Assembly: GCF_000092905.1 (NCBI RefSeq)
Contig: NC_014098.1
Span: forward strand, 558,001-622,000
Direction: 5' to 3'
Length of the DNA: 64,000 nucleotides
Source of the DNA: Kyrpidia tusciae DSM 2912
GTDB taxonomy: Bacteria > Bacillota > Bacilli > Kyrpidiales > Kyrpidiaceae
A program made the position numbers and the translations under genes. The first letter of the stretch is position 1. Every line of letters begins with the position of its first letter. Positions 1-64,000 of this stretch are shown piece by piece. The notes below the pieces were generated by a model. The model was given only the letters and a program-made list of their open reading frames with translations. It did no database searches and had not been told where the DNA came from.

Positions 1-1
1 G

Positions 2-1885
2 GTGGTGGTCGACGCGTTTACCGGGGGACCGTTCTGGTTCGATTTCCAATTGGCGGTGTGGCTGTGGTTGACGGTGGTGTTCTCCAATTTCGCAGAATCG
101 CTGGCCGAGGGGCGGGGGAAAGCGCAGGCGGCGGCGCTCCGGCGGACGCGGTCCGAGACCATGGCGAAAAAGATCGTCGGAGACCGGATCGAAACGGTGC
201 CGTCTACCGATCTTCGCAAAGGGGATATGGTCCTGGTGGAGGCCGGAGACATCATTCCCGGAGATGGAGAGGTGATCGAGGGTCTCGCTTCGGTGGATGA
301 AAGTGCAGTGACCGGGGAGTCGGCGCCGGTGATTCGCGAGTCCGGCGGGGACCGCAGTTCGGTGACCGGAGGAACTCGGGTGCTCTCCGACTGGATCCGC
401 GTAAAGATTACCGCAGACCCCGGAGAGACCTTCTTGGACCGGATGATTGGGTTGGTGGAAGGGGCCAAACGGCAAAAAACGCCCAACGAAATCGCCCTGA
501 CGATTTTGTTGGTGGGGCTCACGATCATCCTGCTGCTGTCCGTCACGACCTTGGCGCCCTTTGCGCGTTATTCCGGTGCCGTGCCGTCGATTCCGGTGCT
601 GGTGGCCCTGCTGGTCTGCCTGATTCCCACCACCATCGGAGGGCTGCTCAGCGCCATCGGCATCGCCGGGATGGACCGGTTGCTGCGGCGAAACGTCCTC
701 GCGATGTCGGGCCGGGCGGTGGAGGCGGCCGGGGACGTGGATGTCCTGTTGCTCGACAAGACCGGGACCATCACCTTGGGAAATCGCATGGCGACGGAGT
801 TGATCCCGGTCTCCGGGGTCACGCCGGACGAGTTGGCGGTGGCCGCCCATATGAGCTCCCAGGCGGACGAGACTCCCGAAGGCCGAAGCATCGTGCAGCT
901 GGTCAAAGAAAAATTCCAACTGAAAGATCGGGATCTACAGTCTCTGGGCGCGACTTTTGTTCCCTTCAGTGCCCACACCCGGATGAGCGGGGTGGACGTG
1001 GGCAACTGGAAGATTCGAAAAGGGGCCCCCGATGCGGTCACCCAGTGGGTGCGGGGACAAGGGGGTCAGGTGCCTTCCGAGGTGGATGGGATCGTCGAGA
1101 GGATCGCAAAACAAGGGGGAACGCCCCTTCTCGTGGCCATGGACGATCGGATCCTGGGTGTCATTTATTTGAAGGATATCGTCAAGGGCGGGATCAAAGA
1201 GCGGTTTGCGATGTTGCGCCAAATGGGCATCAAAACGGTGATGATCACCGGGGACAACCCCTTAACCGCCGCCGCCATCGCCGCCGAAGCCGGTGTGGAT
1301 GATTTTCTCGCCGAGGCGACGCCGGAGACCAAATTAGCCCGGATTCGGGAATACCAGTCCCAAGGGCAGTTGGTGGCCATGACCGGGGACGGCACCAACG
1401 ACGCTCCGGCCCTGGCTCAGGCGGATGTCGGGGTGGCGATGAACAGCGGGACCCAGGCGGCCAAGGAAGCCGGCAATATGGTGGATCTGGACAGTGATCC
1501 GACAAAACTAATCGATGTGGTGGAAATCGGCAAGCAGCTCCTGATCACCCGGGGCGCCCTGACCACCTTCAGCATCGCCAATGACGTCGCTAAATATTTT
1601 GCGATCATCCCGGCGATGTTCTCGGTGACCTATCCGCAATTGAACGTTCTGAACATCATGCACCTGTCTACGCCGCACAACGCCATCCTGACGGCGGTGG
1701 TGTTCAACGCCCTGATCATCATCGCTCTGGTGCCGCTGGCTCTGCGGGGGGTGCGGTACCGGCCGAGTGGGGCCAATGCCCTTTTGCGGCGCAATCTATG
1801 GATCTACGGAGTGGGCGGGTTGATCGTGCCCTTTGTCGGCATAAAGTTGCTGGACGTCCTGTTCTCGGCGATCGGGATCCGATGA
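2..1885 (+). CDS. kdpB: Potassium-transporting P-type ATPase subunit B (5' truncated)
   Basis: Catalytic subunit of the KdpFABC high-affinity K+ pump in the cytoplasmic membrane; it hydrolyses ATP through an aspartyl-phosphate to drive K+ uptake by KdpA. The visible 627 residues carry the actuator motif TGES, the phosphorylation motif DKTGT (Asp about residue 252 of the visible part), TGDN and the hinge motif GDGTNDAP, followed by C-terminal membrane helices. Family members are about 670-690 residues, so roughly 50 N-terminal residues, together with kdpA, lie outside the window; the true start is not visible. kdpC follows after 23 bases, as in typical kdp operons. Confidence 0.97.
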
Positions 1886-1908
1886 TAAAAGAAAGAGGAG
1901 TGACGGGC

Positions 1909-2487
1909 ATGGCGAGAACGTGGTGGACGGCGGTTCGCAGCGTTCTGGTCTTGACGGTTCTCACCGGGGTGGCGTACCCTCTGGTGGTGACGGGGCTGGC
2001 ACAGCTGCTTTTTCCCTGGCAAGCAAACGGATCTCTGGTCGAGTCCGGCGGCCGGGTGGTGGGTTCGGCGTTGATCGGGCAAACCTTTCAAGACCCGCGG
2101 TATTTTCACGGACGGCCTTCGGCGGCCGGTCAGGGGTATGACGCCGAATCGTCTTCGGGCTCCAATGCGGGCCCGACCAACCCCGATTATTTGAAAACGG
2201 TTCAGGAACGGGTGGATCAGGTGCGCCAAGAAAATGGCCTGCCTCCCGGGGCTCCGGTGCCGTCAGACCTGGTGACCGCTTCGGGCAGCGGGCTGGATCC
2301 GGATATCAGCCTCTCCGCTGCCCGGATTCAGATTCCCCGGGTGGCCGCGGCCAGGCACTTGTCGGTGCAGCAGGTGGAGCAAGTGGTTCAACAGCATGTT
2401 CGAGGGTTGCAGTGGGGATTGTTTGGGGGAGGTCCGCGGGTCAACGTATTGGAGTTGAATCTCGCCCTGGACCGGATGAGCGGTTGA
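1909..2487 (+). CDS. kdpC: Potassium-transporting ATPase subunit C
   Basis: KdpC is the single-span subunit that stabilises the KdpFABC complex and promotes ATP binding by KdpB. The 192-residue product has one N-terminal membrane helix (about residues 9-31) and conserved family segments DPRYFHGRPS and SGSNAGPTNP, with the C-terminal DPDIS block. Its length matches the family (about 190). An in-frame ATG at 1882 overlaps the kdpB stop, but the ATG at 1909 sits 8 bases after the strong site AAGAGGAG and gives the usual N-terminus, so it is preferred. kdpD follows after 15 bases. Confidence 0.95.
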   Translation: MARTWWTAVRSVLVLTVLTGVAYPLVVTGLAQLLFPWQANGSLVESGGRVVGSALIGQTFQDPRYFHGRPSAAGQGYDAESSSGSNAGPTNPDYLKTVQERVDQVRQENGLPPGAPVPSDLVTASGSGLDPDISLSAARIQIPRVAAARHLSVQQVEQVVQQHVRGLQWGLFGGGPRVNVLELNLALDRMSG

Positions 2488-2502
2488 TGTGAGGAGAGAA
2501 CC

Positions 2503-5220
2503 ATGACAAAGGATGAGAGGATCCCGCCCCGGCGCGATCCGGATGCCCTCCTGGCTGACCTGCGGGAAGAGGCCAGGCGGGGGAAGTTGACAGTGTTTCT
2601 TGGCGCCACGGCCGGTGTTGGGAAGACCTACGCGATGCTCGAAAGCGCTCACGAGCGGCTCCGTCAGGGCGTGGATGTGGTGGTGGGCTGGGTGGAAACC
2701 CACGGGAGACCGGAGACCGAGGCGCTGCTTCAAGGTCTCCCGGTGGTGCCCCCGAAGACACTGACCTACAAGAACCGGACCTTCCAAGAGATGGACTTGG
2801 AAGGGATCTTGGCGCGGCGCCCCAGCCTGGTCCTGGTGGACGAGTTGGCTCATACGAACATTCCGGGCTCGCGCCATGCCAAACGGTATTTGGATGTCGA
2901 AGAGCTTTTGGCTGCGGGCTTCGATGTCTTCACTACGGTGAACATTCAACACCTGGAAAGCCTCAACGACGTGGTGGCAAGAATCACCGGGGTCACGGTC
3001 AAAGAGACTGTTCCAGACCGCGTGTTGGAAACGGCCTATCAGGTCCAATTGGTGGATGTGCCTCCGGACGAACTGTTGCAGCGACTTCGGGAAGGGAAAG
3101 TCTACGTTCCTGAGGTCGCCCGCCAGGCAGCCCGGTCGTTTTTTCGCCCGGGGAACGTTCAAGCCCTTCGGGAACTGGCTCTAAGGTACACCGCCCAGAA
3201 GGTCGACCGCCAGGTCGAGGACTATATGCGCGCTCACGCCATCGACGGTCCTTGGCCGGCGGGGGAGCGAGTGATGGTTTGTATCAGCCCGAGCCCCTTC
3301 TCGGCTCAGCTTATCCGGGTGGGCCGAAGGATGGCGGCGGGTCTGAAAGCGCCGTGGTTGGTGGCCTACGTGGAATCCCCCAGCAAGCCGCCCGGTGACG
3401 CGGAACGGATTCGCGTATCGAAGTACCTTCGCCTCGCCGAGGAATTGGGAGCGGAGACGGCGGTGATGACCGCGGATCGGGTGGCCGAAGAGCTGGTAAA
3501 ACTGGCCAAGCGGCGCAATGTGACGCAAATCATCATTGGCAAGCCGCTCCATTCCCGATTGGAGGACTGGCTTCGCGGATCCCTGGTGGATCAGGTGATC
3601 CGCGGCAGTGAGGGGGTTCGCATTCACGTCATCCCCGGTAAACCGGGAAAGACGGCCATGGTGGCCACCCGCCGATGGCCCCGGCGGAGGACCGCGGCAA
3701 AGTCCCGGCCTTGGGGTCAGTACGGAATCGCCCTGGGTATGGTGATCGTATGGACGGTGGTTTTATATCTGGTTGAGCCCGTCCTCGGTCTGGTGAACGT
3801 GGCCCTCCTGTACCTGTTTCCGGTCCTTTTCAGCGCGGTGCGGTGGTCACTTGGCCCGGCCGCCGTCGCCGCGGTGGCCGGGGTGCTGGCTTTTGATTAT
3901 TTCTTTGTGCCGCCGACCTTCAGTTTTACCGTGGCGGATCTTCGATACGCCTTGACCTTTGCAGTGTTTCTCTCTGTGGCCGTCCTCACCGGTCGGTTGG
4001 CAACCGGGCTTCGTCAGCAGATTCGGACGATTCAACGCCGGGAAACCCAGACCGCGGCGTTATACGCCCTGAGCCGCCAAATGACCGCGGTGAGCGACCT
4101 GAATGCGATTGCCGAGAGTATTGTGGTGCATGTGGCGGAATCGGTGGATGGCGAGGTCGCACTGTTTTTGCCCGACGAGACGGGACATTTGGCGGTCCGG
4201 AGGTCGACGGGCTCAGGGGCCTGGCTGACAGGGGCCCAGGAGTTGGCCACAGCCCAGTGGGTGTTCCATCGGGGCGAGCCCGCGGGGCGGGGGACCCAGA
4301 CCTTGGCGGAGGCCGAGGCGCTCTATCTCCCGTTGCGGTTTGAACGCCGCGTCCTCGGCGTGTTGGCCGTGCGCCCCGGCAACCCCGGGGATATCGGGGA
4401 GATTCCCTCGGAGCAGCGGGAGTTGCTCCACGCCTTTGCCGGCTTGGCGGCGGCGGCAATCGCCCGGGTGCGCCTGGCGGAACAGGCGAAAGTGGCCGAA
4501 GTGGCTGCAGAATCGGAGCGCCTTCGCACGGCGCTGTTGAATTCGATCACCCACGATTTGCGCACCCCTCTCGCCTCGGTGATCGGATCGGTCACCAGCC
4601 TTCTTGAAGGCGACGAAATTTTTGACCCGAAAGATCGCCGGGAACTGTTGATGACGATTTATCAGGGCGCCCTGCGGATGAATCGCCTCATTGCCAATCT
4701 CCTGGACATGGCCCGGATTGAGAGCGGGATGATGCAACTCCACAAAAAATGGTGCGATCTGGAGGACGTGGTTGGGGTAGCCCTTGCTCAATCGGAAGAA
4801 TGGCTGCACAACCGGGAAGTGCACCTGAACATCCCCCGGGAGATGCCGATGGTTCTCGCGGATGACGTATTGCTTGAGCGGGTGATGGCGAATCTTCTCG
4901 GCAACGCGGTAAAATTCTCGCCGCCCGGCAGCCCCATCGAAGTGGCGGCGGAGGTGGAAGATGGCGCGGTCGAGGTGTCCGTGACGAACCGGGGGGCCCC
5001 CATTCCGGAAGAAGAGTTGGAGAAGGTGTTTGAAAAATTTTATCGCGCCCCCGGGGCCCACGTGCAACCCGGTACCGGACTGGGTCTTGCGATCTCCAAG
5101 GCCATCGTCGAGGCGCACGGGGGCTCGATTTGGGCGGAAAATATCCCTGGGGGCGTTCGGGTGGCATTTCGCCTTCCTGCGGATCGCCCACCCGAGCTGG
5201 CGAGAAGGGAGGAGACATAA
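2503..5220 (+). CDS. kdpD: Osmosensitive K+ channel sensor histidine kinase KdpD
   Basis: Membrane histidine kinase that phosphorylates KdpE when K+ is limiting, switching on kdp expression. At 905 residues it is full length. Order of domains: KdpD nucleotide-binding domain with Walker A GATAGVGKT (residues 34-42) and a VLVDELAHTN Walker-B-like segment near 110; a universal-stress-protein-like domain about 245-375; four membrane helices about 400-500; a GAF-like region; a dimerisation domain with phosphoacceptor His684 in THDLRTPL; and an ATPase domain with NLLGNAVKFSP and GTGLGLAISK. The SD GAGGAGAG lies just upstream of ATG 2503. kdpE starts two bases after its stop, so the pair is translationally coupled. 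Confidence 0.97.
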   Translation: MTKDERIPPRRDPDALLADLREEARRGKLTVFLGATAGVGKTYAMLESAHERLRQGVDVVVGWVETHGRPETEALLQGLPVVPPKTLTYKNRTFQEMDLEGILARRPSLVLVDELAHTNIPGSRHAKRYLDVEELLAAGFDVFTTVNIQHLESLNDVVARITGVTVKETVPDRVLETAYQVQLVDVPPDELLQRLREGKVYVPEVARQAARSFFRPGNVQALRELALRYTAQKVDRQVEDYMRAHAIDGPWPAGERVMVCISPSPFSAQLIRVGRRMAAGLKAPWLVAYVESPSKPPGDAERIRVSKYLRLAEELGAETAVMTADRVAEELVKLAKRRNVTQIIIGKPLHSRLEDWLRGSLVDQVIRGSEGVRIHVIPGKPGKTAMVATRRWPRRRTAAKSRPWGQYGIALGMVIVWTVVLYLVEPVLGLVNVALLYLFPVLFSAVRWSLGPAAVAAVAGVLAFDYFFVPPTFSFTVADLRYALTFAVFLSVAVLTGRLATGLRQQIRTIQRRETQTAALYALSRQMTAVSDLNAIAESIVVHVAESVDGEVALFLPDETGHLAVRRSTGSGAWLTGAQELATAQWVFHRGEPAGRGTQTLAEAEALYLPLRFERRVLGVLAVRPGNPGDIGEIPSEQRELLHAFAGLAAAAIARVRLAEQAKVAEVAAESERLRTALLNSITHDLRTPLASVIGSVTSLLEGDEIFDPKDRRELLMTIYQGALRMNRLIANLLDMARIESGMMQLHKKWCDLEDVVGVALAQSEEWLHNREVHLNIPREMPMVLADDVLLERVMANLLGNAVKFSPPGSPIEVAAEVEDGAVEVSVTNRGAPIPEEELEKVFEKFYRAPGAHVQPGTGLGLAISKAIVEAHGGSIWAENIPGGVRVAFRLPADRPPELARREET

Positions 5221-5222
5221 AG

Positions 5223-5933
5223 ATGGCCGGAGGGGCCCGGATTGTCATCGTGGACGACGAGCCGCAGATCCGTAAATTCCTTCGGGTTTCTCTGCGGGCC
5301 CATGGCTACGAGACCCTTGAGGCGGAAACCGGCGAGGATGGACTGCGCCAGGTGACCGCTGGCAAGCCGGACTTGGTGATTTTGGACTTGGGGCTGCCGG
5401 ATATGCGGGGAGCGGACGTTCTACGGGCGATTCGGGAGTGGTCGTCGGTTCCGGTGATCATCTTGTCCGTGCAGGAGCAGGAAGAAGAGAAGATCCGAGC
5501 GTTGGACGCCGGGGCGGACGATTATATCACAAAACCTTTCGGCATGGGCGAACTGCTCGCTCGGATCCGGGTGGCGCTGCGCCATTCGGCCAAGGCCAGC
5601 GGGGACCCGGTTATCAAATTGGGCACTCTGAGGATCGATCTCGGGACCCGGGAAGTGACTGTCGGGGGGCAGGCGGTAAAACTCACCCCTACCGAGTATG
5701 AACTGCTGAAAGCTTTGGCTTCCCACCCCGGTCGGGTGATGACCCACCGCCAACTGTTGAAGGCGGTATGGGGATCGGGCTATGAACAGGATATTCACTC
5801 CCTGCGGGTGTACATCGGCCAGTTGCGGCGCAAAATCGAAGAAGATCCGGCGCGTCCCCGGTGGATCGTTACCGAGCCCGGGGTGGGGTATCGTCTGCGC
5901 TTGCCTCACGAGGAGACATCGGTGGAAGAGTGA
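5223..5933 (+). CDS. kdpE: Response regulator KdpE (OmpR/PhoB type)
   Basis: Partner of KdpD; the phosphorylated form activates the kdp promoter. The 236-residue protein has a receiver domain (DD at 11-12, phosphoacceptor Asp55 in LVILDLGLPD, and the KPF motif) and a C-terminal winged helix (LTPTEYELLKALASHPGRVMT, then the recognition region SLRVYIGQLRRKIE). The ATG at 5223 follows the kdpD stop by two bases and has the SD GGGAGGAG. The reading frame continues upstream inside kdpD, but that extension has no family match. No clear terminator was seen immediately after the stop. Confidence 0.96.
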   Translation: MAGGARIVIVDDEPQIRKFLRVSLRAHGYETLEAETGEDGLRQVTAGKPDLVILDLGLPDMRGADVLRAIREWSSVPVIILSVQEQEEEKIRALDAGADDYITKPFGMGELLARIRVALRHSAKASGDPVIKLGTLRIDLGTREVTVGGQAVKLTPTEYELLKALASHPGRVMTHRQLLKAVWGSGYEQDIHSLRVYIGQLRRKIEEDPARPRWIVTEPGVGYRLRLPHEETSVEE

Positions 5934-5948
5934 ATGAGAGATCCAATC

Positions 5949-6149
5949 TCATCCATCCCAGGGGGGCCCCTCTTCTAAAGCGGACAAAGCTGCCTCCCGG
6001 TTTGGGTAGGCGTGGGGCAAAAAGTATCCGGTGGGATATCGTGGGCAGTTGGGGATGACGATGTGCCACCGCCCGGGCGCGGTTTGATGGATCGTGTATG
6101 GTAGGCCGTCGATTTCGCGATGGGGCAATCCGCGCAGCTCGATCCACAT
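5949..6149 (-). CDS. Small hypothetical protein (66 aa)
   Basis: Unrecognised short protein in the gap between kdpE and the Fe-S genes, transcribed towards kdpE. It is rich in aromatic residues, prolines and histidines (WIELRGLPHREIDGLPYTIHQ, then WHIVIPN and YPTGYFLPHAYP). A good SD (GGGGGAAGGA) lies 6 bases before the ATG at 6149. The frame stays open further upstream to 6242, but that part looks non-coding and has no SD. No signal peptide or membrane helix is visible. Function unknown; the real-gene call rests on the SD and a protein-like composition. Confidence 0.55.
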   Translation of the reverse strand: MWIELRGLPHREIDGLPYTIHQTAPGRWHIVIPNCPRYPTGYFLPHAYPNREAALSALEEGPPWDG

Positions 6150-6316
6150 CTCGATCCTTCCCCCTTTGGACGGAGCGTCGGACCCGTATATCGATTGTGC
6201 ACCGAGCAGGCGGGGTCTATGCGGGTTCGGGGAAAGCCTCAAAATGACAGGGACCGGGCCTGGGCCCGGTCATCCGCGTGAACGAAAGCAAGGGGGCGGT
6301 TCTCAATTCCCAGCGG

Positions 6317-6547
6317 TTAAATCCAGAAAAACGGGAATGGGGAGACGGAAGGGAGGACGATGGGCGGAAGAAAAATTCCAGCGCCGATCCAAGGCCAGGG
6401 TGCGGGGAACTGGCGGTTTTCGGCCGGATATGCGATATAGCTGGGATCGGCGGCCGGTTCGAAGGAGTCACCGCGAACTTCGGGATCCCTTCGGGGGCCA
6501 GGCGGCGCCATGTAGTAAAAGGGGTAGGACGGTGTTGATTCGGACAT
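6317..6547 (-). CDS. Small proline/aromatic-rich hypothetical protein (76 aa)
   Basis: Short protein very rich in Pro, Tyr, Phe and Ser, starting MSESTPSYPFYYMAPPGPRR and ending in a hydrophobic stretch that contains IFLPPIVLPSVSPFPFFW. The SD AAGGAGGG lies about 7 bases before the ATG at 6547; a second ATG at 6552 is in another frame and too close to the SD. Such composition is common among small spore or cell-surface proteins of Firmicutes, but there is no direct evidence for that role here. The longer overlapping frame at 6217-6552 is a shadow. Confidence 0.55.
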   Translation of the reverse strand: MSESTPSYPFYYMAPPGPRRDPEVRGDSFEPAADPSYIAYPAENRQFPAPWPWIGAGIFLPPIVLPSVSPFPFFWI

Positions 6548-6908
6548 GGCATTCCCTCCTTCTTCGGGTTCCCTTTAGCCTATGTCGGGACGGACGCTCG
6601 TCGTTCCGGGCCATGGCCCGGATTGCCCGGGGCGGATGACATTCCCGGATGTCCGTGCGTATGTTGGGGGTGAGCGGTCCTTTCGCGTTCAGGCAGGGAT
6701 ACAGTCGCGCGGGGGGATCGCCGAAAGAGGCGCCGTGTCGGCGCCTTTTTCACATCGCCAGTTCGGCCTCCAATCGTTGATCTTTACGCCATCAGCCAGG
6801 ATGTCGCATAATACCTATAACGGGTAAAGCCGAAGTCTTGGGCGGCAGGCCGAAGGACGGCGCTGCCCGGAGGAGAGCGCGGGAACCCGGCGAAAGGAGT
6901 GGCGGAGA
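6548..6908. other. Intergenic region upstream of sufT-like gene
   Basis: This 361-base gap holds the SD of the small minus-strand gene at its left end, a strong rho-independent terminator at 6728-6750 and the leader of the sufT-like gene at its right end (SD CGAAAGGAG at about 6892-6899). A possible weak promoter (TTTACG, 18 bases, CATAAT) lies around 6783-6812. No convincing coding sequence was found; a frame at 6582-6827 lacks an SD and has unlikely composition. Confidence 0.5.
6728..6750 (+). terminator. Orphan rho-independent terminator
   Basis: A perfect 7-bp stem (AGGCGCC / GGCGCCT) with a 5-base loop is followed directly by five T. It points along the plus strand, yet the nearest upstream plus-strand gene (kdpE) ends almost 800 bases away. 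It may end an unannotated small transcript or read-through from kdp. Confidence 0.75.
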
Positions 6909-7211
6909 ATGGCAACGGTGGACGAAGTGCGAGAGGTCTTGACCGAGGTATACGATCCCGAGTTGCAGATCGACATTGTCAACTTGGGTATGGTCTATGA
7001 TATCCAGGTGAACGGCGGGGACGTGCACGTCACCATGACCCTCACGGCCATGGGCTGCCCGATTTTTGATCTGTTGAAGCGACAGATCCAAGAAAGGGTT
7101 TCGGAGTTAGACGGCGTGGATAACGTGGACGTGGAGTTGACGTTCGATCCCCCCTGGTCTCCGGAAAAGATGTCGGAAGAAGCCAAGCTCGCCATGCGCT
7201 ACATGTTCTGA
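6909..7211 (+). CDS. sufT: MIP18/DUF59 family Fe-S assembly protein (SufT-like)
   Basis: Small cytosolic protein of the DUF59/MIP18 family, members of which help mature or transfer iron-sulfur clusters (SufT, and PaaD in another branch). The 100-residue protein shows the family pattern: N-terminal helix EVREVLTEVYDPE, DIVNLGMVYDI, TMTLTAMGCP with the conserved Cys, and a C-terminal LTFDPPWSPEKMSEEA. Its length is typical. The SD CGAAAGGAG precedes ATG 6909. It sits 156 bases before sufC, which supports a Fe-S role; the homologue in Bacillus is YitW. Confidence 0.9.
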   Translation: MATVDEVREVLTEVYDPELQIDIVNLGMVYDIQVNGGDVHVTMTLTAMGCPIFDLLKRQIQERVSELDGVDNVDVELTFDPPWSPEKMSEEAKLAMRYMF

Positions 7212-7244
7212 TCGCTTCTCCCGGTCTCTGCGGTGGCCCAGAGC

Positions 7245-7272
7245 TTGCATTCTGCGCGCGGTGTGGTATCCT
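7245..7272 (+). promoter_or_regulatory. Candidate sigma-A promoter of the suf operon
   Basis: TTGCAT and TATCCT separated by 16 bases lie about 95 bases upstream of the sufC start, in the gap after the sufT-like gene. This is a motif match only; the gap also contains the AT-rich sequence of the sufC leader. Confidence 0.4.
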
Positions 7273-7367
7273 GTAAAGCAAAAGGTGACTGTTTCAGTCA
7301 TGATTTGATGACGATTGGGCGATACGATAAAGGGTGGGGCACCTTTTTCAGATGAGGAGGACAGGGG

Positions 7368-8156
7368 ATGGCCAATCAGCCGTGGTTGAAAGTTGAACAA
7401 CTGCACGTCTCTGTGGAGGGCACGGAGATTCTCAAGGGTGTGGACCTGGAAGTGCGCGGGGGTGAAGTGCATGCCATCATGGGGCCAAACGGCACCGGCA
7501 AAAGCACCTTGGCCTCGGCACTGATGGGCCATCCAAAATATGAAGTCACCCAAGGGCGGGCATGGCTGGACGGTGAAGACCTCCTGGCGATGAAAGTTGA
7601 CGAACGAGCCCGAAAGGGACTGTTCCTCGCGATGCAATACCCCAGCGAGGTTCCGGGGGTGAGCAACGCGAATTTTCTCCGTTTGGCGCTCAACGCCCGA
7701 AGAGGTGAGGGGAACGAAATCCCGGTGCTCCGTTTTCACCGGGAACTGCAGAAACAGATGGCCGCTCTGGAGATGGATCCCTCCTTCGCAGAACGTTATT
7801 TAAACGAAGGGTTCTCCGGAGGCGAGAAGAAGCGGAACGAGATTCTTCAGATGGCGATGTTGAAGCCCCGAATCGCGATTCTCGATGAAATCGACTCGGG
7901 CTTGGACATCGACGCCTTGAAGATCGTGGCGAAAGGGGTCAACGACTTGCGGGGTCCCGAGCTCGGCGTGTTGATCATCACCCATTACCAGCGCCTGTTG
8001 CAATACATTGTCCCCGACCGGGTCCACGTGATGATGCAAGGGCGGATCGTCCGCTCGGGCGGCCGCGAGCTCGCTGAAGAATTAGAAGCCAAAGGATACG
8101 ATTGGCTCAAACAGGAGCTCGGCATCGAGGACCACACGGTGGCGTCTCAGTCGTGA
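7368..8156 (+). CDS. sufC: Fe-S cluster assembly ATPase SufC
   Basis: Soluble ABC-type ATPase that works with SufB and SufD as the SufBC2D scaffold for building Fe-S clusters. The 262 residues contain Walker [10 protein letters not shown], a Q-loop region, the signature [11 protein letters not shown] characteristic of SufC, Walker [15 protein letters not shown] and the switch His in IITHYQR. SD GAGGAGG lies 8 bases before ATG 7368. It is first in the order sufC-D-S-U-B, the typical Firmicute arrangement. Confidence 0.97.
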
Positions 8157-8175
8157 AGGGGGAGGGAATGGCGCA

Positions 8176-11181
<3,006 letters not shown>

Positions 11182-11220
11182 CACGTCCAATGAATCGATA
11201 ATATGCGGGGAGGGACTGAA

Positions 11221-12618
11221 ATGGCGAAGGTGATCCCGGAGCTTGAGGAGTACCAGTACGGATTTCGCGATCCGGACATCGCGGTGGTCAAGTTTCAGAA
11301 GGGCTTGAACCGCAAAGTGGTGGAAGAGCTGTCGATGATGAAAAATGAGCCGGGCTGGATGACCGACTTCCGCCTCCGGTCCCTGGAAATTTTCCTCTCA
11401 AAGCCCCTGCCGACCTGGGGTGGCGATCTGTCGGAACTCAATTTTGACGACATCACGTACTATGTAAAACCCACCGAGCGGCAGGGCAAGACCTGGGAGG
11501 ACGTACCCGAAGAGATCAAAACGACCTTCGACCGCCTGGGTATTCCCGAGGCGGAACGAAAGTTCCTGGCGGGGGTATCGGCCCAGTACGAATCTGAAGT
11601 CGTTTATCACAGCATCCAGAAGAATTTGGAGGAGCAGGGCGTCATCTTTACCGACACCGATACTGCCCTGCGGGAGTATCCCGAGCTGTTCAAAGAGTAT
11701 TTTGCCACGGTGGTGCCCCCCGAGGACAATAAGTTCGCGGCTCTGAACTCCGCGGTGTGGAGCGGCGGGAGCTTTATTTACGTCCCGAAAGGGGTGAAAT
11801 GCGATGTGCCCCTTCAGGCGTATTTCCGGATTAACTCCGAAAACATGGGGCAGTTCGAGCGGACGTTGATCATCGCCGACGAAGACAGTTTCGTGCATTA
11901 CGTCGAAGGGTGCACGGCGCCGATCTACAGCACCGATTCCCTGCACAGCGCGGTGGTGGAGATCATCGTGAAGGATCGGGCCCGGTGTCGGTACACCACG
12001 ATCCAGAACTGGGCGCCGAACATCTACAACCTGGTGACCAAGCGGGCGGTGGCTTACGCCGACGCCACGATGGAGTGGGTGGACGGCAACATCGGTTCGA
12101 AGCTGACCATGAAGTACCCGGCGGTCTATATGATGGGGCCCCGGGCCAAAGCGACGGTCCTTTCCATCGCGGTGGCGGGCAAGGGGCAGCACCAAGACGC
12201 CGGAGCCAAGGTGGTACACGCGGCACCGGACACCACCTCGACGATCATTTCGAAGTCGATCAGCAAACAGGGGGGGAAGACGACCTACCGGGGTTTGGCG
12301 CATTTTTCGCCCCGAGCCCAGGGGGCCAAAGCGAACATCAAGTGTGACACCCTCATCCTGGATGAAAACTCGACTTCCGATACCGTGCCGGTGAACGAGA
12401 TTTTGAATGATGATATCACGTTGGAACATGAGGCCACAGTTTCCCGGGTGAGTGAAGAGCAGCTTTTCTACCTGATGAGCCGGGGATTGAGCGAGGAAGA
12501 GGCCACCCGGATGATTGTGATGGGCTTCATCGAGCCCTTTACCCGGGAGCTGCCCATGGAGTACGCCGTCGAGATGAACCGGTTGATCAAGTTCGAAATG
12601 GAAGGCTCCATCGGCTGA
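11221..12618 (+). CDS. sufB: Fe-S cluster assembly protein SufB
   Basis: Core scaffold subunit of SufBC2D on which clusters form. The 465-residue product has the typical N-terminus ([13 protein letters not shown]) and the conserved core with [42 protein letters not shown] and the C-terminal [23 protein letters not shown]. The length matches the family (about 465). ATG 11221 follows SD GGGGAGGGA; upstream in-frame codons from 11203 lie inside the SD and are unlikely. A GC-rich stem-loop separates it from the Rieske gene. Confidence 0.97.
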
Positions 12619-12659
12619 TCCGGCGAAGGCCGAAACAGTGCGGGACCCGGGTGCCGACC

Positions 12660-12681
12660 GCGCCGCCGGGACCGGCGGCGG
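12660..12681 (+). other. GC-rich stem-loop between sufB and the Rieske gene
   Basis: CGCCGCCGG and CCGGCGGCG can pair around a short loop. There is no T-run, so it does not look like an intrinsic terminator; it could stabilise the 3' end of the suf mRNA or simply be fortuitous in GC-rich DNA. Confidence 0.3.
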
Positions 12682-12717
12682 AGGCCCGGGGTGGAGCTGG
12701 ACAAAGGAGTCGAAAAG

Positions 12718-13032
12718 ATGGCGTTGGTGAAAATCGCATCGGTGGGAGAGCTGGAGCCGGGACAGATGAAGCGGGTGCAGTTGGGGGAGGCGGATCTGGC
12801 CCTGTACCGGGTCGGTGACGAGTATTATGCCACCGCAGACCTCTGCACCCACGCCACGGCTTCCCTCAGCGAAGGGACGTTGGAAGGGTATATTGTACAG
12901 TGTCCCAAACACGGCGGGCGGTTCGACGTGCGGACCGGTGCCGCCGTTCACCTCCCGGCTTTCACCCCGGTTCAGACCTACGAGGTGACGGTCCGGGACG
13001 GGGGGATCTGGATCGACGATGATGATGTGTGA
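12718..13032 (+). CDS. Rieske [2Fe-2S] ferredoxin
   Basis: Small soluble electron carrier with a Rieske-type cluster held by two Cys and two His. The 104 residues contain the paired motifs CTHATASLSEG and CPKHGGRFD, with spacing as in dioxygenase-type (BphF/NdoA) and NirD-like ferredoxins. SD AAAGGAG lies 9 bases before ATG 12718; the frame is open from 12691 but without an SD. No oxygenase partner is nearby, so its electron acceptor is unknown. Position at the end of the suf operon and before an Rrf2 regulator suggests a link with Fe-S homeostasis. Confidence 0.9.
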   Translation: MALVKIASVGELEPGQMKRVQLGEADLALYRVGDEYYATADLCTHATASLSEGTLEGYIVQCPKHGGRFDVRTGAAVHLPAFTPVQTYEVTVRDGGIWIDDDDV

Positions 13033-13053
13033 CGAGAACGGGAGGTATCGCCC

Positions 13054-13521
13054 GTGAAATTATCGAACCGCACCGAGTACGGATTGCGGGCTTTGGTGAC
13101 GTTGGCGGAGCGCTCCGGCGGAGCTCCCATGTCCACTCGACAAATCGCGGAGATCGAAGGGATTCCCGAGCCGTTTCTCGACCAGATCATGGTGCTGTTG
13201 CGCCGGGCGGGGATCGTGAAAAGCGTGCGGGGGGTCAATGGAGGCTTTCTGCTGGCCCAATCTCCCGACCGGGTGTCTGTGGGGGAAGTGGTCCGGGTGC
13301 TGGAGGGATCTCTGCTTTTGATCGGGTGTGTCGACGAGGAGAACGGGGACATGTGGTGCGAGCGCACCCCCATCTGTCACACCCGGAAGGTGTGGGTGAA
13401 ACTGAATGAAGGCATCACCAAGGCCTTGGGAAGTTTGACCCTGGCCGAAGTGGTGGAGACGGAAGAACCGACCTCCCAGGCCCAGGCCGGAAAAGGTGGG
13501 TGGGGCGGCAGCTACCACTAG
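13054..13521 (+). CDS. Rrf2/IscR-family transcriptional regulator
   Basis: DNA-binding regulator; Rrf2 proteins such as IscR and NsrR hold a Fe-S cluster and report cluster status or stress. The 155 residues have the N-terminal winged helix (LSNRTEYGLRALVTLA, STRQIAEIEGIPEPFLDQIM, VRGVNGGFLLA) and a cysteine-rich loop with C-x9-C-x5-C followed directly by His, close to the IscR ligand set. GTG 13054 has SD GGGAGGT at 7 bases. Its place at the end of the suf genes suggests feedback control of the cluster-building operon, which is inference. Confidence 0.9.
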   Translation: MKLSNRTEYGLRALVTLAERSGGAPMSTRQIAEIEGIPEPFLDQIMVLLRRAGIVKSVRGVNGGFLLAQSPDRVSVGEVVRVLEGSLLLIGCVDEENGDMWCERTPICHTRKVWVKLNEGITKALGSLTLAEVVETEEPTSQAQAGKGGWGGSYH

Positions 13522-13590
13522 GTCAACGGGTGGCCGCACAGAGGAGGGGGTTGCCCGCCGGGACACGGGTCTCCAGCGGCTCCCCACGAC

Positions 13591-13626
13591 ACCCCCTGGA
13601 CAGAACCCATCTGCCAGGGGGTTTGT
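13591..13626 (+). terminator. Rho-independent terminator of the suf operon
   Basis: Stem CCCCCTGG / CCAGGGGG with a 14-base loop, followed by TTTG, 70 bases after the Rrf2 gene. The T-run is short, so efficiency may be moderate. Confidence 0.65.
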
Positions 13627-13694
13627 CGCGTCCGGGGAGTTTTTGCCCGTTGTGAGGGGCCCGAAGACTTTCGCTCTTGCCTTCGGAACGGGTG

Positions 13695-14831
13695 TCACCG
13701 GTTGAGGATCCCGCTTAAAACGTCGGGCAGCTGGGTCACGTCGTCAACAATCCAACGGACCCCCCGCTTTTCAAACGTCGCCCGGGCTTCTTGTCCACTG
13801 AGGCCCGTCAGGGTGGCGGCGAATCGGCAGCCGATTTTTCCCGCGGCCAGCCAATCGGCCAAGGAGTCGCCGACGATCAGAATGCGATCCGCCCCGGTCA
13901 GGGGCAGGGGGCGCCGTAAAAGCCGCAAAGCGGGTTCGTCCGGAACAATGGCCCGCAGATAGGTGAAAGGATGGGGTTTGGCCAGGGGTGCATACTGGGG
14001 AGCGGCATTTTCCGCTTCCAGCACGTCGTCCGCTGTCACAATCCGGTTGGGCTCAAAAGTATCGAGCAACTGAAGCGCCGACAGGGGGATCCGCGTTTCC
14101 ATCCTCGGCCTCCCGGTCCCCATTCCCAGGAGCAGTTCCCGATCCCTCAGCCATTCCAGGATTTCCCGGATCTCCTCGGCGGGCCGGATCGGAATTTCAT
14201 CGTACAAAAATCCCCGTTTCTCCTCCCGGGGCGCCTCCCCATACCGTTCGCGGTAATGTTCGGCCCCCAAGTACCACTCCTGGAAAACGTGCATCGTGAC
14301 CGACCACAGGGCGCTCGTCCGGCCGAACTGATCGGTGGGCACGCCCGTCCACTCCCGGGCCCAATCGTTTAACGCCCGGAGCAGCCCATGTTGAACTGCG
14401 TCGGTGTTCTGAAGGGTGTCCAGAAAGGCGGCAAAATCCGGTTGGAATCCGATGTCCCGCAGCCGCCCGCCGATTTCGGGCAAAATTTTTCCGTCGATGG
14501 GGGACTCCAGCCAAGACCGCACCTGGGCCCGGTCATGAGAGGAAAATTCCTGCAGTCCCTGCAGGAGTTGGTACGAAAACGACAGGTAGACCATGTCCCA
14601 GTTGGAGTTGACCCCCTTGCCTTTGAGGGCGTGAAGGATTTTATCGTTCAAAAAAACCTTTTCGCGAACCACGCGGATCTGTTCTTCCGACGGATTTGCG
14701 GTAAAAGAACCTTCTAAACCGAGGTACCGGGGGCTGTACAAAAGCTCCCACACTGCTAACGCCGATCCGTCAAAATATCGCTCTTCGCTGAGCAAGACGC
14801 CGTCTACATCAAAAAGAACCAGTTCGAGCAT
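13695..14831 (-). CDS. HAD superfamily hydrolase
   Basis: Cytosolic phosphatase-like protein of the haloacid dehalogenase superfamily. Motif I is at the very N-terminus (LVLFDVDGVLL, nucleophile Asp and second Asp), motif II and III regions are near LLGMGTGRPRMETRIPL and K in AKPHPFTYL, and motif IV is ILIVGDSLADWLAAGKIG. At 378 residues it is longer than phosphoglycolate phosphatases (about 220) because of a large helical cap between motifs I and II; the substrate cannot be predicted. ATG 14831 is preferred because it places motif I as usual; an ATG 12 bases upstream is possible. The long upstream open frame is not coding-like. Confidence 0.85.
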   Translation of the reverse strand: MLELVLFDVDGVLLSEERYFDGSALAVWELLYSPRYLGLEGSFTANPSEEQIRVVREKVFLNDKILHALKGKGVNSNWDMVYLSFSYQLLQGLQEFSSHDRAQVRSWLESPIDGKILPEIGGRLRDIGFQPDFAAFLDTLQNTDAVQHGLLRALNDWAREWTGVPTDQFGRTSALWSVTMHVFQEWYLGAEHYRERYGEAPREEKRGFLYDEIPIRPAEEIREILEWLRDRELLLGMGTGRPRMETRIPLSALQLLDTFEPNRIVTADDVLEAENAAPQYAPLAKPHPFTYLRAIVPDEPALRLLRRPLPLTGADRILIVGDSLADWLAAGKIGCRFAATLTGLSGQEARATFEKRGVRWIVDDVTQLPDVLSGILNR

Positions 14832-15153
14832 GCCAACCCCCATCCAGAAACTGACCTGCGGCGCGCCTGTGTGATCCTCGGCAATTGACCTGCTCCGCGG
14901 ACGGTGCGCCTTCCCACCTCTATAAGAGTACCACGGGGACGCGGGTGGTGCACGGATTTTTTCCGGAATATCTGAGGAGGCGAACGGGATCGGGGACAGA
15001 GGAACGGGCGCGGTGGTCAGAACGGGCAGGAATTTGCCCCGGCGTGTGGAAATACTTAATTCGCGGGCGATCTGCCGAGGGGCCGGAGTTCGGTGGGGGG
15101 ACCCGCCATCGGTGCCGCCGGCACCCGAGAAAGTATGAAACGGAGGGCGAAGG
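14832..15153. other. Divergent intergenic region
   Basis: A 322-base gap separating the HAD hydrolase (minus) from the enoyl-CoA hydratase (plus). A small perfect hairpin GGTGCC-GCC-GGCACC lies at 15111-15125, just before the hydratase SD. A possible weak plus-strand promoter TTGCCC, 16 bases, TTAATT lies near 15034-15061. No gene, repeat or leader RNA was recognised. Confidence 0.4.
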
Positions 15154-15939
15154 ATGAGCCAGCGCACAAAGGTTCAGTGGACGAAAGAAGAAGGCTATGC
15201 GGTCATCACCGTGGACAACCCGCCTCTCAATGTCATGAGTGAACAGGTGGGCCGGGAGCTTGGGGAGTGTGTGGACGAGATCGCCGAAGATCCCGACGTG
15301 GTGGCCGTGATTGTCACCGGCGCGGGAACCCGGGCGTTTATGGCCGGGGCCGATATTAAGGAATTTCCCCAGCGGATGAAACCCGGAGCCGCCGGAGAGA
15401 TGTCCCGGCAGCTGCATGACGTGTTGAACCGCTTGGATGACCTGCCAAAACCGACGATTGCCGCCATTCGCGGCTACGCCCTGGGCGGCGGTCTCGAGCT
15501 CGCCCTCGCCTGCGACATGCGCATCGCCGGGGAAAGCGCGCAACTCGGGGTTCCCGAGGTGAAATTGGGACTCTTTCCGGGGGCAGGGGGGACCCAGCGC
15601 CTGCCGCGCCTGGTTGGCGAGGCCAAAGCGAAAGAGATGATGTTTACCGGCGATCCTGTCTCGGCTGCCGAAGCTCGACAGATTGGGCTGGTGAACCAGG
15701 TGGTGCCGGACGATCAGGTGATGGAAGCCGCAAAAAACCTGGCCAAAACGATCACTCAACGCAGCTTGATGTCCCTTGGCCGGATCAAACGACTGGTCGA
15801 TCAAGGCCTGGAACAATCCCTAAAAGAAGGTCTCCAGCTCGAGGCGCAACTCTTTGATGAAATTTTTCAGACCGAGGATGTCCGGGAAGGGGTGCAGGCA
15901 TTCCTGGAGAAGCGGGCCCCGAATTTCAAGCACCGCTGA
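15154..15939 (+). CDS. Enoyl-CoA hydratase/isomerase family protein
   Basis: Crotonase-fold enzyme that hydrates 2-enoyl-CoA thioesters, as in beta-oxidation or butanoate metabolism. The 261 residues include the CoA oxyanion-hole segments AGADIKEF and IRGYALGGGLELALACD, and both catalytic glutamates of true hydratases (GGGLE and GVPEVKLG). The C-terminal helix VREGVQAFLEKRAPNFKHR is typical. SD GGAGGGCGAAGG precedes ATG 15154. It stands alone, with no other beta-oxidation gene nearby, so the natural substrate is uncertain. Confidence 0.92.
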   Translation: MSQRTKVQWTKEEGYAVITVDNPPLNVMSEQVGRELGECVDEIAEDPDVVAVIVTGAGTRAFMAGADIKEFPQRMKPGAAGEMSRQLHDVLNRLDDLPKPTIAAIRGYALGGGLELALACDMRIAGESAQLGVPEVKLGLFPGAGGTQRLPRLVGEAKAKEMMFTGDPVSAAEARQIGLVNQVVPDDQVMEAAKNLAKTITQRSLMSLGRIKRLVDQGLEQSLKEGLQLEAQLFDEIFQTEDVREGVQAFLEKRAPNFKHR

Positions 15940-15948
15940 CCGACGCCG

Positions 15949-15970
15949 CGGCCGCCTGGCGGCCGTTTTC
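15949..15970 (+). terminator. Rho-independent terminator after the enoyl-CoA hydratase
   Basis: GC-rich inverted repeat CGGCCGCC / GGCGGCCG followed by TTTTC starts 10 bases after the stop codon. Confidence 0.75.
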
Positions 15971-15995
15971 ACGAATCGCCGGTGAGATCCGGTCC

Positions 15996-16027
15996 GGCCG
16001 CAGGCGGTGGTGATTCCCCCTGCGGCC
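15996..16027. repeat. Inverted repeat between convergent genes
   Basis: GGCCGCAGG and CCTGCGGCC form a 9-bp stem with a 14-base loop, followed by the palindrome AACCGGCCGGTT. It lies between the hydratase and the convergent Nudix gene and may help end the latter's transcript, though it has no T-run. Confidence 0.4.
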
Positions 16028-16057
16028 GATCAACCGGCCGGTTGGATTTCTCGACAA

Positions 16058-16534
16058 TCAGCCGTAGATGCGGCAACTCACGTACCCATAATCCCTGAAT
16101 AGATCCAGCGGCTGGACGGTCAAAGCGGCCGAGGCTCGGGTGGACGCGACCAGGAATTCGGCACTTTCCGGGGAAGCGAGAATCTCCTCCGGGGTCAGAA
16201 AGGCGGCCTCGGAGATCTCCCGGCCGTCCGGGCGGGGTTCAATGTCCGGGTCCATGTCTTTTAAAGTCAGAACGATCAATGTGTCGTGCTTGCCGTTTCG
16301 CAACACCCCAGATCGAACGGCGATAATGCCAGTTGCCTCCCCGCGGCATCCGGTCTCCTCGTGAATCTCCCGGGCCACCGCTTCTTCCAGGGTCTCCCCG
16401 CCGTGTACGAACCCTCCGGGCAACGTCCACAAACCTCGTGTGGGTCCATAAGTCCTTTTGACCACGAGGATCTTGCCTTTTCGCTCCAGGCGGCCCGCCA
16501 CACCGAGCCATACGTCCTGATCCCGTGTTCCCAC
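16058..16534 (-). CDS. Nudix hydrolase
   Basis: Pyrophosphohydrolase that cleaves nucleoside diphosphate-linked compounds. The Nudix box is intact: [23 protein letters not shown], fitting Gx5Ex7REuxEExGu, so the metal-binding glutamates are present. The N-terminal strand [20 protein letters not shown] is typical of the MutT-like group, and the specificity loop does not identify the substrate. GTG 16534 follows SD AAGAGGTGGG; an alternative GTG at 16594 would add 20 residues without a good SD. Length 158 residues. Confidence 0.85.
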
Positions 16535-16665
16535 CCCATCCCACCTCTTTCCCACTCCTCGGGTCGGTTTGACATTCGCAGCGATCCTTGGCACACTGAA
16601 ACCGACCTCCGGCGCTCCGGCGCCGCAAAACAGCGAAAAGATGAACCGGAAAGGAAGGCGCCAGG

Positions 16666-16923
16666 ATGATCGCTATGTTGGTGATTTTATCATTGTTAAC
16701 CCTTGTGGTCACCTTCGGCCTCGGCTTTATCATTGACATGTTGACACCCTGGTGGACGAGCCTCGTCTTGTACGCGGCCTTGGTGGTCTACGTCTTGATC
16801 CGCACGTCGGGGGCCCTTCGGCCCTTTGACTGGACCCTGGTCATCATCGGCGCTGTGGGGGCAACGGCCAGCGGTCTCGTGATCCGGACGCTCAGAAGGC
16901 GGGGTTTCCGCATGTTCGGCTGA
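16666..16923 (+). CDS. YuiB-like small membrane protein
   Basis: 85-residue protein with three predicted membrane helices (residues about 2-22, 30-46 and 57-74) and a basic C-terminus ([12 protein letters not shown]). The segment [20 protein letters not shown] resembles the start of the uncharacterised Bacillus protein YuiB. The SD AAAGGAAGG precedes ATG 16666. Function unknown; in Bacillus such genes are also found as single small genes. Confidence 0.65.
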
Positions 16924-16958
16924 CGAGGCGATGCGGAGGATCACCCATTCCCTGACCG

Positions 16959-16988
16959 AGCCCCCCTCCCGGTTGTCGGGCGGGGGCT
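16959..16988. terminator. GC-rich hairpin between convergent genes
   Basis: AGCCCCC and GGGGGCT bracket an inner pair CCCGG/CGGG, located between the yuiB-like gene and the convergent ppa. It lacks a strong T-run in either direction, so its terminator role is tentative. Confidence 0.45.
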
Positions 16989-17000
16989 GACCACGAACCT

Positions 17001-17492
17001 TTAACCTTTGTAGCGCTGCCGGGCTTCGTCGAGGAGACGACCGGCATCTTCAATTCCTCTCCACCCGTCCACCGTCACCTTTTTTCCTTCCAAATGCTTG
17101 TACACGGAAAAGAAATGGGCGATCTCATCGAGGATGTGGGGTGGAACGTCTTCGAGGGATTGCACTTGTTTCCACCTGGGGTCGTCCGTAGGCACCCCCA
17201 GGAGCTTCTCATCCTTCCCTTTGTCGTCCGTCATCAGCAACACCCCGACCACCCGAGACTCGATGACACACCCGGGAAAAGTGGGAAAAGTGGTCAGGAC
17301 CAAGATGTCGAGGGGATCTCCATCTTCTGCTAATGTCTCTTGTATGTATCCGTACTCGGTCGGATAATGCATCGGTGAATAGAGCACCCGGTCCAGGCGG
17401 AAGACGCCCTTTTCTTTGTCGTACTCATACTTGTTCTGGCTGCCCGTGGGAATCTCAATAAATGCATCGACAATCAGCTTCTCCGTGGCCAT
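17001..17492 (-). CDS. ppa: Inorganic pyrophosphatase (family I)
   Basis: Soluble metal-dependent enzyme that hydrolyses pyrophosphate and so pulls biosynthetic reactions forward. The 163 residues contain the family I features: IPTGSQNKYEYDKE, YPTEYGYIQET and the signature DGDPLDILVL with the metal-binding aspartates, plus KDEKLLGVP and HFFSVYKHLEGK near the C-terminus. SD GAGGAGG lies 6 bases before ATG 17492. The product is a typical single-gene housekeeping enzyme. Confidence 0.96.
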   Translation of the reverse strand: MATEKLIVDAFIEIPTGSQNKYEYDKEKGVFRLDRVLYSPMHYPTEYGYIQETLAEDGDPLDILVLTTFPTFPGCVIESRVVGVLLMTDDKGKDEKLLGVPTDDPRWKQVQSLEDVPPHILDEIAHFFSVYKHLEGKKVTVDGWRGIEDAGRLLDEARQRYKG

Positions 17493-17524
17493 TGTCCATC
17501 CTCCTCTGATCATTTCACGATCGT

Positions 17525-17553
17525 ATTATACCGTATCCCATCGGTGGCGACAA
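17525..17553 (-). promoter_or_regulatory. Sigma-A promoter of ppa
   Basis: On the minus strand TTGTCG and TATAAT are separated by exactly 17 bases, 33 bases before the ppa start codon. The insertion sequence starts 72 bases further upstream and leaves it intact. Confidence 0.75.
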
Positions 17554-17624
17554 AAGCACCTGGGTTTTTCGTCGAGGGCCAGCGGATCGCTCTTTCGAAT
17601 CGATCGCTTTAGTGAAGCTAGTTT

Positions 17625-17633
17625 ATTACAAAA
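17625..17633 (+). repeat. Left copy of 9-bp target-site duplication
   Basis: ATTACAAAA directly precedes the left inverted repeat and is repeated exactly at 20300-20308 after the right inverted repeat. Confidence 0.9.
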
Positions 17634-17654
17634 CAGTGCTGACGCATGAACCGG
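17634..17654 (+). repeat. Left terminal inverted repeat of the insertion sequence
   Basis: This 21-base sequence starting CAGTGCTGACG is the exact reverse complement of 20279-20299. Confidence 0.92.
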
Positions 17655-17778
17655 GAAGCCCTTGGGACGCTTGACTTCAGAGCGTGTCTCAAGAAAATTT
17701 GATTGCAAATACGACTGGACAGTTCTGAGCCCATCTGAGATGATAACCTTGGAGATGATGTCGAGAGGTGAGTCTCAG

Positions 17779-18687
17779 ATGGACGTACCCTTTTGGATTG
17801 GCGACCGAGAGTTTCGCGAGGCGGACCTGGAATTGATTCGAAACACGGTCCAGCGGTTTTCCCGCTTGAGTCGAGAGGAAATCGCGGCGACCTTGTGTGA
17901 GAATCTGCCGTGGAAGTCCCCGAATGGCCGGCTGAAAGTCGAAGCCTGCCACAAGCTGCTTCTAAAACTCGAGCAAAAAGGAGTGATTACTCTTCCGCCC
18001 TTGCGAGCCCAGGGTCCCCGAGGGTGCCGGGAACGAAGAGGGGGGGTGGTACAAACCCAGCTTCAGGCGTGCCTGCGGGATGTCCTTCCGGTCATCGTGG
18101 AGCCGGTCCGTCCGGAAGAACGGGCAGACTGGAACGCGACCATGGCGGCGTATCACCCGTTGGGGTACCTTCGTGGGATCGGGGCCCGCATCCAGTACTG
18201 GATCCGGGCACAGGGACCAAACGGACCGGTCATTGTGGGGGCGATGTTGTTTGGGGCTGCGGCGAAGGCCCTGGCTGCACGGGATCAGTGGATCGGATGG
18301 GCGGCGGAGCAGCGCAGGCGGTATCGCCCACGAATCGTGAACAACAATCGGTTTCTGATTCTGCCGGGTGTACAGATTCCCCATCTGGCCAGTCATGCGC
18401 TTGCGTTGGCGGCCCGGCGGATTCGAGCGGATTGGAAGGCGCGCTATGGGTTTGAACCGGTTCTTCTGGAGACGTTTATCGAACCCCAATATCCAGGAAC
18501 TTGCTACCGAGCGGCCAACTGGATCGAGATCGGGAAGACGGCGGGACGAGGAAGACAGGATCGATTCTTCGAGTATGGAACGTCCGTGAAATCGATCTGG
18601 GTCTATCCGCTGGTGCGGGACTGGCGGAAGCGGTTGGTCGAACCCTTTCCACAGCTTGTGGAAGACGAGTGGGGGGAATCGAGATGA
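17779..18687 (+). CDS. DUF4338 (DruA-like) protein carried on the insertion sequence
   Basis: 302-residue protein of family DUF4338, the family of DruA from the Druantia anti-phage system. Family segments visible: YHPLGYLRGIG, RDQWIGW, NNNRFLILP, and the C-terminal ETFIEPQYPGTCYRAANW followed by IGKTAGRGRQDR. No other Druantia genes (large helicase DruE and others) are present; instead it is joined by an ATGA overlap to a transposase and lies between the element's repeats, so it is part of the mobile element. Start chosen at ATG 17779 after SD AGAGGTGA; earlier in-frame starts (17740, TTG 17662) are possible. Its role in transposition or host interaction is unknown. Confidence 0.88.
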   Translation: MDVPFWIGDREFREADLELIRNTVQRFSRLSREEIAATLCENLPWKSPNGRLKVEACHKLLLKLEQKGVITLPPLRAQGPRGCRERRGGVVQTQLQACLRDVLPVIVEPVRPEERADWNATMAAYHPLGYLRGIGARIQYWIRAQGPNGPVIVGAMLFGAAAKALAARDQWIGWAAEQRRRYRPRIVNNNRFLILPGVQIPHLASHALALAARRIRADWKARYGFEPVLLETFIEPQYPGTCYRAANWIEIGKTAGRGRQDRFFEYGTSVKSIWVYPLVRDWRKRLVEPFPQLVEDEWGESR

Positions 18688-20099
18688 CGCTTCGGAATCC
18701 CGAGTCGATTCACCCCTGGACCCTTCCGAATCGGAAAAGCTCGTATCGAAACAGCGAGGAGGAGCGAGCGGACCGGCAAACGGCCGTGGAAGCCCAGTTG
18801 CCGGTTTGGCGAGCGTTGTTGCCGGGCTTGATGGAGAAGTTTTCACGGATTGCCGACCCCCGACGTCCGGGGAGCATTCGGCACAAACTGACTGTGCTTC
18901 TGACGTTTGGGCTGTTCATGTTTATCTTTCAGTATGCCTCCCGCAGAAGAGCCAATCGGGAACTGACGCGTCCAACGTTTTGGGAACACTTTCGGGAGAT
19001 CTTTCCGGAGGTGGAAACCATCCCGCATATGGACACGGTGCAGCGGATCTTGGAACGGATCAATCCGGGGGAGCTCGAGGAGGTGATGACGGCGACGGTG
19101 AAGCGCCTTCTGCGGTCGGGACGACTGAAGGCGCTGTTGGTCGAGAAGCAATACGTGATCGCCATAGACGGCACCCAAAAGGCGAGTCGGGGGCAGCCCT
19201 GGGCCTCGGAGGCTTTGCATCGTCGGCACGGGGAGAACCAGGTCTCGTCCATGGCCTATGCCCTGGAGGCTAGCCTTGTCAGCCCTCAAGGGGTGGTCCT
19301 CCCGTTTCTCACGGAGTTTTGCGAGAATGCGGCTGAGCAGCAGGAGTTCGAGAAGCAAGACAGTGAACTGAAGGCCTGCAAACGGCTGCTGACCCGCCTG
19401 CGCAAGATGTTTCCCAAATTGCGGATCTTGGTGGTGGCCGACGGGCTGTACCCCAACGGGCCGATGATGGCGCTGTGTCGGGATCTGCATCTGGACTTTA
19501 TGTTTGTCCTGCCCCAAAGCTGTTTGCCCAGTGTGTGGGAAGAGGTCAAAGGCTTGAGAAAGATCGAACCCAACGAGCGGAGACACCGGTGGGGCAATCG
19601 CGAGCAAATCTTTTGGTGGATCAATCAGATCGACTATGATTTCAGGGAGGCTTCCGGGGCGCACCGTCGGCTTAAGGTGCATGTCCTGGGATGTACAGAG
19701 TTTTGGGAAGAGGGGGGGAAGCAGCAGGAGGCGCATTGGGCGTGGGTGTCCGGGCAGCCGCTGACGGCACAAAATGTGGTGAACCGCTGCAATCGTGCGG
19801 CACGCCACCGATGGGACATTGAGGAACAGATCCTGACGGAGAAGCACCGGGGATACGAGTATGAGCACCTGTACTCCACCGACTGGACGGCGATGCGAAA
19901 CTGGCACGTGCTGATGCACCTCGGCCATCTGGTGAACGTCATGGCCTTGCATACCGAAGGGCTGATGAAGAAAGTGCGGGAACTGGGCTTTAGCGGGACG
20001 TTGAAGTTTCTGTACGAAAGCTGGACGCAGGGGTGGATGGATCGGGACTGGCTGCTGGCGCGTTGCCAAGGTCCTCCGCGGCTGACGATGGCGTTTTAA
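18684..20099 (+). CDS. DDE transposase (ISAs1/IS4-like, unclassified)
   Basis: 471-residue transposase. The N-terminal part has RIADPRRPGSIRHKL, like the DDE_Tnp_1-associated segment of ISAs1 elements. Catalytic-core candidates are the Asp in YVIAIDGTQKASRG, the Asp in LRILVVADGLYPNGP and the Glu in RHRWDIEEQILTEKH, followed by YEHLYSTDWTAMRNWHVLMHL. The ATG at 18684 overlaps the stop of the DruA-like gene (ATGA) and follows SD GGGGGGA; the frame open from 18501 is not used. The gene is intact. The exact IS family needs comparison with a reference collection. Confidence 0.88.
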   Translation: MTLRNPESIHPWTLPNRKSSYRNSEEERADRQTAVEAQLPVWRALLPGLMEKFSRIADPRRPGSIRHKLTVLLTFGLFMFIFQYASRRRANRELTRPTFWEHFREIFPEVETIPHMDTVQRILERINPGELEEVMTATVKRLLRSGRLKALLVEKQYVIAIDGTQKASRGQPWASEALHRRHGENQVSSMAYALEASLVSPQGVVLPFLTEFCENAAEQQEFEKQDSELKACKRLLTRLRKMFPKLRILVVADGLYPNGPMMALCRDLHLDFMFVLPQSCLPSVWEEVKGLRKIEPNERRHRWGNREQIFWWINQIDYDFREASGAHRRLKVHVLGCTEFWEEGGKQQEAHWAWVSGQPLTAQNVVNRCNRAARHRWDIEEQILTEKHRGYEYEHLYSTDWTAMRNWHVLMHLGHLVNVMALHTEGLMKKVRELGFSGTLKFLYESWTQGWMDRDWLLARCQGPPRLTMAF

Positions 20100-20278
20100 C
20101 AGGAATATCTTGCAACATCGTTCTGTGGGGGAGGGGAGCTGTAACCTCTGGGGATCCAATAATCAACAGAAATAGATTTTCCCGTCATTCAGGGCGATTC
20201 TCCTTTACAGGGACACCCTACAGGCAGAAGGGATTCAGAGTCCGGGGCCGCCTCAGCTGCCTCCGAATTTTTTCTACA

Positions 20279-20299
20279 CCGGTTCATGCGTCAGCACTG
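20279..20299 (-). repeat. Right terminal inverted repeat of the insertion sequence
   Basis: Perfect 21-base complement of the left end, finishing ...GTCAGCACTG at 20299. Confidence 0.92.
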
Positions 20300-20308
20300 A
20301 TTACAAAA
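20300..20308 (+). repeat. Right copy of 9-bp target-site duplication
   Basis: ATTACAAAA, identical to 17625-17633; removing the element and one copy restores a continuous AT-rich upstream region. Confidence 0.9.
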
Positions 20309-20316
20309 AGTCGACC

Positions 20317-20345
20317 TTGACGGAGGTTGATCGACAGACTATAGT
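20317..20345 (+). promoter_or_regulatory. Sigma-A promoter of the DUF485/actP operon
   Basis: TTGACG and TATAGT with a 17-base spacer, 39 bases before the DUF485 start codon. The insertion sequence ends only 9 bases upstream of the -35 box, so any activator site further upstream has been displaced by 2.7 kb. Confidence 0.8.
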
Positions 20346-20383
20346 ATGCTATGTAGTGGAAATAATCTTAAAGGAGGGATCGT

Positions 20384-20734
20384 ATGGCTGATCCGAGGAT
20401 GAGGTCTGTAGAAAAGCGAGTCGAGGCATCACACAATTGGGAAGAAGTGGCATCCTCTCCAGCGTTCCGGCGGTTGATCGAGGAGAAAAAACGTTTCCTC
20501 GTCCCGGCCGTGGTGTTCTTTCTCGTGTATTATTTCCTCCTGCCTTCCTTTGCTGGATGGGCCAAGTCGCTGATGGCCGTTAAAGTCTCCGGAGCGATCA
20601 ACTTTGGGTACGTGTTTGCATTGTCGCAGTTCGTCATGGTTTGGGGACTCGCTTGGCTGTACGTGCGCAAAGCGAACCAGTTTGACCGGATGGCCGAAAA
20701 AGTGGCCCAGGAAGTGAGAGGTGGGGGCGAATGA
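20384..20734 (+). CDS. DUF485 family membrane protein
   Basis: 116-residue protein with two predicted membrane helices (about residues 42-60 and 73-95), matching DUF485 (YjcH), a partner almost always encoded next to ActP-type monocarboxylate symporters. Conserved features include [14 protein letters not shown], the first helix and [12 protein letters not shown]. The SD AAAGGAGGG precedes ATG 20384. The stop overlaps the symporter start (ATGA), so the two products are made together; an accessory role in symporter assembly or function is likely. Confidence 0.92.
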
Positions 20735-22236
20735 ATTCCGCATTTATCTTGTTTGGCATTATTGTTCTCATTACTTTGGCAATTACGTATTGGGCGTCGC
20801 GCAGAACCCGGACAACCTCGGAGTTTTATGCCGCGGGCAGGTCCCTCACGGGGTGGCAGAACGGCCTGGCTATCTCCGGGGACTACATGAGCGCAGCGTC
20901 GTTTCTTGGAATCTCGGGCATGATCGCGTTGAGTGGCTATGACGGGTTTATGTACTCGGTGGGCTGGCTGGTTGCGTATCTCACTGTGCTCTTGATCGTG
21001 GCTGAACCGTTGCGTAATTCGGGTAAATACACAATGGCCGACGTGGTGTCGTTTCGGTTGACCCCGGCCCCGGTGCGATCCATGGCGGCCCTGAGCACCC
21101 TAGTGATCAGCACGTTTTATATGATCGCCCAGATGGTAGGCGCGGGCGGTTTGATTCACCTGCTGCTCGGCCTCGATTACACCATGGCCATTTTGATCAT
21201 CGGCGTGCTGATGGTCCTGTACGTGGTGTTCGGGGGAATGCTCGCCACCACTTGGGTGCAGATCGTCAAAGCGGTACTGCTCATGGGCGGAACGATCGTC
21301 ATCAGTTTCCTGGTGCTGATGAATTTTCACTTCAGCGTCTGGGAAATGTTTCAGGCTGTGGTCGACAAGTACGGCCCCTCCTATTTGGAGCCGGGGTTGC
21401 GCTTTAAGAATCCCATTGACCAGATTTCTTTGGGTTTAGCGCTGGTCTTGGGGACAGCGGGATTGCCCCACATTCTGATCCGGTTTTATACTGTGCCCAC
21501 CGCCAAGGAAGCGCGCAAATCGGTAGTGTGGGCCACGGTCATCATCGGGGGATTTTATCTCATGACCACATTTCTTGGTTTTGGGGCTGCTGCCTTGGTG
21601 GGTAAAGACGAAATTCTCAAACTGGACAAAGGCGGCAACATGGCGGCGCCACTTTTGGCCCAGCACCTCGGCGGCGACTTCTTGATGGCCTTTATCGCTG
21701 CGGTGGCTTTTGCCACGATTCTGGCGGTGGTGGCCGGGCTGACCATTGCGGCTTCATCGGCCTTCGCCCATGATTTTTATTCCAATGTCATTCGCAGGGG
21801 ACAGGCGACAGAAAGTGAGCAGGTGCGGGTGGCGCGGTATACGTCCTTGGTGGTGGGCGTGGCGGCCATTGCCCTGGGCATTCTGGCCCGGAACTGGAAT
21901 GTGGCGTACATGGTGGCTTTGGCTTTTGCGGTCGCGGCCAGCGCCAATGTGCCGGTGCTCATCTTCTCCCTCTTCTGGAAGAGGTTTAACACCGCCGGAG
22001 CGGTGACGGGGATGGCCGTGGGACTGATTTCTTCCCTCGTCCTGGTGTTTATCAGCCCGGCGGTGATGGATGCGAAATCGGCCATTTTCCCGCTCCAAAA
22101 CCCCGGGGTGGTCAGTATTCCCCTGGGATTCTTGGCCGCGTGGTTGGGGACGTACCTGCAGCCCGCCGAAAAAGATTCAGATCGGCGGTTTGCCGAGCTG
22201 TTTGTACGCTCTCAAACGGGGATCGGTGCAGAATAG
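20731..22236 (+). CDS. actP: Sodium:solute symporter, acetate permease (ActP-like)
   Basis: Inner membrane symporter of the SSS family that takes up acetate and other short monocarboxylates. The 501 residues form about 13 helices; characteristic ActP segments are [41 protein letters not shown] and the TM regions with [16 protein letters not shown]. The DUF485 partner directly upstream supports the assignment. Acetyl-CoA synthetase and its regulators are encoded about 9 kb downstream, consistent with acetate use. Substrate range (acetate, pyruvate, propionate) cannot be resolved from sequence alone. Confidence 0.9.
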
Positions 22237-22300
22237 AGACCGGCGGCGTGAAACGCCGGGGTGATGGTTGGTGCGAATTTTACGAAATGCGAACTTGGGG

Positions 22301-22326
22301 CCGCGCCGGTGGCGCGGTTTTTTTTT
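22301..22326 (+). terminator. Rho-independent terminator after actP
   Basis: Stem CCGCGCC / GGCGCGG with a 3-base loop, followed by nine T. Confidence 0.9.
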
Positions 22327-22404
22327 CGGGCTCTTCTTTTGCAGGCGTACAGCGGAACGTGGTACCATGACGGAGAGATGAAGGCGGGAGGAGGAGATGG
22401 ATTA

Positions 22405-23448
22405 TTGAGTCGGTGGATGGTGTGGCTATTGGTCATTTCTTTGCCCTTGACGGTGATCGGCGAGTGGTTGCATTGGTCTGAGATCTTGTTGTTTTGGCTG
22501 GCATGTCTCGCCATTATTCCCTTGGCCGGACTCATGGGACAGGCGACAGAGAGCATTGCCATTCGCAGTGGGCCTCGGATCGGGGGGCTGTTGAACGCCA
22601 CTTTTGGGAATGCCGTGGAGCTGATCATCGGTTTTTTTGCGATTCGGCAAGGTCTGGTTCAAGTGGTGCAGGCTTCTCTTACCGGATCTATCCTCGGCAA
22701 TCTTCTCCTGGTGGCAGGGCTGAGCTTTTTGATCGGAGGCATGCGATATCCTATCCAGACCTTTAACCGACTGGCCGCGGGCACCAATGCCTCCATGATG
22801 ATGATCGGCGTGGTCATCGCTTTGGTCATTCCTGCCATTTTCACCCTGCAGCGGCCGGCCATTGGGTTGGAACTGAGCGTCGGAGTGGCGATCATCACTT
22901 GGTTGCTTTACCTGTTGGGTCTATTTTTCAGCCTGTTTACCCACCGGAACATCTTTAATTACACCCAAGATCTATCAGCTGAAGAAGCTCCTTGGGGCAT
23001 GGCGCGGTCTCTCGGGGTGCTGGTGGCCGCCACTTTGGCCGTGGCCTATGAAAGTGAGATCTTGGTGGGAACGATTGAGCACGTATCAAAAGCTTTTGGT
23101 TGGTCGGACGTGTTTATCGGGGTGATCGTGGTGGCCATCATCGGCAATGCGGCGGAGCACAGTTCCGCTGTATTGATGGCCTGGCGGGACCGGATGGATG
23201 TGAGCCTGGAGATTGCCATCGGCAGCAGCCTGCAAATTGCGATGTTCGTCGCCCCGCTGTTGGTGTTCACCAGTCTGGCCGTGGGGAATCCGATGACCTT
23301 GGTGTTCTCTTGGCCCGAGATCGCGGCCATGGTTCTCGGGGTGGCGTTGATTACCCTCCTCTCCTTGGATGGCAAATCGAATTGGCTGGAGGGGGCAATG
23401 GCGCTCGGAGCCTACGTGATTATGGGGATTGGGTTTTACCTGATTTAA
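22405..23448 (+). CDS. cax: Calcium/proton antiporter (CAX family)
   Basis: Membrane exchanger of the CaCA superfamily expelling Ca2+ in return for protons. The 347 residues make about 11 helices with the two alpha-repeat signatures of CAX proteins, GNAVELIIGFFAI in the first half and GNAAEHSSAV in the second, whose acidic residues bind the cation. The TTG at 22405 lies 8 bases after the strong SD GGAGGAGGAG and gives the usual family length; an in-frame ATG at 22378 has only a weak SD. Confidence 0.9.
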   Translation: MSRWMVWLLVISLPLTVIGEWLHWSEILLFWLACLAIIPLAGLMGQATESIAIRSGPRIGGLLNATFGNAVELIIGFFAIRQGLVQVVQASLTGSILGNLLLVAGLSFLIGGMRYPIQTFNRLAAGTNASMMMIGVVIALVIPAIFTLQRPAIGLELSVGVAIITWLLYLLGLFFSLFTHRNIFNYTQDLSAEEAPWGMARSLGVLVAATLAVAYESEILVGTIEHVSKAFGWSDVFIGVIVVAIIGNAAEHSSAVLMAWRDRMDVSLEIAIGSSLQIAMFVAPLLVFTSLAVGNPMTLVFSWPEIAAMVLGVALITLLSLDGKSNWLEGAMALGAYVIMGIGFYLI

Positions 23449-23501
23449 GAAGGACGGGAACGGGTCCCGAAGGACCCAGACCTTCACGGCGGGCCGAGCC
23501 T

Positions 23502-24404
23502 TCATACATAGCGCGCGTACAGTTGCTGGATGCGCCGGACGTAGGCCTGGGTTTCCTGATAAGGAGGGATGCCCCCGTACCGGTCCACGGCTCCGGGCCC
23601 AGCGTTGTAGGCGGCCGTCGCCTTCAGCACGTCCCCGCCGTACCGATCCAGAAGGCTTCGCAAGTATTGGGCTCCCCCATCCAGGTTTTGGGCGGGGTCG
23701 AGAGGATCGACCCCCAAAGCCCGGGCCGTGCTGGGCATCAGTTGCATCAGCCCCAGGGCACCGGCTGGAGAGCGGGCCGCCGGATTGCCGCCGCTCTCGG
23801 CCATCATGACCGCCCGGAGTAGGGCCGGATCCAGCCCCCGCCGGGCGGCGACATTCTGGATGAGGGCATCCCAGCGCCCGGTGCCGGGTGGGGCCGGGGA
23901 TCCGTTCGCCACCGGGGCGAGGGCTGCGGTTTCGGATGTGGCGCCGAACAACATGGGCAAGACCGGCGCGGCCCCGGTGGAAGATCCAGAGGCCGAGAGG
24001 GCTTGGATCACGAAGGGCAAAAGGTCCGCGCCAAAGCTGTCTCCTTGGCTCAGAGGGCTGCTTGGATCGGAAGAGCCTCCGGCATCGGGCAGAGCGGCCA
24101 TCCGCGCTGCGGCCCAGATTCGCACCAGGTCGAGCCACGCCTTGATCCCCGCGGCGGAACCTTGGGACGGGGCATTGGAGGAAACCGCTTGCGGCGTTGC
24201 GGCCCTTTCGGCTTCCTTTGGGGGTGGGGATAGAACTCCAGACGTCGCCCCTGGGCGCGATCCGAGTGCTTGATCCAGATGATCGCCAAAGGTCGAGGGA
24301 TTGTGGGCTCCCGTTGGCCGAGCTGTGGTGGAGCCAAGCGGCGAGGGAGTGGCGGCCGGGATTCGGGGGGCTCCAGCCAGGCCAATTTCCGACATGAGGT
24401 CCAT
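23502..24404 (-). CDS. Lytic transglycosylase (SLT domain) protein
   Basis: Cell-wall enzyme cutting the glycan strand of peptidoglycan to 1,6-anhydromuramyl ends. The C-terminal ~115 of 300 residues form the SLT domain: catalytic Glu in [11 protein letters not shown], then [39 protein letters not shown] and [17 protein letters not shown]. The N-terminal ~180 residues are Ala/Ser/Pro-rich and low in complexity, without a clear signal peptide or lipobox, so the route to the wall is unclear. ATG 24404 lies 8 bases after SD GGAAGGAG; ATG 24410 is too close to it. Confidence 0.88.
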
Positions 24405-24558
24405 CCCCATCGCTCCTTCCGGAAAGACGGTTTTGCTGGGATAGTCGAACCAGTATTCGTCCGGCGGGGGCGATTCTCCTGCTCGACGCCAGGCCCGTCC
24501 CCCCGGCCCTCACCTGGCCTGTTCGGGCGAAAGGATTCCAGGCTGAGAGGGGTCGTTC

Positions 24559-25764
24559 TTAGCGGAGAACCACCTGATACCCTTTCTTCCGTAAGGAGCG
24601 CTCCACGTGACCGACGTGATCCGGGTCCCGGGTCTCCAGTTCTAATTCCACTTCTGTGAACCCCGGGGGAATCGAGGGGCCCATCCGCCGATGAGAAACC
24701 GTGAGAACGTTGGCCCGGAGTTCCGCGATGACGCTGAGGAGCCCCTGAAGGGCGCCGGGGCGATCCGGGATTACCGTTTGAAGGCGCACATAGCGTCCGG
24801 CTTCGGCCAGGCCGTACTGCAGAATGCGGCTCAGAACGGTGCCGTCCACGTTCCCGCCGCTGACGACTGCCGCGACTTTTTTTCCGGCCAAGGGCAGTTT
24901 ATGGAAGAGGAGCGCGGCGGGGGCGGCGGCACCGGATCCTTCGACCAAGAGTTTGTAGCGTTCGAGCAAGAGCAACATTGTCCTCGCGATTTCCACGTCG
25001 CTGACCACGATCACGTCGTCCACGTATGCCTGAACCAATCGCAGGGTGAGTCGGCCGGGTTTTTTTACGGCAATCCCGTCGGCCAGGGTGTGCGCGGAAT
25101 AAAGCCCCACGGGTGTTCCGGCTTTGAGAGAAGCTTTCATGGAAGCGGCGCCCTCCGCCTCCACGCCATATAGTTGAATCGTCGGTTTGATGGATTTGGC
25201 CGCCACGGCAATGCCGGCGATGAGCCCTCCACCCCCGATGGGAACGACTATGGCCTCTAGATCGGGACATTGTTCCAGGATTTCTAAGCCCACCGTCCCC
25301 TGACCCGCCACGATGTCGGGGTCGTCAAAGGCGTGAATGAACACCGCTCCAGTTTCCTCCCGGTACTGTTGGGCGAAAGTCTGGGCGGCGTCATAATCCG
25401 CGCCGTGCAGGAGCACCCGGGCGCCGTAATCGGTGGTTGCTTTGATTTTGGAAAGGGCGGCGCCTTCGGGCATCACCACGGTGCTGGGAATTCCCGCCCG
25501 GGCGGCGGCATAGGCTACCCCCTGGGCGTGGTTTCCCGCCGATGCGGCGATTACCCCATGTTTTTTCGCGTCTTCAGGCAGACGGCGGATTTTGTTGTAC
25601 GATCCGCGGATTTTGAAGGATCCAGTCTTTTGGAGGTTTTCAAGTTTCAGCCATACCTCGCATCCTGCAAGACGGCTAAAGGTGTGTGTCAAATGCAGCG
25701 GCGTCCTTCGGGCGATATCGCCAAGGGTGTGCCGGGCCTCCTGGATGTCGGACAAGGTGAGCAT
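24559..25764 (-). CDS. ilvA: Threonine ammonia-lyase (threonine dehydratase)
   Basis: PLP enzyme converting threonine to 2-oxobutanoate, the first step to isoleucine. The 401 residues have the PLP lysine in KTGSFKIRGSYNK, SAGNHAQGVAYAA, the glycine-rich phosphate loop IGGGGLIAGIA and a single C-terminal ACT-like domain (RLQTVIPDRPGALQGLLSVIAELRANVL). The ~400-residue form with one ACT domain is shared by biosynthetic and catabolic (TdcB-like) enzymes of Firmicutes, so either role is possible. SD GGGAGGGG is 7 bases before ATG 25764. It is divergent from the T-box-controlled operon. Confidence 0.92.
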   Translation of the reverse strand: MLTLSDIQEARHTLGDIARRTPLHLTHTFSRLAGCEVWLKLENLQKTGSFKIRGSYNKIRRLPEDAKKHGVIAASAGNHAQGVAYAAARAGIPSTVVMPEGAALSKIKATTDYGARVLLHGADYDAAQTFAQQYREETGAVFIHAFDDPDIVAGQGTVGLEILEQCPDLEAIVVPIGGGGLIAGIAVAAKSIKPTIQLYGVEAEGAASMKASLKAGTPVGLYSAHTLADGIAVKKPGRLTLRLVQAYVDDVIVVSDVEIARTMLLLLERYKLLVEGSGAAAPAALLFHKLPLAGKKVAAVVSGGNVDGTVLSRILQYGLAEAGRYVRLQTVIPDRPGALQGLLSVIAELRANVLTVSHRRMGPSIPPGFTEVELELETRDPDHVGHVERSLRKKGYQVVLR

Positions 25765-25802
25765 GCGAACCCCTCCCAATGAGAAAATCAACCTTTTTCC
25801 TA

Positions 25803-25831
25803 TTGCCGCCCACTGCTGTCTATGTTATAAT
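25803..25831 (+). promoter_or_regulatory. Sigma-A promoter of the aromatic amino acid T-box operon
   Basis: TTGCCG and TATAAT with a 17-base spacer; the predicted start of the transcript lies just before the T-box leader. Confidence 0.75.
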
Positions 25832-25837
25832 GCTCGC

Positions 25838-26118
25838 CAAGTAGAAGGCTGATGGCGATGCAGGAGAGAGTAGGCGTCGGGAACCCACAGGGAGGGAGCG
25901 CCGGAGACTGGAAGCGTTCCCGGGGAAACGCCGCTGAAGTTCACTCCTGGGCCGTCCGGGGGAAAGGCCCGTGGGGCCGAGTAGTTCGGACCGGAGCGTC
26001 CTCGTTATTGGACGGCGCCCCTTTTTTGGGGCGCGTGAGTGGGCGGCGACTGTGCCGTCAACTAGGGTGGTACCGCGGAGCCGTGCTTCGCCCCTTGGGG
26101 TGCGGCTCCTTTTTCATT
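25838..26118 (+). ncRNA. T-box leader, probably tRNA-Phe specific
   Basis: A cis-acting leader RNA that reads uncharged tRNA and controls transcription termination. The 5' part has the AGAGAGTA specifier-loop motif near 25865-25872, followed by stem I; the conserved T-box AGGGTGGTACCGCG is at 26064-26077, and a terminator follows (26077-26117). In the specifier loop GAA at 25936-25938 is followed by one base and then TTC at 25940-25942, a Phe codon. An overlapping CAC (His) reading is less likely. It precedes an aminotransferase and DAHP synthase/chorismate mutase, consistent with phenylalanine control. Confidence 0.88.
26077..26118 (+). terminator. T-box leader terminator
   Basis: GGAGCCGTGCTTCGCCCC pairs with GGTGCGGCTCC across a short loop, followed by TTTTT. 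Binding of uncharged tRNA to the upstream T-box sequence would favour the antiterminator instead. Confidence 0.85.
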
Positions 26119-26174
26119 TTATCAAAGTTGCGGCGGAAGGTTCAGCATGGCCCAGGATGAAAGGAGTGAAGGGG

Positions 26175-27311
26175 ATGGCCGGAATCATCGGATCCCGGGC
26201 ACGGCCCGCCATTATGGGCATCGAGCCTTACGTACCGGGAAAACCGATTGAAGAGGTCCAGCGAGAGTTTGGCTTGAAAGATGTGGTGAAGCTGGCGTCT
26301 AACGAGAACCCCCTCGGGCCGTCTCCGAAGGTTCAGGAAGTGCTGGTTCAGGCAGCGGCCAATCTGCACCGCTATCCGGATGGAGGGGCCGTGATGTTGC
26401 GCCGCGCCCTCGCTGAATTCTACGGGGTGCCCGAAGCGGGGGTCTTGATGGGCAATGGCTCGGATGAGCTGATCAAGTTGATCGCCGAGTCTTTTGTGGA
26501 GCCCGGGGATGAAGTGATCGTGCCGTCGCCGTCCTTTTCGGAGTATTGGTTTGCCACCCAGGTGATGGCGGGCCGGACGGTGGCGGTTCCCCTGGACGAA
26601 AGATTTCAGTATAACCCCGAACGCATTCTCGAGGCGGTGACGGCGAGGACCAAACTGATGTATTTGTGTACGCCGAACAACCCGACGGGCACGTACATTC
26701 CGGAGAAAACTTTGACGGATTTGGTTCGTCGGGTTCCGGATCACGTGCTGGTGGTCCTCGACGAGGCGTATCACGAGTATGTTGAGGCCGAAGATTACGG
26801 CCATGGGCTGCCTCTGCTTCGGGAAGGGGCCCCGGTGGTGGTCCTGCGCACTTTTAGCAAGCTGTACGCCTTGGCGGCGCTGCGCGTGGGGTATGCCCTC
26901 GCCGATCCGGAAATCATCCAGGTGATCAATCGGGTGCGGGAACCTTTCAACGTCAATGCCGTGGCTCAGGCGGCGGCGGTGGCGGCCCTCGGGGATGAGG
27001 AGCACCGCAGGAAAAGCTTCGAAGTCAACCGGGCGGGCAAGCGGCAGTTGTATGAAGGGCTGGAAGCCCTGGGATGCCGATGTGTTCCCACCGAGGCGAA
27101 TTTCATCCTCGTTGAGGTTCCGCACTCATCCACCGCAGTGTTTGAAAGCCTTCTGCGGCGGGGAGTGATCGTCCGGGACGGGGCGGCCTTCGGGTTGCCG
27201 CGGTATTTGCGGATTAGCATTGGAACCGAGGCGGACAACGCCCGGCTTCTGGAAGAGATGGCGGAAGTTTTTCGGACTTTGGACGCCCGCCCGGCGGGGT
27301 TGGCGGATTAA
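26175..27311 (+). CDS. hisC: Histidinol-phosphate/aromatic aminotransferase
   Basis: PLP class I/II aminotransferase of the HisC family: it transaminates imidazole-acetol phosphate in histidine synthesis and, in many Firmicutes, also phenylpyruvate and hydroxyphenylpyruvate. The 378 residues include [22 protein letters not shown] and the PLP lysine in [17 protein letters not shown]. It shares the operon with DAHP synthase/chorismate mutase and lies behind a Phe-type T-box, which argues for a role in phenylalanine/tyrosine synthesis, possibly besides histidine. SD AAAGGAG is 8 bases before ATG 26175; ATG 26157 is a weaker option. Confidence 0.9.
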
Positions 27312-27339
27312 ACCGAAGATCGCAAGGAGGGTACTGGCG

Positions 27340-28437
27340 ATGAAAGGAGAAACCATGGAACAGCTGCGAACGCAGCTGGACGAGATCAATATGGACCTGT
27401 TGCGGCTCCTCAGTCGGCGGGCGGACATCGTGCAGCGGATTGGTCGGGTGAAACAGGCCCAGGGAGTTCAGCGGTTTGATCCTTTGCGGGAAAAGGAGAT
27501 GCTGGACCGCATTGTGTCGGCCAACCCCGGTCCCTTTGACGACAGCACCATTCGGCACTTGTTTAAACAGATTTTCCAAGCGTCCTTGCAATTGCAGGAA
27601 GAAGAGAAGATGCATCTCTTGGTGAGCCGGAAGCGTCGGGCCGAAGACACCGTGGTGGAAGTCAAGGGTGTCCGCATCGGCAACGGTCATCCCATCGTGG
27701 TGGCGGGCCCCTGTTCGGTGGAGACCCGGGAGCAGATGGAGACGGTGGGCCAGGGACTGCGGGCCCAGGGTATTGTGGTGATGCGGGGCGGAGCCTACAA
27801 GCCCCGGACGTCTCCGTATGATTTTCAGGGACTCGGCCGGGAAGGATTGGTGATGTTGCGGGAAACTGCCGACAAGTACGGCATGGTGGCGGTCAGCGAG
27901 ATCGTCAATCCGGCCGACATTGAGATGGCCACGCAATATGTGGACATCATCCAGATCGGGGCTCGTAATATGCAGAATTTCGAGCTCTTGAAGGCGGCGG
28001 GGTCTGTGCGGACGCCAGTCCTGCTCAAGCGGGGACTTTCCGCGACCATCGAGGAGCTGTTGTTTGCCGCGGAGTACATTATGTCCCGGGGGAATGATCA
28101 GATCATTCTTTGCGAAAGGGGCATCCGCACCTATGAAAAGGCGACCCGCAATACCCTGGATATTTCGGCGGTGCCGATCCTGAAGCAGGAGAGTCATCTG
28201 CCGGTCTTTGTCGATATCAGTCATTCCACCGGCCGGAAGGACATTATGATACCTGTGGCGAAGGCCGCTTTGGCGGCGGGGGCGGACGGGATCATGGTGG
28301 AAGTGCATCCCGAACCCAGTGTGGCATTATCGGATGCGAAACAGCAGATCAATCTCGAACAGTTCGGCCAGCTCATGGACGCCCTGCGGGAAGCGGGATA
28401 CCTTCCGCCTGTCGCCGAAAGGGTGGCAACGCGCTGA
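27340..28437 (+). CDS. aroF: Bifunctional chorismate mutase / DAHP synthase
   Basis: First enzyme of the shikimate pathway (condenses phosphoenolpyruvate and erythrose-4-phosphate), fused to an N-terminal AroQ-type chorismate mutase that also serves as an allosteric regulatory domain. Residues 1-90 are the mutase ([27 protein letters not shown], with Arg and Lys ligands); residues about 105-365 are the type I-beta DAHP synthase ([58 protein letters not shown]). The order matches Bacillus AroA(G). SD AAGGAGG lies 9 bases before ATG 27340; ATG 27355 is an alternative. Confidence 0.95.
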
Positions 28438-28460
28438 GGCTTGCCTCTGCGGGTGCAATT

Positions 28461-28482
28461 CCCGGGGCGGCATCGCCCCGGG
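28461..28482. other. Perfect GC hairpin downstream of aroF
   Basis: CCCGGGGCG and CGCCCCGGG pair over a 4-base loop, 23 bases after the aroF stop. No T-run follows on the plus strand. Confidence 0.4.
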
Positions 28483-28485
28483 GAA

Positions 28486-28534
28486 CAAAAAGGGCCGCTT
28501 TGGTCGGTGCCCACCGGCCAAGGCGGCTCTTTTC
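28486..28534. terminator. Bidirectional terminator between aroF and acuC
   Basis: A 14-bp stem (GCCGCTTTGGTCGG with CCGGCCAAGGCGGC, some G-U pairs) is followed by TCTTTT on the plus strand and preceded by AAAAAGG, which gives CCTTTTT on the minus strand. It can therefore end both convergent operons. Confidence 0.85.
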
Positions 28535-28545
28535 AGATCCATCCC

Positions 28546-29721
28546 TTATGTATAAAACGGCGTTCCCATCAAAGCTCTGCGGAGAGTGATGCGGTTCCGG
28601 TTTTCGATTTCCACCCGGCGGGGGATGGGGGGAAAAGCGCCTGGGGCATCAATAAAGCGGTCCGGCAGGAGATCTGGAGAATAAGGGCTCCATCGCTCCA
28701 GCCACCGGTCGGGAATTACTTCTGGAATGGGTTGATGGGAGAGTTCCGCCCAGAGCAACGTCCAAGCCCGGGGTACGACTCGCCAAATTTCATATCCTCC
28801 CCCACCCACTGCCACCCAGCGCCCATTGCATGCCTCGTGGGCGAGTTGGTGGACCAATTTCGGAATCTCTCGATAGAGACGGGTGGTGGCCGAAAGGTGG
28901 GTCAAGGGGTCGAGGTGATGTCCATCGCAGCCGTTCTGACTGATGATAATATCGGGCTCAAACCGACTGATCAGAATCGGAAGAGCTTGGTGAAGCAGTT
29001 CGAGCCAGGAGTCATCCTCGGTGAAGGGCTCCAAGGGTACGTTGACCGAATAGCCGTATCCGGCTCCGGTACCCCGTTCATGAATATCTCCAGTTCCTGG
29101 ATAAAGATATTTTCCTGTCTCGTGAAAAGAGATGGTGAGAACGCCCGGGTCGTCATAAAACAGCCACTGCACCCCGTCTCCGTGATGAGCATCCGTGTCG
29201 ATATAAGCCACCCGGGCATCGAATTCCTTTCTTAGCCATGCGATGGCCACGCCGATGTCATTGTACACACAAAACCCGGATGCCATATGGCGCTGGGCGT
29301 GGTGAAGGCCGCCAGCCAGACTGAAGACGTGCTCAGCCTTTCCTTCCATCACCAGTCGGGCTGCCATGAGCGTCCCCCCGGCGATCAAAGAGGATGCTTC
29401 GTGCATATCTGGAAAAATCGGGGTATCCTCGGTACCCAGGCCGAAGGATTCCCAGGACGGTTCCCCCCCACCGGGGGGCACGGGCGGTTCGTCACCCTGT
29501 CCCGCTCGTTTCACGGCCTCGATGTAATGCCGATCGTGAACCAAAGCCAGTTCTTCCTCAGTGGCCGACTGAGGGGCTCGAACGTGTTCCGGGCGCAGGA
29601 GTCCCGATTCCTGCATGAGATCCCAGGTCATGCGCAGGCGCAGGGGATCGAAGGGATGCTCGGGGCCGAATCGATAGCGGAGGACTTCCGGACTGTAGAC
29701 GATGACGGCGCGGTCTTTCAT
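28546..29721 (-). CDS. acuC: Acetoin utilisation/protein deacetylase AcuC
   Basis: Class I/II histone-deacetylase-like, zinc-dependent enzyme; in Bacillus AcuC removes the acetyl group placed on acetyl-CoA synthetase by AcuA. The 391 residues contain the zinc and active-site motifs GGLHHAQ, DTDAHHGDGVQ, FHETGKYLYPGTG and a C-terminal IISQNGCDGHHLDPL region. Its start overlaps the acuB stop (28546-29721 versus 29718-30362), so translation is coupled. No lysine deacetylase of another type is in the window. Confidence 0.92.
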   Translation of the reverse strand: MKDRAVIVYSPEVLRYRFGPEHPFDPLRLRMTWDLMQESGLLRPEHVRAPQSATEEELALVHDRHYIEAVKRAGQGDEPPVPPGGGEPSWESFGLGTEDTPIFPDMHEASSLIAGGTLMAARLVMEGKAEHVFSLAGGLHHAQRHMASGFCVYNDIGVAIAWLRKEFDARVAYIDTDAHHGDGVQWLFYDDPGVLTISFHETGKYLYPGTGDIHERGTGAGYGYSVNVPLEPFTEDDSWLELLHQALPILISRFEPDIIISQNGCDGHHLDPLTHLSATTRLYREIPKLVHQLAHEACNGRWVAVGGGGYEIWRVVPRAWTLLWAELSHQPIPEVIPDRWLERWSPYSPDLLPDRFIDAPGAFPPIPRRVEIENRNRITLRRALMGTPFYT

Positions 29722-30362
29722 TCTCCCCGGCCCCCGTCTGAAAAAGGTCCCAGCACCCGATATCCCGCGGCTTTGATGTCGTCGATGATGCGCCGGGGAT
29801 CCATCGTTTGTACCCGGAGCACGAGATAGCGGGTATCGGGAGTTTTCCCGGGAAATATCAAGACCGAGGAGGCATTGATCCGCCTGGCCCGAAGAACGTC
29901 GGCCACATCGGCGAGACCGCCCGGGCGATTGGGCAGTTCCACCTCAATGCGGCTAGAGGGTTCCAACACGCCCATCATGCCGAGCAGGGTGTGCAAAATG
30001 TCCCTTTCCGTAAGAATGCCCACGACGCGGTTTTGATCGAGAACCGGAAGGCAGCTCACTTTGCGACGATACATTTCGGCGGCGGCGTCTTCGATAAAAT
30101 TCCAGGGCTCTACGGTGACAACGTCTCGCTTCATACATGCTTCAATGCGAAGGCCCCGAACTTTGACTTCCCAGTCCGGGTCGAGAATGGAAGGGCAAAC
30201 GTCCCGCATGTCCCGGTCGGACACAATGCCGACGAGTCGCTCGTTTTCTACAACCGGAAGGTGGCGAATGCGCCGAAGTCGGGTGAGTTGCAAGGCATCG
30301 GTGAGGGCCGTTTCGGGAGTCACCGTCACGACGTTCCGGGTCATGATCTGCTCGACAAGCAT
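29718..30362 (-). CDS. acuB: AcuB-like CBS/ACT domain protein
   Basis: 214-residue protein with two CBS domains (residues about 1-65 and 75-135: MLVEQIMTRNVVTVTPETALTDA, then CMKRDVVTVEPWNF and CLPVLDQNRVVGILTERDIL) and a C-terminal ACT domain (IEVELPNRPGGLADVADVLRARRINASSV). This matches Bacillus AcuB, the middle gene of acuABC, whose exact function is unknown; the domains suggest binding of adenine nucleotides and a small ligand. Only 13 bases separate it from acuA. Confidence 0.92.
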   Translation of the reverse strand: MLVEQIMTRNVVTVTPETALTDALQLTRLRRIRHLPVVENERLVGIVSDRDMRDVCPSILDPDWEVKVRGLRIEACMKRDVVTVEPWNFIEDAAAEMYRRKVSCLPVLDQNRVVGILTERDILHTLLGMMGVLEPSSRIEVELPNRPGGLADVADVLRARRINASSVLIFPGKTPDTRYLVLRVQTMDPRRIIDDIKAAGYRVLGPFSDGGRGE

Positions 30363-30375
30363 CGAACATCTCTCC

Positions 30376-31044
30376 TTAATGGGGTGGCAAGGTAAAGCGC
30401 AGGCGGTGAAATCTTTCTACCGACTCTGGGGGCACCCGATTCCCGATCCGCGCCATGAGCATATTGGCGGGATGGGCCGCAATTTCTGGGTCATCAGTGG
30501 GGTAGACCTCCATGCCGGCGCTCCCCATGACTTTTTTCATCACGTCTCGATACTCCCAGATGTCTAAACCGGTTCCTTCTAAATCCCAATGCCAGTAGTA
30601 TTCGGTGGAAATAACGATGTAGTTTTCCATAGCCGGATCCCGGAAGGCCACCTCAAGGAGGGCTTTGGCCAATCCGGAGTGGCGATAAGGAGCGGCGACT
30701 TCCACGGCGCCCAACTCCAACAAATCGTCCATATTCCCCTCTGCCCATCGTTCCAAAGGATCCGGGTAAAGAAAGGTGACATAGCCCACGACGAGTTGGG
30801 ATCGGCGGGCCGTGATGATCCGGCCTTCGGGCAGTTCGGCAATCCGAATCAAAGCCTGTTGCTGGCGATCCGCCGGGCGAAAAGCTTTGAGCCCTTGGTG
30901 AAATACTAAGGAGCGAAGCGTCGGCGCCTGCACTGGACCTTCGACGATGAGAACGCCGTCTTCTCCGGAGATCACTTTGCTGTGATATTGCTTCGATTGA
31001 TGAGGATCAACCGCACTGCCGGTGCGGTTCTGGGACTCGGCCAT
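30376..31044 (-). CDS. acuA: Protein acetyltransferase AcuA (GNAT)
   Basis: GNAT-family enzyme that acetylates the active-site lysine of acetyl-CoA synthetase and switches it off. The 222 residues include the acetyl-CoA-binding region VEVAAPYRHSGLAKALLEVAF and family-specific segments YYWHWDLEGTGLDIWEYRDVM and NMLMARIGNRV. The ATG at 31044 follows SD GGAGGT with a 6-base gap; two earlier in-frame ATGs (31080, 31116) lack an SD. It is divergent from its target gene acsA, exactly as in Bacillus. Confidence 0.92.
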   Translation of the reverse strand: MAESQNRTGSAVDPHQSKQYHSKVISGEDGVLIVEGPVQAPTLRSLVFHQGLKAFRPADRQQQALIRIAELPEGRIITARRSQLVVGYVTFLYPDPLERWAEGNMDDLLELGAVEVAAPYRHSGLAKALLEVAFRDPAMENYIVISTEYYWHWDLEGTGLDIWEYRDVMKKVMGSAGMEVYPTDDPEIAAHPANMLMARIGNRVPPESVERFHRLRFTLPPH

Positions 31045-31078
31045 CGAGGGACCTCCATCGTCGTCGGACTTTGCCGCC

Positions 31079-31107
31079 ATTATACTTGAACCGCTGAAAG
31101 AGCTAAA
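31079..31107 (-). promoter_or_regulatory. Candidate promoter of acuABC
   Basis: On the minus strand a perfect TATAAT (complement at 31079-31084) is preceded, 17 bases upstream, by the weak -35 TTTAGC. No clear CcpA-type cre operator was found in the acuA-acsA gap. Confidence 0.5.
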
Positions 31108-31162
31108 GAGGGCCAAAAGAAGGAACCAAAAACATTCTATGAAAAGACGACAATGTTTCGAG

Positions 31163-31192
31163 TTGCGACTGACAAATACCTGGTGCTAAAAT
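31163..31192 (+). promoter_or_regulatory. Candidate promoter of acsA
   Basis: TTGCGA and TAAAAT separated by 18 bases, about 50 bases before the acsA start codon. Confidence 0.45.
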
Positions 31193-31243
31193 TAGCATTG
31201 TGTAGAGTAATGCTTGATTTTTGCTGAATTGGGGGAGAGCGGC

Positions 31244-32974
31244 ATGGATAAACCTTTGGATCACAACGAACGCATCCCGGTAGTTAACGGTGATTTTAAT
31301 CTCAAAGATTATGAAGAAGCCCGGCGCACATTTCGATGGGAAGACGTGGAACCCCGGTTTACGTGGCACCGGACGGGAAAGGTGAATGCCGCTTACGAAT
31401 GCATCGATCGCCACGTGGACGAGGGACGAGGCGACAAAGTGGCGCTTTTGTACAGTGATGCCCAGCGAAACGAATCCTACACCTTTCGCCAGCTGAGGGA
31501 TTTGTCCAACCGGTTTGGCAACGCCCTGCGAAAGCTCGGGGTTAAAAAGGGCGATCGGGTATTTATTTTCATGTCGCGAAGCCCTGAGCTCTATGTGGCC
31601 TTCCTCGGGGCATTGAAGGTGGGGGCAATTGTCGGTCCGCTGTTCGAGGCCTTCATGGAAGCGGCGGTTCGGGATCGCCTGCAGGACAGTCAGGCAAAAG
31701 TGGTGGTTACGAACGAAAGTTTAAAAGGTCGGATCCCGGTTCAGGATCTGCCTCACCTCGAACACGTGGTGGTGCAAGGACTCACGGGGACCCCGGGTCC
31801 CAAGGAGCAATCGTTTGAAGCGCTGATGGAGGAGGCTTCCCAAGAACTGGCCATCGAGTGGGTGGATCGGGAGGACGGGTTGGTTCTTCACTATACGTCC
31901 GGCTCCACGGGTAAACCCAAAGGTGTGCTGCACGTCCATAATGCGATGATTCAACACTATATCACGGGACTGTGGGTTCTCGATCTGCACCCCGAGGATA
32001 TCTATTGGTGTACGGCGGACCCCGGGTGGGTGACCGGAACCTCTTACGGGATTTTCGCCCCGTGGCTCAACGGCGTGACCAACGTTGTGCGCGGGGGTCG
32101 GTTCAGTCAAGGAGACTGGTATAAAACTCTCCAAGATCATCGGGTGACGGTGTGGTACACGGCCCCCACCGCTTTGCGCATGCTCATGGGAGCGGGGGAG
32201 GAGTTGGTGCGGCAGTATGATCTGTCATCGGTGCGTCACATTCTGTCTGTGGGTGAGCCGCTGAACCCCGAGGTCGTCAGGTGGGGATTGAAGGTCTATG
32301 GCCGTCGGATTCACGACACCTGGTGGATGACCGAGACGGGGGCTCAACTGATCTGCAACTATCCGTGCATGGATATAAAGCCGGGATCGATGGGCAAACC
32401 GTTTCCGGGAATCGACGCGGCCATCGTGGATGACGAAGGTCGGGAACTCCCTCCGTACCAGATGGGCAACTTGGCCATTCGCCGGGGATGGCCCTCCATG
32501 ATGCGGGCGATCTGGAATAACCCGGCGAAGTATCAGGAGTATTTTCGCTTAGAAGGCTGGTACATCTCGGGGGATTCGGCTTACCGGGATGAAGACGGAT
32601 ATTTTTGGTTCCAGGGGCGGGTCGACGATGTGATCAACACCTCCGGGGAGCGGGTCGGTCCCTTTGAAGTAGAAAGTAAATTGGTGGAACACCCGGCGGT
32701 GGCGGAAGCCGGGGTGATCGGGAAACCCGATCCTGTGCGGGGTGAGATCATCAAGGCGTTTATCGCGCTGCGCCAGGGATATGAACCCTCGGAGGAACTC
32801 AAGCAGGAGATCCGGGACTTTGTGAAAAATGGCTTGGCTGCTCACGCGGCGCCGAGGGAGATCGAGTTCCGGGACAAACTTCCCAAGACCCGGAGCGGAA
32901 AGATCATGCGCAGGGTGCTGAAAGCTTGGGAATTGGGTCTGCCCACAGGGGATCTCTCGACGATGGAAGACTAA
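31244..32974 (+). CDS. acsA: Acetyl-CoA synthetase
   Basis: AMP-forming ligase that activates acetate to acetyl-CoA. The 576 residues match the shorter (about 570) AcsA of Bacillus: the phosphate-binding loop HYTSGSTGKPKGVLHVHN, WMTETGAQLICNYP, GWYISGDSAYRDEDGYFWFQGRVDDVI and the C-terminal catalytic Lys in LPKTRSGKIMRR, which is the expected acetylation site for AcuA. SD GGGGGAGA precedes ATG 31244; the frame is open to 31214 but not required. A strong hairpin terminator follows. Confidence 0.95.
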   Translation: MDKPLDHNERIPVVNGDFNLKDYEEARRTFRWEDVEPRFTWHRTGKVNAAYECIDRHVDEGRGDKVALLYSDAQRNESYTFRQLRDLSNRFGNALRKLGVKKGDRVFIFMSRSPELYVAFLGALKVGAIVGPLFEAFMEAAVRDRLQDSQAKVVVTNESLKGRIPVQDLPHLEHVVVQGLTGTPGPKEQSFEALMEEASQELAIEWVDREDGLVLHYTSGSTGKPKGVLHVHNAMIQHYITGLWVLDLHPEDIYWCTADPGWVTGTSYGIFAPWLNGVTNVVRGGRFSQGDWYKTLQDHRVTVWYTAPTALRMLMGAGEELVRQYDLSSVRHILSVGEPLNPEVVRWGLKVYGRRIHDTWWMTETGAQLICNYPCMDIKPGSMGKPFPGIDAAIVDDEGRELPPYQMGNLAIRRGWPSMMRAIWNNPAKYQEYFRLEGWYISGDSAYRDEDGYFWFQGRVDDVINTSGERVGPFEVESKLVEHPAVAEAGVIGKPDPVRGEIIKAFIALRQGYEPSEELKQEIRDFVKNGLAAHAAPREIEFRDKLPKTRSGKIMRRVLKAWELGLPTGDLSTMED

Positions 32975-32994
32975 ACGGGGAATGCCGCCGTTAT

Positions 32995-33044
32995 AAAAAG
33001 ACGCAGAGTGCCGGGATCCATGCCCGACTCTCTGCGTCTTTTCT
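32995..33044. terminator. Terminator after acsA
   Basis: GACGCAGAGTGCCGGG pairs with CCCGACTCTCTGCGTC over a short loop; AAAA precedes and TTTT follows, so it can act in both directions (acsA on plus, the small gene at 33091 on minus). Confidence 0.85.
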
Positions 33045-33487
33045 GTTATCCGTCTCCAAAGGCATTGTTACCGCGAGATCCCTCGATGGTTCACGTCAGG
33101 TCCGGCATCTCGTTGTCGTCGGGATTCATGCGGTCGGAAAAAGCCGGGTTTTCATCCCGGAATCGGGAAACCACGCGTTGCCCTTCCTCCCAAGGCGTGG
33201 ATTTTCCCAGTGTAAACTCCTGATTATCCGCCATTCCGTAAGGGCCTTCCGGAAACTCTTCAGGCATGATGTCGTGCCGCCATCCCGTTGCGGGCCTAAA
33301 CCTCTGCCTTTTCTTCCCTGGCCAAAACCTCACCGCCGGCCCCCCTTTCCGGATAATGGTCCCATCGCTTTCACCATTCCCCGGGATTCTCCGATTCATA
33401 CCCGGACGCGAGGCAGTGGAACAATCTCAAGGGGAGGAGCATGAAGAATTTGGCATGGGGGAAGCTAAAGCCGTGGAGGTGAAGAGG
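33045..33487. other. Region between acsA and the aminotransferase operon
   Basis: This stretch of about 440 bases contains only the small minus-strand gene (33091-33267) and the leader of the aminotransferase. The aminotransferase frame stays open to 33266, but its upstream part has poor coding character. An out-of-frame ATG at 33441 after GGGGAGGAG could open a short leader frame; no promoter could be assigned with confidence. Confidence 0.35.
33091..33267 (-). CDS. Small acidic hypothetical protein (58 aa)
   Basis: Unrecognised short protein rich in Glu, Asp and Pro (MPEEFPEGPYGMADNQEF, then GKSTPWEEGQRVVSRFRDENPAF and a DDNE-rich end). Composition and the PEGPYG...STPWEEGQR pattern look protein-like and resemble small conserved proteins of spore-formers, but no family is claimed. 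ATG 33267 lacks a clear SD, which lowers confidence; the frame stays open to 33399. It ends just after the terminator shared with acsA. Confidence 0.45.
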   Translation of the reverse strand: MPEEFPEGPYGMADNQEFTLGKSTPWEEGQRVVSRFRDENPAFSDRMNPDDNEMPDLT

Positions 33488-34888
33488 ATGGTGAACTCGG
33501 TGGCTGTCAAGGACCTGTATGATTCGTATATCAATCCCGGCCTGGCGAAGTTGTACCACTTAATGGGGTTGTCCGCCGGGGAGCTGCGAGGGGAAGGAAG
33601 TGTCGTTTATGACGAGGACGGGAAGCGCTATATCGACTGCGTATCTGGATATGGATCGCTGCCCTTCGGACACTGTCCGCGCCCAGTGCTGGAGGCGGTG
33701 CGCCGGCAGATGGACCGGATGGCCCTCTCGTCGAAAGTGATGCCCGGCCGTCCTGCGGGAGAGCTGGCCGAGGCCCTGGCTGGGTGGACTCCGGGGGATT
33801 TGCAGTACAGCTTTTTTTGCAACAGTGGCGCGGAGGCGGTGGAAGGGGCTCTAAAATTGGCCAGGGCAGTGACGGGGCGCCCGGGGTTTGTCGCGGCGGA
33901 AGGGGGGTTTCATGGGAAAACTTTTGGGGCGCTTTCGGTGTCCGGCCGACAGCGGTATCGAGCCCCCTTTCATCCTTTGCTTCCCGGTGTGACGTTGGTG
34001 CCGTTCGGGGATGTGGAGGCGCTAAAAAGGGCGGTGTCCCAGCAGACGGCCGCGGTGATCCTCGAGCCGATTCAAGGGGAGGGCGGGGTTCATCCGGCGC
34101 CCCGGGGCTATCTGACGGCCGCCAGGGAGATCTGCGACCGCGCCGGGGCGCTGTTGATCCTGGATGAGGTGCAGACGGGTTTTGGGAGGACGGGGATGCC
34201 GTTCGCGGCGCAACGGGAGGGCGTGGTACCCGACGTGATGTGTCTGGCCAAGGCCCTCGGGGGTGGGGTGATGCCCATCGGCTGTTTCATTGCCCGGCCG
34301 GAGGCGGCCCGGGCTTTCTGGGAAGATCCTTTGATTCATACTTCCACCTTTGGGGGGAATCCCCTGGCAGCCGCGGCGGGACTTGCGACCCTGGATTGGC
34401 TGCAACGGGAGGATCTGCCCAGGGCGGCGGCAGAGACGGGACGATGGCTGAAAGGCGAGTTTGAGGAGATGGCCAAACGGTATCCGGGCTGGATCCGGGA
34501 GGTGCGCGGAGAAGGACTCTTGCTCGGCGTTGAATTTGTCGATGAGGCCCGGGGAGGACTCGTCATGAGCGGGTTGGTGGAGAAGGGTGTTCTCACGGCG
34601 TTTACCTTGAATGAGTACCGGGTGGTTCGGGTGGAGCCATCGTTGACGATTGATCGCGGCTTGTTGATCCAGGTGCTGGAAGCGTGGGATGCGGTGCTCG
34701 GCTATTGGTACGGGCAGCTAGGCCCAGGGGAACTTGAAGGGACGGGGTGGGAACCCGATCGGCAGGTCCTTGGCCCGGACTCGACAAGGGGAGGCGAATC
34801 AAGAGAGACGGCTCGAAACGCGGGGAAGGAGGGGGATGGAAATGCCGGTGGTTCAGGTGAGGGAGTCGTTCGCAGGGCCTTGGCATGA
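33488..34888 (+). CDS. Class-III PLP aminotransferase
   Basis: Fold-type I aminotransferase of the ornithine/acetylornithine/putrescine group (subgroup III), moving amino groups between amines or omega-amino acids and oxo acids or aldehydes. The 466 residues have [65 protein letters not shown] and the PLP lysine K255 in [13 protein letters not shown]. The last ~50 residues are a low-complexity Gly/Arg/Glu tail that overlaps the next gene by 47 bases. SD GGAGGT lies 7 bases before ATG 33488. The neighbour encoding an acyl-ACP reductase homologue suggests an aldehyde as substrate, which is inference. Confidence 0.88.
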
Positions 34889-35324
34889 GGTTTTTGACTG
34901 GGTGGCGAATTTTGAGCGATACCCCGAATTTGTCCCGGATTTGACCAAAGTGGTGATCTTGGAACGGGGTGAAGATTGGACCATCAGTCGATGGGAGGCG
35001 AAGATCGGAGGGACTCCCCTTGGGTGGACGGAGCGGGATGTGTGGGTGAGGGAGAAAGAGGGCGGACGCATCGTTTTTGAACAATTGGAAGGGGATTTGA
35101 AACGCTTTTCCGGCCACTGGAAAGTGGCTTCTGAGGGCCTAGGATCGATGGCCGAGTTTCGGTGCGAATTCGAGATCGGCCTTCCCGGACTCGCGATTAT
35201 GCTTCACCCCGTAGCGGGGCTGAAACTCCGGCAAAGCATGGCAGGGCTGCTTCGGAATCTGAAAATCCGTGTGGAGGCCGCAGAAGATGGAACATCGATT
35301 CGCTTTCTTGATTCACCCCTTTGA
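34842..35324 (+). CDS. START/SRPBCC-fold protein (cyclase/dehydrase-like)
   Basis: 160-residue protein with the SRPBCC helix-grip pattern of the polyketide cyclase/COQ10 group: [37 protein letters not shown] at the N-terminus and SGHWKVASEG plus a C-terminal long helix LKLRQSMAGLLRNLKIRVEA. This fold binds hydrophobic ligands in a deep pocket; members act as cyclases or lipid carriers. It starts inside the aminotransferase gene and ends inside the reductase gene (overlaps of 47 and 38 bases), so the three are coupled. ATG 34842 has SD AAGGAGG at about 9 bases; ATG 34836 is an alternative. Confidence 0.8.
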   Translation: MPVVQVRESFAGPWHEVFDWVANFERYPEFVPDLTKVVILERGEDWTISRWEAKIGGTPLGWTERDVWVREKEGGRIVFEQLEGDLKRFSGHWKVASEGLGSMAEFRCEFEIGLPGLAIMLHPVAGLKLRQSMAGLLRNLKIRVEAAEDGTSIRFLDSPL

Positions 35325-36414
35325 CCGCCGGGACATCGCACGCAAACTTCCTGCCCTGGCCGCTTTGCCCGACCCGACCCTGGACCGGTTACTGCGTCAC
35401 CTGCCGCCACTGGTCGCCGATCGCATCGATGAGGTGACGGGGGCGCAAGGAGTGAAGACGTCGGGGTGGCTGGTGGGCACACCGCTGACCTCCCAGCAAC
35501 TTTTGGAGCTGCCTTGGCCCGTGGTCTACCGGAAACTCCTTGCGGCCGGGAAAAAGGCGGTCCGACTGGGCGCCAAAGTGTTGGGGTTGGGGGCGTTCAC
35601 CGCCGTCGCCGGGGACGCCGGGGTCAGTTTAGCCCGCAGACTGCCCATCGCGGTGACGACCGGGAATTCCTACACCGTGGCCACAGCGTTGGAAGCGGCG
35701 GACGTGGGGGCGCGGTGGATGGGCTGGGATCCGGACCGGGCGGGGTGGGTGGTGCTCGGCGCCACGGGGGCCGTGGGGAGGGTGTCGGTGGAGATCCTTG
35801 CCTCCCGGGGTCGGAAGGTGTTCGCCCATGTGCGGGACGATCGCAAGGCGGGCGAGTTTCTGCAGTATTTTCGCCAACGGGGTTTGGAGGGCAGCATTGA
35901 GATGGATCATGATGTGCGCCGCATCTTATCCCGGGCGCCGCTGGTGATCACCTGTTCCAGCGCGTTGGAAGCGGTGGTTCAGCCCCAGGATCTGCTTCCG
36001 GGTGCGGTGGTTTGCGACGTGGCCCGTCCCAGGGATGTGTCCCGTCAAGTGGCGGATTATCGTCCGGATGTTCTTGTGATCGACGGAGGTTTGGTCAAAG
36101 TGCCGGGCGGCTACCCGGGGACTTTGGACCTGGGTTTGCCGGCGGATACGGTGTACGCGTGCATGGCGGAAACCATGGTCTTGGCCATGGAGGGGCGGCT
36201 GGAACACTTTTCTTTGGGCAGAAACCTCACCGTCGACCGGGTTCGGGAGATCGCTGAACTTGCCAAAAAGCACGGGTTTGAGCTCACCGCTTTTCGAAGT
36301 TTTGAGCGTGCCCTGACCCGGGAGGCGGTGGAGAGAATCCGGCGGGAGGCGGACTTCCGTCGGGGCGAGGCCGCCCCGGCACAGGCGGAAGACATGGGCA
36401 CTTACCTCCGATGA
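35287..36414 (+). CDS. Homologue of cyanobacterial long-chain acyl-ACP reductase
   Basis: 375-residue oxidoreductase with the architecture of cyanobacterial acyl-[ACP] reductase (AAR, 341 aa), which reduces fatty acyl-ACP/CoA to an aldehyde with NADPH. Matching segments: GLGAFTAVAGD (AAR has ALGGFTS), TTGNSYTVAT (TTGNTHTA), Rossmann motif GATGAVG at 158-164 (GATGDIG), and YACMAETMVLAMEG with Cys292, equivalent to the AAR thioester Cys near 294, followed by FSLGRNLTVDRVREIAELAKKHGFE. The aldehyde-deformylating oxygenase partner of cyanobacteria is absent; a class-III aminotransferase is in its place. ATG 35287 gives the natural N-terminus. Automated annotation as a shikimate-dehydrogenase-like protein would be understandable. 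Confidence 0.8.
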   Translation: MEHRFAFLIHPFDRRDIARKLPALAALPDPTLDRLLRHLPPLVADRIDEVTGAQGVKTSGWLVGTPLTSQQLLELPWPVVYRKLLAAGKKAVRLGAKVLGLGAFTAVAGDAGVSLARRLPIAVTTGNSYTVATALEAADVGARWMGWDPDRAGWVVLGATGAVGRVSVEILASRGRKVFAHVRDDRKAGEFLQYFRQRGLEGSIEMDHDVRRILSRAPLVITCSSALEAVVQPQDLLPGAVVCDVARPRDVSRQVADYRPDVLVIDGGLVKVPGGYPGTLDLGLPADTVYACMAETMVLAMEGRLEHFSLGRNLTVDRVREIAELAKKHGFELTAFRSFERALTREAVERIRREADFRRGEAAPAQAEDMGTYLR

Positions 36415-36546
36415 ACGGTTCGTCGGGCGGATCCATTCCACATGTCTAGGCTTCATCATCAGGTCGAGTTGTCCCTTGCAAAAAAAATGTGTGAATAGAT
36501 GATGAGAATTTCGTGAACGACCATCGGTCCCGATAATCTGCTCTTT

Positions 36547-36900
36547 TCACTGGGCTTTGTGCAGGAGCAGATGCACGGTCCGACCTTCAGAACGGCGCTG
36601 TGTGAGCGAAGGAATCACCGGATGGGGAAGGTGGATCCGGTGGCTCCAACTCTGGGTCCGACGATGAAAGAGAGGGGGCTGATCCCGTTCTACCTGGTTA
36701 TACGTTCGCGCCTGAAGATACACCATCTCCGGTTCCACTCGGATTTCGACTGCATCCGGATCACACCAAGCGGGGGTTTGCACGATCAACTCCATCGTTT
36801 TTTCTCCATCGGATATTTGATAACCCGGAATCTCGGGAAAAGTAGGTCTTAGAATCGTCCACGGGAACGGGGAGCCCATCCAACGCATGGGTGGCCACAT
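36547..36900 (-). CDS. Small Hsp20-like hypothetical protein
   Basis: Up to 117 residues; the central part (MELIVQTPAWCDPDAVEIRVEPEMVYLQARTYN) resembles the beta-strand pattern of alpha-crystallin/Hsp20 proteins, and the start SPFPWTILRPTFPEIPGYQ fits such a leader, but the match is weak. ATG 36900 has SD AAGGGAGG at 11 bases; ATG 36795 is a shorter alternative. The gene lies in a 760-base region between the reductase operon and the sulfur genes. No neighbour clarifies its role. Confidence 0.45.
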   Translation of the reverse strand: MWPPMRWMGSPFPWTILRPTFPEIPGYQISDGEKTMELIVQTPAWCDPDAVEIRVEPEMVYLQARTYNQVERDQPPLFHRRTQSWSHRIHLPHPVIPSLTQRRSEGRTVHLLLHKAQ

Positions 36901-37174
36901 GACGCAAACCGCCTCCCTTGCCAAAGTGTCTTTTCGATCAGGGTACGATGAAGACGGTGTGGAAGTGTGGGCGGATGGTTGTATTTGCCAACCGCAGCCA
37001 TTTATAATGAAAATGTTGGGCCATTTGGATGAACATCTGACAATTCGCGCTACGTCAACGGGGCGGTGGTGGTGATCGACGGGGGCTTGGACCACCTGTG
37101 GCATGGACGTGAATCGGCCCGGGCCCCCGCTGACAAGGCCGGGCCGGTCGATTGAATCTCCTTTGATGATCTTC

Positions 37175-37774
37175 TTATACTTTCGATGAGGCTGCAAACC
37201 AGTGCTTGAGGAACAAACGCATGACCCGAATACCCTTTTGCATCTCCGGCTCTTTCAGCATTCCCAAAAGACCCATGGCGCCGATTCGGGCCGCCGGAGT
37301 TCGGGCGTCTTCTTCCAAGGCAAGGTTCAGGGAGGTTTCCACTCGGTCGATCGTTTCCACTCCCCGGAGCATCTTTTGCGTGATCAACTCCAAAGTTGGT
37401 TCGGTCATGGCGTCGGTGAGAATTCCCGCCGTTTCTGCCAAGTCGAGCAGTTTGTTGAGAGAACCGTTTTTTTCCATCTGCACGACGCGGTCCAGCACCC
37501 TCCCCAAGGATTCCGAGGCCGCCAGGAGTTTGTCCAGCAATCCCGGGAGGCGGGGATCGGATAGGACGTCGAGTAACACTGACGCCTTTTCGACCTTCTC
37601 GGTCATGTGATCGATGGTTTCATCGGTCATTGCGTCCGCCGCCATATGGGCCAGGGTTAACGCCGTGTCCAGGGTGCCCAGTTTGGCCAACAGCCCTTCG
37701 AGGGCTGCCACGCGGTCTTCGGTCAGTTGGAGTTCGGCCAGGGAGCGGGTCGGCTGATCCAGTTGCGCTTCCAC
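37175..37774 (-). CDS. DUF1641 domain protein
   Basis: 199-residue helical protein with the DUF1641 signature region (AGILTDAMTEPTLELI, GVETIDRVETSLNLALEE, GMLKEPEMQKGIRVMRLFLKHW). DUF1641 proteins are often encoded next to sulfide:quinone oxidoreductases or formate dehydrogenases and probably serve as accessory or membrane-attachment subunits; no biochemical role is established. GTG 37774 follows SD AAGGAGG by 8 bases; a TTG at 37822 would overlap the upstream gene. It follows the SQR-like gene by 20 bases and closes the operon. Confidence 0.85.
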   Translation of the reverse strand: MEAQLDQPTRSLAELQLTEDRVAALEGLLAKLGTLDTALTLAHMAADAMTDETIDHMTEKVEKASVLLDVLSDPRLPGLLDKLLAASESLGRVLDRVVQMEKNGSLNKLLDLAETAGILTDAMTEPTLELITQKMLRGVETIDRVETSLNLALEEDARTPAARIGAMGLLGMLKEPEMQKGIRVMRLFLKHWFAASSKV

Positions 37775-37794
37775 CTGTGCTTCCTCCTTCCGCC

Positions 37795-38934
37795 TCACAT
37801 AATCCCCTGCAAGTTGACCCAATGCATATTATTGTACGACAACTTCGCCCAATGAACAGGTTTCGACGGCGTGACGGGGTTGGGCGGGTTGGCATAATCA
37901 AAGGCGATATAGGTGGCCTTATCCAGGCCGGTTTCGATAAAGCAGAACACTTTACCGTGATACAGCCGCTCGCCGGGTCCGCCCCGGATCCGGTCCACCA
38001 GATTGGCGGCCAGAATCTCCGATTCGAAATGGGCCACAGACCCTGCTTTCGAAATGGGCAAGTTGGTGGCGTCACCGATGACGAAAATGTCCGTCTGATC
38101 CGCCAGATTCAGACGGTTGCGGTCGGTGGGCATCCAGCCTTCCTCGTCGGAGAACCCGCTCTTCTGGGAGAAGGTCGACCCTTTATGAGGCGGGATGACA
38201 ACCAACAGGTCGAACGGGATGCGCCGTCCGTCGATGGAGACGAGTTCCTTTTTCTTCGTGTCCACTTCCTCCATCAGGAAGAAGGTCTCGATATGCACGC
38301 CTCGGGATTCAAACTCCCGCTGGGCCATGTTCGCCACCGACTCGGTGCCATAGGGTCGGGCGAGGGGATAACAGTAGGTAATGTCCGTTTTGTCCCGGAT
38401 TCCTTTTTTGCGGGCCCAGTCTTCGAACATCATCGTGAACTCCAGGGGTGCCACCGGGCACTTGTGCGGAAGTCCGACTGCAATGACCACTTTCCCGCCC
38501 TGGAAGGTGTCCATGGCCTGTTGAAGCTTCAGCGCCCCGTCCACCGTATAGAAAATGTGCCCCGCCTCCAGCAACCCTGGAATCTGGTCGGGCTCAGGAT
38601 GAGACCCGGTGGCGATGACGGCGTAATCATAGGGAAAGCGCTGTCCACCGTCGGTGGTGACCACTTTGCGCTCCGCGTCGATGTGCACCGCCTCGCCAAA
38701 AATCAGCCTCACCGAGGGATGCAAGACCTCTTTGACTTTACGCATGAGTTCTTCCGGCTTTTTTAAACGGAACGGAATATACAGCAGTCCCGGTTGATAC
38801 AGGTGCTCTTCTTTGTTGCTGATGACCGTGACCCGGAGTTCTCCGCCGGCAATCTCCGGGGCCGCATCCCGGGCTAAGCGGTTGGCGAGCATCGTTCCCG
38901 CAGTGCCACCGCCCACGATAACAACCTCTTTCAT
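37795..38934 (-). CDS. Sulfide:quinone oxidoreductase-like flavoprotein
   Basis: FAD-dependent disulfide-type oxidoreductase that would transfer electrons from sulfide to the quinone pool. The 379 residues have the N-terminal dinucleotide motif VVIVGGGTAGTMLANRL, YDYAVIATGSHPEPDQIPG, the Cys in LPHKCPVAPLEF, GDATNLPISKAGSVAHFE and a second Cys in KVFCFIETG; the two Cys correspond to the redox pair expected in SQR. SD GGAGGTG lies 6 bases before ATG 38934. tusA lies upstream and DUF1641 downstream in the same operon. Other NADH-dehydrogenase-like roles are possible but the neighbours favour SQR. Confidence 0.88.
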   Translation of the reverse strand: MKEVVIVGGGTAGTMLANRLARDAAPEIAGGELRVTVISNKEEHLYQPGLLYIPFRLKKPEELMRKVKEVLHPSVRLIFGEAVHIDAERKVVTTDGGQRFPYDYAVIATGSHPEPDQIPGLLEAGHIFYTVDGALKLQQAMDTFQGGKVVIAVGLPHKCPVAPLEFTMMFEDWARKKGIRDKTDITYCYPLARPYGTESVANMAQREFESRGVHIETFFLMEEVDTKKKELVSIDGRRIPFDLLVVIPPHKGSTFSQKSGFSDEEGWMPTDRNRLNLADQTDIFVIGDATNLPISKAGSVAHFESEILAANLVDRIRGGPGERLYHGKVFCFIETGLDKATYIAFDYANPPNPVTPSKPVHWAKLSYNNMHWVNLQGIM

Positions 38935-39000
38935 CCTGTGCACCTCCTGCGTCCTATGGACTTCAAGCCTTTCCCAGTCCGTGCACCCTGGCGGCGCCTT

Positions 39001-39243
39001 CTATTTCATCTGGACTCGAATGCGCCAGTAAGTGCCCGTCGGATCGTTCACCTCTTCACTTCCCAAAAATGTGTGCCCCATCTTTTCTGCCCACTGCGGT
39101 ACGTCTTTGAGGGATCCCTTGTCATTGCTCCACAACTCCACCACTTCACCGGAGGTGGTGTGTTTCGATTTCTTGATTAACTCCATCAACGGTCCCGGAC
39201 AAAACGCCCCTCGGGCATCGATCACAACTGCTTGCTGCGCCAT
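39001..39243 (-). CDS. tusA: TusA-family sulfurtransferase
   Basis: Small (80 aa) sulfur-carrier protein whose Cys in the CPGP motif (DARGAFCPGPLMELIKK, Cys15) carries a persulfide. The rest of the fold, including GEVVELWSNDKGSLKDVPQWAEKMGHTFLG, fits TusA/YeeD-type proteins. The SD GGAGGC is upstream of ATG 39243. It is the first gene of the tusA-SQR-DUF1641 operon and would take sulfane sulfur generated by the flavoprotein. It is distinct from the tRNA thiouridine TusA of enteric bacteria in context. Confidence 0.9.
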   Translation of the reverse strand: MAQQAVVIDARGAFCPGPLMELIKKSKHTTSGEVVELWSNDKGSLKDVPQWAEKMGHTFLGSEEVNDPTGTYWRIRVQMK

Positions 39244-39285
39244 CCTTCAGCCTCCCGTTCACAAAAATGTAACGCGTGTGTCTTT

Positions 39286-39291
39286 ATCGTA
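39286..39291 (-). promoter_or_regulatory. Candidate -10 box of the tusA operon
   Basis: TACGAT on the minus strand. If it is used, transcription would begin near 39279 and the palindrome centred at 39322 would sit at about -43, an activator position. No good -35 box is present, as expected for an activated promoter. Confidence 0.4.
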
Positions 39292-39315
39292 TCGAAAAAG
39301 AAACGAAGCGATAAT

Positions 39316-39328
39316 AGGGGAATCCCCT
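39316..39328. promoter_or_regulatory. Palindromic operator 1 (AGGGGAATCCCCT)
   Basis: Perfect 13-base palindrome with core AGGGG-AAT-CCCCT, in context TAGGGGAATCCCCTCA. It matches the palindrome at 39363 in form and resembles the GC-flanked sites of NarL/NreC-type regulators, one of which is encoded nearby. Confidence 0.6.
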
Positions 39329-39362
39329 CATTTCACCGAAAGGACAAAAGGCAGACACAATT

Positions 39363-39375
39363 AGGGAAATTCCCT
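39363..39375. promoter_or_regulatory. Palindromic operator 2 (AGGGAAATTCCCT)
   Basis: Perfect palindrome AGGGA-AAT-TCCCT, 47 bases centre-to-centre from operator 1. It lies about 45 bases before the likely start of the rhodanese gene's transcript, whose -10 box TACACT is at 39402-39407. Confidence 0.6.
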
Positions 39376-39441
39376 GATAGAGAACTTTGACCGGGAGCTG
39401 CTACACTGAAGCCAATCGAAGCTCTCCAGGGAGGGTTGCCC

Positions 39442-40575
39442 ATGGTTTTCTCCATCAGCACCGATGAATTGTATCGACGAATCGAACAGGGAGAACCGAT
39501 ATTTCTCCTGGATGTTCGGAATACTGATGAATATTCAAACTGGAAAATCGAAGGTCCGAATGTACAATCCATCAATGTTCCCTACTTTGACTTCATGGAA
39601 GATGAAGACAAAGCGGTCTCCCAGGTTCCAAAGGACAAGGATCTCGTGGTGATCTGCGCTCATCAAGGATCCTCCGCCTATGTGGCGGACGTCCTCGACC
39701 GCCGGGGATACCGGGCTGTTTACGTGCAGGGAGGCATGGCGGCTTGGGGGAATACCTATCACGTCGTGCCGGTGGTGGAAGAGGCGGATTGGACACTTTT
39801 GCAGATTAATCGGGTTGGCAAAGGCTGTCTGTCCTATTTCATGTTCTCGAAAGGCGAGGCGGTGGTGGTGGAGCCACTGCGCAATGTTAATCTTTACACC
39901 GAGTTGGCAGAGAAATACGGAGTAACGATCCGGCATATTCTGGATTCCCATATGCACGCCGATCACATTTCCACCGGCCCGGAGCTGGCGGCTCGAACCG
40001 GGGCGACGTATTACCTGAACTCTTCCGAAGGCTCGAAGGTCCGTTTTGAGCCCCTCGAGAAATATGAAAAATTGCAATCCGGGAATATCGAAGTGGAGGT
40101 CCTGGTGGTGAAAACGCCGGGGCACACCCCTGGAAGCCTCTCCTTCTTTGTCAACCGGAAATATCTCCTGTCCGGGGACACGATCTTTGTCGGCGGACTC
40201 GGGCGGCCGGATTTGGGCGGCAAGGCCAGGGAATGGGCGGAAGATCTTTATGATACGGTATTCGGCAAGGTGGCGGCGCTTGCCGATGATGTGATCGTCT
40301 TGCCTTCCCATTACGCCAGCTTTGCCGAACTGAACGACAAAGGGGTCGTGGCCGATACCCTCGGCAATATCCGGAGCCGAAACGAAATGATGCATGTGAC
40401 CGACCGCCAGCGTTTCATTGAAATGGTGGTGGAGTCGGACAGCGCCCTGAAACCGCCGAACTATCTGGACGTCCTGGCCATTAACCGGGGGGACTTCCAG
40501 GTTGACGCGGCCCGGGCGGACGAACTGGAGATGGGTCCCAATCGGTGTGCGGCTCATCACGCCGCCGCTTCTTGA
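39442..40575 (+). CDS. Rhodanese / metallo-beta-lactamase fusion (persulfide dioxygenase type)
   Basis: 377-residue fusion. Residues about 1-105 form a rhodanese domain with active-site Cys72 in VVICAHQGSSAYVADVL; residues about 115-350 form a metallo-beta-lactamase domain of the ETHE1/persulfide dioxygenase group, with HxHxDH ligands H170, H172, D174, H175 (DSHMHADHIS), further His in TPGHTPGSLSF, Asp in LLSGDTIFVGGLGRPDL and His in LPSHYASF. It would oxidise persulfides to sulfite and move sulfur to acceptors. The domain order is opposite to CstB. SD GGGAGGG precedes ATG 39442. It is divergent from the tusA operon. Confidence 0.9.
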   Translation: MVFSISTDELYRRIEQGEPIFLLDVRNTDEYSNWKIEGPNVQSINVPYFDFMEDEDKAVSQVPKDKDLVVICAHQGSSAYVADVLDRRGYRAVYVQGGMAAWGNTYHVVPVVEEADWTLLQINRVGKGCLSYFMFSKGEAVVVEPLRNVNLYTELAEKYGVTIRHILDSHMHADHISTGPELAARTGATYYLNSSEGSKVRFEPLEKYEKLQSGNIEVEVLVVKTPGHTPGSLSFFVNRKYLLSGDTIFVGGLGRPDLGGKAREWAEDLYDTVFGKVAALADDVIVLPSHYASFAELNDKGVVADTLGNIRSRNEMMHVTDRQRFIEMVVESDSALKPPNYLDVLAINRGDFQVDAARADELEMGPNRCAAHHAAAS

Positions 40576-40670
40576 TCGTTTTTCCCCGGGCCCGCCGGCC
40601 CGAGTCCGGGGACAAGGAAACCTGCTGGAGTTTGTCATTCCCTCGGCCGCAAGGCGGGCCGAACCCAAAG

Positions 40671-40710
40671 GAGTGCAGAGCAGAAAGTTTTTCTGCCTTG
40701 CACTCTTTCT
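40671..40710 (+). terminator. Terminator after the rhodanese fusion gene
   Basis: Nested stems GAGTGCA/TGCACTC and GCAGAAA/TTTTCTGC form a long hairpin followed by TTTCT. The -35 box of the next gene's likely promoter overlaps its 3' arm. Confidence 0.75.
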
Positions 40711-40726
40711 GTATGCTGGGCACAAT
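40698..40726 (+). promoter_or_regulatory. Candidate promoter of the two-component genes
   Basis: TTGCAC and CACAAT separated by 17 bases, 28 bases before the kinase start codon. Confidence 0.5.
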
Positions 40727-40754
40727 GGGGATGAGCGGCAGAGGAGGGCGGAGG

Positions 40755-41759
40755 ATGGCCGAAGATCCGTTTCGCGCATTGGTGGACGGCATGAAAGAAG
40801 GCGTTATCGTCATGGATCGGGATCGCACGATTCATTACATGAACCCAGCCGCCGAGGCGTTGACGGGATGGCGGGTTGGAGAGCGGGCTCCGTATTGCGC
40901 CTATTGCACGGCGCGGTCGGTGCTGCCCGGGGAGGAGCGATGTCTGCTTGCCCAGAACCAGTCCCTCCCATATTTTGAGTCGGAAATGGCCGTCTACCGA
41001 GGGAAACATCGGTCTTTTCAGATGAGTTTGGCGCCGATGTCCGATCCGGGGGAAGGAGGCCGTCTGGTCCTTCTGATCCGTACGGTCTTGCCCAAAGAGG
41101 AGGATCACAAGTGGAGGCTTTCCCAGCTGCTACTCCGGGAGACGATTGCAGCTCAGGAAGCAGAGAGGCGACGCATTGCCCGGGAGCTGCACGACAACGT
41201 TTCACAAAAGCTGTTTAGCGCTTATCTCGCGACTCACGGCATCCGAATGCGGCTCACGGATCCGGAGCTGGCCAAGTACTGCCATAACGTGGCGGAAACT
41301 CTCCAGGAAGTCATGGAAGACGTCAAAGCCGTGTCCCGAAGCCTGCATCCCGCTACGTTGGATCTGCTGGGGATCGTGCCCACGGTCCGGGCCTTCTGCC
41401 GTCAATGGTCGAGCCACACTTTACGATGCGATTTTGACACCAACATTCCGGACGATCGGCGGTATGCCCCGGACCTTGAACTGAATGTGTATCGAATCAT
41501 TCAGGAGGCCACGGTGAATGCGGTGAAACACGCCGATTGCACCAAACTGGATGTGAAACTGATGGAAGATGACCACCGGCTTCTCGTGCAGGTGGCGGAC
41601 AATGGCAAGGGTTTGAGGCTGCCCGCCGCGGAAGGCCTCGGTATTCGCCATATGCGGGAGCGGGCCCAGGTATTGGGCGGGGTATTCTGGCTGACCTCCG
41701 AACTGGGGCGAGGAACGACGGTGCAATGTACAGTGCCTCTCAGGGGGGATGGATGGTGA
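40755..41759 (+). CDS. NreB-like PAS histidine kinase with cysteine cluster
   Basis: Soluble sensor kinase (334 aa, no membrane helix). Residues about 5-115 form a PAS domain containing C48, C51 and C63 in a Cx2Cx11C pattern like the Fe-S-binding PAS of the oxygen sensor NreB; the fourth NreB cysteine is not found at the expected place. Then come a HisKA_3 domain with His146 in RRIARELHDNVSQKLFS and an ATPase domain with NAVKHADC, DNGKG and GLGIRHMRERA. SD GGAGGGCGGAGG precedes ATG 40755. The stop overlaps the response regulator start region. Confidence 0.88.
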   Translation: MAEDPFRALVDGMKEGVIVMDRDRTIHYMNPAAEALTGWRVGERAPYCAYCTARSVLPGEERCLLAQNQSLPYFESEMAVYRGKHRSFQMSLAPMSDPGEGGRLVLLIRTVLPKEEDHKWRLSQLLLRETIAAQEAERRRIARELHDNVSQKLFSAYLATHGIRMRLTDPELAKYCHNVAETLQEVMEDVKAVSRSLHPATLDLLGIVPTVRAFCRQWSSHTLRCDFDTNIPDDRRYAPDLELNVYRIIQEATVNAVKHADCTKLDVKLMEDDHRLLVQVADNGKGLRLPAAEGLGIRHMRERAQVLGGVFWLTSELGRGTTVQCTVPLRGDGW

Positions 41760-42424
41760 TTGAGCGGCGGATCCGGGTACTCATTGTCGACGACCATTCC
41801 ATTGTACGCCGGGGCATCGCGTTCATGTTGTCCACCCAGCCGGACATGGAGGTGGTGGGCGAGGCGGCGGACGGCCGGGAGGCAGTCCAGAAGGTGTTGG
41901 CGTTAAAGCCTCACGTGGTTCTGATGGATCTTTCCATGCCCCAGGGTTTGGACGGGATCGCGGCCGCCGAGGAGATCAAAGATCAGTTTCCCGAGGTCAA
42001 AGTGATCGTTTTAACGATGTATGACGAAGACGTGTACCTTTGCCGGTTGTTGCGCAACGGGGTGGAAGGCTTCCTCCTGAAACAAACCGCCGGGGAAAAT
42101 CTGATTCAAGCGATCCGCCAAGTGATGAACGGTGATTATTGGTTTGAGAGCGAATTGCCGAAGGAGATCGTGGACGAGATGAAACAGCGCCCCGAGCCGG
42201 AGAACTGCGACGAGGACGCCGTCATCCTGACGGAGCGGGAGCGGGAGGTGCTGGTGTTTCTCGCCCGGGGATATCAAAATCGGGAAGTGGCCAAGGAACT
42301 GAACATCAGCGTGAAAACGGTGGAAAACCATAAAGCAAACATGATGCGCAAGCTGGGCGTCTCCACGGTGCGAGAATTGATCGAATACGGCCGCCGGAAT
42401 CGGCTGCTCGATCTATACCGATGA
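41753..42424 (+). CDS. NarL/NreC-family response regulator
   Basis: 223-residue regulator: receiver domain with DD at 13-14, phosphoacceptor Asp59 in VVLMDLSMP, and a C-terminal LuxR-type helix-turn-helix (LTEREREVLVFLARGYQNREVAKELNISVKTVENHKANMMRKLG). It overlaps the kinase gene by 7 bases (start at ATG 41753; GTG 41756 is also possible) and is its cognate partner. It is the prime candidate to bind the two AGGG-AAT-CCCT palindromes upstream of the adjacent sulfur genes. Its 3' end overlaps the tail of the rpiR remnant on the other strand by 12 bases. Confidence 0.93.
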   Translation: MVIERRIRVLIVDDHSIVRRGIAFMLSTQPDMEVVGEAADGREAVQKVLALKPHVVLMDLSMPQGLDGIAAAEEIKDQFPEVKVIVLTMYDEDVYLCRLLRNGVEGFLLKQTAGENLIQAIRQVMNGDYWFESELPKEIVDEMKQRPEPENCDEDAVILTEREREVLVFLARGYQNREVAKELNISVKTVENHKANMMRKLGVSTVRELIEYGRRNRLLDLYR

Positions 42425-42895
42425 AGGAGGCTCGTAGATTCCGAACTGCTCCCAAAGATCCTCCATCTCGTGCAGAATTTCCGCTGTCTGTTTGGGTAGG
42501 CGATTTGACACAGCGCGGAGTAATCCCGTCAGAAAGGATAGGGGCGCGACGAAAGAGTCCATGTGGGAGGGAATGCCTGTGGGCGTGAAAAAAGACTCGT
42601 CGGCCAGAGGCGCGAGGGGAGACGAAGGATAATCCGTTATCGCCATGATCCACGTTCCTCTTTTTTTGCGTACCGCAGGTGTTCCACCGTCCAGTGGGCG
42701 TAACGGGAGAACCCAATGCCCACCATCACATCACCAGGTCCAAAGCGCTGTAAAAGGTCGATCATTCGCGGGTCTCCAGTAAATAACACCACGTCTTTTC
42801 CCAAAAGATGAAGGTAAAATTGAAAGAATTGCCCAAGGGAAACGGTGCTCCGAGCGCAGACGATTCCAATCCGCGAGGCGGAGATCAGCCGTTCC
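42413..42895 (-). pseudogene. RpiR/MurR-family regulator remnant (C-terminal SIS domain, frameshifted)
   Basis: Reading the minus strand, 42895-42668 encodes the front of an SIS domain (ERLISASRIGIVCARSTVSL, LLGKDVVLFTGDPRMIDLL, DVMVGIGFSRYAHWTVEHLRYAKK) and 42646-42413 its end (MAITDYPSSPLAPLADESFF). The two parts are in different frames: a run of seven A (complement of 42661-42667) needs one more A to restore KKRGTWIMAITD. The N-terminal DNA-binding domain is missing; similarity stops near 42895, where a symporter fragment begins on the other strand. Confidence 0.8.
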
Positions 42896-42905
42896 CTGGC
42901 CCGAA

Positions 42906-43181
42906 ATGTTCTTCATCGTGACCAGCAAAGGGGTGGCCGCGGTTCCCTCGTCGTCCATGGTGATTTTGTTGGCCACGGCGACGGCGGTGGGTTTGCCCGC
43001 AGAAGGGGTGGCGCTGATCCTGGGGGTCGATCGGGTGATCGACATGGCGCGGACGGCGGTGAATGTCATGGGCCATGTTTTTTCCTCGACGGTGGTGGCT
43101 CGTTGGGAAGGCGTGTTTGGGCAGAAGGATCCGGAAGTCACGGTGCAGTCGAGCACCAGGGAAGAAGCAGAGCCCGTGTAA
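42906..43181 (+). pseudogene. Dicarboxylate/amino acid:cation symporter remnant (C-terminal)
   Basis: 91 residues equal to the end of GltP/DctA-type symporters: TSKGVAAVPSSSMVILLATA, LPAEGVALILGVDRVIDMARTAVNVMG and a charged tail. The first ~330 residues, SD and start are missing. The fragment abuts the rpiR remnant head-to-head, so one deletion seems to have removed both 5' ends and their shared promoter region. Confidence 0.82.
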
Positions 43182-43203
43182 GGGTGGCCTTGGATCCGAG
43201 GGA

Positions 43204-44463
43204 TTAACTCTGGCGCTGTCGAGCAGGTTTCTTGTTTCGATGCCGACGGGACCATAAGGTTGCCCCGCCTGTGTAGAGTAAAAATAGCCCAGCGACGATC
43301 CAAAAGAGTGCGTCTGGGCCGAATATACTTATGACGAAGGTTCCGCCCATGGGCCCGGCGACCATACCGGCGCCAAAATGCATGACGGCCAACCGATTGG
43401 CCCGTGGGAGCTCCCGCCCGTCGACAAGATCCTGAAGGTATGCCAGGCTCAGGCTGAACAGCGAGCCGGCGGCGGCACCGGCCAGGCCAAACCCCAGGGA
43501 GAACCCCAGCGTCGAAGACGCGGAGGCGGTGGCGATGAACAGGACGGCGCCCAGGGCACTGCAAGCGATGAGCGTCTTACCCCGGCCGAACCGGTCACTC
43601 CACCAGCCGAGGGGCATTTGAAAGATTAAGCTGCCGATCACGAATAACGACAGCGCCAAAGAGACCCCGGACAAGCTCCATCCCCGGGAGGCTGCATACA
43701 ACGGGAGATCTGCGTTAAAAGCGGACTCCATGAATCCGAAGGCAAAGGGCAACGTCAAGGCGGGCAGGGCTGAGCGGTACAAGTCAAACGCGCGGGACAA
43801 GCGGTCGGGCCCGCTCACCAAAGACGATGCCCGAGGAAGTGGATCCCGGCGCACATCATGGATGCGAAGGATGGGTACCGCAGCCGCCAACAAGACGCCA
43901 GCCGCGAACAAGAATGGGACGGGCTCTCCCCACAGGAGGGTGTTGATCCCGAGGGGCCCCACGGCGAACCCAACTCCCGTGGAGAACCCGTACAGTGCCA
44001 TTTGCCTCCCCCTGCGGGCGGGAGCCGTCAAAAGTCCTAACCAAGTTTGGGTGCCGTAATGGACAGCTCCAAGCGCCGTTCCCAGGACAAACCGCAGAAC
44101 CAACCAAACTGAAGCCACTTGGAACATCGGAAACAAGAGGGCAGACAGTGCGGCGGCCCCGAGACCGGCGCACACTGTTCTCTGAAATCCGATCCGGCGG
44201 GCCACACGCTCCATGAACAGCATGGAAAAGAGCAGCCCGGCATAAATGGTGACCGTGGCTGCCGCCCCTGTCGCAGTTCCTCGGGCTGCTTCCAGAGCGT
44301 TGCCGGTGCCCTGTGGATCTAGAGCGGCCAGTAGGGGGATGAGCATTCCCTGGCTTGTGGTCGCGGCACCTACCGCCAGTGTAATCGACCAGAATGCGCG
44401 GCGGTTCTGTAGATCTTGGGAATGAGATTCTTCGAGCCGTTCATCTCGAATCAGTGTCGACAT
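43204..44463 (-). CDS. Major facilitator superfamily transporter
   Basis: 419-residue permease with about 12 helices. MFS loop motifs are visible as ERVARRIGFQRT after helix 2 and, in the second half, GWWSDRFGRGKTLIAC. A soluble N-terminus of ~20 residues and a basic C-terminus (WSRRHRNKKPARQRQS) are cytoplasmic. The SD GGAGGG lies just before ATG 44463. The substrate cannot be predicted; features are those of sugar-phosphate/drug-type exporters (UMF1/YcaD-like proteins are an option). It ends 22 bases after the symporter remnant on the opposite strand. Confidence 0.85.
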   Translation of the reverse strand: MSTLIRDERLEESHSQDLQNRRAFWSITLAVGAATTSQGMLIPLLAALDPQGTGNALEAARGTATGAAATVTIYAGLLFSMLFMERVARRIGFQRTVCAGLGAAALSALLFPMFQVASVWLVLRFVLGTALGAVHYGTQTWLGLLTAPARRGRQMALYGFSTGVGFAVGPLGINTLLWGEPVPFLFAAGVLLAAAVPILRIHDVRRDPLPRASSLVSGPDRLSRAFDLYRSALPALTLPFAFGFMESAFNADLPLYAASRGWSLSGVSLALSLFVIGSLIFQMPLGWWSDRFGRGKTLIACSALGAVLFIATASASSTLGFSLGFGLAGAAAGSLFSLSLAYLQDLVDGRELPRANRLAVMHFGAGMVAGPMGGTFVISIFGPDALFWIVAGLFLLYTGGATLWSRRHRNKKPARQRQS

Positions 44464-44750
44464 GGGCCCTCCAGGAAGCGCGGGGAGCTGAAAGCGTTGA
44501 ATCGCATATAAAAACCCACATCCTCAGAAGACGTGGGACCTCAACACTATCCACGAGGTTCATCTCGTTCATTATGCCATGAGACGCTTCCATCAATCAA
44601 TCGGAGTGAAACATACGGGCGAGTCGTGTGTGTCGAGCACGGGCGTGTCAACCACACTCGACCTGTGCAATTGTCCAAGGCGCAAGGGAGAAAAGTAAAT
44701 CGACGTTTGAGGGGAAATCTCATTGTTTTAGCGGCTCTCGCGATGAGTGG
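44464..44750. other. Region between the MFS gene and the tRNA cluster
   Basis: About 290 bases with the tRNA operon terminator (44510-44537) near its left end. Two short open frames (44533-44760 plus, 44547-44777 minus) run into the tRNA-Lys gene and lack convincing starts. Nothing else was seen. Confidence 0.4.
44510..44537 (-). terminator. Terminator of the tRNA operon
   Basis: On the minus strand CCCACGT...ATGTGGG forms a stem followed by TTTTT, about 210 bases after tRNA-Lys. Confidence 0.6.
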
Positions 44751-44823
44751 TGGGCCGTGAGGGAATCGAACCCCCAACCATCCGATTAAGAGTCGGGTGC
44801 TCTACCAATTGAGCTAACGGCCC
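44751..44823 (-). tRNA. tRNA-Lys (anticodon CTT)
   Basis: 73 nt; acceptor GGGCCGT/ACGGCCC plus discriminator A, D-loop AGCTCAATTGGTAGAGCA, anticodon loop CTCTTAA, and T-loop GGTTCGATTCC. CCA is not encoded. Confidence 0.95.
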
Positions 44824-44830
44824 GAGGTGG

Positions 44831-44903
44831 TGACCCTAATGGGATTCGAACCCATGTTACCGCCGTGAGAGGGCGGCGTCCTAAACCACTAGACGATAGG
44901 GCC
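44831..44903 (-). tRNA. tRNA-Glu (anticodon CTC)
   Basis: 73 nt; acceptor GGCCCTA pairs with TAGGGTC (one G-U), anticodon loop CTCTCAC, T-loop GGTTCGAATCC. It is 7 bases from tRNA-Lys, in the same transcript. Confidence 0.94.
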
Positions 44904-44911
44904 TCGGGTGG

Positions 44912-44982
44912 CTGCGGGACTAGGACTCGAACCTAGACTACCTGATCCAGAGTCAGGCGTGCTACCATTGCACCATCCCGCA
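44912..44982 (-). tRNA. tRNA-Gln (anticodon CTG)
   Basis: 71 nt; acceptor TGCGGGA/TCCCGCA with discriminator G, D-loop GGTGCAATGGTAGCAC, anticodon loop CTCTGGA, T-loop GGTTCGAGTCC. First gene of the tRNA operon. Confidence 0.94.
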
Positions 44983-45002
44983 CTGTGCTTGACACGTCCT
45001 TC

Positions 45003-45032
45003 ATTATAATCTCCGGATCCTGTTTTCGTCAA
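45003..45032 (-). promoter_or_regulatory. Promoter of the tRNA operon
   Basis: On the minus strand TTGACG and TATAAT with an 18-base spacer, about 20 bases before tRNA-Gln. Confidence 0.8.
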
Positions 45033-45088
45033 CCCCTGGAGCACAACGAATTTTGTACGTGTATCACTGCTCTCTTCCTATCAGAGAA

Positions 45089-45129
45089 GGGTCGTGCCAC
45101 AGGGACGGCGTCCCTCTGCGGCACGACCC
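45089..45129 (-). terminator. Strong hairpin after gltX
   Basis: GGGTCGTGCC-x-CAGGGA pairs with TCCCTCTG-CGGCACGACCC; on the minus strand it follows gltX by 13 bases and is followed by TTCTCT. Confidence 0.7.
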
Positions 45130-45141
45130 CGGTCTTCACAA

Positions 45142-46644
45142 TTAAAGCCCGGTTGGGGTGGTGGAAGGGGTCGTTTGATCTCGAAGATATTGAATGGCTT
45201 GGGCGAGACGGTCAAGGGTTGCCTCCCGTCCCAACAGTGCCATCACCTCAAACAATCCCGGTCCCACCGTTCGCCCGGTCAAAGCGAGGCGGGTCGGGTG
45301 GATCAACTCTCCGCCCTTGATTCCCCGGTTAGCAATGAGATCGCGGTAAAGGGTCTCCAGTGTCGCCGCATCCCACGATTCAGCCCCTTCTAAGACCTTG
45401 CGGGCCTCTTGCAACAGATCGGCCGTCTCCGGCCGCTGCAAATATTTACGCACTCCTTTAGGATCGTACTCGGTAACCGGCCGGTAAAAATACGAGACCG
45501 CATCCACCGCCTCGACCAACGTGTGCACCCGCTCGCGCACCGCATCCAGGCGGGCTAGAGCGGCCTGGAGTTCGGCCTCGGTGGCCTTCGGTGAAACGAA
45601 GCCCGCCTCCTCAAAAAATGGTCGAGCATACTCCCACACTTTATCCAAGGGCATTGTCCGAAGATAGTGGCCGTTGATCCATTCCAGTTTGCGAAGGTCG
45701 TAGATGGCCGCGTGTTTCACGATCCGATCGATGGAAAAGCGCGCCACCGCCTTGTCCAAACTGATGATCTCTTCCTCGTCCCCGGGGGACCAGCCCAGAA
45801 GCAGGCAGTAATTCACCAAAGCTTGGGGAAGAAACCCGAGGCTGCGAAATTCATCCACCGACGTGGCCCCGTGGCGCTTGCTCAATTTGGTCCGATCCGG
45901 GGCCAGGATCATGGGCACGTGGGCAAAGGCCGGCACTCGACCGCCTAAAAGTTGAAATAGCACCACGTGGCGCGGCGTGTTTGACAGGTGCTCTTCTGCC
46001 CGGATCACATGGGTGATCCCCATCTCCAGATCGTCCACCACCGTGGCAAAATGATACGTAGGCCACCCGTCGCTCTTGAAAATAACAAAATCGTCCAGTT
46101 GATCTGGCGCGAATTCCACTCGCCCCCGGACGAGGTCGTCGACGACCACCGACTGATCCCGATCGACCCGTAGGCGGTACACCGGCCGCTGGCCGGCCGC
46201 CTCCCGGGCAGCTCGCTCCCCGGGCGTTAGGTGCCGGCAGGTCCCCGGGTACCGCGGCGTTCGCCCTTCCTTTAGGGCGGACTCCCGGGATGCCTTCAAC
46301 TCCTCGGCAGAACAATAACAGGGATACGCAAGACTCCGCCGGATCAAGTGGTCCAGATGTCGCCGGTAGATCTCCAGCCTTTGGGACTGTCGATAAGGAC
46401 CAAATGCTCCGCCCTCCTCGATCCCTTCGTCCAAAGAGAGCCCGAGCCACCGAAAACCTTCCAGAATCTGGCGCAAGTGAGCTTCGGAGGAGCGGGCCAA
46501 ATCCGTATCGTCGATGCGCAACACCATCCGCCCCCCGGTGTGTCGGGCGAACAGCCAGTTCAACAACGCCGTGCGAACCCCCCCGAGATGCAAGGCCCCG
46601 GTGGGACTCGGGGCGAATCTCACACGTACACTGCCGTCGGTCAT
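45142..46644 (-). CDS. gltX: Glutamyl-tRNA synthetase
   Basis: Class Ia synthetase that charges tRNA-Glu (and, in many Firmicutes, misacylates tRNA-Gln for later amidation). The 500 residues contain the HIGH-like signature FAPSPTGALHLGGVRTALLN, RIDDTDLARS, a zinc-type segment YPCYCSAEEL, and the KMSKS-like motif TKLSKRHGATS. ATG 46644 lies 10 bases after SD GGAGGGA; the in-frame ATG at 46665 precedes the SD. tRNA-Gln and tRNA-Glu genes are directly downstream on the same strand, and no glutaminyl-tRNA synthetase is in the window. Confidence 0.95.
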   Translation of the reverse strand: MTDGSVRVRFAPSPTGALHLGGVRTALLNWLFARHTGGRMVLRIDDTDLARSSEAHLRQILEGFRWLGLSLDEGIEEGGAFGPYRQSQRLEIYRRHLDHLIRRSLAYPCYCSAEELKASRESALKEGRTPRYPGTCRHLTPGERAAREAAGQRPVYRLRVDRDQSVVVDDLVRGRVEFAPDQLDDFVIFKSDGWPTYHFATVVDDLEMGITHVIRAEEHLSNTPRHVVLFQLLGGRVPAFAHVPMILAPDRTKLSKRHGATSVDEFRSLGFLPQALVNYCLLLGWSPGDEEEIISLDKAVARFSIDRIVKHAAIYDLRKLEWINGHYLRTMPLDKVWEYARPFFEEAGFVSPKATEAELQAALARLDAVRERVHTLVEAVDAVSYFYRPVTEYDPKGVRKYLQRPETADLLQEARKVLEGAESWDAATLETLYRDLIANRGIKGGELIHPTRLALTGRTVGPGLFEVMALLGREATLDRLAQAIQYLRDQTTPSTTPTGL

Positions 46645-46765
46645 CGTCACAAACTCCCTCCGCAATGATCACCCGTTGCATCCGATCAAATCCTCTTCCC
46701 ATGATAGATGTTTGGGCCGGAAAAAGGCAAGTCCGGGCGGTCAGCCAGAGCCCGGTTCAGAGGTT

Positions 46766-46795
46766 TTGCCGATTCCGGGGGCGATGCGGTATCAT
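46766..46795 (+). promoter_or_regulatory. Candidate promoter of the FAD oxidase/dehydrogenase operon
   Basis: TTGCCG and TATCAT with an 18-base spacer, about 100 bases before the oxidase start. Confidence 0.4.
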
Positions 46796-46896
46796 GATTC
46801 TATGAAATACTAAAAGTCGAGTCCGAATCGCACAGACTTTAGCAGAAAATGCATCATTGTTCCGATTCTCGCTAACTCAAAGGAGTGAAACGGTGG

Positions 46897-48273
46897 ATGA
46901 ACGTATCCGGCGCGATCCATGACCTGCGCGCCCTGCTGGCTGACCCGGACCGAGTCACGGTGAACGAAACGATCTTAGAGCACCATAGTCACGATCTGAC
47001 CTATCACGCCCCCCATCTTCCGGAAGCGGTGGTATTTCCCACCGACACCCAGGAGGTGAGCCGCATTGTACGATTTGCCAATGAAAACGGGATTCCTGTG
47101 GTGCCCTTTGGGGTCGGCAGCAGCCTGGAAGGGCACGTCATCCCCGTTCGGGGCGGCATCACGTTGGATTTGAGCCGGATGAATCAAATTCTGGAGATCC
47201 GGCCCCAGGACTTTCTCGCCCGCGTCCAACCGGGGGTCACCCGAAGCCAACTCAACCAGGCCTTGCGGAGCCACGGATTATTTTTCCCCGTTGACCCCGG
47301 GGCGGATGCCACCCTCGGTGGCATGGCCGCCACCAACGCCAGTGGAACCAACGCGGTGCGCTACGGGGCGATGCGGGGACAGGTGCTGGGCCTGGAGGTG
47401 GTGCTTCCGGACGGGCGGATCATTCACACCGGGGGACTGTCGGTCAAGTCTTCGGCAGGGTATTATTTAACTGGGTTGTTCGTCGGCTCGGAAGGAACCT
47501 TGGGCGTGATTACCGAGGTGATTGTGCGCGTCCACGGCATCCCGGAGCACACGGCGGCGGCCAGGGCCGTGTTTCCGGACGTCGAGTCGGCCGGACGGGC
47601 GGCGGTGGCGCTGATTGGATCGGGGATGACGGTGGGGCGGGTGGAGCTGGTGGATGCCAAGACCATCGTGGCGGTGAATCGCTTCAAAGGCACCGATTAC
47701 CTGGAAAGTCCGACCCTGTTTCTCGAATTCAGCGGCGGGCGCAAGGCGGTGGAAGAAGATATCCGACTGGCTGAAGAGTTGGTGAATAGTGAGGGTTGCC
47801 AGACCTTTGTCTATGAACACGACCCCGAGGCGGTGGTTAAGCTTTGGGAGGCCCGCCATCACGCGGCCTTGGCGCTGATGGCAATGGCTCCGGGGAAAAA
47901 GTTGATGACCACCGATGTCTGTGTCCCCATTTCTCATCTGCCAGGTGCCTTGCATGCGGCCCGGGAGTTGATGGAGAGTCGGGGGATGGATGGATTTATT
48001 CTCGGACACGTGGGGGATGGCAATTATCACGCCGGGTTCGCTGTGGATGCTGACGACCCCGGAGACATCGCCCGGGCGGAAGAAGTGAATGCCGCGATTG
48101 TGCGCTATGCCCTGGAGCGGGGTGGAACCTGCACTGGAGAACACGGGGTCGGTGTGGGGAAACGCAAGTATTTACCGGAAGAGCACGGTGAGGCGGTTGA
48201 ACTGATGCGGGGAATCAAGGCGTTGATCGATCCCAAAGGGATTATGAATCCCGGCAAAGTGATTCCAGACTGA
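46897..48273 (+). CDS. FAD-binding oxidase/dehydrogenase (GlcD / D-lactate dehydrogenase type)
   Basis: VAO-type flavoenzyme oxidising 2-hydroxy acids such as glycolate or D-lactate. The 458 residues show the PCMH FAD domain (PFGVGSSLEGHVIP, ATLGGMAATNASGTNAVRYGAMRGQVLGLEVVLPDGR, YLTGLFVGSEGTLGVITEV) and the C-terminal cap with HVGDGNYHAGFAVD, CTGEHGVGVGKRKYL and IDPKGIMNPGK. The substrate is not fixed by these motifs. SD AAAGGAG precedes ATG 46897 (11-12 bases); a GTG at 46885 lies inside the SD. It is 69 bases before the dehydrogenase genes, probably in one operon, which favours a pyruvate-forming oxidation. Confidence 0.88.
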   Translation: MNVSGAIHDLRALLADPDRVTVNETILEHHSHDLTYHAPHLPEAVVFPTDTQEVSRIVRFANENGIPVVPFGVGSSLEGHVIPVRGGITLDLSRMNQILEIRPQDFLARVQPGVTRSQLNQALRSHGLFFPVDPGADATLGGMAATNASGTNAVRYGAMRGQVLGLEVVLPDGRIIHTGGLSVKSSAGYYLTGLFVGSEGTLGVITEVIVRVHGIPEHTAAARAVFPDVESAGRAAVALIGSGMTVGRVELVDAKTIVAVNRFKGTDYLESPTLFLEFSGGRKAVEEDIRLAEELVNSEGCQTFVYEHDPEAVVKLWEARHHAALALMAMAPGKKLMTTDVCVPISHLPGALHAARELMESRGMDGFILGHVGDGNYHAGFAVDADDPGDIARAEEVNAAIVRYALERGGTCTGEHGVGVGKRKYLPEEHGEAVELMRGIKALIDPKGIMNPGKVIPD

Positions 48274-48342
48274 TGAGCGGCGCGGCCGACCGGGATGGGC
48301 CGGCGGACGCGCTCGGCCGGGTCCACGAAAGGGGAGAAGAGA

Positions 48343-49428
48343 ATGGACGTGTATCGGGCGGACGAGCCCAAACCGCTGTATCGGGTGCTCGATGAAGAAG
48401 GGTCACCCGTGGGATCTGTACCGGATCTCGCGGAAGACCGGCTTGTCGGGATGTATCGGGGGATGGTCCTCGCTCGCACCTTTGACGAACGCGCCTTGAA
48501 TCTGCAGCGGCAGGGACGGATCGGGACGTATGCGCCCTTTAGCGGCCAGGAGGCGGCGCAGATCGGCAGTTTCGCAGCGCTAGAAAAGGACGACTGGGTG
48601 TTTCCGAGCTATCGCGAACTGGCCGGGATGATTTATCACGGATTGCCCATGGAGCGGGCGTTGCTTTATAGCATGGGTCATCCGGACGGGGCCAAGATGC
48701 CGGAGGATTCTCGCATGTTTCCCGTGCAGATCGTCATTGCCTCGCAACTTCTCCATGCGGTGGGGGCGGGATGGGCCTGCCGCCTGAAGGGCGAGCGGAG
48801 CGTTGCCGCTGCGTATTTTGGCGATGGCGCGACCTCCGAAGGGGATTTTCATGAAGCGCTGAACCTCGCCTCGGTGTTCAGTGTGCCGGTGGTTTTCTTT
48901 TGTCAAAACAATGGGTGGGCGATCAGTGTCCCCGTGTCCCATCAAATGAGGTCGGCGACTGTGGCGCAACGGGCGGTGGCGTACGGGATCGAAGGGATTC
49001 GCGTGGACGGAAACGATGTTCTGGCCGTCTATGAAGGGATGCTCCGGGCTGTGGATCGGGCCCGGGCCGGGGAGGGGCCGACCTTGGTTGAGGCGGTGAC
49101 CTACCGGTTGGGACCACACACCACAGCGGACGACCCCACCCGATACCGGGATGAAGAGGAGCTGAAAAGGTGGCGGGAACGGCGGGATCCCATCGTGCGA
49201 TTCCGGAAGTTTCTTGAAAACCGAGGGATCTGGTCTGAAGAGCAGGAGCGCGCCGAATGGGAGCAGGCGAGGCGCGCTGTGGACGAGGCGGTGGTTCGGG
49301 CGGAGTCTTATCCTAAAGCGGATCCGTCTTTCGCTTTTGAGCACGTATATGCCTCGATGACACCCGACCTGTGCAACCAGAGGGACGAGTGGAGGGCCCG
49401 TGCCTCCCGGAGGGAGGGAATGCAATGA
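48343..49428 (+). CDS. pdhA: 2-oxoacid dehydrogenase E1 component, alpha subunit
   Basis: Thiamine-diphosphate-dependent decarboxylase subunit of a pyruvate or branched-chain 2-oxoacid dehydrogenase. The 361 residues include the TPP/Mg motif GDGATSEGDFHEALNLASVFSVPVVFFCQNN and the phosphorylation-loop-like region RLGPHTTADDPTRYR, with GQEAAQIGSFAALEKDDWVFPSYRE near the N-terminus. Both PDH and BCKDH families share these. ATG 48343 follows SD GGGGAGAAG. The stop overlaps the start of the beta subunit. Confidence 0.9.
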   Translation: MDVYRADEPKPLYRVLDEEGSPVGSVPDLAEDRLVGMYRGMVLARTFDERALNLQRQGRIGTYAPFSGQEAAQIGSFAALEKDDWVFPSYRELAGMIYHGLPMERALLYSMGHPDGAKMPEDSRMFPVQIVIASQLLHAVGAGWACRLKGERSVAAAYFGDGATSEGDFHEALNLASVFSVPVVFFCQNNGWAISVPVSHQMRSATVAQRAVAYGIEGIRVDGNDVLAVYEGMLRAVDRARAGEGPTLVEAVTYRLGPHTTADDPTRYRDEEELKRWRERRDPIVRFRKFLENRGIWSEEQERAEWEQARRAVDEAVVRAESYPKADPSFAFEHVYASMTPDLCNQRDEWRARASRREGMQ

Positions 49429-50405
49429 GAGAGATGACGATGATCCAGGCCATTCACGAGGCGATGAAGATGGCCTTGGAAAGCGACGATCGGGTGATGG
49501 TGCTCGGGGAAGACGTCGGGAAGAATGGCGGAGTGTTTCGGGCCACCGAAGGGCTTCAGGCCCACTTCGGGCCGGATCGGGTGGTGGACACCCCCTTGGC
49601 GGAGTCGGCGATTGTAGGGGCGGCCGTCGGGCTGGCCGTGGCGGGGATGCGGCCGATCGCGGAGATTCAATTTCTGGGATTCATTTATGAGGCGATGGAC
49701 CAAATCGCCGCTCAGGCGGCGCGAATCCGTTTTCGCTCCGGGGGGCAGTATTCGGCGCCGATCGTGATTCGAGCGCCTTTTGGCGGGGGCGTGCGAACCC
49801 CGGAGTTGCATTCGGACAGTTTGGAAGCTTTGTTTTTGCACACTCCGGGTCTCAAAGTGGTCATTCCCAGCAATCCCCGGGATGCGAAGGGGCTGCTTCT
49901 GGCGGCGGTTCGCGATCCGGATCCCGTCCTGTACCTGGAGCCGCTAAAACTGTACCGGGCCTTTCGCGGAGAAGTTCCCGAAGAGTGGTACGAGGTGCCT
50001 ATTGGCCGGGCCCAGGTGGTGATCCCGGGGCAGGACGTCACCGTTATTGCTTGGGGCCCCACGGTCCCGGTGGCGGTGCAGGCGGCCCGGTCGGCCCAGG
50101 AGGCTTGGGGCTATTCCTGTGAGGTGATCGATCTGCGCACGATAGCGCCCATGGACACGGAAACCCTGGTGGCTTCGGTGGAGAAAACGGGGCGGGTGGT
50201 CGTGGTTCACGAAGCTGTGCGCAGCGGCGGGGTGGGGGCAGAAGTGGCGGCGCGGCTGTCGGAGAGCGCGTTTCTTTCCTTGGCGGCGCCGATGGTTCGA
50301 GTGGCGGGTTATGACACCCCCTATCCGCCCCCGGCCATTGAGGACGCCTGGTTGCCGAGTGTTGATCGGGTCGTGGAAGCGATTCACCGCGTTGCAGCAT
50401 TTTAA
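49425..50405 (+). CDS. pdhB: 2-oxoacid dehydrogenase E1 component, beta subunit
   Basis: 326-residue partner of E1alpha that completes the TPP site and binds the lipoyl arm. Typical segments: MIQAIHEAMKMALESDDRVMVLGEDVGKNGGVFRAT, DTPLAESAIVGAAVGLAVAGMRPIAEIQF, RAPFGGGVRTPELHS and EVIDLRTIAPMDTETL. ATG 49425 overlaps the E1alpha stop by ATGA with SD GGAGGGA. E2 follows after 42 bases. Confidence 0.92.
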   Translation: MREMTMIQAIHEAMKMALESDDRVMVLGEDVGKNGGVFRATEGLQAHFGPDRVVDTPLAESAIVGAAVGLAVAGMRPIAEIQFLGFIYEAMDQIAAQAARIRFRSGGQYSAPIVIRAPFGGGVRTPELHSDSLEALFLHTPGLKVVIPSNPRDAKGLLLAAVRDPDPVLYLEPLKLYRAFRGEVPEEWYEVPIGRAQVVIPGQDVTVIAWGPTVPVAVQAARSAQEAWGYSCEVIDLRTIAPMDTETLVASVEKTGRVVVVHEAVRSGGVGAEVAARLSESAFLSLAAPMVRVAGYDTPYPPPAIEDAWLPSVDRVVEAIHRVAAF

Positions 50406-50447
50406 GACCGTCCAAAGGTTTCTTCGGCTTTGGGAATGGAGGTTGCC

Positions 50448-51827
50448 ATGATTTACCAGTGGAGATTGCCCGATGTGGGGGAAGGGATTCACGAGGCGGA
50501 AATTGTTCGTTGGCGAGTGCAGCCCGGTGAGGTGGTCACCGAGGATCAGGTGCTGCTCGAGGTCCAGACGGACAAGGCGACGGTGGAGATCCCAAGCCCA
50601 GTTGCGGGAAAGGTCGTGGAGGTACATGGGGACGAAGGACAGGTGGTGCCTGTCGGAACGGTGTTGGTGGAGATCGAGACCGAGGAGGGACAAGTGTCGC
50701 CGGGACTGAGAGGGGTTGCGGCGGAAAGCGGCATGCCGGCGGGATCTGCTACCAGTGGCGTTGTGGGCCGGGAATCGGAGCGGCAGGTGCCGCCGGGCAG
50801 TCCGGGTACTGGCAATGGATTGCAGCGAGCCAAGGCGGCCCCGGTGGTGAGGCGGCTCGCCCGGGAACTCGGGATCGATATCAATCAGGTACCCGGGACG
50901 GGCCCGGGGGGCCGAGTTCTGGAGGAGGACGTGCGGGCCTTTGCCGCCCGGGGAGGTGACCGGGATCTGGGGGGCGGCACTTCCGGCCCGGAGGTTCAGG
51001 TTGGGGAAGGTCGTTCGGAGACGGGCGCTCAAAGGTTGTCCACTGCGGAACCGAAGAAACAAGAGACCGTCTCCCCGGTCGGCGCCCGGGAAGCAGAGGG
51101 TTCCTTCGCTGAAGGGCAAGACGCGGACGAGCAGAGGATCCCTCTTCGGGGGGTTCGCCGGGTCATCGCGGAACATATGGTGCAGTCAAAATTTACGATC
51201 CCCCATGTGACGGGGATGGACGAAGCAGACGTGACCGAGTTGGTGGCGTTCCGGCGGCAAGTGGAGGAAAGTGCGGCCGAGGGGCAGGTCAAGATCACGT
51301 ATCTGCCCTTTATCGTGAAGGCTGTGGTGGCCGGGTTGAAAGCGTATCCGTATTTCAACGCGGGTCTCGATGACGAACGCCGGGAGATTGTCCTCAAGCG
51401 CCGCTACCACATCGGTATTGCGGTGGACGCGCCGGATGGTCTGTTGGTTCCGATCGTTCACGATGCCGATCGCAAAAGTGTGCTGGAGATCGCGGAAGAG
51501 ATCGAAGAGCTGAAGGAGAAGGCCCGGTCGGGGTCCTTGTCTCCGGACGAGATGCGGGGCGGGACGTTTACAATCAGCAATATCGGTTCGTTCGGCGGCC
51601 TGTTTGCCACTCCGATTATTCACTATCCCCAGGCGGCGATCCTAGCCACGGGGAAGATCGTCCGGCGGCCTGTGATGTTGGAGGATGACCGGGTGGTGGG
51701 GCGATGGATGATGCCGATTTCCCTGACCTTTGACCATCGAATCATCGATGGGGCCGCGGCCACTCGGTTTATGGGATACATCATGCAGCTTCTCGGCAAC
51801 CCGATGCAATTGATGGTTCGGATCTAA
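50448..51827 (+). CDS. pdhC: 2-oxoacid dehydrogenase E2 (dihydrolipoyl acyltransferase)
   Basis: Core transferase of the complex, carrying the acyl group on lipoyl-lysine to CoA. Domain order in 459 residues: one lipoyl domain (lipoyl Lys in VQTDKATVEIPSPVAGKV, about residues 1-80), a Gly/Pro-rich linker, a peripheral subunit-binding domain (APVVRRLARELGIDINQVPGTGPGGRVLEEDV, about 130-165), a second linker and the catalytic domain ending with the active-site motif TFDHRIIDGAAATRF. SD GGAGG precedes ATG 50448. No E3 (lpd) gene follows; E3 must come from elsewhere. Confidence 0.92.
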   Translation: MIYQWRLPDVGEGIHEAEIVRWRVQPGEVVTEDQVLLEVQTDKATVEIPSPVAGKVVEVHGDEGQVVPVGTVLVEIETEEGQVSPGLRGVAAESGMPAGSATSGVVGRESERQVPPGSPGTGNGLQRAKAAPVVRRLARELGIDINQVPGTGPGGRVLEEDVRAFAARGGDRDLGGGTSGPEVQVGEGRSETGAQRLSTAEPKKQETVSPVGAREAEGSFAEGQDADEQRIPLRGVRRVIAEHMVQSKFTIPHVTGMDEADVTELVAFRRQVEESAAEGQVKITYLPFIVKAVVAGLKAYPYFNAGLDDERREIVLKRRYHIGIAVDAPDGLLVPIVHDADRKSVLEIAEEIEELKEKARSGSLSPDEMRGGTFTISNIGSFGGLFATPIIHYPQAAILATGKIVRRPVMLEDDRVVGRWMMPISLTFDHRIIDGAAATRFMGYIMQLLGNPMQLMVRI

Positions 51828-51948
51828 GAGGGGCTGAGCCATTTCCGAGGGTTGGAGACCGACGACGCAGAATCGGATAGGTGCCAGATGCACAATTGAT
51901 CGGTCTGCGGTATACTACCTCTGTGGGTATTCGGAAGGAGGATTAGGC

Positions 51949-52269
51949 ATGTCGAAAGAAGTGACGGATGCCACGTTCGCCAGTCGAGTCGAGCAGGTGG
52001 CCGGGCCGGTATTGGTGGACTTTTGGGCGCCTTGGTGCGGGCCTTGCCGGATGTTGGCTCCAGTTCTTGATGAACTTGAAAAAGAATGGGCTGGAAAACT
52101 GGAGATTTATCGGTTGAATGTCGACGATAATCCGAGCACGGCGGGCCGTTTCGGAATCATGAGCATACCCACCCTGCTCTTGTTCAAAAATGGGCAGGTG
52201 GTCCAGCAGGTGATCGGTTATCAGAACAAAGCCCGCTTGTCGGCGACCCTTCGGCCCCATTTGAGCTAA
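51949..52269 (+). CDS. trxA: Thioredoxin
   Basis: 106-residue thiol-disulfide reductant with the canonical active site WCGPC in VDFWAPWCGPCRMLAP and the cis-Pro loop IMSIPTLLLFKNG. The SD GGAGGA precedes ATG 51949. It stands alone; the next downstream element is the promoter of the proline T-box 7 bases after its stop. The protein could serve as general reductant; nothing ties it to the flanking operons. Confidence 0.95.
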   Translation: MSKEVTDATFASRVEQVAGPVLVDFWAPWCGPCRMLAPVLDELEKEWAGKLEIYRLNVDDNPSTAGRFGIMSIPTLLLFKNGQVVQQVIGYQNKARLSATLRPHLS

Positions 52270-52275
52270 AGGGCC

Positions 52276-52304
52276 TTGAAACCCGGAGGCGAGTATTCTA
52301 TAGT
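52276..52304 (+). promoter_or_regulatory. Sigma-A promoter of the proC T-box transcript
   Basis: TTGAAA and TATAGT with a 17-base spacer, directly before the leader RNA. Confidence 0.75.
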
Positions 52305-52310
52305 GTGAGG

Positions 52311-52580
52311 TAACCGAAAGGGTAAGGCGAAGACGAGGACCAGTACAGAGGTTTAAGACGGCCCCAGAGAACGGGCTCGTGGCTGAGAGGCCCGCGCCGT
52401 CCCCTTTGGAACCCCCCTCGGAGCTGCCGCCGAAGCGGACCGCCGTGGGTCCGTGAAGGCGAGCCGTGGCCGGGCGTTAACCGGAGCCGGGTTGTCCGGG
52501 ATGAGGGGGCCGTCGAGGCCAACGAAGGTGGTACCGCGGAAGGAGCTCTTCCGTCCTTTGAGACGGGAGGGCTTTCTTAT
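52311..52580 (+). ncRNA. T-box leader, probably tRNA-Pro specific
   Basis: Cis-acting tRNA-sensing leader in front of proC. The conserved T-box GAAGGTGGTACCGCG is at 52524-52538, followed by a terminator with G-U-rich stem (AAGGAGCTCTTCCGTC with GACGGGAGGGCTTTC) and TTCTT near 52575. In the specifier region GAA at 52409-52411 is followed by one base and then CCC (52413-52415), a proline codon, in the same geometry as the T-box at 25838. Proline starvation would thus raise proC expression. Stem I folding was judged by eye only. Confidence 0.88.
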
Positions 52581-52620
52581 TGCCGCGGGGATCGGATCGC
52601 GTGGAGAGGAGAGCCGGGTC

Positions 52621-53466
52621 ATGATCGAAAAGAATCTATCTTTTCTCGGTGCCGGGGCGATTGCCGAGGCATTGATTCGGGGATTGCTAGATGCCGGGGC
52701 GGCCCGGGCGGACCGGATTCGGGTTGCCAACCGCTGGGACGGGCAAAAAAGGGACAGCCTGGCTCGGCGGTACGGCGTGGCGGCGGTGGAGCGCCCTGAA
52801 GCGATTCGCCGGGGCGAGGTGCTGATTCTGGCCATGAAACCGAAAGACGCCGGGGACGCGTTGGTCGAGGTGCGGGATCACCTGATGGGCCAGCCCCTGA
52901 TCCTTTCGGTTTTGGCCGGCATTCCGACGGAGTGGATTGAGCGGCAGCTCGGGGGACAGATTCCGGTCGTCCGGGCCATGCCGAACACCTCTTGTCGAGT
53001 GGGGGAATCGGCCACAGCCCTGGCCCCGGGCCGTTTCGCAACGGCGGAACAGATGAAACTGGCGGAACAGATTTTTACTGCTGTCGGCCGAGTGGTGGTG
53101 GTGCCAGAAAGCCAGATGGATGCAGTCACGGGGTTGTCGGGAAGCGGTCCCGCTTACGTATACTACCTGGCCGAAGCCCTGATGGCATCGGGCAGGGAGA
53201 TGGGTTTGGACGAGAAGGTATGCCGGGGGTTGGTGGAACAGACGCTGTACGGAGCGGCGCTCATGCTCCGCAATACCGAGGAGTCGCCGGAGACCCTGCG
53301 GCGGCAGGTCACCTCCCCGGGAGGGACCACGGAAGCGGGAATCCAGGTGTTGGAGCGGCGCCACGTGGCCGAGGCGCTTCGGGAGGCGGTGCGAAGGGCG
53401 GCGGAGAGGAGCCGGGAGTTGCAAGAGGCTTTTGCTGAGTCTGCGGCCTCGGAGGCCGAGGGGTAA
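52621..53466 (+). CDS. proC: Pyrroline-5-carboxylate reductase
   Basis: Last enzyme of proline synthesis, reducing pyrroline-5-carboxylate with NAD(P)H. The 281 residues begin with the Rossmann segment LSFLGAGAIAEALIRGLLDAG, contain VVRAMPNTSCRVGESATALAPG and the C-terminal signature LSGSGPAYVYYLAEALM ... VTSPGGTTEAGIQVLE. The ATG at 52621 follows SD GAGAGGAGAG by about 9 bases; the frame open from 52453 runs through the T-box leader and is not translated. Regulation by the upstream T-box is expected. Confidence 0.95.
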   Translation: MIEKNLSFLGAGAIAEALIRGLLDAGAARADRIRVANRWDGQKRDSLARRYGVAAVERPEAIRRGEVLILAMKPKDAGDALVEVRDHLMGQPLILSVLAGIPTEWIERQLGGQIPVVRAMPNTSCRVGESATALAPGRFATAEQMKLAEQIFTAVGRVVVVPESQMDAVTGLSGSGPAYVYYLAEALMASGREMGLDEKVCRGLVEQTLYGAALMLRNTEESPETLRRQVTSPGGTTEAGIQVLERRHVAEALREAVRRAAERSRELQEAFAESAASEAEG

Positions 53467-53507
53467 GCGGCCACTCCTGAGAGTGGCAGCCCTCTGATCG
53501 GTCAAAG

Positions 53508-53541
53508 CCGGAAAGCCGCCCGCACTGGATCGCAGGGCGGC
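53508..53541 (-). terminator. Terminator after pncB
   Basis: On the minus strand GCCGCCC pairs with GGGCGGC over a 13-base loop, followed by TTTCC, 38 bases after the pncB stop. A small plus-strand hairpin GCCACT/AGTGGC lies at 53469-53486 after proC. Confidence 0.6.
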
Positions 53542-53578
53542 GCGGACCGTTGAGCTGGGCCTGTTCAGTATGACGGGG

Positions 53579-55060
53579 CTACTGGACTTTCTCCATCCGA
53601 CGCCTATGGATCTCTGCCATCCAGCGCTCGTACAGAGCGTCGGACAGATCGACGTGGGGTTCGTGGGGCATGTGGAGCCGCCGGTGCTCCGGCGAGAGCT
53701 GCGCCAAGGATTGGGCAGCCGTCTGTCGGGCTGTATCCGGCGTAATCTTATCGATCAGTCGCCGACCGTCCCGGTACACCGGGCGGAGCAGTCGGATGGC
53801 TTCGTAATCGGTGACCACCTTTTGTTTCCAGCGATATTCCGGATGAATCATTCGCAGAGGACCTTTTGGGTCTTCTTCGTCCTCCAACATGATGAGGTCG
53901 CCGACAAACTGTCCATCCTTCAAAAGGCGCACCACGTTCTTCCGGCCGGGCAAGGTGACCTTGGTGGGGTTTTCCGAGAGTTTGATCGGGGTGCTCAGGT
54001 GGCGTTCCCCGTTTTCTTCCCATTCAATTGCCGCCAGCTTGTAGACTCCGCCCAATGCGGGGTCGGACCGCGCGGTGATCAAGTTCGTCCCGACGCCAAA
54101 GGCGTCGATGGGGGCGCCTTGGGCCAAAAGGTCTCGAATGACAAACTCATCCAGATCCGAAGAAGCGATAATCTGGGCGTCCGGAAACCCGGCCTCATCC
54201 AGAGCCTTTCGACAGACCCGGGACAGATAGGCGAGGTCCCCGCTGTCGATGCGCACCCCAATCGGTTCGTACCCCTTCTCCCGAAGCTTTCGGAACACAG
54301 TAATGGCGTTGGGCAAGCCGCTGCGCTCCACGTCGGTGGTGTCTACGACAAGAAGACATTGGTCGGGAAACGCCTCGGCGTAGGCGGTAAAAGCTTGAAG
54401 TTCCGCTTCCTTCGCCTGATCCGGAGACCGGACGTCGCGGTGAAAAGCCAGAACAAAGCTATGGGCCATGGTTCCCGTAATGGGTATCCCGAATCGGCGT
54501 CCCGCTTCAGTTGTCGCGGTTTTGCTGACCCCCCCGATGTACGCGGCCCGGGCCCCGTCGATGGCGGCGTCCACCCCTTGGGCCCGGCGGGCTCCCATTT
54601 CGATCACAGGTTTGCCGGCGGCTGCCTCCACCATCCGGTGAGCGGCGGTGGCGATGAGGCTCTGATGGTTCACGTATGTAAGGAGCATCGTTTCCAAAAG
54701 TTGAACCTCAAATAATTTCCCCTCCACCCGCAGCATGGGTTCCCGGGGAAACATCACCGTTCCTTCTTCGGGGGCGTAGATAGTCCCGTGAAATCGAAAG
54801 CGGCGCAACAGGTCCCAGAATTGCTCGTCTCGGATCTGCGGGGCCACACTTTGTAAGTATCGGATCTCGTCCTCTCCGAAACCAAAATTCTCGATACCTT
54901 GCAGAACTCCCTCCAGGCCGACGAAAAGGACGTACGGGTGCTCGAAGGGCCCTTTTCTGTAAAAAAGATCGAATACAGCGGTGCGCTCGTGGATTCCGGC
55001 GCGAAAATACCCGTAGGCCATCGTCAGTTCGTAAAAATCAAAGAGCAGCGGAAAACTCAC
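53579..55060 (-). CDS. pncB: Nicotinate phosphoribosyltransferase
   Basis: NAD-salvage enzyme joining nicotinate and PRPP to give nicotinate mononucleotide. The 493 residues show the PncB family pattern: [16 protein letters not shown] at the N-terminus, [44 protein letters not shown] with the phosphorylated-His region, [29 protein letters not shown] and [16 protein letters not shown] 55060 lies 7 bases after SD AAGGAGG; the longer frame to 55141 is not favoured. An extended -10 promoter (TGCTACAAT) is upstream near 55149-55157. Confidence 0.94.
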
Positions 55061-55148
55061 CGGTGCTCCTCCTTTCCTGCCCCCAAACTGACCCCCGGCG
55101 GGCCAACTCCGGGTTCTGGATTGCAACCTTCGGGATCTCATTTAAATT

Positions 55149-55157
55149 GTAGCACAA
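55149..55157 (-). promoter_or_regulatory. Candidate extended -10 promoter of pncB
   Basis: TGCTACAAT on the minus strand, about 90 bases before the pncB start, without a good -35 box. Confidence 0.4.
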
Positions 55158-55237
55158 TCCGCTGCAAAACACCCATTGGTCCCATTTCCATGGCACCGAC
55201 GGGAAAATAAAAAAAGATAGCCACGTTTCAGTGCGCG

Positions 55238-55246
55238 TGATATAAT
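55238..55246 (+). promoter_or_regulatory. Extended -10 promoter of the DUF294/exonuclease genes
   Basis: TGATATAAT, an extended -10 box with perfect TATAAT, 66 bases before the DUF294 start. Confidence 0.55.
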
Positions 55247-55311
55247 ACGTAACTAATAATGACAGATTTAACGTCAATACATGGGAAAAACTCCGCCGGG
55301 GGTGAGGTGGG

Positions 55312-56343
55312 GTGGACCGACAACTGTTTGATCGGATTGATGAGGCCGGCACCCCGGCGGATTTGCGGAGGCTCCATGCTGCGGCGATCAGAACAATTAC
55401 AGACCCCGGTATGTTGTCGACCTTTCACGACCGTTTATTCTGCCGCGTCGTCGCGTTGGCTGAGAAAGCTTTGGAACGGGACGGATGGGGTCCGGCGCCC
55501 GCTCGTTACTGTTGGCTTGAACTTGGCAGCGGGGCCAGGCGAGAGCAGATGATCAGCACCGACCAGGACAACGCCCTGGTTTACGACTCGCCCGAAGGAG
55601 CCGAACCTGCCGTGGAAGGCTATTTTGCAGAGATGGCCAGGCGCGTGGTCGGGGGGCTGGATGACGCGGGGTATCCTCTGTGCCGGGGGTATGTCATGGC
55701 GGTGAACCCCCGGTGGCGGGGCACACCAGAACAATGGGCCCGCCGGATCCAGGGATACCTGGATTACCCGGATTGGAGCAATGTACGGCTGTTGTTAATT
55801 GCCGCCGATCAGCGTCCGGCCTGCGGAGACGCTTGGCTCGGTCACCGCGTGAGGAAAGGGGTTGTTTCCGCCCTTCGGGATGCCCGGTATGCCCTGTGGT
55901 CGGCGGCAGATCACGCCTGGCGGGTTGGGCGGGCGGCCCTGACCGCCCTGGGGCGCCTCCGTACCGGGGCCGAGGAGCGGCAGGGGATGGTGGACATCAA
56001 AACCGGGTTATACGTCCCGTTGGTGGGCAGCGTCCGACTTTGGGCCCTGCGGGCGGGGATCGAGGATCCGGGCACCCGGCAGCGGATCGAGGTACTCGAA
56101 AAGAGCGGACTTTGGAGTGCTGAAGAGGCCCGGGCGGCGGCCGAGGCCCTTCGGATCTGCCTTGCCCTTCGCTGGAAAAGGCATCGGGATTGTCTCCTCG
56201 CCGACCGGCCTCCGGACGATTGGGTGGATCCTGCGGAGTTGCCCCGGGACATGGAGGATGAGCTTTTCCGGGCTCTGTCTGCGACCCGGGCCCTTCAGAA
56301 ACGAACCTATCAGTATTTTCAGCATCTCTACCGGCGGGGGTGA
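55312..56343 (+). CDS. DUF294 nucleotidyltransferase-like protein
   Basis: 343-residue protein of the DUF294 family, related to the nucleotidyltransferase domain of the PII-modifying enzyme GlnD. The catalytic-like segment ELGSGARREQMISTDQDNALVY carries the GS motif and the acidic pair of the Pol-beta fold, and a C-terminal helical DUF294_C domain follows. The CBS and cNMP-binding domains found in many family members are absent. GTG 55312 has a moderate G-rich SD. The DnaQ-like gene follows by 7 bases and amt next. Its target is unknown. Confidence 0.8.
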   Translation: MDRQLFDRIDEAGTPADLRRLHAAAIRTITDPGMLSTFHDRLFCRVVALAEKALERDGWGPAPARYCWLELGSGARREQMISTDQDNALVYDSPEGAEPAVEGYFAEMARRVVGGLDDAGYPLCRGYVMAVNPRWRGTPEQWARRIQGYLDYPDWSNVRLLLIAADQRPACGDAWLGHRVRKGVVSALRDARYALWSAADHAWRVGRAALTALGRLRTGAEERQGMVDIKTGLYVPLVGSVRLWALRAGIEDPGTRQRIEVLEKSGLWSAEEARAAAEALRICLALRWKRHRDCLLADRPPDDWVDPAELPRDMEDELFRALSATRALQKRTYQYFQHLYRRG

Positions 56344-56350
56344 AGAAAGC

Positions 56351-57103
56351 GTGAAGCAGCAGCGTTTGGGATGGTTTCAACGGCTGTTGAAAAATCGCGA
56401 TGTCACGGCACTGCTCGCCGCCTCCGCCGAGGGTTCTGTTGCCACTGAGGCGGCTCTGCGCCAGATGGTCCGGGAAATCAACCGCCGGGATATCTGGGAA
56501 GAGCCCTTGGACCGCCTGACCTACGTGGTGTTTGATACGGAGACCACGGGGTTTGATTGGCGTACCGATGCCTTGATTGAGATCGGCGCCGTACGGGTGG
56601 AAAATGGGCAAGTCCGCGAAGATCAAACGTTCTCATCACTGATCGCCCTTGAACCCGGTCGCCGAGTCCCGGAAGTGGTGCGGCGGATCACCGGGCTGAG
56701 TGAACAAGAACTCTGGCGAGCTCCCAAAGTCCAAGACGTATTATCGCGGTTCATGGCGTTTTCTTCGGACGCTGTTCTGGTCGCTCATCACGCCGGACAC
56801 GATGTTAATTTCCTTAACGTTCCATTAAACCAATTCTACGGCATTGAGTTGCCCCGCCGGGTCGTGGACACCGCCCAAGTGGCCCGGCGGCTGTGGCCCG
56901 ACACCGGCGAGGCCACTTTGGACTATCTCATTGAACGCATGGCGATTCCGCCGCTGACTCGTCACCGGGCTTTGAACGACGCCCTGTTGACTGCCCGGAT
57001 ATGGAGTGTATTCCTCACCCTATTCACAAGAAAAGGTCTGACGAGATGGGGAGATTTCTTTACGTGGATGAAAACGGATGTTGTCATTGGTGATGAATAT
57101 TGA
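56351..57103 (+). CDS. DnaQ-like 3'-5' exonuclease
   Basis: 250-residue DEDDh exonuclease: motif I YVVFDTETTGFDWRTDALIEIGAV (Asp, Glu), motif II in LVAHHAGHDVNFLN (Asp) and motif III HRALNDALLTARI (His, Asp). Similar to the proofreading epsilon subunit domain but encoded as a stand-alone protein. GTG 56351 with a G-rich SD gives a natural N-terminus; the frame from 56117 overlaps DUF294. DUF294 plus exonuclease pairs are common in bacteria, often beside acetate permease genes; here the permease is elsewhere and amt is adjacent. Confidence 0.88.
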   Translation: MKQQRLGWFQRLLKNRDVTALLAASAEGSVATEAALRQMVREINRRDIWEEPLDRLTYVVFDTETTGFDWRTDALIEIGAVRVENGQVREDQTFSSLIALEPGRRVPEVVRRITGLSEQELWRAPKVQDVLSRFMAFSSDAVLVAHHAGHDVNFLNVPLNQFYGIELPRRVVDTAQVARRLWPDTGEATLDYLIERMAIPPLTRHRALNDALLTARIWSVFLTLFTRKGLTRWGDFFTWMKTDVVIGDEY

Positions 57104-57128
57104 CATATACGGTTATTGTATATATCAT
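57100..57128 (+). promoter_or_regulatory. Sigma-A promoter of amt
   Basis: TTGACA and TATCAT with a 17-base spacer, about 45 bases before the amt start. The -35 box overlaps the end of the exonuclease gene. The surrounding stretch is strongly AT-rich compared with its neighbours. Confidence 0.8.
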
Positions 57129-57172
57129 ATAAAGTGTTTCTTTCATATTCCCGAGATTGAGGAGGGTGGGCA

Positions 57173-58588
57173 ATGATCAAATGGGCGAGATGGGGACTCC
57201 TGCCGGCTCTGGTCCTGTTCGCACCGTCTGTGGCCTTGGCGGCGGATCCGACCGTCAAGGACGTCGCCCAGGCGGTGGACACGGTGTGGGTTGCGGTGAC
57301 AGCGTTCCTGGTGTTTTTCATGCAGGCCGGTTTTGCCCTGTTGGAGGCCGGATCGACCCGAATGAAAAATGCCGGCCACATCGCCGGGAAAAACATCTTG
57401 AGTTTTGGTTTGGTGGCACTGGTCTTTTGGGCGGTGGGGTTTGCCATCAGTTTTGGGCAGGGCAATGCGTTTGTCGGAACTCAAGGATGGTTTCTCAACG
57501 TCAGTGATGATATGGTGAATCAAGTTTTCGGTTCGTTGTCTTACAGCGACGTCCCCCTTGGCGCCAAGTACATGTTTGAAGTCGTGTTCGCAGGGGTATC
57601 CCTGGCGATTTTCTGGGGCGGCATCGCCGAACGGGCTAAACTGATCGTGTACTTCATTTTCGGGATTTTGTTTTCAGCCCTTATCTATCCCGTCGTGGCG
57701 CACTGGATTTGGGGCGGCGGCTGGCTGTCCGGTCTCGGGATGCAGGATTTTGCCGGATCGACGGTGGTCCATCTTCAAGGCGGAGTCGCGGCTCTGGTGG
57801 GGGCGATGTTGCTCGGACCGCGCATTGGCAAATACGGCAAGGATGGCAGCGTTCATTCCCTGCCCGGGCACAATACCGTATACTCCGTGCTCGGCGTCAT
57901 CATCCTGTGGTTCGGCTGGTTCGGGTTCAACCCCGGCAGCACCTTGTCGGCGATGAACATTTCTTTTGCGTATATCGCTATGACGACCAATTTGTCGGCG
58001 GCAGCCGGGGGCGTGGCGGCGCTGTTGACCGCGTGGGCCGTTCTCGGCAAGCCCGACATCCCCATGATGCTCAACGGGGTTCTGGCTGCCCTGGTCGCCA
58101 TTACGGCGAGCTGCGCCTTTGTGGAACCCTGGGCCGCGGTGGTCATCGGTGCGGTGGCCGGGGTGGTCATGGTTCTCTCGGTGCAGTTTTTTGAGAGGGT
58201 GGCCCGGGTGGACGATCCGGTGGGAGCCTTTTCGGTTCACGGCGTGGCCGGGATCTGGGGGACTTTGTCCACGGGGTTTTTCGCGTCTCCCGATTTGGTG
58301 AAATCTGTCGGCGTCGGCGCGCCGGGCTTGTTTTACGGCGGCGGGCTGCACCAGCTTGGCGTGCAGGCGGCCGGGGTACTGGCGGCTGGGGTGTATGTGT
58401 TCGTGGTGTCGTTCATCATTCTCTATGCGATCAAGGCCACCGTCGGTCTTCGGATCAGCCGGGAAGAGGAGATCATCGGCCTGGATGTCAGCGAACACGG
58501 GGCCTCGGGGTATCCCGAACAGCTTCCCCACGGCGGCGAGTTCTCCCAAGAGGGCTCTTCCGGAACTCGCGCGACACCCACGGCATAA
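57173..58588 (+). CDS. amt: Ammonium transporter
   Basis: Trimeric membrane channel for NH4+/NH3. The 471-residue protein has an N-terminal signal peptide (residues about 1-23, ending ALAAD) and about 11 helices, with family segments MQAGFALLEAGSTRMKNAGHIAGKN, GAKYMFEVVFAGVSLAIFWGGIAERA, DFAGSTVVHLQGGVAALVGA (first pore His) and FSVHGVAGIWGTLSTGFF (second pore His). SD GAGGAGGG precedes ATG 57173. No glnK/PII gene is adjacent, which is unusual, since amt and glnK normally pair. Confidence 0.95.
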   Translation: MIKWARWGLLPALVLFAPSVALAADPTVKDVAQAVDTVWVAVTAFLVFFMQAGFALLEAGSTRMKNAGHIAGKNILSFGLVALVFWAVGFAISFGQGNAFVGTQGWFLNVSDDMVNQVFGSLSYSDVPLGAKYMFEVVFAGVSLAIFWGGIAERAKLIVYFIFGILFSALIYPVVAHWIWGGGWLSGLGMQDFAGSTVVHLQGGVAALVGAMLLGPRIGKYGKDGSVHSLPGHNTVYSVLGVIILWFGWFGFNPGSTLSAMNISFAYIAMTTNLSAAAGGVAALLTAWAVLGKPDIPMMLNGVLAALVAITASCAFVEPWAAVVIGAVAGVVMVLSVQFFERVARVDDPVGAFSVHGVAGIWGTLSTGFFASPDLVKSVGVGAPGLFYGGGLHQLGVQAAGVLAAGVYVFVVSFIILYAIKATVGLRISREEEIIGLDVSEHGASGYPEQLPHGGEFSQEGSSGTRATPTA

Positions 58589-58666
58589 TTTTGGATCGCA
58601 TGTGACGAAATTGTCGAAAGAAGGACGCCGAGGCGCTCCGAAGGGAGATGGGAGACGATCGGTGCC

Positions 58667-58697
58667 GGGGTGGTGAGTAGATTTCACCACCCTTCTT
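58667..58697 (+). terminator. Terminator after amt
   Basis: GGGTGGTGA pairs with TTCACCACCC over a short loop, followed by TTCTT. Confidence 0.8.
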
Positions 58698-58712
58698 GTC
58701 TGTTTTCGTCCC

Positions 58713-59501
58713 TCACATTCCGCTGGTGCCGAACTCCCAACAACTGAGGCTCAAAGACCCATATTGGTAATACTGGCACAGTCGCCGGGCCGCGCGGTCC
58801 CCGTCGGCCGAACCCATGGCGATCAGGAGAGGAACAAAATGTTCGTTTCGCGGAACGGCCATGCGGGCATAAGGGGCTTCTGACTCATAGCGAAAAAGTG
58901 CTCGGGTGTCCCAATTCTCCATCCGATCTCGTAGCCAGTCGTCAAAGCTCTGCGCCCAGTCTGCCGGCAGTCCGTCTTGTTCTCGGCTCCAATCGAGAGA
59001 CCACAGATTATGCACCGTCCCACCGCTGCCTACGATCAGCGCGTCCCGACGAAGGGGAGCGAGGGCCCGGCCGATGGCGTACTGCTTTTCCGGGGGTAGG
59101 GCGGGATTGACGGACAGGGTCGCCACGGGTACGTCCGCACGGGGGAACAGGAGGCGAAGCACCACCCAGGCGCCGTGATCGAGCCCGCGGCCTCGATCGA
59201 TTTTGGCGGGAATGCCAGCCTCGTCAAGAAGGGCTCGAGCTTCTTCGGCCACTTCCGGAGCTCCTTGGGCGGGGTAGACAATCTGATAAAGGTCATCGGG
59301 AAATCCGAAAAAATCGTAGATCATCCCGAATTGCTCGGGGGCGCCAATGAGCTGTACGGGAGATTCCCAGTGGGCGGTGAATAGGAGCACCGCCTTGGGT
59401 TTTGGAAGGCGGGAAGCAACGTTTTGCAGAAGCTGTGTGTATGGGTTGTCTTCAAGGGCCAAAGTGGGGGCTCCGTGGGCAATGAAATACGCCGGGTTCA
59501 C
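58713..59501 (-). CDS. LigB/DODA-type extradiol ring-cleavage dioxygenase family protein
   Basis: 262-residue protein of the class III extradiol dioxygenase (LigB, YgiD/DODA) family, which opens catechol-like rings with Fe2+ or Zn2+. Likely metal ligands: His in YFIAHGAPTLAL, His in FTAHWESP, and His in VGSGGTVHNLW; DHGAWVVLRLLFP carries a further conserved His. The stand-alone DODA/YgiD type often acts on DOPA or of unknown substrate. GTG 59501 suits SD GAGGAGGG (a TTG at 59504 is also possible). No other aromatic pathway genes are nearby. Confidence 0.88.
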   Translation of the reverse strand: MNPAYFIAHGAPTLALEDNPYTQLLQNVASRLPKPKAVLLFTAHWESPVQLIGAPEQFGMIYDFFGFPDDLYQIVYPAQGAPEVAEEARALLDEAGIPAKIDRGRGLDHGAWVVLRLLFPRADVPVATLSVNPALPPEKQYAIGRALAPLRRDALIVGSGGTVHNLWSLDWSREQDGLPADWAQSFDDWLRDRMENWDTRALFRYESEAPYARMAVPRNEHFVPLLIAMGSADGDRAARRLCQYYQYGSLSLSCWEFGTSGM

Positions 59502-59665
59502 CAAAGTCCCTCCTCATCGTCACACTCTTTTGGGTATCCTGGCGTTACTTTACGTCATCTATATACTAACTTATCCATAGAAAATCACGCTATGGTCGTT
59601 ATGTCAAGGCGGGCCAACCAAAAAAGTAAGGGCCCTTCTGGGGAAGATGTGGCAAATGCGGGCCC

Positions 59666-59694
59666 TTGACACGGCAGGGAAATTCACGTAAGGT
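59666..59694 (+). promoter_or_regulatory. Candidate promoter of the metF leader
   Basis: TTGACA and TAAGGT with a 17-base spacer, about 40 bases before the riboswitch. The -10 match is only moderate. Confidence 0.5.
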
Positions 59695-59733
59695 GAAGAT
59701 AATTTTAAACCGAATACGCGCGATGGATCCTTA

Positions 59734-59838
59734 CTCTTATCCAGAGTTGGCGGAGGGACGGGCCCGATGATGCCGCGGCAACCGGTCGGAACACCGGCAC
59801 GGTGCCAATTCCTGCGGGGAGACCCCGGAAGATGAGAG
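59734..59838 (+). ncRNA. SAM-I (S-box) riboswitch aptamer
   Basis: S-adenosylmethionine-binding leader RNA. P1 is formed by CTCTTATC (59734-59741) and GATGAGAG (59831-59838). Conserved core elements follow in order: CAGAG-TTGG-CGGAGGGA, GGCCCGATGATGCC-GCGGCAACC, and GGTGCCAATTCC. High SAM would favour the downstream terminator and lower metF expression. Confidence 0.93.
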
Positions 59839-59856
59839 AGGGGGACAACAGTCCGA

Positions 59857-59883
59857 CCTCTTTCCACCGGAAAGGGGTTTTTT
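59857..59883 (+). terminator. Riboswitch-controlled terminator
   Basis: CCTCTTTCC / GGAAAGGGG with a 3-base loop, followed by six T, 18 bases after the S-box. Confidence 0.88.
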
Positions 59884-59937
59884 GGTGGGTTTAGGGGATG
59901 GAGGCGAGGAAGCCGCGCGGAGTGGGGGGATCTGGGG

Positions 59938-60831
59938 ATGTACAATGTGCACGGTTTACGGGAAAAGTTAGCCCTCGGCAAGTTTGTGACCACGGTGGAG
60001 TTGGAGCCGCCCAAGGGGGCGGATCCCTTGCCCACCATGGAAGCGGCCAAATTCCTCCGGGGCAAGGTGGATGCGGTGAATATCGCGGACAGTCCCATGG
60101 CCACCCTGCGGATGAGCCCCATCGCCTTGGCTCACATCGTCCAGGAGGATCTGGGCCTTGAAGCGATTTTTCACCTGACCTGTCGGGACCGCAATCTGCT
60201 CGGCCTGCAGAGCGAATTGTTGGGTGCGGCGGCCCTCGGGGTGCGGAACATCCTCACTTTGACCGGGGATTCTCCCAGCCGGGGGGATCATCCCGAGGTC
60301 AAAGGGGTGTTTGAGACCGATTCCATCGGTTTGGCCCGGCTGGCTGAACGGCTGAACCAAGGCTACGACTTGACCGGCCACGAACTGAACGGCCCGACCC
60401 GGTTCTTGATCGGCGGGGTGGCCAATCCCGGGGCGGAAGATTTGGACGCCGAAGTGGCCAAACTGGCGGCCAAGGTGGAAGTCGGGGTTCGCTTCGTTCA
60501 GACCCAGCCGGTGTTCGATATCGAGACGGCCTTGCGTTTTTGGGAGCGCACCCGCCACCTGCCGGTCCACATCCTGTTCGGACTTCTGCCCCTCAAGTCC
60601 GCCCGCCAAGCCCGCTATTTTAACGAGAAGGTGCCCGGGGTGCGGGTGGGGGAAGACGTGATTCAGAAAGTGGAAGAAGGCGGCCGGGCTGCGGGAATTG
60701 CCCTCTGCCGGGAGTTGTACGGGGGACTGAGGGAGTTCGCGGCCGGCGCCCATCTCTTTCCCATCGGGGACCTGCGGGCGGTGTACGAGATCCTGGATAT
60801 CGACACCGATCTTCGCCGGGCTGCGATGTAA
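59938..60831 (+). CDS. metF: Methylenetetrahydrofolate reductase family protein
   Basis: TIM-barrel flavoenzyme reducing methylene-tetrahydrofolate to methyl-tetrahydrofolate for methionine synthesis. The 297 residues include the folate-site segment TTVELEPPKGADP, VNIADSPMATLRMSPIALAHIVQ, FHLTCRDRNLLGLQSELLGAAALGVRNILTLTGD and QTQPVFDIETALRF, all MetF family features. The SAM riboswitch upstream supports a methionine role. No other methionine gene follows, and trpS is convergent. ATG 59938 follows a G-rich SD (GGGGGGATCTGGGG). Confidence 0.93.
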   Translation: MYNVHGLREKLALGKFVTTVELEPPKGADPLPTMEAAKFLRGKVDAVNIADSPMATLRMSPIALAHIVQEDLGLEAIFHLTCRDRNLLGLQSELLGAAALGVRNILTLTGDSPSRGDHPEVKGVFETDSIGLARLAERLNQGYDLTGHELNGPTRFLIGGVANPGAEDLDAEVAKLAAKVEVGVRFVQTQPVFDIETALRFWERTRHLPVHILFGLLPLKSARQARYFNEKVPGVRVGEDVIQKVEEGGRAAGIALCRELYGGLREFAAGAHLFPIGDLRAVYEILDIDTDLRRAAM

Positions 60832-60924
60832 AGGACACCAACCCGGATGGGGCGGTGCGGAAGGGCTCGGCGCTCCGCTCCATCCCGCCCCATGTCCCTG
60901 CAATCCCGAGCGGGTTCCCCGTTT

Positions 60925-61995
<1,071 letters not shown>

Positions 61996-62036
61996 TTACA
62001 TTCGGCAAAATCGTCGATGGCGAGGGGGGACGGGCG

Positions 62037-62915
62037 TTGGCCGAGGTTGACGTGGAGAAAAAGGCGGCCGGGCGGATGTTGCAACCGGCCAAGGGGTATC
62101 TGACAGGGTTCACCCATTCGTTGAACCCGTACATCGGGTGCGCCTTTGGCCGACCGGTGGACAACCTCGGCCGGGACGCGGTCGGCTGCCCCTACTGTTA
62201 CGTGCGGCGCCTGCCGGTGGCTTTACTCCATCCAAAACCCTGGGGGACCTGGGTGACTGTCAAAGAGGGTGCCCCGGAACGCCTCCGCCGGGAACTGCGG
62301 CACAGCCGGGTTCGGGGGGAGACACTCAGAATCTTCCTGGGCTCCTCCACAGACCCCTATCAGCCGGTGGAAGGGCGATGGAAGATCACCCGGGAGTTGC
62401 TTCGGGTGATCGCGGAAGAAGGAGGCGTCGACCAACTGGTGGTTCAAACCCGTTCCCCCATGGTTCTCCGGGATGTGGATCTTCTGCGAGCCCTGGGCAA
62501 AAAAGTGCGGGTCAGTCTCACCGTGGAGACCGATGACGAGAACGTCCGCCGCCTGCTCACCCCGACCTCACCGCCGGTCTTCGGGCGCATTCGGGCCTTG
62601 GCGCGATTGCGAAGGGCCGGCGTCCTCACTCAAGCGGCGGTGTCCCCGGCCTTGCCCATGAACCCGGACCGGCTGGCCCGGTTGCTCGCCGAGGCGGCGG
62701 ACCGGGTAGTCCTGGATACCTTTCACTTGGGAGACGGATCCGGTGGAAAGCGGAGCCGGCTGCTGGGCATGGCCCGGCGGCTTGAAGCGGCCGGTTATGA
62801 GGGGTGGTTTGACCCGGATCTTCATCTGCGCCTGATCCCGATCTTCGTAGGCATTCTCGGCCCCGGACGGGTAGGGCTGGGAGCCGCGGGATTTGCCGGA
62901 ATGAACTTGGCTTGA
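62037..62915 (+). CDS. SPL-family radical SAM protein with unusual Cys spacing
   Basis: 292-residue radical SAM protein resembling the Rv2578c/spore-photoproduct-lyase-like group: LNPYIGC...CPYCYVRR, then LGSSTDPYQPVE, RSPMVLRDVDLL and SLTVETDDE. In the family the cluster motif is normally Cx3Cx2C; here C35, C51 and C54 give Cx15Cx2C, a 12-residue insertion between the first two ligands. The TTG at 62037 follows SD GAGGGGGG by 8 bases; an upstream ATG at 62017 is out of frame. The product is cytosolic; the substrate is unknown. Confidence 0.82.
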   Translation: MAEVDVEKKAAGRMLQPAKGYLTGFTHSLNPYIGCAFGRPVDNLGRDAVGCPYCYVRRLPVALLHPKPWGTWVTVKEGAPERLRRELRHSRVRGETLRIFLGSSTDPYQPVEGRWKITRELLRVIAEEGGVDQLVVQTRSPMVLRDVDLLRALGKKVRVSLTVETDDENVRRLLTPTSPPVFGRIRALARLRRAGVLTQAAVSPALPMNPDRLARLLAEAADRVVLDTFHLGDGSGGKRSRLLGMARRLEAAGYEGWFDPDLHLRLIPIFVGILGPGRVGLGAAGFAGMNLA

Positions 62916-62933
62916 CCACCGCACCCTAGGGAA

Positions 62934-63260
62934 GTGAAAGGAAGGGGGCGGGTCGGGTGGATACTCTGGGACATGGGTTTTGGATGTACGCCCCTGTGGA
63001 GCGCGGTGATGGTGGCGGCTCTCATTGGCCGATTTCGGGCCGCGGCAGCGGTGGCCGCCGGGGCCGGGCTCCATATTGCCGTGGACCTGTTCACCCACCG
63101 CCAATTTGCACCGGCCTACCTGTATCCTTTTTGGTCTTGGCCGATCGCCGGCTGGGTGGAATCCGCATCCTGGTGGTTTGTCGCGGCGGATTTGGCCGCC
63201 ATGGCCGCAGTTTTCCTCTTTATTTGGCTTCGCCGGCGGGATACAATGAAAATTGGGTGA
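62934..63260 (+). CDS. Small membrane protein
   Basis: 108-residue protein with about three predicted helices (residues 17-31, 37-50 and 78-99) and a basic C-terminus ([11 protein letters not shown]). The segment [14 protein letters not shown] resembles the HxxxDxxTH part of YdjM-type metal-dependent membrane proteins, but only this short piece is present, so function is not assigned. GTG 62934 lies after AGGGAA, a weak SD. It is 18 bases after the radical SAM gene and 5 bases before uvrC, suggesting one operon. Confidence 0.6.
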
Positions 63261-63265
63261 GCGGA

Positions 63266-64000
63266 ATGATCGAGGAAGATCGCTGGTTGAAGGAGAAGTT
63301 AGCCCTCCTTCCCGGCAAACCCGGCGTCTATCTGATGAAGGACTCCGAGGGTCGGGTGATTTACGTCGGGAAGGCGAAAACGTTAAAAAATCGCGTGCGT
63401 TCGTATTTTACGGGCAGCCATGACGCGAAAACCCAGAAACTTGTCTCGGAAATTCGAGATTTTGAATACATCGTGACGGACAATGCGGTGGAAGCGCTGA
63501 TTCTGGAGTGCAATCTGATCAAGCAGCACCAACCCCCCTTCAACATCATGCTCCGAGATGATAAGTCCTACCCGTATATCAAGATTACCCGGGAGGAACA
63601 CCCCCGCCTGGAGATCGTCCGGCGGATGGCCAAGGACGGAGCGTCCTACTTTGGCCCGTATCCGAACTCCGGTTCGGCGATGGAGACCAAGCGCTTGTTG
63701 GATCGCCTCTACCCGTTGCGCAAATGCCGGAATCTCAAGAAAAAGGTCTGTTTGTACTACCACATCGGCCAGTGTCTGGCCCCGTGTGAGTATCCCGTGG
63801 ACCCGGAACGGTATGAGGCGATCCGCAAGGACATCGGGCGGTTCCTGAACGGGGGCCACGGGGAAATTGTCGAGGAGCTGGAGCGGCGGATGCACGAGGA
63901 AGCCGAAGCTCTGCGCTTTGAACGGGCGAAGGAGCTCCGGGATTTGATCCAGCACATCGGGCGGGTGATGGAGAAGCAGAAGATCGTGTTTCAAGACCAG
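63266..64000 (+). CDS. uvrC: Excinuclease ABC subunit C (3' truncated by window)
   Basis: Nuclease of nucleotide-excision repair that cuts both sides of UvrB-marked lesions. The visible 245 residues contain the N-terminal GIY-YIG domain ([33 protein letters not shown]), the following [28 protein letters not shown], the Cys-rich [29 protein letters not shown] and the UVR motif region in [17 protein letters not shown]. The full protein is about 600 residues, so the rest lies beyond 64000. ATG 63266 follows the membrane protein by 5 bases with a weak SD. Confidence 0.96.

Follow-up and report, generated by a model that had tools for sequence, protein, structure and literature searches.

Several bacterial enzymes join a thioester reductase of the acyl-ACP reductase (AAR) type to a class-III aminotransferase. 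TamH, from the tambjamine YP1 pathway of Pseudoalteromonas tunicata, converts a C12 acyl-ACP to the aldehyde and then to dodecylamine using NADH and L-Glu (PMC9594044); it is a fusion with the aminotransferase first, and its partner is a dedicated ACP-adenylation enzyme, TamA. PigE, encoded in the prodigiosin cluster of Serratia, where it serves the MAP pathway, carries the two activities on a single polypeptide with the reductase first, and in cell lysate it took a thioester to a transaminated, cyclised product, which the purified enzyme did not do (PMC8341465). The same kind of thioester-to-aldehyde-to-amine reaction has been proposed for KecF (PMC6498172), which, like PP_2782, is fused with the transaminase first and encoded in a PKS/FAS cluster. 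The Firmicutes have transaminase-AAR fusions in Thermaerobacter and Thermincola, again with the transaminase first; after expression of these proteins, their transaminase activity was measured with linear aldehydes (PMC10829540). A looser parallel, already drawn for PigE (PMC8341465), is the GluTR-GSAM (HemA-HemL) pair, in which a Cys-thioester reductase passes an aldehyde to a separate class-III PLP enzyme. There, unlike in the other systems, the substrate is tRNA-bound glutamate and the second enzyme is an aminomutase instead of a transaminase. No SRPBCC partner has been described for PigE or TamH.

The locus compared here with these systems lies in a window of 64,000 nucleotides, the whole stretch of DNA that was analysed, from Kyrpidia tusciae DSM 2912, a thermophile from hot springs. 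The genome has 3,384,766 bp on one contig (PMC3236038). The module spans 33488-36414 and consists of three genes on the plus strand, encoding a class-III aminotransferase (AT; 33488..34888, 466 aa), an SRPBCC/START-like protein (SR; 34842..35324, 160 aa) and an acyl-thioester-reductase homologue (AAR; 35287..36414, 375 aa). The overlaps of 47 bases between AT and SR and 38 bases between SR and AAR, as given in the original prediction, were exact when the open reading frames were measured again. The 47-base overlap falls inside a low-complexity C-terminal tail of AT of about 55 residues (34730-34888), which is present in the Kyrpidia-group AT only and missing from other genera. Both overlaps recur in each of the four Kyrpidia-group genomes examined; in other genera the genes are mostly separated by short gaps, indicating that the overlaps are lineage-specific. 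Upstream, an intrinsic-terminator hairpin at 32996..33042 (plus strand; 13-bp stem, -28 kcal/mol, z = -4.5, T-run 3′ of the stem) ends the acsA unit and parts it from the module, so AT, SR and AAR form a unit of their own, as had been proposed. AcsA is an ordinary acetate-CoA ligase; its gene lies 5′ of the module in most linked Bacilli loci, but it was rejected as a member given the strong terminator between them. Divergent from acsA, at 28546-31116 of the window on the minus strand, are acuC-, acuB- and acuA-like genes (translations inspected), the usual control genes of acetyl-CoA synthetase.

The third protein had been predicted to be a cyanobacterial-type AAR. Residues 29-335 align to SeAAR (6JZQ; E = 4.5e-16, 24.7% identity), giving an alignment over the full length within one fold family; the NADPH-type nucleotide-binding motif GATGAVG occupies residues 158-164 (35758..35778, plus strand), and by alignment Cys292 (codon 36160..36162, plus strand) is the equivalent of the catalytic Cys294 of SeAAR. 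This Cys is invariant in 75 of 75 aligned sequences, and the motifs TTGNSYT, GATGxxG and DGG are conserved with it; GxxGxxG is found in 74 of the 75, the sole exception being PigE, which has the same Cys within GCMAET. Against the cyanobacterial AAR model TIGR04058, however, the protein scores only 74.0 bits (73.6 in the genome search) with a cut-off of 449.7, whereas the PigE model gives 198 bits over its reductase half, at 28.8% identity, and 4PPM (PigE) is matched with E = 6.3e-37. The whole-length homology, Cys292 and GATGxxG of the original prediction thus hold, and among characterised proteins the reductase half of PigE, not the cyanobacterial enzyme, is the nearest relative. The claim that no aldehyde-deformylating oxygenase is present extends to the whole K. 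tusciae genome, in which PF11266 had no match while the S. elongatus control was found, and alkane biosynthesis was rejected as a role of AAR on that ground. A grouping with shikimate/quinate dehydrogenases was also rejected, since PF01488 (Shikimate_DH) reaches 23.7 bits, below its threshold of 24.3, and covers the Rossmann part only (residues 155-258). The HemA model gives only 33 bits. The family (COG5322) is currently annotated as predicted amino acid dehydrogenase.

AT belongs to the class-III aminotransferases, with 345.5 bits (E = 4.4e-103) against PF00202 (Aminotran_3) and the PLP lysine, K255, within LAKALGGG (codon 34250-34252, plus strand). Its top PDB match is the E. coli putrescine aminotransferase YgjG (4UOX, 366 bits), with PigE (4PPM) further down at 293 bits, and a putrescine-aminotransferase model ranks first in the NCBIfam profile search; against the PigE model it scores 401 bits. 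Homologues of both PigE activities, each matching 4PPM, are thus present in the module, although as separate overlapping genes instead of the single polypeptide of PigE, TamH and KecF, and they are separate in all linked Bacilli loci. SR is a member of the SRPBCC/START-like superfamily by profile (PF03364, Polyketide_cyc: 74.2 bits against a cut-off of 23.4, E = 1.4e-20) and by the helix-grip fold of its AlphaFold2 model (pLDDT 90). A Foldseek search with this model returned TTHA0849 as the closest structure (TM 0.81), followed by aromatase/cyclases such as ZhuI and TcmN (TM about 0.75) and human StAR (0.73). The profile of RatA, a Coq10-type protein, is weakly matched by all 38 SR family members scanned, and SR may accordingly be a Coq10/RatA-like protein for a hydrophobic ligand.

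With the SRPBCC profile, 60 named loci were retrieved from 85,000 species genomes; they come from Kyrpidia, Tumebacillus, Sulfobacillus, Orenia, Heliorestis, Sporomusa, Propionispora, Pelosinus, Carboxydocella and others. AT is present in 54 of the 60, nearly always immediately 5′ of SR. The distance between the two genes has a median of 16 nt over the 61 pairs measured and is at most 60 nt in 55 of them, so that across the Firmicutes AT and SR form a tight unit of two genes. AAR adjoins this unit in only five of the 60 loci, all from Bacilli or close kin; within Bacilli the order AT-SR-AAR is maintained in genomes of four families, Tumebacillus included. The three genes are therefore conserved together in relatives of K. 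tusciae, and their linkage is real in Bacilli but a local form, most Firmicutes having the two-gene unit with AAR in another conserved locus. In other Firmicutes, AT-SR is flanked mostly by housekeeping genes. In Sulfobacillus the unit lies near AdoHcy/methylthioadenosine salvage genes and elsewhere near spoIVA/gpsA or ndk, and speD (AdoMet decarboxylase) is found near it in eight of the 60 loci (L094, L095, L111, L114, L119, L131, L132 and L140).

Despite the distance, AAR and the AT-SR unit occur together. A full-length AAR is encoded in 42 of 44 AT-SR genomes tested, mostly at a separate site. Among 398 sampled genomes of the phylum, 237 (about 60%) had AAR and 39 had SR; AAR was present in 37 of the 39 SR-positive and 200 of the 359 SR-negative genomes (Fisher p = 4e-7, without phylogenetic correction, the pattern recurring in many families), and the two SR-positive genomes without AAR have completeness values of 82% and 63%. 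Within Bacilli, strong SR matches (E < 1e-66) fell in exactly the same 13 genomes as the stand-alone AAR; one further genome (G106), outside this matched set, has a weak SRPBCC match only. Since about 200 sampled genomes have AAR without SR, AAR must also serve another purpose. Three genomes of one Bacilli genus (G043, G222 and G374; genus g23) have AT-AAR fusions as open frames of 905-921 aa in the TamH-like order. None has an SRPBCC neighbour beside the fusion (loci L081 and L082 in G043 and G374, and G222), and all three are absent among the SR-positive Bacilli genomes of a 300-genome sample, which may not contain all three. A link to sporulation was considered and is not supported, as one SR-positive genome (G421) has no SpoIVA and many SpoIVA-positive genomes have no AAR.

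Outside the linked Bacilli, AAR is nearly always found in a dusB-c1-c3-AAR locus, often followed by greA-lysS. The c1 product (about 180 aa; 9455-9985 of locus L060) has an HTH-like start, that of c3 (8521-9447 of the same locus) about 300 aa, and neither has a match in Pfam or NCBIfam. c3 lies directly 5′ of AAR in most Clostridia-type genomes, with 66% mean column identity among 14 genomes of the phylum, and it occurs in 23 of 23 AT-SR genomes tested and 4 of 21 AAR-negative genomes. The AlphaFold model of c3 is fairly confident and its Foldseek matches are weak (best TM about 0.5, to the carmabin TAD and SeAAR); the two-domain Rossmann-type matches were too weak for a fold to be assigned, and c3 is probably a two-domain Rossmann-like protein. 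In K. tusciae, the region at about 97-106 kb of the chromosome reads coaX..dusB-c3-greA-lysS, with c3 at G000:C1:102444-103358 and no AAR between c3 and greA. One Tumebacillus and two other Bacilli have the same AAR-less dusB-c3-greA-lysS slot. Because this ancestral slot has been emptied, AAR appears to have moved, in the Kyrpidia/Tumebacillus lineage, from the dusB-c3-AAR-greA-lysS locus to the 3′ end of the AT-SR unit, where it would have become the third gene. The linked AARs form, with the Carboxydocella AAR, one clade inside the Firmicute family (support 0.90). In a genome that shares its genus with some of the linked genomes (G067), AT-SR, AAR and the c3 locus lie at three separate places (L078, L219 and L220). 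Its AAR, next to a LysR regulator, is a distant copy that falls outside the linked clade, so that the original AAR looks to have been replaced. That this genome still has an AAR, although unlinked and distant, is consistent with AT-SR depending on AAR.

Given these results, we consider it probable, at about 60%, that the module is a fatty-amine system of the TamH/PigE/KecF type split into three proteins, with SR carrying the chain. In this scheme Cys292 of AAR would accept the acyl group of acyl-ACP (or acyl-CoA), NAD(P)H would reduce it to the aldehyde, and AT would then transaminate the aldehyde to a primary alkyl amine, the donor probably being an amino acid such as glutamate. Judged from homology and catalytic residues, acyl transfer to Cys292 and hydride reduction followed by transamination is the best-supported route, and it corresponds to the reaction of TamH. 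SR would bind the hydrophobic chain, most likely ferrying the aldehyde (or amine) between AAR and AT; its fold, its strict pairing with AT and the absence of the AT-AAR fusion genomes among the SR-positives all point to such a carrier, a task that in the fusion enzymes proximity of the domains would replace. The occurrence of PigE among the closest characterised relatives of both AAR and AT also counts for a split PigE-type system, while the higher score of AT with YgjG than with PigE, and the lack of a dedicated acyl-activating enzyme or ACP gene within the unit, count against it. It also counts against such a system that the polar lipids listed for K. tusciae (PMC11123200) include neither a fatty amine nor an aminolipid; no polar-lipid report of an aminolipid in Kyrpidia was found.

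The similarity of AT to YgjG and to the putrescine-aminotransferase model is what would be expected if AT were a putrescine/diamine (or omega-amino acid) aminotransferase, with the roles of SRPBCC and AAR unrelated and their joining in Bacilli a neutral operon drift. The speD genes near AT-SR in 8/60 loci keep this explanation alive, and the methylthioadenosine/AdoHcy salvage genes in several loci also favour it. We nevertheless regard it as unlikely: AT lies far under the putrescine aminotransferase equivalog cut-offs (TIGR03372/PRK11522: 378.7 against 658.65 and 433.8 against 612), diamine catabolism is not known to involve a START-like lipid protein of the kind that constantly accompanies AT, and the match of AAR with AT-SR in Bacilli (13 and 13 genomes) and their nesting in the phylum argue against independence.

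The resemblance of SR to ZhuI and TcmN raises a different question, namely whether SR is a cyclase or condensation-type enzyme and the product a cyclic or condensed, alkaloid-like compound, comparable to those of prodiginine and koreenceine biosynthesis, instead of a plain fatty amine. The products of PigE and KecF do cyclise after transamination (PMC8341465, PMC6498172), but the closest fold to SR is the uncharacterised TTHA0849, its family matches the RatA profile, and no polyketide synthase gene is found among the adjoining ORFs. The mostly housekeeping neighbours of AT-SR elsewhere also speak against a cyclase, and the spread of the unit over many families suggests a general product rather than a specialised one; a cyclase is accordingly improbable. 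Least probable of all, in our estimate, is that AAR chiefly makes a fatty aldehyde for another fate, such as an ether lipid or alcohol and perhaps together with c3, with AT-SR clearing the surplus as amine. AAR is indeed far commoner than AT-SR and is tied to c3 and the HTH-like protein in most genomes, but in Kyrpidia and other Bacilli it has moved away from c3 to AT-SR, pointing to the amine branch as its principal use in these genomes.

For the split fatty-amine system, the chemistry that the original prediction put forward, from acyl thioester through aldehyde to primary amine, is plausible but not new: it has been demonstrated for TamH, has support for PigE and is the proposed reaction of KecF. 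Related enzymes are also known in Firmicutes, namely the fusions of Thermaerobacter and Thermincola. What is new is the version with reductase and aminotransferase as separate proteins and an SRPBCC gene between them, widespread and unnoticed in the Firmicutes, together with the AT-SR unit itself, its co-occurrence with AAR at a distance and the dusB locus emptied of AAR in Kyrpidia and Tumebacillus. A literature search for the AT-SR-AAR gene combination and for a candidate name of c3 gave nothing useful. In a broader and more doubtful extension, a large share of the Firmicutes might have an unrecognised fatty-aldehyde system built on the common stand-alone AAR (with c1 and c3), to which a subset would add AT and a lipid carrier, yielding fatty amines for an undescribed class of lipids or metabolites; the SRPBCC protein would then be a soluble fatty-aldehyde carrier of a new kind. 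The split system gives the COG5322 family a testable function and predicts fatty-amine production in many Firmicutes. The relocation of AAR is a natural experiment that ties together two otherwise unconnected gene clusters, and a thermophile's naturally separate reductase, aminotransferase and carrier might be simpler to use and engineer than the fused TamH and PigE.

Beyond the 3′ end of the module, at 37175-40575 of the window, a sulfide-oxidation-like cluster was recognised by eye, comprising DUF1641-like, sulfide-quinone-reductase-like and TusA-like genes and one for a rhodanese/metallo-beta-lactamase protein.

Follow-up and report, generated by a model that had tools for sequence, protein, structure and literature searches.

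Can a protein whose presumed cluster cysteines are spaced Cx15Cx2C, in place of Cx3Cx2C, be a working radical SAM enzyme, and what do its extra residues mean? The gene that raises this question lies in a stretch of 64,000 nucleotides of Kyrpidia tusciae DSM 2912 (hereafter the window), whose genome is a single contig of 3,384,766 bases and 99.99% complete. Read directly from the DNA, the motif runs TGC (62139-62141), GCC-TTT-GGC, 36 nt (62151-62186), TGC (62187-62189), CCC-TAC and TGT (62196-62198), i.e. C35-AFG-RPVDNLGRDAVG-C51-PY-C54 in the protein. This reading bears out the Cx15Cx2C spacing reported in the initial annotation, and C35, C51 and C54 are the only cysteines among the 292 residues. 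The annotation's radical SAM assignment also stands, with a match to Pfam Radical_SAM (PF04055) at 43.9 bits, above the cut-off of 29.5. The relevant features are as follows.

62037-62915, forward strand: radical SAM protein with a predicted spore photoproduct lyase (SPL) fold, 292 aa, TTG start (Pfam and NCBIfam profiles, fold match)
62139-62141, forward strand: codon of Cys35, first presumed 4Fe-4S ligand, directly after strand beta1 (63 of 63 rows of alignment A3; beta1 is 32-34 in the model)
62151-62186, forward strand: 36-nt stretch encoding 12 extra residues, R39-G50 (alignment against Cx3, Cx7 and Cx11 relatives); its edges may move by one residue, with Gly at either end
62187-62198, forward strand: codons of C51-P-Y-C54, with presumed ligands two and three (Cys columns without variation in A3; helix from 55)

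Alignment A3 has 63 rows, counting the window protein and excluding two Cx6Cx3C proteins, and the C35, C51 and C54 columns are invariant in all of them.

Our favoured reading, to which we give a probability of about 0.8, is that the gene encodes a working radical SAM enzyme with the SPL fold, with the cluster held by C35, C51 and C54 and the 12 residues extending the beta1-alpha1 loop. It draws on observed sequence, conservation, purifying selection and phylogenetic grouping, and on a predicted fold; cluster binding, SAM cleavage and the position of the extension are the parts that we infer. Specifically, the three cysteines would hold one [4Fe-4S] cluster, whose fourth iron would bind SAM for cleavage to a 5'-deoxyadenosyl radical. 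The extra residues would form a lobe on the beta1-alpha1 loop between ligands 1 and 2, leaving CPYC and the core undisturbed (cf. CX14CX2C in QueE), and this lobe may cover or flank the active site and tune access to it. Across the subfamily, the same segment takes the form x3, x5, x7, x11 or x15.

The insert itself is genuine. In a first alignment of 29 homologues, the 12 extra residues are found in 2, the window protein and its 96% identical counterpart in genome G001 (L003), and are absent in the remaining 27. The two inserts are separated by a single substitution (A48T), and because the same insert occurs in a second genome of the genus, it is neither chance nor a sequencing slip. Between these two genes, dS is 0.126 and dN is 0.021 (simple Nei-Gojobori count, 291 codons), and the dN/dS of 0.165 indicates purifying selection on the gene. 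A decaying gene or a sequencing or assembly error is thus vanishingly improbable, given also that the 36 nt keep the frame and that this site holds loops of x7 and x11 in relatives; sequencing error and pseudogene are both ruled out by the second-genome insert and the dN/dS. Four genomes of the order were examined, and the gene is present in two (the window genome and G001), and in the remaining pair, 86% and 79% complete, only the PA0069-type paralogue is seen. As for the origin of the insert, tandem duplication was looked for in the window DNA and none was seen. A perfect 8-nt inverted repeat (62149-62156 and 62179-62186) brackets the 36-nt insert but is imperfect in G001, and a 12-nt direct repeat (83%; 62149-62160 and 62209-62220) touches the insert edge. 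Repeats at the insert edges are given no weight, because the right arm differs in the sister genome.

How isolated is this loop length? Among 213 distinct subfamily proteins with a readable motif, a non-random sample picked by score, 175 are Cx3Cx2C, 29 are Cx7Cx2C and 4 are Cx11Cx2C, alongside 2 Cx15Cx2C, 1 Cx5Cx2C and 2 Cx6Cx3C. These derive from 214 distinct proteins longer than 230 aa, taken from phylum genomes (6 of 398 matching) and class genomes (116 of 398) at E <= 1e-40, from the family of G777 (19 of 41) and the class of G782, a MAG record's genome (32 of 148), at 1e-50, and from the best 80 of 581 relatives in named genome contigs. Left out of the counts at 230 aa or less were L111, L031 (broken frame) and the fragments L025 and L286, as was L282, which is long enough but ends before the motif. 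The L031 homologue, from G365, has its frame broken by a stop near the start. A further 53 places read in the class sample comprise 52 Cx3Cx2C and one ending before the motif.

Long loops occur in 5 of the 116 matching class genomes, as x15 in G000 and G001 and as x11 in G477, G777 and G539. The x11 proteins belong to Alicyclobacillus pomorum, A. contaminans, a Symbiobacteriaceae MAG (the sole match at 1e-50 among 154 genomes of its class) and one more genome of the window's class. Every one of the 29 x7, one x5 and two Cx6Cx3C proteins comes from the class of G782, in which two named records are titled Deltaproteobacteria MAG and Proteobacteria MAG. Members with x7, x11 and x15 loops share the segment xFG...G-C-P-[YF]-C, which places the extra residues at one common site. 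In the homologue search that the initial annotation had proposed for this insertion, x15 recurs in G001, and otherwise x7, x11 and x5 lengths and Cx6Cx3C were found. At the level of sequence, x15 is the extreme end of a loop-length series and not a unique oddity.

The Cx5Cx2C protein (L212:1495-2343, forward strand) has the spacing reported for HmdB, and the distant Cx6Cx3C relatives (L214:2981-4027, forward strand; L215:3052-3936, reverse strand) differ in the second gap as well. Pfam Radical_SAM has no match in L214 and a match below cut-off in L215. As far as their sequences go, these two relatives show that in distant members not even the second gap is fixed. Elsewhere, a plasmid search returned 61 records, four of which cover at least 80% of the query, with the top one 48.6% identical. 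No relative was found in 80 pattern stretches of viral contigs or in a first scan of genome contigs.

We asked how these loop lengths are distributed in a tree built without the loop (74 rows, i.e. 38 long-loop or odd-spaced, 27 Cx3 and 9 PA0069-type). The 27 Cx3 representatives form one clade (99/97), with the window protein and all 38 long-loop or odd-spaced rows outside it, and the nine PA0069-type paralogues group apart (100/100). One clade (97/97) consists of 29 rows, every one of them x7, and another (100/97) of three x11 proteins out of the four; the mutual branching order of the long-loop lineages is left without resolution. The AU test gives no grounds to reject one clade uniting all 38 rows (p-AU 0.544), and the tree constrained to it has a log-likelihood 2.65 above that of the free search. 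With the x5 and Cx6Cx3C rows set apart, the x7-x15 group needs three changes and is monophyletic in 0% of 200 bootstrap trees; on the starred branches alone, one change is forced. These figures come from a tree whose bootstrap is not fully settled and in which L215 is a long branch. In an earlier quick tree that included the loop (144 rows), 8 long-loop rows need two changes and 124 Cx3 rows group together (97).

A single origin of the long loop is possible on these trees but not proven, and rooting on the PA0069 group also leaves open an ancestral long loop that was shortened later. The suggestion that the insertion marks a distinct subgroup therefore holds in a wider form, in that the Cx3 clade excludes the 38 rows and their unity is not rejected; x15 itself is only the series extreme and is seen in two closely related genomes of one genus. 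A fuller scenario would have an unrecognised SPL-fold subfamily with an adjustable cluster loop. Gaps of 5, 7, 11 and 15 and the Cx6Cx3C form would each characterise lineages; the long loop would have a single origin and might be the ancestral state of the subfamily, with the common Cx3Cx2C of Bacilli as a secondary shortening; and the loop would control how substrates gain access, with the same ligands throughout. Taken as a whole, we consider this scenario unlikely.

Structure prediction places the extra residues in the expected loop. A first model, from 14 sequences, has a pLDDT of 87.1 with residues 42-45 below 50, and a second AlphaFold2 model, from 63 sequences, reaches a mean pLDDT of 94.3 and a pTM of 0.92. 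In the latter, strand beta1 (32-34) is followed by the loop and by helix alpha1 from residue 55, i.e. C35 falls just past beta1 and C54 just ahead of alpha1, which is the usual radical SAM placement. Residues 41-50 have a mean pLDDT of 70 and a three-residue turn at 42-44; few parts of the model, in which there is no cluster, are less certain than this loop. The structure prediction called for in the initial annotation thus indicates that the insert extends the beta1-alpha1 loop, at limited local confidence. That annotation had also held that the insertion must change the cluster-holding loop. The extra residues do sit there, yet with all three ligand positions conserved the geometry of the cluster need not change. 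Its description of the protein as SPL-like is supported by the predicted fold, as the six best matches of the second model to solved structures are all SPL chains (Z 18.4-18.8, rmsd 3.3-4.0, 243-248 residues aligned), followed by lipoyl synthase (Z 15.1). Two other structural comparisons likewise rank SPL first, one of them a Foldseek search with the first model, in which the TM-scores by query length are moderate at 0.50-0.62, and sequence searches against solved structures gave chance-level matches only.

What the longer loop does can be explained in two ways. An exposed loop may simply tolerate insertions and drift neutrally in length, the extra residues having no specific role, and we see this as somewhat less likely than not. 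The insert residues are poorly conserved, the x7 loops are Gly-rich and local model confidence is lower, all of which fit drift; the uniform length in 29 of 29 x7-clade rows, however, argues for some constraint. That uniformity, together with the x11 clade and the FG...G-C-P-[YF]-C pattern common to x7, x11 and x15 members, is in line with a functional innovation in which the loop contacts substrate, partner or SAM and the reaction differs from that of the Cx3Cx2C group, an explanation that we find possible, with the odds leaning against it. Outside its edges the insert varies between lineages, which a spacer would fit equally well, and the Kyrpidia-type sequence retains some Cx3-like residues (TDPYQP). 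When eight long-loop proteins are made into a profile, five of these eight score 465-511 bits against it and outside x7 proteins 358-456, with Cx3 proteins at 309 or less, as innovation would have it. Yet the x5 protein scores 317 and the Cx6Cx3C proteins 227 and 176, so the profile measures relatedness and not the loop.

A more radical alternative is that C35 is not the first ligand, i.e. that C51, C54 and another residue hold the cluster, or that there is no cluster. The unusual spacing and the Cx6Cx3C of the distant L214 and L215 could be taken in its favour, but the window protein has no fourth Cys, the C35 column is invariant, and PMC4389238 describes a QueE structure with an extended first gap. 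We therefore judge it very unlikely; homologues using another Cys as first ligand were not seen in the 63 rows.

The neighbourhood gives few hints of function. Besides the radical SAM gene, the flanking features are:

60925-61932, reverse strand: class I tRNA synthetase (W/Y type), divergent neighbour outside the feature
62934-63260, forward strand: small ORF, neighbour only (YdjM PF04307 at 18.4 bits, below the cut-off of 29)

The gene order in the window is the divergent tRNA synthetase, the radical SAM gene, the small ORF and then a uvrC-like gene, and the upstream neighbours are common to the window and G001. We clustered by blastp the neighbours in 37 loci (21 long-loop or odd-spaced, 16 Cx3). 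The radical SAM gene itself clusters in 34 of the 37, the ORF picker having chosen an opposite-strand frame in three, and no cluster besides the gene occurs in more than 5 of the 37 loci, i.e. there is no widely conserved neighbour among them. In 5 of 12 x7 loci, the gene directly upstream, on the same strand, encodes a PD40-repeat protein (e.g. L084:4251-5981, forward strand; one of the five scanned), a possible local partner there; it is absent from the window. Among ten sampled neighbours, eight match assorted Pfam families and two match none. Further upstream in the window, a SAM riboswitch (RF00162, 87.1 bits; 59734-59838, forward strand) is followed after about 100 bases by a methylenetetrahydrofolate-reductase-like gene (59938-60831).

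We take the window protein to be a member of COG1533. According to PMC8565304, SplB radical SAM proteins (COG1533) are under SOS control in several species. A LexA-like box (CGAAC-N4-GTTCG, <=2 mismatches) is not found upstream of the gene, and across the whole window this pattern has 44 matches against 41.7 expected. The sole exact palindrome, at 63663-63676 within the uvrC-like reading frame, is probably due to chance. A scan of 61850-63350 for sigma-70-like promoters found none (0.2 expected). A role in nucleic-acid repair or modification, guessed from the fold alone, is the best guess as to function, though a doubtful one.

Overall, the oddity is confirmed as part of a loop-length series within a subfamily with a predicted SPL fold. 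Motif searches that demand Cx3Cx2C would overlook the ligands of such enzymes. The graded loop lengths on one fold are also a natural experiment in how far a cluster loop stretches, and matched short- and long-loop homologues are on offer for direct tests.

The short-loop partners are among the closest known relatives. The Cx3Cx2C subfamily, mostly from Bacilli, is homologous to the window protein over its full length and has the TDPYQ, ETD and GDG motifs in common with it, its 27 A3 representatives being 38-53% identical; it differs in its short first gap (175 distinct proteins) and in forming a clade without the window protein. Homology to PA0069, Rv2578c and rSAM_mob_pairB lies inside residues 24-222. 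For the window protein, scores fall far below cut-off for PA0069 (NF033668, 104.7 vs. 360 bits), Rv2578c (NF038135, 75.5 vs. 430) and rSAM_mob_pairB (TIGR04470, 80.1 vs. 410), so that no curated family name applies and "Rv2578c-like" is right as to homology but only a distant one. Each of the 63 proteins in A3 has matches to the same four NCBIfam models (E <= 1e-10), the cut-off comparison being for the window protein only. The PA0069-type paralogues, including the one in the same genome (L002), are Cx3Cx2C in 15 of 15 distinct cases, unlike the window protein. NF038136 aligns to residues 71-217, and judging by the offsets in the profile, the intein-bearing Rv2578c family has its intein upstream of the residue-71 position, perhaps within or close to this Cys loop.

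SPL (PDB 4FHC, 4FHE, 4FHF, 4FHG, 4K9R and 4RH0) is the closest solved fold, at 13-14% identity in structural alignment. It requires a critical cysteine, according to PMC5682303, and its PDB titles mention C140 mutants, whereas all three cysteines of the window protein belong to the motif; SPL chemistry using an extra Cys is therefore excluded. The closest parallels in loop architecture come from other families, and here the likeness is one of loop length compared from descriptions. Considerable variations of the radical SAM motif are known (PMC5682303): CX14CX2C of QueE is described as a canonical motif for the cluster in which a single loop is lengthened (PMC4389238), the methyltransferases PoyB and PoyC have Cx7Cx2C (PMC5682303) and HmdB has CX5CX2C (PMC4389238, PMC5682303). 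A literature search found no paper joining "radical SAM" and "CX15CX2C". In QueE, PoyB/PoyC and HmdB, as in the window protein, it is the gap between ligands 1 and 2 that is lengthened; stretched first gaps are already known in other radical SAM families, and the Cx15Cx2C described here is a further such variant.
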